From: a virus
IMG/VR virus record: IMGVR_UViG_3300010938_000124
Location: 1-26,685 of that record
Reading direction: 5' to 3' (one strand)
DNA: 26,685 nt
The translations under genes and the position numbers were made by a program. Each line of letters starts with the position of its first letter. The stretch's first letter is position 1. Shown one piece after another: positions 1-26,685 of this stretch. Below the pieces are notes generated by a model, which had not been told where the DNA came from, ran no database searches, and worked only from the letters and a program-made list of their open reading frames with translations.

Positions 1-249
1 GGCGCGATTACAGATGCGTCGACCGCGACTGACATGGAAGTGGCTATCGCCAACACCGTTCGCGACACGGTTGTGGAGTCGCAAGGGTCGTATACACTTG
101 GGCAGGTGTTGTCTATCGTACTGTCCGTCCTTGCTGGCGTTACCACCAGCAGCGGTTCGGTGTTTAAGACGCCTAATGGCGCGGCCACTCGTGTGACGGC
201 TACGCTCAACGCGAACAACGAGCGTACATCGATGGTGCTGACGCCATGA
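1..249 (+). CDS. C-terminal part of a phage structural protein (5' end outside window)
   Basis: The frame is open from base 1 and ends at TGA 247-249, giving 82 residues of a protein that begins left of the window. An internal ATG at 34 exists but has no convincing ribosome site, so I read this as a truncated gene. The tail of the protein (leucine/valine-rich stretch, then a polar VTATLNANNERTSMVLTP ending) resembles the C-terminal domain of small conserved phage proteins near head and tail genes; that is pattern memory, not a search. Its stop overlaps the next ATG at 246, which supports co-translation with the late operon. Confidence 0.6.
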   Translation, partial: GAITDASTATDMEVAIANTVRDTVVESQGSYTLGQVLSIVLSVLAGVTTSSGSVFKTPNGAATRVTATLNANNERTSMVLTP

Positions 250-482
250 GGCGGGTACTGTTGTGGATCGCGTGTCATCTCGGGGTCGGCGTGATTTGGG
301 TACACCCCCGGGTGATGAGGAAGGCGGTCGACGTTGTGCGCCGTGTTGAGGCGATCCCTGGTGTGTTGTCTGGCGACTATCGTCGCTGCGAGGCGCTAGG
401 GCAGATGATCAAACGCGACGACATTCTACGCCGCGATGCGGCGATGGCGATAGAGTATGTCATTAGGCAGGGCGTGGTGTGA
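246..482 (+). CDS. Small membrane-anchored protein, unknown function
   Basis: 78 residues. The ATG overlaps the previous stop as ATGA, and its own TGA overlaps the GTG of the next gene. The N-terminus (about residues 3-20) is a hydrophobic segment behind MRR, either an uncleaved anchor or an inner-membrane helix; the rest is charged and helical. Its opening MRRVLLWIAC is nearly the same as the signal peptide of the fibre-like protein at 1698 (MMRRVLWIAC), so the two 5' ends may share an origin. I do not recognise the family. The position ahead of the ATP-grasp gene does not by itself reveal a role. Confidence 0.6.
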   Translation: MRRVLLWIACHLGVGVIWVHPRVMRKAVDVVRRVEAIPGVLSGDYRRCEALGQMIKRDDILRRDAAMAIEYVIRQGVV

Positions 483-1696
483 AGAGTGTGCTCGTGTATG
501 ATACGGGCTACGGCGTGGAGATCGCTGCTGGCCTCGCCCGGCAGGGCGTCAAGGTGTTGTACTATACGCCATGGCAACGCCCGTCACCCGAGGTTGTGTC
601 ATACGCCGCCGGGCTTGGCATCGTGGACAGGGTTCTTACGTTTTGGGACTACGTCGACAAGGTCGACTGCGTCGCGTTCTTCGATATGGGCATGGGTGAC
701 GCAGCGGCATGGCTACGCCGCAAGGGCCGTGTGGTGTTTGGTGCTGGCGCCGGTGAGCGGCTGGAGCAGGAACGTTGGGAGTTCCGGCGGTTGCAGAAAC
801 GGTTGGGCTTGCCCACACAAGACACGGCGCTTGTGCAGGGCACCACGGAGCTGCGCAAGTATCTTGCGACTCACGAGAACCGCTTCGTGAAGCTGGCGGT
901 GTTTCGCGGGTCGTCAGAGTCATTTATGGCGCGCAATCTGGCGTCAGCCGAGTTACTGATTCAAGAGGTTGAGGCGGCGTTTGGCCCGCTGCGCGACGAG
1001 TACAAGTTTATTTGCGAAGCCGCCGTCGAGGCCGACGTGGAGACGGGGTTCGACGCGATATTTGGCGACGGGTGGGTTACGCCCACGTTGTGGGGCTACG
1101 AGTTTCAGAAGGGCGCGTACATCGGCGAGTTTGGCAACGTCCCGAAGTGGCACCAGCGGACGATGGCGGCGCTAGCGCCAGTACTGCGCAAGCTGGACTA
1201 TCGAGGACCGATCTCGGTAGAGGAGCGTGTGATTGGCGAATCCACGTCGGTGCCTATTGACGTAACGGCACGTTTTCCGTTTACGTTTAGCGCTGCGTAC
1301 CCCGACTGGATTACGAACTTTGCGGAAGTGTTGTGGAACGTGGCTCAGCGCAAGCCGGTTGTGGCGAAGCCACGGGCACGTTTCGTGGGGTGCCTCCCGT
1401 TGGAGTCGCCTCACGCGATGACACACTACATCAAACTGGACTTTGATGAGTCGTTGCGTACGAAGGGCGTGCGCAACGGGTGCGTGCGGCTGGCGATGGG
1501 GTTCAAGGTTCGCGATGCGTACTACGCCGTGAAGGGCATGCCTGTTGTTTACAACCTTGTTGCGTGGGGCGACAGCGTAGACGCTGTCGCCGATACGTTG
1601 CGCCGTCTGGCGGACAAGGTTGATGCGTGCGACCTTGTGAAGACCACGTCGGGGTTAGACAACATTCTGAAGGTAAGAAAACGTTTGGGGTGGTGA
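479..1696 (+). CDS. PurD-like ATP-grasp protein
   Basis: 405 residues, GTG start overlapping the previous stop (GTGA). The layout follows phosphoribosylamine-glycine ligase (PurD). Residues 1-95 form a Rossmann-like N-domain (VLVYDTGYGVEIAAGLARQG). Residues 96-130 match the linker before the ATP site (ERLEQERWEFRRLQKRLGLPT). A conserved-looking lysine lies in RFVKLAVFRG (K138), and an acidic strand at ICEAAVEADVE (178-188) suits adenine/phosphate binding. KGAYIGEFG (211-219) sits where PurD has its GDTGPNTGG loop. DYRGPISVEE and VPIDVTARF (240-266) match the metal-binding strand, but the usual E-x-N-x-R is changed to D-x-T-x-R. A C-terminal domain of PurD type follows. ATP-grasp enzymes join an acid to an amine using ATP. 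A place among virion genes argues against purine synthesis; modification of a protein, peptide or base is an inference. Confidence 0.7.
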   Translation: MKSVLVYDTGYGVEIAAGLARQGVKVLYYTPWQRPSPEVVSYAAGLGIVDRVLTFWDYVDKVDCVAFFDMGMGDAAAWLRRKGRVVFGAGAGERLEQERWEFRRLQKRLGLPTQDTALVQGTTELRKYLATHENRFVKLAVFRGSSESFMARNLASAELLIQEVEAAFGPLRDEYKFICEAAVEADVETGFDAIFGDGWVTPTLWGYEFQKGAYIGEFGNVPKWHQRTMAALAPVLRKLDYRGPISVEERVIGESTSVPIDVTARFPFTFSAAYPDWITNFAEVLWNVAQRKPVVAKPRARFVGCLPLESPHAMTHYIKLDFDESLRTKGVRNGCVRLAMGFKVRDAYYAVKGMPVVYNLVAWGDSVDAVADTLRRLADKVDACDLVKTTSGLDNILKVRKRLGW

Positions 1697-1697
1697 G

Positions 1698-2354
1698 ATG
1701 ATGCGACGTGTGTTGTGGATAGCGTGTGCGGTGCTGATCGGCGCGGCCATTGCGTCAGCCGAGCCGCCGAAGGCGCGTTTCCGAGATGTGGTGGTAGACA
1801 ATAGTCTCACGCTTGGCGGCGTTACGCGAACGGATTGGCCGCAAGGCGGCGGGGCGCTTGGGGACAACTCTGTGACGTACAATCACATCATCTTTCCCAC
1901 CGACGGCGGCTACGTACGGTTTGACAACAGTTATTCCGCTGGCGTTATTTTCGGACTTTATTCTACTGGTTCTCCGACTATTCGTAGTCTCATTGAGTTG
2001 GACGACAGCGGCGAAGTCTACTGGGAAAGCGTGCGCCCTGATTTTACTGCGTTTGGCGAGGTAGATTTTTCACCGTCTGCCAACCGTGCACTTATGCGTG
2101 TTTACCAAGGAACGCCTCTTGTTTTTGGGGGAGACAATGTTCTGATTACGTTAAACGACATAGGTCGTACCCCAACCGCTCAGCTTGAGGTTGACGGTGG
2201 TCTTCGACTGAATACTACGTTAGCGAAGCCGACTTGCGATAGTACCCAGCGCGGCACGTTGTGGTTTACACAAGGCGGTGCCGGTGTGAAGGACACCCTC
2301 GAAGTGTGCGCCAAAGACGCCTCTGGCACGTATGCGTGGCGCACGTTATATTAG
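1698..2354 (+). CDS. Fibre-like virion protein with signal peptide
   Basis: 218 residues, starting two bases after the ATP-grasp stop. Residues 1-22 form a clear Sec-type signal: MMRR, a hydrophobic core (VLWIACAVLIGAAIA), then a likely cut after ASA before EPPK. The mature part is glycine, threonine and aspartate rich with beta character. It ends in a motif common at the end of phage and bacterial fibre proteins (LRLNTTLAKPTCDSTQRG followed by LWFT and CAKDASGTYAW), with two cysteines that could pair. Bases about 1910-2200 are clearly more AT-rich than the neighbours, as often seen in receptor-binding modules. An export signal on a protein encoded inside a virion operon is unusual. Function not proven. 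Confidence 0.6.
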   Translation: MMRRVLWIACAVLIGAAIASAEPPKARFRDVVVDNSLTLGGVTRTDWPQGGGALGDNSVTYNHIIFPTDGGYVRFDNSYSAGVIFGLYSTGSPTIRSLIELDDSGEVYWESVRPDFTAFGEVDFSPSANRALMRVYQGTPLVFGGDNVLITLNDIGRTPTAQLEVDGGLRLNTTLAKPTCDSTQRGTLWFTQGGAGVKDTLEVCAKDASGTYAWRTLY

Positions 2355-2366
2355 GAGCGCAGGCAG

Positions 2367-2678
2367 ATGCGATACGCTATTTACGGCAACGTGTTGCCGG
2401 GCGCGACGGTTACAGTATACGAACCAGGTACGCCTAATCTAGCGACCATATATGCCGTGCCTAGCGGCGGGTCGCCGGTGGACCACGTTACGGCTGACGC
2501 AAATGGGAACGTGGTGTTTTACGCCGACGACGAGCAGTATCCCGTTGTGTCGTACTTTGACGTGAAGGTCGAAAAGGCTGGCTACGAAACGCGGACGGTC
2601 AGCGGTGTCTGGGCGTTCTTCTCGACGGTGCCGAACGCTAACATCCTTGGCTGGGTCCGTGTGGAGGCGGCGCCATGA
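2367..2678 (+). CDS. Ig/prealbumin-like fibre accessory protein
   Basis: 103 residues. A GGAG site lies about 10 bases before the ATG. The pattern GATVTVYEPGTPNLATIYAV, then TADANGNVVFYADD, then YFDVKVEKAGY is the carboxypeptidase-regulatory or prealbumin-like beta-sandwich signature found in many phage fibre and tail-decoration proteins. The protein is one such domain plus a short C-terminal extension (GWVRVEAAP). Its stop overlaps the next start. It may decorate the adaptor or the fibre encoded next door; the direct partner is unknown. Confidence 0.6.
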   Translation: MRYAIYGNVLPGATVTVYEPGTPNLATIYAVPSGGSPVDHVTADANGNVVFYADDEQYPVVSYFDVKVEKAGYETRTVSGVWAFFSTVPNANILGWVRVEAAP

Positions 2679-3370
2679 CGTACAACGAGATTGAGGCGCA
2701 GGTCCTAGCGGAGCTGAACCGCTCGGACATTGCGGGCGAAGTGCCCGCGTGGGTTGACCGGGCGTACCGCGATGTGATGTCGCGCCACAACTTTACGTGG
2801 ATGCGTGCTACGGACGTACGGATGACGCAGGTCGGCGTGTATCGCTACGCTATGCCTAGCGACTTCTACGACACCGAGGACGTGTTGCTGATTGACGGGA
2901 CCAACTCGCGCGAACTTAAGGAACTGTTGATTAACGAGTTCGACGCGAAGCACCCCAACCCTCCATCGGACCCATACGACAGGCCGACGGAGTGTAGCGT
3001 AGTGCATGGAATGTCTGCCGACGGCGTGCCGTACGTCGAGTTGCACTTGTGGCCCGTGCCGGACGCGGTTTACACGATCCAACTACGTTACGTAGTAACG
3101 GCACCAACGTTGTCCGGCACCGCCGTGCCGATAATCCCGGCGAAGTACCACGCGGTGCTCGTGTTCGGTGCGTTGAAGTACGGCTTCGCCCGGCTACGTG
3201 AGTATGACGCGGCTACGTTTTGGGGCGGCGAGATGGATCGCCTACTGGCGTCGATGATCCGCGAGGATCGTGAGTTGCCCAACGTTCGCCGCCAGTTGGC
3301 GGACTTTCGTCCGACGCGGCCGTACGGCGGCAGCGACCATCTATCACCGTTCGTTAGGAGGATGACGTAA
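2675..3370 (+). CDS. Head-to-tail adaptor candidate
   Basis: 231 residues. GGAGG at about 2661 precedes the ATG, which overlaps the previous stop. The N-terminal helix pair (EIEAQVLAELNRSD, then WVDRAYRDVMSRHNFTWM) followed by a YRYAMPSDFYDTEDVLL strand region is the pattern of phage adaptor or connector proteins that sit below the portal. It also has an ELHLWPVPDAVYTIQLRYV strand and a helical C-terminal half. This shape is shared by adaptor-like proteins of short-tailed and siphovirus phages, so the exact assignment (gp4-like, T7 gp11-like or other) is left open. It lies upstream of the fibre and beta-propeller genes, fitting a tail-assembly block. Confidence 0.55.
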   Translation: MTYNEIEAQVLAELNRSDIAGEVPAWVDRAYRDVMSRHNFTWMRATDVRMTQVGVYRYAMPSDFYDTEDVLLIDGTNSRELKELLINEFDAKHPNPPSDPYDRPTECSVVHGMSADGVPYVELHLWPVPDAVYTIQLRYVVTAPTLSGTAVPIIPAKYHAVLVFGALKYGFARLREYDAATFWGGEMDRLLASMIREDRELPNVRRQLADFRPTRPYGGSDHLSPFVRRMT

Positions 3371-4065
3371 TGGCTACGTGGAACGAGAGCAAGCCTGCGG
3401 ATAGCGATCAGATCAGTCAGGGCGCTGGCGAGATTCGCCAGTTGAAGGTGGACATCCGCGAGCGGATGGACAATGAGCATGTGTGGTCCGCGACGGGTGA
3501 CAACACAGACGGCAAGCACCTTGAGGGTAGCGCCCGCATCACGACGGACACGGTGGCGCCGACTAACGTCGACGACGGGCGATTGTTTTACGACACGGCC
3601 AACAAGTTGCTGAAGGTCGCCAATGGGTCGGCGTTTAACAACATGGATGTTGATGCAACGCAGGTGCTCAACATTTTAGGGTACAAGTTTGCGTCAGCCG
3701 CTGGCCCGCAGGCGGTCACGGCGACGTATGCTAATTTTGTGTCGACGACTATCAACAAGAAAGAGGCGTCGTCGATACTTGTTGTACTTGGCAAGCTTAC
3801 CACCATAACTGGGGGGTCGACGTCTCATGAATGTGTTCTTGCAGTAGACGGCTCATCCGTCTATGACAGTTACGCCGTAACGTCGACGCTTAGCAATTAC
3901 TCTGATCGTATGCCGGCTACAATATTTACGGTTGTAACAGGGGCGGCGGCCGGTAGCCATACTGTCGGCTTGCAGGTACGTTACAAAGCAGGGACAGCCA
4001 ACCCGGGGTATGTTGAGTTCGGGTCGCTGCTCGTACTTGAGCTGCGTAATCCGTTCACACTGTGA
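3370..4065 (+). CDS. Tail fibre protein
   Basis: 231 residues. AGGAGG at 3356-3361 sits before the ATG, which shares one base with the preceding TAA. The N-terminus (WNESKPADSDQISQGAGEIR, then QLKVDIRERMDNEHVW) is a recurring start of phage fibre proteins that attach to the virion: a W..S.P...D.IS.G...IR.LK pattern with histidines and a GSARI strand. GRLFYDTANKLLKVANGSAF follows, the short beta-repeat typical of fibre shafts. The C-terminal half (residues about 105-231) is a predicted beta-sandwich, a likely receptor-contact domain, and its DNA is more AT-rich than the flanks. It probably forms a trimer, as such fibres do; not shown by the sequence. Confidence 0.65.
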   Translation: MATWNESKPADSDQISQGAGEIRQLKVDIRERMDNEHVWSATGDNTDGKHLEGSARITTDTVAPTNVDDGRLFYDTANKLLKVANGSAFNNMDVDATQVLNILGYKFASAAGPQAVTATYANFVSTTINKKEASSILVVLGKLTTITGGSTSHECVLAVDGSSVYDSYAVTSTLSNYSDRMPATIFTVVTGAAAGSHTVGLQVRYKAGTANPGYVEFGSLLVLELRNPFTL

Positions 4066-4292
4066 TGTTGACGCTACCGATTATACCGGCTGACGCTACC
4101 GGCATCAAAAGGGCGTTGGACGACTTCCTACATCGTCTTGTGCTGCAGCAAGACCTGCAGGTTGCGTCTGCCCCTACGGGGCCAGGGACGTATGTGGGGC
4201 AACGTGCGTGGCGCGTACCGCCCGCGTCAGGCCAACCGATGGGCTGGTTGTGGAACGGCACGACGTGGTTGGCAATGCCGAATGTGCCATGA
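4065..4292 (+). CDS. Small tail-region protein, unknown
   Basis: 75 residues from the ATG at 4065, which overlaps the fibre stop as TGATG; an in-frame GTG at 4062 is the alternative. It has a helical N-terminal half (KRALDDFLHRLVLQQDLQV), a glycine/proline turn region, and a beta-rich end (GWLWNGTTWLAM). Its TGA overlaps the ATG of the beta-propeller gene. The tryptophan-rich end looks like a small beta-hairpin module of the kind seen in fibre-associated proteins. I do not recognise the family. Confidence 0.55.
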   Translation: MLTLPIIPADATGIKRALDDFLHRLVLQQDLQVASAPTGPGTYVGQRAWRVPPASGQPMGWLWNGTTWLAMPNVP

Positions 4293-5887
4293 TGCCAATT
4301 GAGTTGTCGCCATTCTTGCGTTGGAACCCGTCGCTCCCGAAGCGCACGCTGGAGAATGGGGAGCTGGCGGTAGCCGAGAACGTGTTTGTGCGTTGGGGCG
4401 CCGTCATGCCGGCGTATGGGTGGAGTGCGCTGACTACGTCGCCGGTGTACCCGCTGAAGTCGTGGGACTCGTACGGAGTCGATGAACTGTGGAGCACTAC
4501 TAGCGGGACATGGATGACACAAGGGACTATTGGTGGTATAATTCGCCATATGCACGTCCATGTCGACACTTCAGGCAATTCGTATGTGTGTCTCCACACC
4601 GACGACCAGTTCATTGTGTACGACCCATATACAGTTACTTTTCAGATCCTGACCAACGTAAATGGTTACATCGCGTCCGAGTTTTGGTCTGGTGACACGT
4701 ATGGGGACTGGTACGTGTTCACCAACGGTTATGACCCCGTGCAAGTCTGGAAGATGACGAAAACGGGCAGCGACTGGGACCCAGCGGTCGACTTGGGTGG
4801 TAGCCCGCCAAAGGCGAGGGTTGTGTTGACGGTAGGGTCGTACCTCATGCTACTCGCGATAGAGTCTGATGATCCGGCGGACCTCCGTAAGGTGCAATGG
4901 AGCGCGTCGGGCTCGCCAGAGACGTGGTCGGGCGGCGATAGTGGCAGTTTGTATGTATACGAAGGCGAGGGTAACATTGTTGCCGCTGGGCGTCTTACGC
5001 GTGACAGCATCGCCGTCTACAAAACGGGCTCGTTCCACCGTATAGCGATGGCAGGGTTTCCGTACTACTTTGTGCAACAGACCGTCGTCCCCAGCGTAGG
5101 TCTGTGGGCACGTCGCGGCGTAGCCTCGATTGGTGAGGTGCATGTCGTGCTGTCCACAAGTGGGCTTGTTACGTTTGACGGGTCGTCCGTGACGCCGTTC
5201 CAACCGATGGTCAACGCGGTCCTCAGCGAGTTGTACCCTGTGGGCAAGTCCGAGTACGCAGCGCTTGTGTACGAGCGTACGGCCCGTTACCTGTGGGTGA
5301 TGATCCCATCTCCGGGGGAAGACACGGGCTGGCTGTCACGGGCGTTCGTGTTCGACTTCAATAGTGGGTCGTGGACCTTACAGAGTGAGTTTGCGTGTAC
5401 TACTGCTGCGTCAGCAGCCATTCCTTTGTCGTCTTTGCGATGGGTTGATATGAATGATACGTGGGCGGATCACCCGGAATGGTGGGAATCTCGTTCCGTA
5501 GAAGCTACGGACGTGCTCCTTCTTGGTGACACGAGCGGTTATCTGCAAATTGCCCGTGTGGGTCTGTCCACGCGCTCGGGCGTACCATTCACGTCCGTGT
5601 TGGAGACGCGGATGTTTAACCCCGGGGCCGAGTTGTTTCAGAGCCCCGGCACGAAGTGTGAACTGGTGCAACTCGACGTTGGCCCGCAGGCGGATACCGT
5701 CACGATACAGATGGGGACGTCGGAGCGTGGCGACGCGAACATTGTGTGGGGGCCACCGCTGACGCCTGTCGGTGGAAGAGTGTACACTACCCTCGTTGGG
5801 CGATGGTTCATCTTTAGAGTGTCGTCTACGACAGGGTTCGACATCACTAACATCACCGCGTGGTTCGTGAAACGGGGGGTGGTCTGA
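4289..5887 (+). CDS. Beta-propeller tail protein, P22 gp10-like
   Basis: 532 residues from ATG 4289, which overlaps the previous TGA; an in-frame ATG at 4208 would overlap that gene by 85 bases and is less likely. The N-terminus (LSPFLRWNPSLPKRTLENGE, then LAVAENVFVRWGAVMPAYGW) and repeated blade-like strands follow the pattern of phage packaged-DNA-stabilising or tail-hub propeller proteins. Later landmarks are VQWSASGSPETWSGG (residues about 215-229), DSIAVYKTGSFHRI, VGLWARRGVASIGEVHVVLS, GLVTFDGSSV and AFVFDFNSGSWTLQ. The family closes the portal channel and links it to the tail in short-tailed phages. Its position right before the ejection-type proteins agrees. The assignment rests on motif memory, not on an alignment. 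Confidence 0.6.
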   Translation: MMPIELSPFLRWNPSLPKRTLENGELAVAENVFVRWGAVMPAYGWSALTTSPVYPLKSWDSYGVDELWSTTSGTWMTQGTIGGIIRHMHVHVDTSGNSYVCLHTDDQFIVYDPYTVTFQILTNVNGYIASEFWSGDTYGDWYVFTNGYDPVQVWKMTKTGSDWDPAVDLGGSPPKARVVLTVGSYLMLLAIESDDPADLRKVQWSASGSPETWSGGDSGSLYVYEGEGNIVAAGRLTRDSIAVYKTGSFHRIAMAGFPYYFVQQTVVPSVGLWARRGVASIGEVHVVLSTSGLVTFDGSSVTPFQPMVNAVLSELYPVGKSEYAALVYERTARYLWVMIPSPGEDTGWLSRAFVFDFNSGSWTLQSEFACTTAASAAIPLSSLRWVDMNDTWADHPEWWESRSVEATDVLLLGDTSGYLQIARVGLSTRSGVPFTSVLETRMFNPGAELFQSPGTKCELVQLDVGPQADTVTIQMGTSERGDANIVWGPPLTPVGGRVYTTLVGRWFIFRVSSTTGFDITNITAWFVKRGVV

Positions 5888-6573
5888 TGGGGCTGTTTAA
5901 GAGCATCGGCAAAGCGTTGGGAGGTGTGCTTAAGGCGTTTAACCCATTCGCTCCGGCGGAGCAGAGACAGAGCGTCAGTTATGGGTACTTTGAATCGCCC
6001 GAGCAACGCGCGCTCCGCGAGCAGATGTTAGGGTGGCTTCAGCAACAGTTGCCTCTCACACAGCAGTCTGTGCAGCAGATGGGTGGTTACCTCGGTGCGA
6101 TGTCTCCGGCGCTGAGCACCGCGTTGCGGCAGTACGAGAGTCCGTTTACCACGCCTGAGTTCAGCACCGCGGCGAACACGCTGGCGTCGTATCTTGGCAA
6201 CGCGTTTTCAACGCAAGTCGCTCCGCGGCTGATGAGTGACGCGGCCCGCGCAGGGCTGACGGGGTCGTCAGGCGCCGCAACGGCGATGAGCCAAGCGGGG
6301 ATGGACTACATCACGACGCTAGGCAACATGCTCTCGCAGTTGGGGCTGTCGCAACAGGCGCTTGGCGCTAGCACGGCGAACCAGGCGTTCCGTGATCTTC
6401 TGGCGGGGCAGCTGGCGCGTAGTGAGATGGCGTACGGCCCGCTGGCGCAGTACCTCAAAGTTGGGTCGTTGCTGCCTACGCTCCAGCAGACTGGCGCGAC
6501 GACAAAGTCGTACGAGGGTGGTAGTTGGGGCAACTTGCTCGGTCTTGGGAAGATTCTGGGAGGTCTCTTCTGA
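5887..6573 (+). CDS. Internal virion / DNA ejection protein candidate (small)
   Basis: 228 residues from ATG 5887, sharing one base with the previous TGA (TGATG). The N-terminus (MGLFKSIGKALGGVLKAFNP) is an amphipathic helix that could insert into a membrane. The body is rich in A, Q, G, S and T with long helices (REQMLGWLQQQLPLTQQSVQ) and a conserved-looking core ARAGLTGSSGAATAMSQAG, a pattern I associate with internal or ejected proteins of short-tailed phages. It is the first of three consecutive genes with this style (5887, 6573 and 7514), like the trio of ejection proteins in P22 and T7; the analogy is by order and composition only. Confidence 0.5.
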   Translation: MGLFKSIGKALGGVLKAFNPFAPAEQRQSVSYGYFESPEQRALREQMLGWLQQQLPLTQQSVQQMGGYLGAMSPALSTALRQYESPFTTPEFSTAANTLASYLGNAFSTQVAPRLMSDAARAGLTGSSGAATAMSQAGMDYITTLGNMLSQLGLSQQALGASTANQAFRDLLAGQLARSEMAYGPLAQYLKVGSLLPTLQQTGATTKSYEGGSWGNLLGLGKILGGLF

Positions 6574-7517
6574 TGGACCTTTTGACCGCGTTGCGCAGTC
6601 TTGAGGAAGACAAGCTCCGTCGACAGACGTTCGACCTGATGCGTCAGGAGACGGAGGCTCGTCTCAACACGATGGCCGAGGCGCTTCGTCAGTCGCGTGA
6701 GGCGTTTCCGCTACAAATGGCCGCGGCGAGGCGCGAAGAGGCCGCGAAGGCGGCGATGCAGCCATTTGCGCAGCTGGCAGGACTTGCGGAGACGTTAGGC
6801 GGCACAGCGCCTCAGGCGCCAGCGTTCCGCAACCTGGCGGCGGAGTTGTACGGGAAACCGGCGCAGCCCAACATGGGCATGTTGCCCGCCACGGGCGGGG
6901 TAGTGCCTATCGGCGACATCGCAGCGCGCCGGCGGTACAATGAGGGTGCAGCGGCGCTAGACAAAATTATGCAAGAAATTGTGGAGGCTAACAAGCCTGG
7001 TGCGCGTGAGGGCGCTGTCGCGCGGGCGAGGGCAGAGGCGGAGTACCCGTTCCAGGAGAAGTTGGCGAGGTTGTCGGCAGAACTCGCTAAGCAACGTGCC
7101 GAAGGTGTTACGAAGGACGAACTGGCGAAGATTATGTTGCAGCACCGACTGGGACGTGAGTACGAACTTACTCAGGTTCCACATTCAGGCTTTATGACTG
7201 CCAGCAGTCTGCTGGGCAACATGCTGAAGCAACACGTTGCCGCGGTCCGCGATCCTCGTCTTGCGGAGACTCCCGAGCTGGCCAGGCAGGAGTTGCAGAG
7301 CCTGAGCGACGACATACAGTTCGCGCAGCGGATGAGAGACTCGTTTGCGGCCACGCTGCCGCCTGGGTCTAATGTCGCCGCGACTCTGCGGCCGTTCAAT
7401 GAAATTATTGCGATGCTCAACGACTTGTACGCTCGCTTGTGGAACAAGCATTGGGGCAAGCGTGAAGAATCCGAGCGTGTGACCGGCGGGAAGTTTGAGC
7501 CATTGGTGTCGCCATGA
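6573..7517 (+). CDS. Internal virion / ejection protein candidate (helical)
   Basis: 314 residues from ATG 6573, overlapping the previous TGA (TGATG); an upstream in-frame ATG at 6525 lies inside the preceding gene and is rejected. The N-terminal 70 residues are strongly charged and helical, probably coiled coil (LEEDKLRRQTFDLMRQETEA). A glycine/proline middle part (about 85-125) is followed by a second long helical stretch up to the C-terminus. No enzymatic motif is visible. Its location between a small Gln-rich protein and a 1188-residue protein suggests the middle member of an ejection-protein set. Not recognised by family. Confidence 0.5.
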   Translation: MDLLTALRSLEEDKLRRQTFDLMRQETEARLNTMAEALRQSREAFPLQMAAARREEAAKAAMQPFAQLAGLAETLGGTAPQAPAFRNLAAELYGKPAQPNMGMLPATGGVVPIGDIAARRRYNEGAAALDKIMQEIVEANKPGAREGAVARARAEAEYPFQEKLARLSAELAKQRAEGVTKDELAKIMLQHRLGREYELTQVPHSGFMTASSLLGNMLKQHVAAVRDPRLAETPELARQELQSLSDDIQFAQRMRDSFAATLPPGSNVAATLRPFNEIIAMLNDLYARLWNKHWGKREESERVTGGKFEPLVSP

Positions 7518-10500
7518 TGACCGCGAAGGACATCGAGGCACTTGCGAAGGCGTTCAACAACCCTGAAGCGGAGATCCAGCGACTAGTCGCCATGCGCCAG
7601 GCGACCCCGCAGGCGTCGATTCCTGCGTCGGTTGCGTACGGCATAACGCTTGGCCATGGAGGCGCGGAGCCGCAGAACGCGGGGCAGATACTTGCGGCCC
7701 TTCTTGGCACCGCGATTCCGGCGACACTCGCTGGGTGGGCGGTTGCGCCCATTGCGGGGGCGTTGGGGCTTACGGGACTCGGCGCGTTAGCGTTTGAGGG
7801 CGGGCTCGCTGGTACGTTGCTAGGCGCGCTCGAGAAAGCCGAGTCGCCCGAGCAGCGGCTTCGCAACATATTGTTCGGTGGTGCACTTGGTGCAGTCTTG
7901 CCACCGGCGGTTGCGAAGTGGCGTGCACGTGTGAGGGGGCCAGCTACTCCACCGTTCGACCTTCGGGAAAAATTGCCAGAAGGTCCTAAGATACCCCCAA
8001 CGGAGGCGTTACCGTCGTACGTACCGCCAGTAAGCACGTTCCGTGGGCCGTTACCTGTCGGCGAGAAGGTGAAAGGTGTAAAGCCGCCACGCGGGAAGGC
8101 GCCTAAAACGCCGCCGTGGCCTGAGGTAACGCCTCCCACACTTGATGATAGGTTGGCGACTGAGTGGGCACAGCCTAGCCGTTGGCCGTCACAGCCTAGA
8201 CCAACAGCAGAGTCGATGCCCACGGAGTGGGCTCAGCACCCTATATCGCCTGCAATTGACGATGAGGCTTACAACCTGGCCCGCGGGCGCGGCATGAGTG
8301 TCCAGTCGACCCCTGCTGGGTTTAAACTCGTTGAGCTGGGCGGCAACACGCACCATTTCAACACCCTCGACGAAGCAAAACAGTTCCTGAAGTCGATCCC
8401 CGAGCGGCATCTGGAGCCGGTAGAGGCATCTGGTACGCTTGAGAAGATTGTCAACGACCAGCCGTTGACTGACGTTGACAAAGCCGCTATCACTACTCAG
8501 CGGGCCGTTTCATCGTTACCACGCGTAACGCCGGGGCATACCCTCAATGAGGGGATTCCTGTTGGTATACAGTTTAATGTTGTGACCGGCCTGCACACGC
8601 CTGAAGAGATCGCTGCGGCGCAGGCCGCAGTAGTCGCGAAGGGCTACAAGCCCGGCGCTCCGATTCGTGTGGGCAACGAGTACGAGTTGCCATACGCCGC
8701 GAAGTGGAACTCCTTTACAAAGCGTGCGGTTAACACGTACGCCTCGCTCCGCATCCGTGGGCCTAACAGCGTGCACATCGACGATGTGCGCCGCATGGGT
8801 GCCCTGATGGGGATGCGTGGTGACGTGCTCACAAACTTCTTGTGGCACGTTGCCAGCAAGGCCGGGCAAGACATAAAGACGCAAAAGTTGTACCTCGGCC
8901 AACTGGCTTCGCCGACTATGGTCGGCTCGCCGACCGTCGCGCAAGTAGCGCGCGAGATTGTGATGGCTGTCGCCCAACTGGCGGAAGATGAACGTTGGGC
9001 GTACACTAACATTCGCGACCGGTTCTTGCGTCCTCTGACGGAGAAAGAGGCCATAATGGCCGGCGAGGTCGTCGAGGGCACTCGGCCGTTCAGCTCTGTC
9101 TCCCTCAAGATCCAACAGGCCGTCAATGCGTACCGCCAATTTATGGCGGAGCTTGCTCGCCTGGCGGGTATACCGCAATGGGAAAACTACATGACCCACG
9201 CCACAGACATGGACGCGCTGTGGGCCGCGGTTCGCGAGTCCATCCTGCGCGATGGCGCGTGGGCGAAGCGCGTTGACGCCAGGGATTTGGATCAGTTGCG
9301 GCTGCTCGCTGCGCAGTACACCGGCAAGTGGGACACCCTTCCGAAGGACGTCCAGCGGTTCATCCGCGACAAAGCGCTCCGGTGGGAGAACACAGAGTGG
9401 AGCAAGTTGCCTGAGACGATTCGACGGCAGTTGCCAGAAGAGGTGTTCAACAGGTACCTGATCCCTCGCGTAGGAGGGGCAGAGGTGCCATATGAGAAGA
9501 ACCTCATCAAAGTATTTGACAAGTATGTCCCCGTGATGCTGCGCTACATAAACGTGCAACCGGCGCTGGAGCGCGTGCGCCCTATCATCGCGGCAATGCC
9601 AGGGGCGGATAACCCGCTGAGCGCGAGGAGGTTCCTCGAGAAGTACGTCAACGAAGTTGCCCTCAACCGATTCGGCGACGCCCGACGGGCGTTGGACGAG
9701 TTGATGCGCGACATGGGCAACAGTTTGGGCATCAGCATGACGAAGGGCAGCTTGTTGAATGATATGATCACGTTGTACCGCGGAGGCACGTATCGCGGGC
9801 TTATCGGCATTGACTCTGCGCTGAAGCACTTTAACAAGATCGTGAACGTTGCGGCCGAGAATGGCAAGTTTTTGCCGTACGCGTTCAAGTACTTGCCGCA
9901 AATCATTGCCCGCAAGGGCATCGTGCAGGTGCCAGGCGTTACACGCCTGCACGGGGCGGAGCTCACCGAACTACTCAATCGTCCGCCGCGCGGGACGACG
10001 CTTGACAAGGCCATGCGGTTGTCGGACTTCATCAGCGGCATTGCGCTGCGTCCGATGCAGATCGTCGAAAACACCATGCGTGGGTTCTCGTGGTACGCTG
10101 GCCTCGAAGAGGCGGCCCAGTTGGGCATGGACACGAAGACGGCGATCCGGTACGCTGCACGCAAGGCCAGCACCATGCTGCCCGACATCAAAATGACGGA
10201 GGCACAGTACCATGCGTTGCTCAACGTCATAAAGACGGACTTCGGGTACTCAATTGAGCATGCTCCGCCGTGGTTCAACACCCCGCTCGCGAGGTTGTCG
10301 ACCATATTCATGACGTACCCCATTCGTGAGATTGAGTTCCTCGCGCGTGGGATTGGTACGTCACTCAACGGGTTCCTCACCATGGCGGAGCACGCGGGCG
10401 CTGCTGAGGCGCTGCGCACAGCCGACGCAGGGCGGTTGCTGCGTTACCTCGCGTCTAGCGGGTTCCTCCTCGGCGCAGCGTACTACGCCGCCAAGCTTGG

Positions 10501-11080
10501 CGTAGACATGACTAATTTCTTCACCGGCCACCTTGCACACGTCGCGCTCCCATTTTGGCAGGCTACCGCAAACTTGTACAACGCCATTGCGGGGCGCGAG
10601 CCGTGGTCGCGTGAGCGCGCTACGCGCGAGTTCAAAGAAGCGATCTACGCCGCGGCGATACCGCAATACCGCATGCTCAAGAAGGCCAGCAACGCTATTG
10701 AGTCGGTCCGGCGTGGGTACGCCGTCGACGACGCTGGGCGGTACATCCACCCATCATCGCCGTTTGGCGAGTTTATGAACTTCTTAGGAATCCCGCCTAC
10801 GGCGTACACGCGTGGGCGTAAACTCGCCGAAGAGTGGGCCGCTATCGCGAAGGACTACAACTACGAGAAACATGCTGCTATTGAGGCGATGGTTCGTAGC
10901 GGCGACACTACCGCGGTCCAAGATTTTATGGTGAAGTGGGGCCGCCCCATCACGCCGGAGGACGTGAAGCAAGTCGCTGAAACAATGGAGGGCACCCCGG
11001 TGCAACGGGCAACGCGGACGGTCCCGATGGAAGTGATCAAACGGATGGCGCAGGAGCGGCCGTACTTGTTTGAGAAATGA
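7514..11080 (+). CDS. Large internal virion protein candidate, 1188 aa
   Basis: The ATG overlaps the previous stop (ATGA). Length is close to the big internal proteins of short-tailed phages (T7 gp16 is about 1300 residues). Residues about 55-110 are a long alanine/glycine/leucine hydrophobic region that could span a membrane twice. Residues 140-240 form a proline-rich linker with two similar TEWAQP/TEWAQH segments. Residues 250-950 are mainly helical with many charged residues. A further hydrophobic stretch lies near 970-1020 (FLLGAAYYAAKLG). No lysozyme or transglycosylase catalytic motif is obvious. I infer that it is packaged in the head and injected with the DNA, because membrane-active segments at both ends fit a channel role. 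Confidence 0.5.
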   Translation: MMTAKDIEALAKAFNNPEAEIQRLVAMRQATPQASIPASVAYGITLGHGGAEPQNAGQILAALLGTAIPATLAGWAVAPIAGALGLTGLGALAFEGGLAGTLLGALEKAESPEQRLRNILFGGALGAVLPPAVAKWRARVRGPATPPFDLREKLPEGPKIPPTEALPSYVPPVSTFRGPLPVGEKVKGVKPPRGKAPKTPPWPEVTPPTLDDRLATEWAQPSRWPSQPRPTAESMPTEWAQHPISPAIDDEAYNLARGRGMSVQSTPAGFKLVELGGNTHHFNTLDEAKQFLKSIPERHLEPVEASGTLEKIVNDQPLTDVDKAAITTQRAVSSLPRVTPGHTLNEGIPVGIQFNVVTGLHTPEEIAAAQAAVVAKGYKPGAPIRVGNEYELPYAAKWNSFTKRAVNTYASLRIRGPNSVHIDDVRRMGALMGMRGDVLTNFLWHVASKAGQDIKTQKLYLGQLASPTMVGSPTVAQVAREIVMAVAQLAEDERWAYTNIRDRFLRPLTEKEAIMAGEVVEGTRPFSSVSLKIQQAVNAYRQFMAELARLAGIPQWENYMTHATDMDALWAAVRESILRDGAWAKRVDARDLDQLRLLAAQYTGKWDTLPKDVQRFIRDKALRWENTEWSKLPETIRRQLPEEVFNRYLIPRVGGAEVPYEKNLIKVFDKYVPVMLRYINVQPALERVRPIIAAMPGADNPLSARRFLEKYVNEVALNRFGDARRALDELMRDMGNSLGISMTKGSLLNDMITLYRGGTYRGLIGIDSALKHFNKIVNVAAENGKFLPYAFKYLPQIIARKGIVQVPGVTRLHGAELTELLNRPPRGTTLDKAMRLSDFISGIALRPMQIVENTMRGFSWYAGLEEAAQLGMDTKTAIRYAARKASTMLPDIKMTEAQYHALLNVIKTDFGYSIEHAPPWFNTPLARLSTIFMTYPIREIEFLARGIGTSLNGFLTMAEHAGAAEALRTADAGRLLRYLASSGFLLGAAYYAAKLGVDMTNFFTGHLAHVALPFWQATANLYNAIAGREPWSRERATREFKEAIYAAAIPQYRMLKKASNAIESVRRGYAVDDAGRYIHPSSPFGEFMNFLGIPPTAYTRGRKLAEEWAAIAKDYNYEKHAAIEAMVRSGDTTAVQDFMVKWGRPITPEDVKQVAETMEGTPVQRATRTVPMEVIKRMAQERPYLFEK

Positions 11081-12036
11081 AGTTTCTATTCGTATCACGT
11101 GATGGTGCATCGCTTGGCGTAGCGCTCCGCTTCGCGCGTGAGGGGCACGATGTACAGTTCTATTGCCCCAGTAGTGCCGGGCGTGGCTTGCAGCAGCCAG
11201 GGTTTACCCGCGTGGACGCAGTCCACCCAACGCCGGACTGCGTCGTCGTATTTGACGCGCCGGGGCGCGGTCAACGGGCGGACGCGCTACGCGGAGAGGG
11301 GTACACCGTTATTGGCAGCTCCACGTTTAGCGACAACGTTGCGGCTGCGCCAGGGTACGCTGACCAAATCATTCGCGTAGCGGGCGTGTCGCCAGATGTA
11401 GACCTTGACGGCGGGATGTTGTACGCGGACTTCAATGGACATGACTGGGTCGTTGGGTCCGTGCGGCTTGTGTACAAGGACACACGACTCATGGTCGGCG
11501 ACGTCGGCCCGGATATTGGGATGTCATCGGTCGCGGTTGTGTTCTGCCGCCGGCTTCGCCCTCCAGCGTTTCGTGACACGTTGTACCGGCTGACGCCGGT
11601 CTTGCGTGAAGCTAACTACGTTGGCACCGTGGGGTACCCACCCCTGACGTTGGGGCTGGCGCATGGGGTGTGGGACGTCTCCATGACGTTGTGGGGCTCC
11701 GCCAGCGGGAAGATGTTTGCTAACCTGGCGCGCGGCACGCTGCGCCGTTGCCGGCCGTCGTACGACTATGGCATCGCCGCGATGATCACGTTGCCTAAGC
11801 GCACCGCAGCGAAGCTGCAGCCGACAGCCGACTGGTTTCACCCGTACGATGTGTCGTCCGACGAAGTTGGCATAAACGCAGGGCTCGTGATTGCGTGTAG
11901 CACAACCGTGCGCAAGGCGCAAGAAGAGCTTTGCGCACGCGCTAAGAGTCTTGGCATCGAGGATGCGCAGTACCGTGTTGATGCAGGTCACCGTGCACGT
12001 GGGTTTGCAGACTGGGTCGCAAGGAGCCGGGAATGA
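11077..12036 (+). CDS. Second PurD-like ATP-grasp protein, shortened and probably degenerate
   Basis: 319 residues; the ATG overlaps the TGA of the 1188-residue gene. The N-terminus (FLFVSRDGASLGVALRFARE) repeats the Rossmann-like opening of the 479-1696 protein. GSSTFSDNVAAAPGYADQII (residues 80-99) matches the PurD segment before the ATP site. VYKDTRLMVGDVGPDIGMSS (132-151) is a close echo of the PurD loop DHKRVGDGDTGPNTGGMG. The central lysine-bearing strands between these two parts appear to be missing, so ATP binding is doubtful. VLREANYVGTVGYPPLTLG and a C-terminal alpha/beta region complete it. It may be a partner or regulatory subunit of the first protein, or act alone on an unknown substrate. 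Related phage proteins are often labelled phosphoribosylamine-glycine ligase. Confidence 0.65.
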   Translation: MKFLFVSRDGASLGVALRFAREGHDVQFYCPSSAGRGLQQPGFTRVDAVHPTPDCVVVFDAPGRGQRADALRGEGYTVIGSSTFSDNVAAAPGYADQIIRVAGVSPDVDLDGGMLYADFNGHDWVVGSVRLVYKDTRLMVGDVGPDIGMSSVAVVFCRRLRPPAFRDTLYRLTPVLREANYVGTVGYPPLTLGLAHGVWDVSMTLWGSASGKMFANLARGTLRRCRPSYDYGIAAMITLPKRTAAKLQPTADWFHPYDVSSDEVGINAGLVIACSTTVRKAQEELCARAKSLGIEDAQYRVDAGHRARGFADWVARSRE

Positions 12037-12326
12037 CGTCATACGACGCGGTGCTTCAGATTGGGGCCATGGTTGTGTCGATTGTTATCGCGACGATCAA
12101 GATTGTGTCCGTGATCCGGGCAGAGATTGCGTCGCGAATGGAGCCGGTGCTCGTTCGGCTGGAGGAGGTCCAGCGTAACATACACGAGCTGTGGCAACAC
12201 GTTGAAGCGTTAGGCAAGCAGATTGCAGAGTTGTCTGCGGCCCACAACCATTTGCAAGGCGAACATGACGCATTTATTCGCGCACACGTGCGAAGGGGGT
12301 CCGCCGGTGAGTCAACTCGTTCCTGA
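12033..12326 (+). CDS. Membrane-anchored coiled-coil protein of the lysis region
   Basis: 97 residues. AAGGAG at 12021-12026 gives a strong ribosome site for ATG 12033, which overlaps the previous stop. Residues 8-28 are a single hydrophobic helix (VLQIGAMVVSIVIATIKIV). Residues about 33-85 are a heptad-like, Glu/Gln/Leu-rich coiled coil (LVRLEEVQRNIHELWQHVEA). This layout recalls small phage holin-accessory or spanin-like proteins, and the gene comes directly before the hydrolase. No lipobox or signal cleavage site is visible. Its exact lysis role is an inference from context. Confidence 0.55.
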   Translation: MTSYDAVLQIGAMVVSIVIATIKIVSVIRAEIASRMEPVLVRLEEVQRNIHELWQHVEALGKQIAELSAAHNHLQGEHDAFIRAHVRRGSAGESTRS

Positions 12327-12714
12327 TAGTTATTGGGGAATCATCACGGTCATGCAAGAAGCCGCGGGCGAGCCCTATGAGGGCAAACTCGCGGTTGCGG
12401 AGGTCATCCTCCGCCGCACCAAGCGCAAGTACATGAGTGACGGGACCGTCGCGAGCACCGTGTTGTGGCCACGCCAGTTTTCGGGGTGGAACACGGAAGG
12501 CGGTAAGTGGCGCGTGGAGTGCGCCAAGGCGGACAGCGATGATCCCGTGGTACAGGAGTGCACCAAAGCGTGGGTCGAGGTTGTCCAGGGACGCACTATC
12601 GTGCCGGATTGTATGTGGTACTACAACCCGACGTTGGCGCAGCCGTCGTGGGCGCGCGGGGCGACGGTCGTGGCCGAGATCGGCAAACATAGGTTTGTGG
12701 TTGTCAAGGGGTGA
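12307..12714 (+). CDS. SleB-type cell wall hydrolase (endolysin)
   Basis: 135 residues from GTG 12307, with GAAGGGGG 8 bases upstream; an in-frame ATG at 12265 would add 14 residues and overlap the previous gene by 62 bases. The protein matches the Hydrolase_2/SleB fold: VMQEAAGEPYEGKLAVAEVI (residues 15-34) carries the E18/E22 pair, E18 aligning with the catalytic glutamate of the family. Next come the PRQFSGWN motif (55-62), a CTKAW helix, a YYNP strand and the closing SWARGATVVAEIGKHRF motif. Such enzymes cleave peptidoglycan glycan strands. No signal peptide is present, so export would need the holin. The three cysteines are unexplained. Confidence 0.8.
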   Translation: MSQLVPDSYWGIITVMQEAAGEPYEGKLAVAEVILRRTKRKYMSDGTVASTVLWPRQFSGWNTEGGKWRVECAKADSDDPVVQECTKAWVEVVQGRTIVPDCMWYYNPTLAQPSWARGATVVAEIGKHRFVVVKG

Positions 12715-12717
12715 CGC

Positions 12718-13617
12718 ATGGCTACGCTTCCTGAGCCGAAGGTTGATATTTGGAAGCGCCTTCACGAGTGGCTCGCCAAGAAGGGCGTACCATCGTGGGC
12801 CGCGTCAATGGTCGTCCCAGAGGATACGCGGAGCGCGATTGAGTCGGCGCTTATGCCTACGGTGGGGATGACCACAGGGGAGTTTGAGGACGCGCTATAC
12901 CAAATAATCAAGAACACTAACATGTCTCCGTACATTCGTATGGGCGCGCGGAATGTGATAGAGGAAGCGGAGCGGGGTGGTATACCCAGGCATGTCATAG
13001 ACATGATCAAAGAAATTAGTCTGCGACATTATCCTGGATCTGGCGGTGGTGTATTCATCCCCGAGGGTCCAGTAACCCCTGGGCTGCAGACTTATAGACA
13101 ACTCCTCAAGGAGGGTCGACTGTTTACTTCAGAGGGGATACCAACAGTTGGGCAACTAGACATTCCTGCACGCATATACATAGACCCCAAAACCGCCGGT
13201 TGGGACGCTACAAACATTATCGGTCACGAAGTTGGGCACGCGCTGACGGCATATGACCCTTCCATGCCGGAGCACGTGGTGCTAAGCAACTTGTATAAGA
13301 AGTACACCCCGGCCCAGGTCCTGCAGGCTATGATTGACGCGGCTAAAGGATCAGCGCAGGAGTACTTCTTAGAGAGTGTCAGGCCCCACTACATGTCGCC
13401 CGCTGAGCAACTAGCACAGTTGTTTGCTAACCGCGCGAGCGGCGCACGGATGTATCTGGAGCCGACTTCGCTTACCGCGGCGCAAGAAAAAGCGCTCAGA
13501 GAGTACTTTTCCACGTTTAGACTCGACCCAAAGTCAGGTCTCTACATCCCACCATCGCCTACGGAGATACCGGAGTTGTCCAGTTGGTACCATTACATCT
13601 CCAGGAGGGCCAAGTAA
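12718..13617 (+). CDS. Zinc metallopeptidase with HEVGH motif
   Basis: 299 residues, ATG three bases after the hydrolase stop, with AAGGGG upstream. HEVGH at residues 170-174 in the setting ATNIIGHEVGHALT is the zincin HExxH signature. MSPAEQLAQLFAN (226-238), about 55 residues later, offers E230 as the third zinc ligand, as in gluzincin-type peptidases with a PAE..A..FA helix. Residues 1-110 are helical and of unknown purpose. There is no signal sequence. Bases about 12890-13560 are visibly less GC-rich than the flanks, a hint of separate origin. Substrate is unknown: options are a host protein, a lysis factor or a virion protein, as the gene lies between hydrolase and holin. Confidence 0.7.
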   Translation: MATLPEPKVDIWKRLHEWLAKKGVPSWAASMVVPEDTRSAIESALMPTVGMTTGEFEDALYQIIKNTNMSPYIRMGARNVIEEAERGGIPRHVIDMIKEISLRHYPGSGGGVFIPEGPVTPGLQTYRQLLKEGRLFTSEGIPTVGQLDIPARIYIDPKTAGWDATNIIGHEVGHALTAYDPSMPEHVVLSNLYKKYTPAQVLQAMIDAAKGSAQEYFLESVRPHYMSPAEQLAQLFANRASGARMYLEPTSLTAAQEKALREYFSTFRLDPKSGLYIPPSPTEIPELSSWYHYISRRAK

Positions 13618-14106
13618 ATGTCGAACATCATTGAGCAACTGCTGAGTGGCGGCATCAAAGGACTTGCCGAGGGGCTCGGCAACTTCGCCATCGCGCTACG
13701 CACGGCCATTACCGGCTCTGCCCCAATAGACCCGGCGAAGCAGGCAGAGTTGCTGGCGCAAGCGCAGTTGCTGCAAGCCGCCGCCGAAAAGGCCGCGATG
13801 GACTATGACACGGCGCAGATGCAAGGCGCGGTAGACGTGGCCAAGTTGGAGGCGACTAGCACCGACAAGTTTACGTCGCGCTGGCGCCCGTTCATTGGGT
13901 GGGTATGTGGCGTGGGGCTTGCGATGCAGTACGTCGTCGGGCCGTTGTTCACGTTCTTCGCGAACTGGTATCTCACGTCCGTGCACCAGCCGACTATCAC
14001 GTTCCCCACGTTGAACACGGAGTTGCTGGTCACCCTGTTGTTTGGAATGTTGGGACTCGGCGCGATGCGAACCATTGAGAAACTCAACGGAAAGGCAGGG
14101 CATTAA
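13618..14106 (+). CDS. Holin of the 3TM (GTA-type) family
   Basis: 162 residues, ATG immediately after the peptidase TAA. An N-terminal amphipathic part (IIEQLLSGGIKGLAEGLGNF) and a glutamine/alanine helix (39-75) precede the family signature SRWRPFIGWVCGVGLAMQYV (87-106). A second hydrophobic segment follows around 105-121 (VVGPLFTFFANWYLTSV) and a third at 135-150 (ELLVTLLFGMLGLGAM), then RTIEKL. This is the pattern of the Holin_3TM family first described from gene transfer agents. It would form inner-membrane lesions that release the SleB hydrolase. Its C-terminal third is duplicated in the next gene. Confidence 0.8.
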   Translation: MSNIIEQLLSGGIKGLAEGLGNFAIALRTAITGSAPIDPAKQAELLAQAQLLQAAAEKAAMDYDTAQMQGAVDVAKLEATSTDKFTSRWRPFIGWVCGVGLAMQYVVGPLFTFFANWYLTSVHQPTITFPTLNTELLVTLLFGMLGLGAMRTIEKLNGKAGH

Positions 14107-14110
14107 TATG
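13955..14110 (+). repeat. Tandem duplication, copy 1 (holin 3' end plus next start codon)
   Basis: This stretch covers the last third of the holin gene, its TAA stop and the following T-ATG. It recurs at 14121-14258 with a shift of 166 bases, then 148 bases, because the second copy lacks 18 bases (the PTLNTE region). By eye there are about a dozen single-base differences. The duplicated unit ends with an ATG in both copies, which explains how the second copy became a readable gene. Confidence 0.85.
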
Positions 14111-14254
14111 TTGGTCGCGCTCTTCGCGAAATGGTATCTCACGTCTGTGCACCAGCCGACTATCACGTTGTTGCTGGTCGCCCTGTTGTTTGGGATGTTG
14201 GGACTCGGCGTGGTGCGCACCATCAAGAAACTCAACAAAAAGGCAGGACATTAG
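14108..14254 (+). CDS. Mini-holin / antiholin candidate, partial duplicate of the 3TM holin
   Basis: 48 residues, ATG one base after the holin TAA. From residue 6 the protein repeats the holin C-terminus: FAKWYLTSVHQPTIT, then LLLVALLFGMLGLGVVRTI, then KKLNKKAGH. Six residues (around FPTLNTE) are missing, which fuses the linker into one longer hydrophobic segment. E-to-K and G-to-K changes make the tail more basic than the parent (KKLNKK versus EKLNGK). One hydrophobic helix and a positive tail suit an antiholin that mixes with the full holin, or a small pore former. The reading frame survived the mutations, which suggests selection, but the function is not shown. Confidence 0.7.
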   Translation: MLVALFAKWYLTSVHQPTITLLLVALLFGMLGLGVVRTIKKLNKKAGH

Positions 14255-14258
14255 TATG
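14121..14258 (+). repeat. Tandem duplication, copy 2
   Basis: Second copy of 13955-14110, with an 18-base internal loss and about a dozen substitutions. It ends with stop TAG, a T, and the ATG of the gene at 14256, mirroring the TAA-T-ATG end of copy 1. Confidence 0.85.
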
Positions 14259-14426
14259 CCGTACAAGTCGAAAGCACAACTTCGCTTCATGCACGCACGT
14301 CACCCCAAGATCGCGGCCCGGTGGGACAAAGAGTACGGGGTGTCCCGCAACCTGCCGGAGCGGGTGAAACCGCGGGACAAGCGAACGTCCCGCGCGCAGG
14401 CGCGAAAGCGTTCCGTGTCGCGTTAG
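14256..14426 (+). CDS. Small basic conserved phage protein
   Basis: 56 residues, ATG one base after the mini-holin TAG. It begins PYKSKAQLRFMHARHPKIAA and continues RWDKEYGVSRNLPERVK, a short, very basic sequence that I recognise as a recurrent hypothetical protein of many phages (the P[YF]KSKAQ.R.M.A.HP.IA..W..EYG pattern). It is rich in R and K throughout, so nucleic acid binding is plausible. It is the last gene of the plus-strand operon. Its TAG overlaps the TAA of the opposing HTH gene by four bases, leaving no space for an intrinsic terminator between the arms. Confidence 0.7.
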   Translation: MPYKSKAQLRFMHARHPKIAARWDKEYGVSRNLPERVKPRDKRTSRAQARKRSVSR

Positions 14427-14632
14427 TGCGCTCCGCCACGTGGCCTAACGGCGATGCCACAGGCGCGCAGCAACTGAAGTACGCGGTCCCGACTGATGTC
14501 GAGGATCTTGCTTATTTGGGCCGCGCTGTAGCGCATCTCGACGTAGTTGTACGTCAACAGGTCATGAATGCTGGCGTAGCCCAAGTTGCGCGCCACGGCG
14601 TTCCAGTCACTCATTCTGCGGTGTACGTTCAT
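14423..14632 (-). CDS. Small HTH DNA-binding protein
   Basis: 69 residues from ATG 14632, preceded by GGAGG with 5-base spacing; a longer frame begins at 14653 without a site. Residues about 14-32 (ARNLGYASIHDLLTYNYVE) lead into a helix-turn-helix at about 33-60 (RYSAAQISKILDISRDRVLQ, then LLRACG), ending in a basic tail PRGG. This is the shape of short phage regulators. It is the last gene of the replication operon and faces the late operon, so it could control late transcription or act in silencing; the operator is unknown. Confidence 0.65.
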   Translation of the reverse strand: MNVHRRMSDWNAVARNLGYASIHDLLTYNYVEMRYSAAQISKILDISRDRVLQLLRACGIAVRPRGGAH

Positions 14633-14744
14633 CGTCGCCTCCGATGCACACAAAAGTGGTTGGCGTCACGACGCCTGGAAGGTCCAGTTGCTTCGCTACG
14701 AGTATGGCGCCGTAGAGCGGGTGCTTACGGTAGTACATTATCAT
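14607..14744 (-). CDS. Very small protein, 45 aa, unknown
   Basis: ATG 14744 follows a near-perfect ribosome site TAAGGAGG with 6-base spacing, the strongest evidence that this tiny frame is translated. The protein starts MIMYYRKHPLYGAILVAKQL and ends in an acidic-polar tail (CIGGDDERTPQNE). The start overlaps the end of the upstream 47-residue gene by 20 bases, and the stop lies 26 bases inside the HTH gene. No family recognised. Confidence 0.55.
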   Translation of the reverse strand: MIMYYRKHPLYGAILVAKQLDLPGVVTPTTFVCIGGDDERTPQNE

Positions 14745-14868
14745 CGTCCACCTCCTTACGGATGATGCAACTAGGCCATCCGCCTAGTGAGTGCGTCAGC
14801 CCAACGTAGTGCCAGCCGCGCGTCAAGTACTTGCCCAGCTCTTCGAGCAACACGTAGCGGTACACCAT
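14725..14868 (-). CDS. Very small protein, 47 aa, unknown
   Basis: The ATG lies 4 bases after the helicase TAA, so translation is probably coupled. The sequence (MVYRYVLLEELGKYLTRGWH, then YVGLTHSLGGWP) looks like a folded mini-domain with aromatic residues and a GW.YVG turn rather than a random frame. This resembles short hypothetical proteins of phages where a helix LEEL..YL.RGW leads into a strand. No clear ribosome site apart from AAGG just ahead of the ATG. Function unknown. Confidence 0.5.
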   Translation of the reverse strand: MVYRYVLLEELGKYLTRGWHYVGLTHSLGGWPSCIIRKEVDDDNVLP

Positions 14869-14872
14869 CACC

Positions 14873-16264
14873 TTATCGTCGGTGCAAGAGGATGTACTCA
14901 TGCGTCTTTCCAGTAATCTCCGTGATTAACCCTGCCTCGCGCAACGTGGCGATAGCCTTGCGAAAGCCGTCGGCGGACAAGTAGCCGTAGTTGCGCTTCA
15001 ACAATTCACTATGGCGTAGCCGCCCACCGGCAGACGCCAACTGGCGCAGTATGCGCTCGTGGTCACGGCCTACGGCGGTAGTTTGCACGTGTGTGAATGC
15101 GTCAGCCATGGTCATTTCGGTGTAGTTAAGAATGTTGAGCGCTTGTTGGTATATCTCGGGGGTTATCACCAGTTCTTCGCCGTAACTCAGCAGGAGTACC
15201 ATACACAACTTGATGAGGTGTTCTTGCTTGCGCTCGTAGTACCCCGACAGGGCAATGTCGTCTTGCGCCTGGCGGCGTTGGGTAGAGTACCACTCCACGC
15301 ACCACGCACGTGCCGCATCACTTTGTACAACTTGGCCCGTAACGGCCGACATGGCGACCAGCTTCGCCAACAGGCGCTCACGCTCCAACGGGTCACGTAT
15401 AACGGGAAACGGCTCGCAGCGGTCCGTGCTCTCGCGGACTACGAACAACACACGCGACAAGAACCCACCGCCGAAGGCAGAGTCGGGAATCACTTGCGTA
15501 AGCAAGTCTGGCGTTGTCGCGCCCAATATGGTAATGTGAATGTTGTGTAGCGTCAGCCGGCCCGAGCCGCGGGTGGTGTACTCCCACTTTGTGTGGCAAT
15601 CGAATAGGCTTGTGAGTAGTGCGATGATGCCCTCGTTATACGTTTGCCGGCCTAAGAAGACGGCCAACTCAGGCGCGTGTATGAAGCCCGTCGCGGACGG
15701 CTCAAGGACGGTACCACCAGACTTCGTTTGGAGTTTGATGTTCTCGTGAAGGTTGACGATCAACCCTTCGGGAGTGATTTTCTCCCGGATTATGTTGACG
15801 CCTGGAACGTTGCCCAACAACTCGACCCCAATGTTGGTCGCGGTACTCTTTTTACACGCGCCTGGTGGCGCGACGAGCACCACATAAAAGTTCGGGTACA
15901 CACGGTAGTACCCTTGTTCGAAGTAAATGTTACGCCGCACAGCGCCACAAATCACGGCGACGCCGACCCAAAAGTGGAACAAGTCTGGCGCCTCGTGGCG
16001 GGCGGTGTAGGTTAAGTACTCGCGAAGCCACCCCCTTTTGGGGAATACATCCTCCGATGGTGCCGGCGGTGGCATAGCGCCGGCGACAATACCATACTTG
16101 CGATATATCGCGTCATGTACTTGTCCCAACGCCTCGGGCGATGCCAAATCACCATATGTACGTAAGTACTCCATAACCTTGTCGCGCAGCTCGACGTTGC
16201 TAGCGTCGGCCTTGCGGATTTGGTCTGCGAGGACCGCCAGCTGGGTGTCGATGTCCAGCGGCAC
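14873..16264 (-). CDS. DUF3987-type replicative helicase/primase-like ATPase
   Basis: 463 residues from GTG 16264, one base after the polymerase TAA and behind a GGGAGGGG site; an ATG at 16303 (13 more residues) is the alternative. A helical N-terminal region leads to a P-loop domain. FWVGVAVICGAVRRNIYFEQ and YPNFYVVLVAPPGACKKSTA (residues about 98-142) match the DUF3987 family, with a modified Walker A (PPGACKKST, lysine in place of the usual glycine before KS/T). TGFIHAPELAVFLG marks the Walker B region. LGATTPDLLTQVIPDSAFGG and FLSRVLFVV follow. A winged helix at the C-terminus (ILRQLASAGGRLRHSELLKR) may bind DNA. The family is thought to unwind DNA at phage replication forks; it lies directly after the polymerase. 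Confidence 0.7.
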   Translation of the reverse strand: MPLDIDTQLAVLADQIRKADASNVELRDKVMEYLRTYGDLASPEALGQVHDAIYRKYGIVAGAMPPPAPSEDVFPKRGWLREYLTYTARHEAPDLFHFWVGVAVICGAVRRNIYFEQGYYRVYPNFYVVLVAPPGACKKSTATNIGVELLGNVPGVNIIREKITPEGLIVNLHENIKLQTKSGGTVLEPSATGFIHAPELAVFLGRQTYNEGIIALLTSLFDCHTKWEYTTRGSGRLTLHNIHITILGATTPDLLTQVIPDSAFGGGFLSRVLFVVRESTDRCEPFPVIRDPLERERLLAKLVAMSAVTGQVVQSDAARAWCVEWYSTQRRQAQDDIALSGYYERKQEHLIKLCMVLLLSYGEELVITPEIYQQALNILNYTEMTMADAFTHVQTTAVGRDHERILRQLASAGGRLRHSELLKRNYGYLSADGFRKAIATLREAGLITEITGKTHEYILLHRR

Positions 16265-16265
16265 G

Positions 16266-17600
16266 TTACCCCTCCCATGAGTGTAGTGCGCCCCATCGTA
16301 CACCTACTTTCACTTCTACAGGAAACACCAGCCCGGTGTACCCGAAGATGTTGACTGGTCGTTCCATCTCGCGCTTCATCAGCGCCGCAACGCGGTCCAC
16401 GTCCCGTTCGGGACACTCGCTGACGATAGCGTCGTGGACTTGGTTCACCATAAACACGCCGGCCTCGTCAAGGCGGATAAACGCCAAGTTGATGAGGTCG
16501 GCAGCCGTGGATTGGATTGGTGTGTTGTACGCAATCCCGGGAAGTTCCTCTTCTCGGGCGAACGTCAGTCGCTTGCGGCCAAAGCCATTGACGATAGTCC
16601 GCGTGCGCTTCGCATGTTCCAACATTCGGTCACGCCATTCGAACACTTCAGGCTCCGCCGCGCGTAGGCGCGCAAGCGTGGCTTCGCACTCCTCAACACT
16701 TCGCAAGATGCCCGCGTCGGTGAACAGTATCTCGCTGATCTTGCGCGGTCCGCCGCCATAGTTCTGGCAGAAGCGGAAGCGCTTCGCGAAGTCGCGTTCC
16801 TCGCGTGTAATCGCTTCTGCCGGCTTGCCGGTAATAGCAACGGCCGTTTGCAGGTGCAAGTCGCCGCCCTTTTCATACACGTCCAACATGCGGCGACAGC
16901 CGCTGGCGTACGCGATCAGCCGCAACTCCAACTGCGAGTAGTCGGCCTCCACCAATACGTTGCCAGGCGCCGCACGGTAGATCGTACGAATGTTCGGCAG
17001 GCGCAGCCCGAACCACTCAGCGTGAGACTTTGGGATGTTTTGGAAGTTGGGGTTTCGCGACGACAGTCGCCCCGTGGCGGTCCCGTGGACGAGGAATCGT
17101 CCGCGGACGCGACCGTCAGGCCAGACATAGTCTTTCATCAAATACGTCCCACGAAGCTTCGCTAGTTTGCGGTAGCACAACAACAGTTTGAAGAATGGCG
17201 AATCATGGCGGAGCCCCATACGCAAGAGGGACTCTTGGTCCATGCTATCGCGGCCGGTGGCCGTTTTCTTGCGGCTACGCAGGCCCAACACGTCCGACAC
17301 GTATCGGCGCACCGCCTCAGGCGAGTTCGGGTTAAACCCGGGGTCCCCAACAATGTCGCGAAGCGCGTCGGCGTACCGCCGGATGCGCTCGTCTACAACA
17401 CGTTGCAATCGCGCGTAGCGTACGTTGTCGCGGTACATCCCGCGATTAGCCATCCGGCGGACCGCCAACGTGAGGGGGTGCACCAACGTGTGGTAAAAGT
17501 CTGACAACTCCAGTTCGTCAAGTTCCGCGCGAAGCGCTTGGTACACCTTGGCGGTTGTTACACAGTCCAGACAGTTGTACGTCCACAAGTCATCGCTCAT
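16266..17600 (-). CDS. polA-like: Family A DNA polymerase, polymerase domain with exonuclease motif III
   Basis: 444 residues from ATG 17600, with GAGG 7 bases upstream, overlapping the stop of the glycosylase-exonuclease gene as ATGA. Residues 1-20 (MSDDLWTYNCLDCVTTAKVY) carry Y8 and D12, the YxxxD pair of exonuclease motif III. TATGRLSSRNPNFQNIP lies at 174-190. Motif A is ADYSQLELR (219-227; D220). Motif B is RxxxKxxxF with R269, K273 and F277, then CQNYG where Pol I usually has FGxxYG. Motif C is QVHDAIV (H389, D390), with alanine where most family members have glutamate. Thumb and palm parts are compact. It replicates phage DNA; proofreading would need the upstream protein. Confidence 0.9.
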   Translation of the reverse strand: MSDDLWTYNCLDCVTTAKVYQALRAELDELELSDFYHTLVHPLTLAVRRMANRGMYRDNVRYARLQRVVDERIRRYADALRDIVGDPGFNPNSPEAVRRYVSDVLGLRSRKKTATGRDSMDQESLLRMGLRHDSPFFKLLLCYRKLAKLRGTYLMKDYVWPDGRVRGRFLVHGTATGRLSSRNPNFQNIPKSHAEWFGLRLPNIRTIYRAAPGNVLVEADYSQLELRLIAYASGCRRMLDVYEKGGDLHLQTAVAITGKPAEAITREERDFAKRFRFCQNYGGGPRKISEILFTDAGILRSVEECEATLARLRAAEPEVFEWRDRMLEHAKRTRTIVNGFGRKRLTFAREEELPGIAYNTPIQSTAADLINLAFIRLDEAGVFMVNQVHDAIVSECPERDVDRVAALMKREMERPVNIFGYTGLVFPVEVKVGVRWGALHSWEG

Positions 17601-18604
17601 ACATCTTCCTCTTCGGCGTCTTTGTCACCTAGCCGCATCCATTTGTAGTACGGCTCACGCACGTAGACGCTGTGCAGAAACGCCAGCGAATGCGGCATCT
17701 CGCTGTAAACGGTGTGGTGCATCAGCATGGTGTCGGCAACCCACCCGTTCACGGCGAAACCGAACGACTCCAACACGTTTACGTCGAACGTCCCGTTTTG
17801 GAACACCTTGGGGCGACTAGCGTCGGCGAAGAACTCGGCAAGCGTCCCCACGACCGCCAGCGCGTCATCTTCGTTAGTCCAGTACCACGCCATGCCGTCC
17901 CAAAATGGTACGCATATTGCGTGGACTTCGTCAGCGGCCACGCCGACACACAACAGGGCGTTGCCCGACGTCTCGATGTCAGGAAAGTACACCGGCGCCC
18001 GGTGGGAGAACCACTCCTCGACTTGCGCCCGTGTTGGGCGTGTGACGAACTCTCGCGGAAGCGGCGAGTGGCGGTGCGTCATGTTCCGGGCGTACTCCAG
18101 ATCGCTGACCACGACGGACCACATCGACGGGTTTCGCATGAGCGCTGCAGGGTGGATTGTGACCATCACCATGCGCCCGTCCCAGTCGTACACACCGCCG
18201 CGGTGGCGTGTAACGCCCCTGCGGCCCAAGATGTACTGCAGCGCCACGTCGCCTAACAACACAACGGGCGTCGTGCGGTATCGCACCATTTCGGCGTCAA
18301 GGTACTGGCGGCAACACGTTGCCGCGCCTGGCAAGTATGGCGCCAGCCGGTTGCCTGGCGGTTGGCACTTCACGACGTTGGTGATGTAGCACCGACTCCG
18401 GGATATGCCCGCTTGCGCCAGCAACGCAGTCAACACGCGCCCTGCGCCGCCACTAAACGGGCGGCTGGTCGCGGCCTCGGTCGCACCCGGGGCTTCGCCG
18501 ATTATCACATAGTCTGCGTCAGCCGGACCTTCGCCGGGCACAAAACCTGTGCCGGCTTGCGCCAGGGGGCACCCGTGACATGTCACAGGCTTCGCAGGAG
18601 ACAT
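17597..18604 (-). CDS. Uracil-DNA glycosylase (family 4) fused to 3'-5' exonuclease
   Basis: 335 residues, ATG one base after the methyltransferase stop, with GAGG 5 bases upstream. Residues 1-170 are a family 4 glycosylase: C9-x2-C12 and C80 plus C97/C98 as iron-sulfur ligands, GEAPGATEAATSRPFSGGAG (36-55), YITNVVKCQPPGNR (73-86) and HPAAL (151-155). Residues 195-320 are a DnaQ/Pol I-type exonuclease: motif I FPDIETSG (D209, E211), motif II FQNGTFD (D274), then ADTMLMHHTVY and LAFLHSVYVREPYY, as in phage polymerases. The protein stops before motif III, which lies at the start of the next protein. An acidic tail (DKDAEEEDV) ends it. It would remove uracil and proofread alongside the polymerase. 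Confidence 0.85.
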   Translation of the reverse strand: MSPAKPVTCHGCPLAQAGTGFVPGEGPADADYVIIGEAPGATEAATSRPFSGGAGRVLTALLAQAGISRSRCYITNVVKCQPPGNRLAPYLPGAATCCRQYLDAEMVRYRTTPVVLLGDVALQYILGRRGVTRHRGGVYDWDGRMVMVTIHPAALMRNPSMWSVVVSDLEYARNMTHRHSPLPREFVTRPTRAQVEEWFSHRAPVYFPDIETSGNALLCVGVAADEVHAICVPFWDGMAWYWTNEDDALAVVGTLAEFFADASRPKVFQNGTFDVNVLESFGFAVNGWVADTMLMHHTVYSEMPHSLAFLHSVYVREPYYKWMRLGDKDAEEEDV

Positions 18605-18605
18605 G

Positions 18606-19856
18606 TTAACCTCGTTTCTGCAGTACGACTAGTTCGCCGACTATCGGCAACATCCGTTTTTCCTGTCGCGCGGCAACTACGTGATACGGTTGCCATATGG
18701 TTGTGGGCCACAAGTTATACACGCGTACGATTGGCGTCATGCCTGTATCAAGGAAGAAGCGGTACCAGATGTATGGGTAGTCCAACATTGGTATGCCGTC
18801 AGGCAAACGATAGTACTGGGTCATCATGATGAACGCGGCGTAGCCGCCTACGGCTAGTACGCGCTGCGTCTTGACGGCAACGTCTCGAAGAAAGTCGATG
18901 TACTCGTCGAGCGGATACGCACCCGCGCCGTCGGGGGAGTAATCTTCGCCGATCATGTTGCCGTATGGCGGGTCGAGAAACACAAGGTTTGCACCTTCAC
19001 ACTCTGGTGGGTAACCGTTACGTATGTCGTTGCGACGTATGTCCGGCCTGCGGGGGTCAATGTCGTACGCCAACACGCGACGGCCCCATGCGTTGCACAC
19101 ATCAATCGTGACTCCGCCCCCGGCGAATGGGTCGACGACCAAGTCGCCCTCGCGGGTAAAGAACCACAACACATTCTCAATTATGCCTGGGTGTATTTGT
19201 CCCGGGTGCGGTTGGCCATACCGCGCGTCGGTCGTGGTGAAGGACCACACGGTATACACTTTGGGGTTGAAGTCGAGCCACGTTTTCGTTTCGCCATACC
19301 GCAGGGTCTTGTAGACCCCGTCGATAGACGCCTCGCCACGGTCGATGCGCTCCATCAACCGCTGCGCGGTAGGGTCGGTCTTGGCACGGTCGTAGACGTA
19401 CTTCATCTTCTCGTACGTACGTCCGCTTACGCCAATGGCGGCGGCGACGATGTCGCGGGTGTTCCCGCCTTCGGCCGACGGTTTGCCCGACAACTGACGT
19501 TCCGCCGCCTTGCGGCGTTCAATTTCCTCAAGTAACTCTGCCTCGCGCATCCGCTCCACAATCGTCTTGTTGCGGTAGCGGTTGTACTCAACAATGGCGC
19601 GAAGTTCGTCGTCAGGCGTTTCATAAGTTTGTATGATACATGGCAACTCCGAGATGCCCAACTCTTGGGCCGCACGATGTCGGCGGTGGCCGGAGACGAC
19701 CCGGTAGTCAGGCGTTACCACGAGCGGCTGTAGCACCCCTTCGCTTCGCACCGACGCGACGAACGCATCCCACTCTTCGCCGGTGGTGGTGGAGTACAAC
19801 TCCTCATTCTTAGGGTGCGGGCGAAGTTTCGTCGTTTCGATCATGACTACGTCCAT
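18606..19856 (-). CDS. ParB-domain / DNA methyltransferase fusion
   Basis: 416 residues; GAGGAGG 4 bases before the ATG. Residues 1-95 are a ParB/Srx-like domain: LRPHPKNEE, LQPLVVTPDYRVVSGHRRHR with the G-x-x-R-x-x-A box at 56-63. A helical region with an HTH-like part (IVAAAIGVSGRTYEKMKYV, 136-154) follows. Residues 200-416 are an amino-methyltransferase: HPGIIENVLWFF, the AdoMet loop DPFAGGG (242-248), DID as the acidic ribose-binding end, and the catalytic DPPY (295-298). It should methylate an adenine N6 or cytosine N4 in DNA. No restriction enzyme is nearby, so it is likely an orphan enzyme for self-protection or regulation. This fusion is known from other phages. Confidence 0.85.
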   Translation of the reverse strand: MDVVMIETTKLRPHPKNEELYSTTTGEEWDAFVASVRSEGVLQPLVVTPDYRVVSGHRRHRAAQELGISELPCIIQTYETPDDELRAIVEYNRYRNKTIVERMREAELLEEIERRKAAERQLSGKPSAEGGNTRDIVAAAIGVSGRTYEKMKYVYDRAKTDPTAQRLMERIDRGEASIDGVYKTLRYGETKTWLDFNPKVYTVWSFTTTDARYGQPHPGQIHPGIIENVLWFFTREGDLVVDPFAGGGVTIDVCNAWGRRVLAYDIDPRRPDIRRNDIRNGYPPECEGANLVFLDPPYGNMIGEDYSPDGAGAYPLDEYIDFLRDVAVKTQRVLAVGGYAAFIMMTQYYRLPDGIPMLDYPYIWYRFFLDTGMTPIVRVYNLWPTTIWQPYHVVAARQEKRMLPIVGELVVLQKRG

Positions 19857-19865
19857 CGTGCCTCC

Positions 19866-19970
19866 TCACCAGTCGCGGTCGTTCCATATGTCGCGTATCA
19901 CGTGATACAGTAGTACGCCAATCACCGCCGCAAACGGCGCGAGTGGTACGTGTAGCGTACAGCCGGCCAT
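19866..19970 (-). CDS. Tiny membrane peptide, 34 aa
   Basis: The ATG shares one base with the TAA of the upstream gene (TAATG), a coupling signal used throughout this genome. The peptide begins MAGCTLHVPLAPFAAVIGVL and continues LYHVIRDIWNDRDW: one short hydrophobic helix with a charged end. GAGGAGG of the next gene overlaps its stop. There is no independent ribosome site and no recognisable family, so this call rests mainly on gene-to-gene spacing. Confidence 0.4.
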   Translation of the reverse strand: MAGCTLHVPLAPFAAVIGVLLYHVIRDIWNDRDW

Positions 19971-20212
19971 TACTTCGTAAGACGTGGATCAACAATATAC
20001 GACAGAACGTATGGTACTATGTTACCTGTAGCGCCGAAATGAGCGCCCATACAGAATGCGTCAACAGTCTCTTCGCAGATGGTTACGTCTACATGAAGTC
20101 CTTCGATTGCAACTTTCGCGTCGTCAGGCGTTACCGCACCGCGGTCTCGCCCATGGCGAAAGCCGGCACGGAACATGTTTAACAAGTCCAACTCGTCATG
20201 TGTTCGCGTCAT
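19970..20212 (-). CDS. Small acidic protein, 80 aa, unknown
   Basis: Started at ATG 20212, which overlaps the upstream gene by 17 bases; no good ribosome site precedes it, and longer in-frame starts (GTG 20269, ATG 20266) overlap that gene far more. The sequence (THDELDLLNMFRAGFRHGRD, then TPDDAKVAIEGLHVDVTICE) is helical and looks like a compact soluble domain with two cysteines. No motif that I recognise. It lies between a small CxxC protein and the membrane peptide. Confidence 0.55.
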   Translation of the reverse strand: MTRTHDELDLLNMFRAGFRHGRDRGAVTPDDAKVAIEGLHVDVTICEETVDAFCMGAHFGATGNIVPYVLSYIVDPRLTK

Positions 20213-20429
20213 AGTGAGGCCCGATGAGATCGTCGATAAGTTTGTTCGCCTCGTCGTAGCAGTCATCACAAGTGTACGACGACAAGATGACCCCCGACAA
20301 CAAGTTGGTAGTGTCGATTATCGCCAGCGCGATTTCGCGTGACGCCAGTTGGTAACACGACCCGATTCGACATGAAGTCTCTGGGGGTACCTTTTCGTTA
20401 GTTACTGTCAACCGGATAAGTCGGACCAT
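20196..20429 (-). CDS. Small CxxC protein, 77 aa, unknown
   Basis: GGAGG with 6-base spacing before ATG 20429 gives a firm start. Residues 1-12 form a basic strand (MVRLIRLTVTNE). The middle (YQLASREIALAIIDTTNLLS) is a hydrophobic helix, followed by SYTCDDCYDEANKLIDDLIG with a CxxC pair that could bind metal. Two more cysteines lie at SCRIGSC near residues 19-24, so four cysteines might form one zinc site. It follows a strong stem-loop at 20445-20468. Function unknown. Confidence 0.6.
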   Translation of the reverse strand: MVRLIRLTVTNEKVPPETSCRIGSCYQLASREIALAIIDTTNLLSGVILSSYTCDDCYDEANKLIDDLIGPHYDANT

Positions 20430-20444
20430 GACTCGCCTCCGTAA

Positions 20445-20468
20445 GGGGCGGCGGTTGCCCGCCGCCCC
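20445..20468 (-). terminator. GC-only stem-loop with GNRA tetraloop between two operon genes
   Basis: In the minus-strand RNA two 10-base arms (GGGGCGGCGG and CCGCCGCCCC) pair perfectly around the loop GCAA, a GNRA tetraloop. It stands 2 bases after the DUF669-like stop and 15 bases before the next start codon. Only two U residues follow the stem, so it is at best a partial terminator; an RNA-processing or mRNA-stabilising hairpin that changes expression of the downstream genes is equally possible. Confidence 0.6.
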
Positions 20469-20470
20469 GG

Positions 20471-20860
20471 TTACTCGCGAACGTACGCATCGACCCGGTT
20501 CGTCCGACGAGGCTCACCATTCGGTGGAGAGTAGAGTTCCTGAATAACTTTGACGGTGACCGTCCGGCCAATGGCCGGTTCAAGGTCCACGCCGGTCTCG
20601 TCCCACTCAAGACCAGCGGCTACGCAAAACTGCTTCAGCCGCCACAACGCCCGCTCGACGGTCGCGATGCGGTCGAACAACTTGTGGCCCATGTATTCAG
20701 GATGGTCGACAATCGACAGGTCGACCTCCACCATGGGGTTGCCCTGCTTGCTAGTGGCGGTCCGGATTGAGTTGATTTGCGCCTTGTAGACGCCTTCCTC
20801 AATCACCGGGTAGGCGTCCGACACCTGCGACAGGTTCCCGACGTTCAGCCGAAGTGCCAT
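20471..20860 (-). CDS. DUF669-like ssDNA-binding / recombination protein
   Basis: 129 residues from ATG 20860, with GGAGGG 8 bases upstream; a longer frame to 20917 lies within the ATPase gene. The layout EEGVYKAQINSIRTATSKQG, NPMVEVDLSIVDHPEYMGHK, LFDRIAT, LKQFCVAAGL and a final VTVKVIQELYSPPNGEPRRT strand region follows the DUF669 pattern: an OB-like beta barrel with a helix. In phages this family sits beside Sak4-type ATPases and Cas4-like nucleases, exactly as here. It probably coats single-stranded DNA or helps strand annealing during replication and recombination. Confidence 0.7.
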   Translation of the reverse strand: MALRLNVGNLSQVSDAYPVIEEGVYKAQINSIRTATSKQGNPMVEVDLSIVDHPEYMGHKLFDRIATVERALWRLKQFCVAAGLEWDETGVDLEPAIGRTVTVKVIQELYSPPNGEPRRTNRVDAYVRE

Positions 20861-20861
20861 G

Positions 20862-21599
20862 TTACTTCCCTCCTTTTGCGCCAGCGGCGCTAGTGATTTT
20901 TCGGTAGATCGCGCCAAGATCGGCGTCTTCTACCGGCGACAACTTACCTTTGGTCCTTGTGCCAGCGGGGAACATGCCCTCAGTCAAGGTATGGACCTTG
21001 TACGTACCAGTTTTGTTGACACCGCTGCCAGTTATGTGTGGCTTGATGTAATAAAACTCGTCCACCATTGCCGGCAGCAGTTCGCGCAGCGCCGGGGTTG
21101 CACTAATGCCACCGACGATCATGCCGGTGACTTCGTCTTTGTCGATCTTCTCGTGGCACGTCAGCGAGAAGTGAAACCGCTGCGCGGTACGCGACTTGAT
21201 AAGTTGATCGTAGATCAACTTTGCCCGGTCATTACACATGCCCCATTCCGGTTGGGTGAGTGTGGTTCGCCCCGACAACTTCAGGACCGAGGGGATAAGG
21301 ATGGTGTTGTAGAACATTGTGTGGGAGTCCCAAATAACGTGGTCGTACTCCACCCGTTCGCGAAGTTTGCCGCTTCGCAGGGCCGACACGAGCTCCAACA
21401 CTTCCTCCCACGTGCGGGGTTGCACGTAGTTGACCCCAAGGTCCTTCAGCGTCAGCAAACCGTCGTCGAAGTCCACGACGAGTGGGGCTTCGCCGAGAGT
21501 GGTGCAAAACGTAGTTTTGCCCGACTTCGGCGGGCCGTACACAATCGTCGCCAAGTACGGGACCGTCAGGTCCCGGGTATTGCGGACCTCAAGCGCCAT
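20862..21599 (-). CDS. Sak4-like RecA-fold ATPase (AAA_24 type)
   Basis: 245 residues from ATG 21599 with GGAGG 8 bases upstream; the in-frame GTG at 21608 overlaps that site and is rejected. Walker A is YGPPKSGKTT (21-30). VVDFDDGLLTL at 41-51 resembles the acidic strand of this family, and Walker B is HVIWDS (87-92). RFHFSLTCHEKID is the sensor-like strand. The C-terminal part (VDEFYYIKPH, then TGTYKVHTLTEGM) matches the phage NTP-binding family used as single-strand annealing or recombination mediators. It shares 11 bases with the nuclease gene upstream and abuts the DUF669-like gene, forming a recombination module. Confidence 0.75.
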   Translation of the reverse strand: MALEVRNTRDLTVPYLATIVYGPPKSGKTTFCTTLGEAPLVVDFDDGLLTLKDLGVNYVQPRTWEEVLELVSALRSGKLRERVEYDHVIWDSHTMFYNTILIPSVLKLSGRTTLTQPEWGMCNDRAKLIYDQLIKSRTAQRFHFSLTCHEKIDKDEVTGMIVGGISATPALRELLPAMVDEFYYIKPHITGSGVNKTGTYKVHTLTEGMFPAGTRTKGKLSPVEDADLGAIYRKITSAAGAKGGK

Positions 21600-22413
21600 C
21601 GTCTTCACCTCCTTCCTCTACGGTGTATAGTGCGTGGATTATCTCGTCCGTAGCGCCGAGTTTGCACAGATCAAGAAACATGCATGGGCGGTTGTAGCGG
21701 TTGCCACAACTCACGTAGTAGCACGGCCACACGCCACTTTCGTGGCACTCGCGGATGCGGTCCAGTTTGTAGAGTGTAGCACGCTCCCACTCTTCGAGCA
21801 TGTACTCCGTACGTGGGGATATCTCGCGGTGAAACTCGAACCCCGCGCCGCGAGGTTTCTTGTAGACAATGTCGAGTAACGCGCCTTGGACGGGTTTGCC
21901 CGTCAACTTGCGCGCGGCCCACACGTAACCGGTCGTCTTTGCGTCAAGCGCCATCATTCGCACGAAAGTAGGGATAGGGTACCCGGTCGTTTTGCACTCG
22001 CCGATCCACACAGCACCGTCGACGATGACAATGTCGTCGATGCGACCGCTGAAGGGGTAGTCGCCAATTGTGAGGTCAAATGTGACTTCGAACCCCGTGT
22101 ACTGTAACGGCGAGTCGGCCCACTTTCGAGCGTACTCCGTCAGCATATCAGCGACGTACACAACGGTGTCTTCTGCCACTTCGGCGAAGCCCTCTAGGCC
22201 AACGTAGTTGGCCGCCGCTTCGCGGATCGCGACGAAGGCGTCGCTGAGCGAGCCGGTGGCAAGGTACGTCTGCCTCCCGGCGTGAAACATGGTGCCGATT
22301 GACGGAGCCGCCTCAAACCGGCGGCTGCGCAAGCGGCGGACGTAGCGCCAGTAATAGTAGCGTGGACATACTTCGAAGTCGTGTATGCGGCTATAGCCGT
22401 GGTCAGTTTGCAT
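21589..22413 (-). CDS. Cas4/RecB-like PD-(D/E)XK exonuclease with Fe-S cysteines
   Basis: 274 residues from ATG 22413, with GAGG 6 bases before; other ATGs at 22419 and 22446 lie deeper in the preceding gene. YSRIHDFEVCPRYYYWRYVR (8-27) is the standard opening of the family and carries C16. Catalytic landmarks are GTMFHAGR (H44), FSGRIDDIVIVDG (D126/D127) and GECKTT (E139, K141), followed by TGYVWAARKL. A C-terminal cluster C241, C246, C254 and C260 with C16 would hold a 4Fe-4S cluster as in Cas4 and AddB. It should degrade or process DNA ends. No CRISPR array or other cas gene is present, so the role is replication or recombination. Confidence 0.8.
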   Translation of the reverse strand: MQTDHGYSRIHDFEVCPRYYYWRYVRRLRSRRFEAAPSIGTMFHAGRQTYLATGSLSDAFVAIREAAANYVGLEGFAEVAEDTVVYVADMLTEYARKWADSPLQYTGFEVTFDLTIGDYPFSGRIDDIVIVDGAVWIGECKTTGYPIPTFVRMMALDAKTTGYVWAARKLTGKPVQGALLDIVYKKPRGAGFEFHREISPRTEYMLEEWERATLYKLDRIRECHESGVWPCYYVSCGNRYNRPCMFLDLCKLGATDEIIHALYTVEEGGEDDGA

Positions 22414-22558
22414 CACCATCCTCGTCACGAGGTTCGTGTAGCACAAGACGCAAAAGTTCCGGGTTCCGCTTTAGCACCGCGACCACGCGCGACACATGCG
22501 CGCGGTCAGGTTGTGGGGGTCTGTTGCGGATACGCTCCAAAATGTCAGCTACGTTCAT
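22403..22558 (-). CDS. Small helical protein, 51 aa
   Basis: ATG 22558 follows GGAGG with a 4-base spacing, which excludes the longer frame from 22615. The peptide (MNVADILERIRNRPPQPDRA, then HVSRVVAVLKRNPELLRLVL) is helical with an acidic end (HEPRDEDGDAN) and overlaps the nuclease start by 11 bases. Its pattern of two short basic helices might contact DNA or a partner protein, but no family is recognised. About 90 bases upstream hold no gene. Confidence 0.6.
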   Translation of the reverse strand: MNVADILERIRNRPPQPDRAHVSRVVAVLKRNPELLRLVLHEPRDEDGDAN

Positions 22559-22649
22559 CGGTCCTCCACGAAGTGGGCCAGAGTCAGGGCGTATCTGGCT
22601 ACCCGCGTGCGGCATGCCCTACCCTTTCGGGCGCGGTATTCTGACGTGT
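22559..22649 (-). other. 91-base noncoding gap with small stem-loops
   Basis: Between two replication-operon genes. In minus-strand RNA a CCC-GAAA-GGG mini-hairpin and a CCAGA...TCTGG pairing are visible, plus the 8-base palindrome GGCATGCC. No U-tract and no promoter boxes of note. I see no gene. Confidence 0.4.
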
Positions 22650-22865
22650 TCACACCTTGATGCCGAGAGCGGCCAGCTTCTGCGCCACCGTGGGATCCTT
22701 CGCCGCGCTCACAATCGCGTGGTACAGAGCGCGGTCGCGCTTCTGCTTCTCCGCGTACGCGCGACTCCGCTCGCGCGAAGCGATGTACGCATTCAGCGCG
22801 ACCGGGACGGCGTCCTCACCGAAGCGGGCGACGAAGTCGGCGAGCGCCTTGTCGTAGGTGGCCAT
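22650..22865 (-). CDS. Helical protein, 71 aa, first gene of the replication operon
   Basis: ATG 22865 with AGGGGG 8 bases upstream. The protein (MATYDKALADFVARFGEDAV, then PVALNAYIASRERSRAYAEK) is almost wholly helical, basic in the middle (KQKRDRALYHAIVSAAKDPT) and ends AALGIKV. The C-terminal pattern resembles small ribosome- or nucleic acid-associated helical proteins, but I cannot name the family. It is the first gene behind the promoter at 22919-22947, about 47 bases from the predicted RNA start, so it would be among the earliest products of this operon. Confidence 0.65.
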   Translation of the reverse strand: MATYDKALADFVARFGEDAVPVALNAYIASRERSRAYAEKQKRDRALYHAIVSAAKDPTVAQKLAALGIKV

Positions 22866-22895
22866 ACGGTTCACCCCCTTTCCGGTTGGAGTGTG

Positions 22896-22917
22896 CTCCC
22901 CTATTTGGGACGGGGAG
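22896..22917. promoter_or_regulatory. Inverted repeat at the predicted transcript start
   Basis: Arms CTCCCC and GGGGAG flank a 10-base spacer. The repeat abuts the -10 box and covers the expected start of the minus transcript, so it could be an operator for a repressor or form a 5' hairpin in the RNA. Confidence 0.45.
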
Positions 22918-22918
22918 G

Positions 22919-22947
22919 ATCCTATCATATCCTTCCCGGGATGTCAA
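22919..22947 (-). promoter_or_regulatory. Sigma70-like promoter for the replication operon
   Basis: Read on the minus strand: TTGACA (22942-22947, perfect -35), a 17-base spacer, and TAGGAT (22919-22924, -10 with four of six consensus bases) preceded by TGA, an extended -10 element. Transcription would start near 22911 and run leftward into the genes ending at 14423. The sequence upstream is AT-rich, which can help polymerase binding. It suggests the phage relies on host RNA polymerase for this operon. Confidence 0.75.
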
Positions 22948-22965
22948 GGGGAAAATGCGTTCCCC
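22948..22965. promoter_or_regulatory. Inverted repeat next to the -35 box
   Basis: Arms GGGGAA and TTCCCC with a 6-base spacer, directly upstream of TTGACA. It could be an activator or repressor site. As RNA from the upstream gene it could fold into a short stem followed by only two U residues, too few for a good terminator. Confidence 0.45.
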
Positions 22966-22971
22966 AATAAA

Positions 22972-22985
22972 TTACAATCTTGTAA
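22972..22985. promoter_or_regulatory. 14-base palindrome upstream of the promoter
   Basis: TTACAA-TC-TTGTAA, AT-rich, about 25 bases upstream of the -35 box, where a regulator or the polymerase alpha subunit would bind. It is a plausible operator for a dimeric HTH protein. No second copy was seen elsewhere in the window by eye. Confidence 0.4.
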
Positions 22986-22999
22986 CAATCCCCGTTAGG

Positions 23000-23542
23000 T
23001 CACCGCCTCAAGTAGCGATGTATAACTTCCGCCACCGCGTCGTCGCCTAACAACTGTATCGCTGGACGGCCCATCAACCGCAGCGCGGCAGCAGGGTCAC
23101 GCAACAGCGTGTACCACGTCATGCCTGCGGCGAAGTACTCCTCGTCGCTCCGCGAGTCAGCGACGTATCTGTCGCCTACTTCGTAGGCCCGCGCTCGTTC
23201 CGCCTCACCCAGCTGGCCGTTGGCAAGTGCGCGGGCTACGCCCAACAGCTTGCTGAACCGGGTGTCGACTGGGTGGGCGCGTTCGTACTCTGCGACAACT
23301 GGCTCGGCAAGGTCTGCGGCCATAAGTCGAGCGACGCGGTCCAAACGTGGGTGAGCATACGCGGTGCGTATCGCCCATAAGCAGTCTGACGGGCCGTTAT
23401 ATTTCAGTATGTCTAGCATGTTGATGCGGTCCTTGTCGCCCCATTCGGGGCCAAGGCGCTGCGCAAGGTGCTCACGGCGCGCTGCGCAGGCGTGATGGTG
23501 CCGCAGGCGATACAACGAGGTATACAGTACTATTTTACGCAT
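23000..23542 (-). CDS. Helical-repeat protein, 180 aa, Imm5-like pattern
   Basis: ATG 23542 with GGAGG 9 bases upstream. After a basic N-terminus, the segment PSDCLWAIRTAYAHPRLDRV, then ARLMAADLAEPVVAEYERAH, then PVDTRFSKLLGVARALANGQ shows the DCLWA...R, A...AADLAE, P.D.R....A.A.A.G spacing that I know from helical proteins annotated as putative immunity (Imm5-like) in bacteria and phages. Later repeats (ARAYEVGDRYVADSRSDEEY) continue the alpha-hairpin style. The function of these proteins in phages is unknown to me. It is the gene nearest the promoter on its upstream side. Confidence 0.6.
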   Translation of the reverse strand: MRKIVLYTSLYRLRHHHACAARREHLAQRLGPEWGDKDRINMLDILKYNGPSDCLWAIRTAYAHPRLDRVARLMAADLAEPVVAEYERAHPVDTRFSKLLGVARALANGQLGEAERARAYEVGDRYVADSRSDEEYFAAGMTWYTLLRDPAAALRLMGRPAIQLLGDDAVAEVIHRYLRR

Positions 23543-23681
23543 CGCTGTGGTCCTCCTCAAGTGGCTTGCGCAAGTCGCTCCGCAGTTTGCGGAGCTCACG
23601 TTTCACCTTCACATCGTCGATTATGCGTTCCAAGTACCACAACACAACGCATATCGCGGCACGCGCTTCGCGGTCAATCAT
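23535..23681 (-). CDS. Small charged protein, 48 aa
   Basis: ATG 23681 overlaps the TGA of the upstream gene (ATGA), with AAGGGGGTGA before it. The protein (MIDREARAAICVVLWYLERI, then IDDVKVKRELRKLRSDLRKP) has a short hydrophobic helix and a highly charged coiled-coil-like end, and overlaps the next gene by 8 bases. It is too short for a family call; the coupled start and good site support translation. Confidence 0.55.
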   Translation of the reverse strand: MIDREARAAICVVLWYLERIIDDVKVKRELRKLRSDLRKPLEEDHSDA

Positions 23682-23989
23682 GACTCACCCCCTTCGGGAA
23701 TAAGTACCACGAGCGGCGTTCCGACTGGCGTACCGCCGCGGAACCGTGCGTGGAAGTATGTGTTCAACCCATACTTGAGCGTGACGTCGACGTCGCCGGG
23801 ACGGGTTTTCCACGTCTTCGGTTTGCCCGCTACCCGGGCACGGAGGACTTCGTCCTCAGAGTAGCGCCAGGTGACTACGTCACCCCACTTCAGTTCGCGC
23901 GCCTCGTCAGCGGTCATGAAGCGGTACCGCTGCAACGGGCGCTTCTTGCGCCGGTCGTGGCCGTCGTAGGCGTTAAAGGTCTTGATCAT
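23678..23989 (-). CDS. SH3-like small protein, 103 aa
   Basis: ATG 23989 with GGAGG 7 bases upstream. A basic N-terminus (YDGHDRRKKRPLQRYR) is followed by TADEARELKWGDVVTWRYSE, the start of an SH3/KOW-like barrel with strands VLRARVAGKP, VDVTLKYGLNTYFHARF and PLVVLIPEG. Such barrels are common in small phage proteins and often bind nucleic acid or protein, but this one is not otherwise recognised. Confidence 0.6.
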   Translation of the reverse strand: MIKTFNAYDGHDRRKKRPLQRYRFMTADEARELKWGDVVTWRYSEDEVLRARVAGKPKTWKTRPGDVDVTLKYGLNTYFHARFRGGTPVGTPLVVLIPEGGES

Positions 23990-24000
23990 GTTCGCACCTC

Positions 24001-24300
24001 CTAGCGAAGTCGCTCCACCACGGGAGCTGTGTCACGAATGGTCTGCAGCAGTTGCTTCAACTCGTCCTCCGCGCCTGCGTGGCGCAGGTCGACGTTGTGC
24101 ATACACTCCAAGGCGGTGCCGAGTTGGTCCACGTCCGCGGCGCGGACGATGTAGTCGCCGGTTGCGGCCGTGTTGATGCCGAGTACGTCGAGTAGGGCCC
24201 GGGACGTTACTCCGCCAGCCTGTGGCGCCTGACGGCGGAACAACGTACGGTTGACGTTGCGCACTTCGACATACGACGCTCTAGTCTTGAGGAGAAACAT
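24001..24300 (-). CDS. Small protein, 99 aa, unknown
   Basis: ATG 24300 with GGGAGG 9 bases upstream; the start lies 20 bases inside the upstream gene. An N-terminal strand-rich region (LKTRASYVEVRNVNRTLFRR) leads to a helical half (ADVDQLGTALECMHNVDLRH, then AEDELKQLLQTIRDTAPVVE). No motif known to me. It belongs to the chain of closely spaced small genes. Confidence 0.55.
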   Translation of the reverse strand: MFLLKTRASYVEVRNVNRTLFRRQAPQAGGVTSRALLDVLGINTAATGDYIVRAADVDQLGTALECMHNVDLRHAGAEDELKQLLQTIRDTAPVVERLR

Positions 24301-24487
24301 TTACGGTCACCTCCCATAGTTTGATTCGTGCGCTGGTCATGCCGACCAGGCGCAACGTACGTCCGTCGAGTACCTCGACTCGTAGTCCGTATGCTACGCC
24401 GTTGGCGTTTAGCAACGGACTGTAGAACTCCTCACGTCGTGTTACGTCGTCCACTAGGTGCGGGATCCCGATTACGTTTACGCTCAC
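24281..24487 (-). CDS. Small beta-rich protein, 68 aa
   Basis: GTG start at 24487 with GGAGG 6 bases upstream, the decisive evidence for this start. The sequence (SVNVIGIPHLVDDVTRREEF, then NGVAYGLRVEVLDGRTLRLV) is strand-rich and ends KLWEVTVNVSPQD. The start overlaps the 56-residue gene upstream by 56 bases in another frame. Function unknown. Confidence 0.6.
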   Translation of the reverse strand: MSVNVIGIPHLVDDVTRREEFYSPLLNANGVAYGLRVEVLDGRTLRLVGMTSARIKLWEVTVNVSPQD

Positions 24488-24602
24488 GCTGGTCCTCCTT
24501 CGCCGCGAGGCGGCGCATCAGTAGTGCAACGCCGATGTTGCTATGCCACGTAGGCTGACGCTCGGCGTGGCTGAGTATGTCGTTGTAACGTCGCGGTTTC
24601 AT
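24432..24602 (-). CDS. Small basic protein, 56 aa
   Basis: ATG 24602 overlaps the TGA of the upstream gene (ATGA). The protein (MKPRRYNDILSHAERQPTWH, then SNIGVALLMRRLAAKEDQRE) is basic and helical with an arginine-rich C-terminus. AAGGATGA lies a bit far upstream, so translation is likely coupled. The ribosome site of the next gene lies inside it. Not recognised. Confidence 0.5.
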   Translation of the reverse strand: MKPRRYNDILSHAERQPTWHSNIGVALLMRRLAAKEDQRERKRNRDPAPSGRRNTT

Positions 24603-24913
24603 GAGAGTGTCTCATCCTTTGGCAAGAGGTCTTCCAACGCGCACGCAAGTGCGACGTCGGCCTGAAGTCCTACGTGCATCCAGCGTGGTTCGCTACAGGT
24701 ACCAAGCACACGAATAACGGAGTTGTACACAGTTGCAACGGCCTCCAAGACGCGGTCGTTGGTAGAGTACGCGGTGCGAAGCCGCTCTGCTGTGTCGGGT
24801 GGGAACTCCGGCCACTCAACTTTCGGGTTGGTAAGTTTGACCCGCCGTGCGACGACGAGTCGGTCGAGAAGTGTGTTGGTGCTGACGAGCTCGTTGCCGT
24901 TTGCGTCTCTCAT
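24599..24913 (-). CDS. LEDLLP-family protein, copy 1 (104 aa)
   Basis: ATG 24913 with AAGGAGA 7 bases upstream. It is a paralogue of the neighbouring protein at 24936-25244: both share STNTLLDR/YTNSLLAR near the start, W..FP followed by an LR..Y....R.LE helix, and GLQADVALACALEDLLP / GLQLDVMLARLLEDLLP at the end. The fold is helical. The family is unknown to me; two adjacent copies suggest a protein under diversifying or dosage selection, typical of early phage effectors. Confidence 0.65.
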   Translation of the reverse strand: MRDANGNELVSTNTLLDRLVVARRVKLTNPKVEWPEFPPDTAERLRTAYSTNDRVLEAVATVYNSVIRVLGTCSEPRWMHVGLQADVALACALEDLLPKDETLS

Positions 24914-24935
24914 GAGGAGGTCTCCTTTCGTGTAG

Positions 24936-25244
24936 TCACTTCTTGTCGCCCTGTGGCAACAAGTCCTCCAACAACCGCGCGAGCATAACGTCGAGCTGCA
25001 GTCCCAACTCGAGGAATTTGAGGTGTCCAGTAGTCGTGATGGTGTAGAAAGTCAGCATGTTCATGAACGCCAGTATCTCGAGCAGGCGTTCGGTAGGTGT
25101 GTACTTTCCCCGGAGCTCGGCCGCAAACTTGTCGGGGAACTTGAGCCATTTGGCGCGGTCAAGCTCACTCGCAACTTCCTTCGTCGCAGCTGCACGCGCG
25201 AGGAGAGAGTTGGTGTAGCGGAGCTCAGGCTTAACACAGTCCAT
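24936..25244 (-). CDS. LEDLLP-family protein, copy 2 (102 aa)
   Basis: ATG 25244 with GGAGG 6 bases upstream. It is the tandem paralogue of the gene at 24599. Conserved parts are TNSLLAR (11-17), W-x-x-FP (33-37), the LRGKYTPTERLLEI helix, and GLQLDVMLARLLEDLLP at the end. The middle is more hydrophobic than in copy 1 (LAFMNMLTFYTITTTG), so the two may differ in location or partner. Confidence 0.65.
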   Translation of the reverse strand: MDCVKPELRYTNSLLARAAATKEVASELDRAKWLKFPDKFAAELRGKYTPTERLLEILAFMNMLTFYTITTTGHLKFLELGLQLDVMLARLLEDLLPQGDKK

Positions 25245-25267
25245 GGTGCACCTCCGAAGTGTGATAA

Positions 25268-25291
25268 CCTTCTGGCAAAATTGCCAGGAGG
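25268..25291. repeat. Inverted repeat between early genes
   Basis: Arms CCTTCTGGCAA and TTGCCAGGAGG pair around AA with one mismatch, in the 57-base gap between two minus-strand genes. No U-tract follows on either strand. It may be a protein-binding site or an RNA hairpin between cistrons. Confidence 0.5.
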
Positions 25292-25301
25292 TACTGTCAT
25301 G

Positions 25302-25553
25302 TTAGTCCTCCAAATCGTACTCCTCAATCTGGAAATAGTCGAAGTCGTTGTGGGCGTACCCCCTCAGCACGTCGACGTGCCACTCCCATGCGACGCGCTC
25401 GTCCGCGGGTATGTCCGCCTTGCGGACCTCGCGGACCTGCTCGTCGATCAGCGTGTGCCAAGTGGCACGGGCGCCTTCTTCGGTACGGTGGACCGACACG
25501 GTCCACGGCGTGCCGTTAAACTCTCCGTGAACGACCACGTATACCTTGCTCAT
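25302..25553 (-). CDS. VY-family small protein, copy 1 (83 aa)
   Basis: ATG 25553 overlaps the stop of the next paralogue upstream, with GAGGTG 5 bases before. MSKVYVVVHGEFNGTPWTVS, then VHRTEEGARATWHTLIDEQV shares its frame with the two genes to the right: a first strand [KR]VY[VI]V, then SVH.T..GAR.....[LV][IV]D. The C-terminal half (ADERVAWEWHVDVLRGYAHN, then DFDYFQIEEYDLED) diverges but keeps the acidic ...VEEYE-like end. A compact alpha/beta fold is likely. Function unknown. Confidence 0.7.
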   Translation of the reverse strand: MSKVYVVVHGEFNGTPWTVSVHRTEEGARATWHTLIDEQVREVRKADIPADERVAWEWHVDVLRGYAHNDFDYFQIEEYDLED

Positions 25554-25783
25554 GGCTTCACCTCGTATTCCCCGACTGTGAACAGGTCATCGTTGATTAC
25601 CGCGTACAGCTCGTCCTCGTTGACCCTGCACACTTCGTCCTCTTTAGGAGGACCCCACCGCCTAATGGAGTCGTCGACGACCTCACGCAACGTGGCGCGT
25701 GCGCCGTCTAGGGTCCCGTGAACAGATTCCACGATCCGACTTCCGTACCGACTTCGCCAGAATACAATGTACACTCGACTCAT
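25550..25783 (-). CDS. VY-family small protein, copy 2 (77 aa)
   Basis: ATG 25783 overlaps the stop of the copy upstream. The middle member of a three-gene tandem family: MSRVYIVFWRSRYGSRIVES, then VHGTLDGARATLREVVDDSI and the end EDELYAVINDDLFTVGEYEV. It is closest to copy 3 (RW.P...DE..V.E.ELYA.I..D...V.EYEV). The short, acidic, strand-helix-strand layout could be a decoy or inhibitor fold, which is speculation. Confidence 0.7.
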   Translation of the reverse strand: MSRVYIVFWRSRYGSRIVESVHGTLDGARATLREVVDDSIRRWGPPKEDEVCRVNEDELYAVINDDLFTVGEYEVKP

Positions 25784-26010
25784 GGCTGCACCTCATACTC
25801 CTCGACCGAGACGAAGTCGCAGCCGATCAGCGCGTACAGCTCAGTCTCGTCGACCTTGTACTCATCGCCCTCCGCGATGGGGGACCATCGCTCAGTAAGA
25901 TCGTCGACAAGTTTGCGCCACGCGGTGCGCGCGCCGTCTACGGTTGCGTGGACAGAGTCCACGGCCCCGCCTTCGTACTGCTCTCCGCACATCACAACGT
26001 ACACTTTCAT
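25780..26010 (-). CDS. VY-family small protein, copy 3 (76 aa)
   Basis: ATG 26010 with AAGGAGG 7 bases upstream; a longer frame from 26157 lies inside the zinc-finger gene and is rejected. KVYVVMCGEQYEGGAVDSVH, then ATVDGARTAWRKLVDDLTER, then TELYALIGCDFVSVEEYEVQ matches copies 1 and 2. It is the first of the three in transcription order and has the strongest ribosome site. Confidence 0.7.
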   Translation of the reverse strand: MKVYVVMCGEQYEGGAVDSVHATVDGARTAWRKLVDDLTERWSPIAEGDEYKVDETELYALIGCDFVSVEEYEVQP

Positions 26011-26300
26011 CTCTCCACCTCCTTGTATGGTTCTCCGGGACCCGCGTATACGACGAAGTCCCCAGACTCTACCCAATGGGTAGGATGCACTTCGTGTGTG
26101 TCCACCACGTGCGGAACGAGCTCCGCCACGCGGCGGCCGCACAAGTAGCAAGTCCACGCGTCACCGCGCTTGTGGCCAATCACTTGGCCGTACACCAGGT
26201 GCACCCCGTGAAGGGGGCACCTGGCGTTGTACGACTCCCAACCGCAGAGCGGGCAGTACACGGTTGGGGTAAACATTTCATCAATATCGTGGTCGTTCAT
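26007..26300 (-). CDS. Zinc-finger protein, 97 aa
   Basis: ATG 26300 with GGAGG 7 bases upstream. Two candidate zinc sites are visible: C16-x2-C19, C28 and H31 (YCPLCGWESYNARCPLHG), and C51-x2-C54 with H64 and H69 (CYLCGRRVAELVPHVVDTH), the second of classical C2H2 shape. The remainder is short strands (GDFVVYAGPGEPY). Small zinc-finger proteins in early phage regions often bind DNA or host proteins; the target is unknown. The stop overlaps the next start. Confidence 0.7.
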   Translation of the reverse strand: MNDHDIDEMFTPTVYCPLCGWESYNARCPLHGVHLVYGQVIGHKRGDAWTCYLCGRRVAELVPHVVDTHEVHPTHWVESGDFVVYAGPGEPYKEVER

Positions 26301-26304
26301 GGGC

Positions 26305-26520
26305 TCACCTCCTCACGATCCGTGTGACGACTCCGTCGCGCACCTCGACCGCCACGTACCACCGATGGGGCTCGGGGTAATGCGGTCCCTCAATCGCGAC
26401 GACTCCGTCACGCACGTCGGGGCCAAATGGCCCAGGTTGGAACACCTCGAGCTTCTCGCCCCGTGCGAACGCGGCAAGAAACTCTTTCTTCGTGCGGAAG
26501 TTTCTGACCGTGTACGCCAT
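26305..26520 (-). CDS. Small protein, 71 aa, unknown
   Basis: ATG 26520 with AAGGAG 6 bases upstream. It has a helical, basic N-terminus (VRNFRTKKEFLAAFARGEKL) and a beta-rich end with two matching VRDGVV segments (PDVRDGVVAIEG and VEVRDGVVTRIVRR), which suggests a beta-hairpin repeat. The first protein-coding gene after the tRNA. Not recognised. Confidence 0.6.
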   Translation of the reverse strand: MAYTVRNFRTKKEFLAAFARGEKLEVFQPGPFGPDVRDGVVAIEGPHYPEPHRWYVAVEVRDGVVTRIVRR

Positions 26521-26568
26521 GGCGTACTCCTTTCTCCGCGTGCAGGATGCGCGGCCCCCATATTAGGT

Positions 26569-26643
26569 TGGAGCCGACGGAGGGATTTGAACCCCCAACC
26601 CGGTGATCACAATTCACCCGCTCTACCGTTGAGCTACGTCGGC
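26569..26643 (-). tRNA. tRNA-Thr(UGU)
   Basis: A full cloverleaf is readable: acceptor GCCGACG/CGTCGGC, D arm GCTC...GAGC, anticodon stem GGTGA/TCACC with loop ATTGTGA, a 5-base variable loop, T arm GGGGG-TTCAAAT-CCCTC, discriminator U, and an encoded CCA. Anticodon positions 34-36 read UGU, for ACA threonine codons. The acceptor G1-C72 and C2-G71 pairs match threonine identity. Position 37 is G, where bacterial threonine tRNAs have A. It probably supplements the host pool for late genes. Confidence 0.85.
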
Positions 26644-26685
26644 TTCGCCGTTGCGTTACTCGCTCGTCCACTTCGTGCGCACGGC
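26644..26685. other. Right edge, nothing recognised
   Basis: The 42 bases right of the tRNA hold no gene or clear promoter; too short to judge. Confidence 0.4.

Follow-up and report, generated by a model that had tools for sequence, protein, structure and literature searches.

A phage family A DNA polymerase and a uracil-DNA glycosylase fusion protein that divide the residues of one proofreading exonuclease site

The window analyzed here, meaning the whole stretch of DNA, is the 26,685-base IMG/VR virus record IMGVR_UViG_3300010938_000124. Two overlapping genes on its minus strand form the locus of interest. The upstream gene (ORF1, protein P0001; 17597..18604) encodes a 335-aa protein that joins a uracil-DNA glycosylase (UDG) to the N-terminal part of a 3'-5' exonuclease domain, and the downstream gene (ORF2, protein P0002; 16266..17600) encodes a 444-aa family A DNA polymerase with the third exonuclease motif (ExoIII) at its N-terminus. 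A Pfam search of both proteins, which the first-pass annotation of this DNA had proposed, matches P0001 to UDG (PF03167, 4e-30) and, over residues 246-314, to DNA_pol_A_exo1 (PF01612, 1e-6), and P0002 to DNA_pol_A (PF00476, 4e-72); no Pfam exonuclease model is matched by P0002. The catalytic aspartates of the polymerase palm, D220 and D390, are present in ORF2. The pair is flanked by a ParB-methyltransferase gene (18606-19856) and a DUF3987 primase/helicase-like gene (14873-16303). The former, on the minus strand directly upstream of the UDG-exonuclease gene, joins a ParB N-terminal domain to an N6/N4 DNA methyltransferase, and a ParB-annotated gene lies at the matching position in a related locus, L003. 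Elsewhere in the window (13618-14254, plus strand), a holin-like gene (PF11351) is followed by an ORF that partly duplicates its C-terminal region in tandem.

Within ORF1, the family 4 UDG domain spans residues 3-180 (18065..18598, minus strand, as are all features below) and matches the family 4 enzyme 1ui0 with an E-value of 2e-32. By alignment it keeps E37, F50, N76 and H151 together with the four [4Fe-4S] cysteines C9, C12, C80 and C97/98. The exonuclease core follows at residues 185-323 (17636..18052), as placed by VIA-align against Klenow fragment, and stops before ExoIII. It carries the ExoI residues D209 and E211 (FPDIETSG; 17972..17980) and the ExoII residue D274 (QNGTFDVN; 17783..17785). 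The ExoIII residues Y8 and D12 (TYNCLDCV; 17565..17579) belong to ORF2. Each of these positions aligns with the corresponding motif in relatives that carry all domains in one chain, and all ExoI, ExoII and ExoIII residues of a DEDDy exonuclease are present, spread over the two ORFs. The first-pass assignment of motifs I and II to the UDG fusion and of motif III to the polymerase is thus borne out by both Pfam and the alignment to fused relatives.

At the junction, the ORF1 stop and the ORF2 start overlap in ATGA (17597..17600), and a GAGG located 7 nt upstream of the ATG (17608..17611) is the likely ribosome binding site of ORF2; the coordinates, strand, overlap and GAGG site reported earlier are all correct. 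ORF1 ends in an acidic, disordered tail, GDKDAEEEDV (17600..17635; pLDDT <50 for residues 324-335), which lies in the linker holding the cut. Upstream of its own ATG, the ORF2 reading frame is open for only eight codons.

Structure models were built with AF2 from alignments of split and fused homologues, one half at a time, and reach a pLDDT of 88 for ORF1 and 94 for ORF2. The glycosylase part of ORF1 (3-180) superimposes on 1ui0 with a VIA-align Z of 25.9. UdgX structures match this domain nearly as closely (Z 24-25), but the motif reads GEAPG, which we take to mark a family 4 UDG, and UdgX was rejected. ORF1 residues 180-335, the last stretch of which is the low-confidence tail, match Klenow residues 324-494 (1d8y; Z 14.9, rmsd 3.9 over 152), and ORF2 residues 1-440 match Klenow residues 485-928 (1kfs; Z 38.8, rmsd 3.4 over 411). 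The first modelled residue of ORF2 falls at approximately Klenow 485-490, and its first helix (residues 3-29; 17514..17594), the last part of the exonuclease and attached to the polymerase, carries Y8 and D12. The ExoIII residues of Klenow, Y497 and D501, fall on the ORF2 side. Taken together, these positions place the cut in the loop that leads into the ExoIII helix, with the helix covalently attached to the polymerase. In fused relatives the measured segment holding the cut varies from 31 to 48 aa (5-95% range), as expected of a tolerant surface loop.

Relatives were collected by scanning IMG/VR and genome contigs, classifying stop-to-stop ORFs with HMMs and removing duplicates. Single-protein scans yield no close relative of ORF1 and one distant relative of ORF2. 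The full survey finds a cut between ExoII and ExoIII at 89 distinct loci (88 of them complete) from many different metagenomes, and 128 distinct fused, single-chain sequences in IMG/VR and in phage loci that were fetched; fused examples include the environmental phages MW202455, BK063670, MW202489, OP947158 and Brevundimonas phage StAshley. The split set includes a cultured podovirus, Caulobacter phage Kuura (PMC9959647), in which a protein with UDG, ExoI and ExoII is followed by two small ORFs and then by a polymerase that starts with ExoIII. Kuura's putative proofreading subunit has been missed, as the UDG-exonuclease half is annotated as a ‘hypothetical protein’ and the other half as ‘DNA polymerase’. 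Kuura-type polymerases have 524 confirmed relatives in IMG/VR, and among the best 80 of these all with enough upstream sequence are split. The proposal that two polypeptides are made, with the exonuclease site cut between motifs II and III, is supported by this recurrence. Judged from the sequences collected, the split set is a large, overlooked group of related phages. A search of the open-access PMC literature found no account of the recurrent split.

In the split loci, ORF1 is placed upstream of ORF2 on the same strand. The median gap between the halves is 483 bp (10-90% range 159-886; extremes -52 and 1683), and where the halves are hundreds of bases apart, neither missed bases nor frameshifting nor readthrough can explain the arrangement. 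The largest separation, about 5.1 kb on the same strand, occurs on a contig that supplied both L158 and L315; L158 had been a candidate for a phage with an ExoIII-bearing polymerase and no UDG-exonuclease half, and was rejected upon finding that half 5.1 kb upstream. Other loci that apparently have no UDG-exonuclease half end near a contig end. The evolutionary distances of ORF1 and ORF2 correlate (r 0.73, 0 of 500 permutations). A short acidic tail is usual, the last residue of ORF1 being D or E in 69 of the 89 loci. In most Kuura-type loci the ORF2 start lies about 23-26 residues ahead of the ExoIII tyrosine, compared with 7 residues in the window, L028, L031 and L043, and a Shine-Dalgarno-like sequence precedes the best ORF2 start in 55/89.

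Two candidate causes of the split were rejected in examining what lies between the halves. A homing endonuclease, which is common but not obligatory in the gap of such divided phage genes, does not serve as a general cause, since among the gap ORFs examined an HNH-like ORF occurs only in L101, and in the window the halves have no gap. The HNH-like ORF (L101:5040-5510) ends in KNGTIKKED, which imitates the ORF1 end KTGTLKKED, as if the insertion had brought along a duplicate of the 3' end of ORF1. A conserved gap gene was also considered: a related small ORF lies between the halves, directly upstream of ORF2, in 12 Kuura-type loci (L097, L099-L102, L105, L107-L111 and L113), two members match DUF1937/DUF4406 and it is possibly a nucleotide-metabolism gene. 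This DUF1937-like ORF was seen in 12 of the first Kuura-type loci and was not found in the rest. Breaks at other positions were also seen. In L077 and L079 (5600-5622) the polymerase ORF is broken inside the polymerase domain, which is a different split, and in L114 (4484-4486) an in-frame stop separates the UDG and exonuclease domains.

The five catalytic residues of the exonuclease are invariant in 88/88 complete split loci, which makes the pattern in the window more than chance. The ExoI pair is also invariant in all 128 fused sequences; ExoII D is found in 89/89 split and 124/128 fused sequences, and ExoIII Y and D in 89/89 split loci, with Y present in 127/128 fused sequences. The ExoIII residues are among only 18 fully invariant columns of 391 in ORF2, beside the catalytic aspartates of the polymerase, and the ExoI and ExoII residues are likewise among the invariant columns of ORF1. 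The glycosylase residues vary in these same ORF1 proteins (N is kept at position 76 in 58/89 and H at position 151 in 51/89), and the iron-sulphur cysteines appear mostly missing, by counts that are rough owing to gaps in a fast alignment. Selection is thus stricter on the composite exonuclease than on the glycosylase, and proofreading in trans is strongly implied at the level of sequence conservation.

A tree was built from alignment columns of the UDG, exonuclease and polymerase, omitting those at the junction. The ExoII/ExoIII cut sits in three places in this tree: the window, a clade around L028, L031, L043 and L303-L306, and the Kuura clade. Fused sequences are the nearest neighbours of both clades. 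A single change is insufficient in all 200 bootstrap trees, and a single split clade is rejected (log-likelihood difference 277, p-AU 1.6e-6). Evolution seems to have made the cut three times in the same loop. The three changes could formally be one gain followed by two re-fusions, but it is the fused form that is widespread. The sister group of the window, L003 and L015 (support 100/98), to which L317 is added by its similarity to L015, also has two genes; there the cut falls just after the ExoIII helix, so that the UDG protein contains the complete exonuclease. No other known member of the window's lineage has the exact ExoII/ExoIII cut. In L003 (MW202554, ctLwi270), an 86-aa ORF with an NrdR-like zinc ribbon (PF22811, 2e-14) lies between the UDG-exonuclease and polymerase genes (2878-3138). 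The first-pass annotation had proposed that many relatives with an intact exonuclease in one protein would refute the split. Such relatives are indeed numerous, as the 128 fused sequences attest, yet the fused form is likely the ancestral state and the split stands.

The explanation we favor, and consider probable, is gene fission followed by the docking of two subunits that complete the proofreading site in trans. A one-chain phage family A polymerase, ordered UDG, 3'-5' exonuclease and polymerase, would have been cut in the loop that connects ExoII to ExoIII. The upstream gene would then supply the UDG and most of the exonuclease, with the residues D, E and D, and the downstream gene would supply the polymerase preceded by the last exonuclease helix, which brings Y and D. 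The halves would be made separately, in the window probably by termination-reinitiation at the ATGA through translational coupling, and would dock via the old intradomain interface, now a subunit interface. The two-metal exonuclease site would be complete only in this complex, and the product would be a proofreading polymerase of two subunits, the exonuclease subunit also bearing the UDG domain.

Several other readings must be weighed against fission with docking. A sequencing or assembly error confined to the window, in which a truly fused gene gained or lost a base just before 17600, is unlikely. The window's junction is among the tightest, and the butt-joined halves give a linker of 38 aa compared with a median of 35 in fused relatives, with no sequence missing, so that correcting a single missed base would yield a fused gene of ordinary form; moreover, the window is a single sequence, alone in its lineage with this exact cut, and the junction's ATG and GAGG carry little weight because acidic codons easily supply GAGG. 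However, 88 further loci have a genuine cut at the same point, most with intervening sequence and ORFs, the three nearest relatives of the window also carry two genes, albeit with a later cut, and the mistake would have to fall within the last ~26 nt before the ATG. It is very improbable that frameshifting, stop readthrough or splicing yields a full-length fused chain, whether alongside the two proteins or replacing them. No slippery heptamer of the form X XXY YYZ is present in the ATGA overlap sequence of the window, no group I or II intron is matched at the Rfam gathering score in 16 split loci or in the window (where only a tRNA is found), the halves are separated by hundreds of bases at most loci, and a start belonging to ORF2 itself occurs at a conserved distance. 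These points outweigh the fact that the window needs only a -1 shift and that in L028 (4982-4984) and L201 (3992-3994) the halves share a reading frame interrupted by one stop codon, where readthrough could make a fused chain.

The exonuclease could also be dead, the cut having inactivated proofreading and left ORF1 to serve solely as a UDG and ORF2 as a polymerase lacking exonuclease, and from the fold either free half, lacking part of the metal site, should indeed be inefficient alone. This reading is very unlikely, as the five residues are invariant across 88 loci over long tree distances, whereas UDG residues in the same ORF1 proteins drift, and family A polymerases that lose proofreading, such as Taq and Bst, lose the exonuclease motifs. 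Finally, the UDG-exonuclease may be a detachable fidelity subunit, with polymerase made in excess and lacking proofreading until joined, so that the split sets or times the mutation rate. Separate genes and starts, often with ORFs between, would allow unequal expression, and the idea is compatible with all of the sequence data, but an obligate complex would equally account for the co-inheritance and the constant gene order, and we regard it as improbable to about the same degree as the sequencing error. The broader proposal that phages set or switch fidelity through the supply of the docking subunit that completes the polymerase's exonuclease site is slightly more plausible, and we offer it as speculation.

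Proofreading during replication is normally the work of a complete exonuclease, present as a polymerase domain or as a whole protein of its own. In these phages the catalytic site is shared out over two gene products; the division recurs at a single loop, and the site has stayed intact over long divergence. Such phages offer a natural split-enzyme system for asking whether subunit supply can regulate proofreading and how gene fission becomes fixed. They also bear on why UDG domains ride on phage polymerases. The suggested placement of uracil detection at the replication fork is nothing peculiar to the split, given that a UDG is already joined to the polymerase in single-chain enzymes (SPO1 gp31, PaBG and phiLo), nor is uracil detection the conserved function, because the UDG catalytic residues drift in many split relatives, even though the UDG of the window looks intact.

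SPO1 gene 31 is an intron-interrupted polymerase gene. Its product and the solved phiLo polymerase (PDB 9qhs) have the same three domains in a single chain, as do gp205 of phage PaBG and its group (PMC7412058). These enzymes are homologous to the window pair and share its domain order, but each is one polypeptide with the exonuclease uncut, whereas the window has two ORFs. The three-domain association is therefore not new; the cut through the exonuclease site is. Other phage enzymes encoded by genes in pieces share the trait of being one gene in relatives and two retained ORFs in the phage concerned. Most members of the MEP401-type group of OM43 phages encode PolA in two ORFs with a small ORF between (PMC10580990), but there the cut lies inside the polymerase domain, the exonuclease is whole and no UDG is reported. 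The T4-like Aeromonas phages 25 and 44RR encode their replicative polymerase as gp43A and gp43B, and the two proteins of phage 25 co-purify and are polymerase-active (PMC2988022). These are family B enzymes of separate origin with no UDG, in contrast to the family A polymerase with a UDG described here. In phage Aeh1, NrdA is divided within a region critical to its function; it reassembles and is fully active, and the split is attributed to insertion of a homing endonuclease (PMC2988022). NrdA is a different enzyme and its split is described as one case, whereas the cut between ExoII and ExoIII is recurrent. Aeh1 NrdA and phage 25 gp43 nevertheless provide a good precedent for the proposed assembly of the UDG-exonuclease and polymerase halves.
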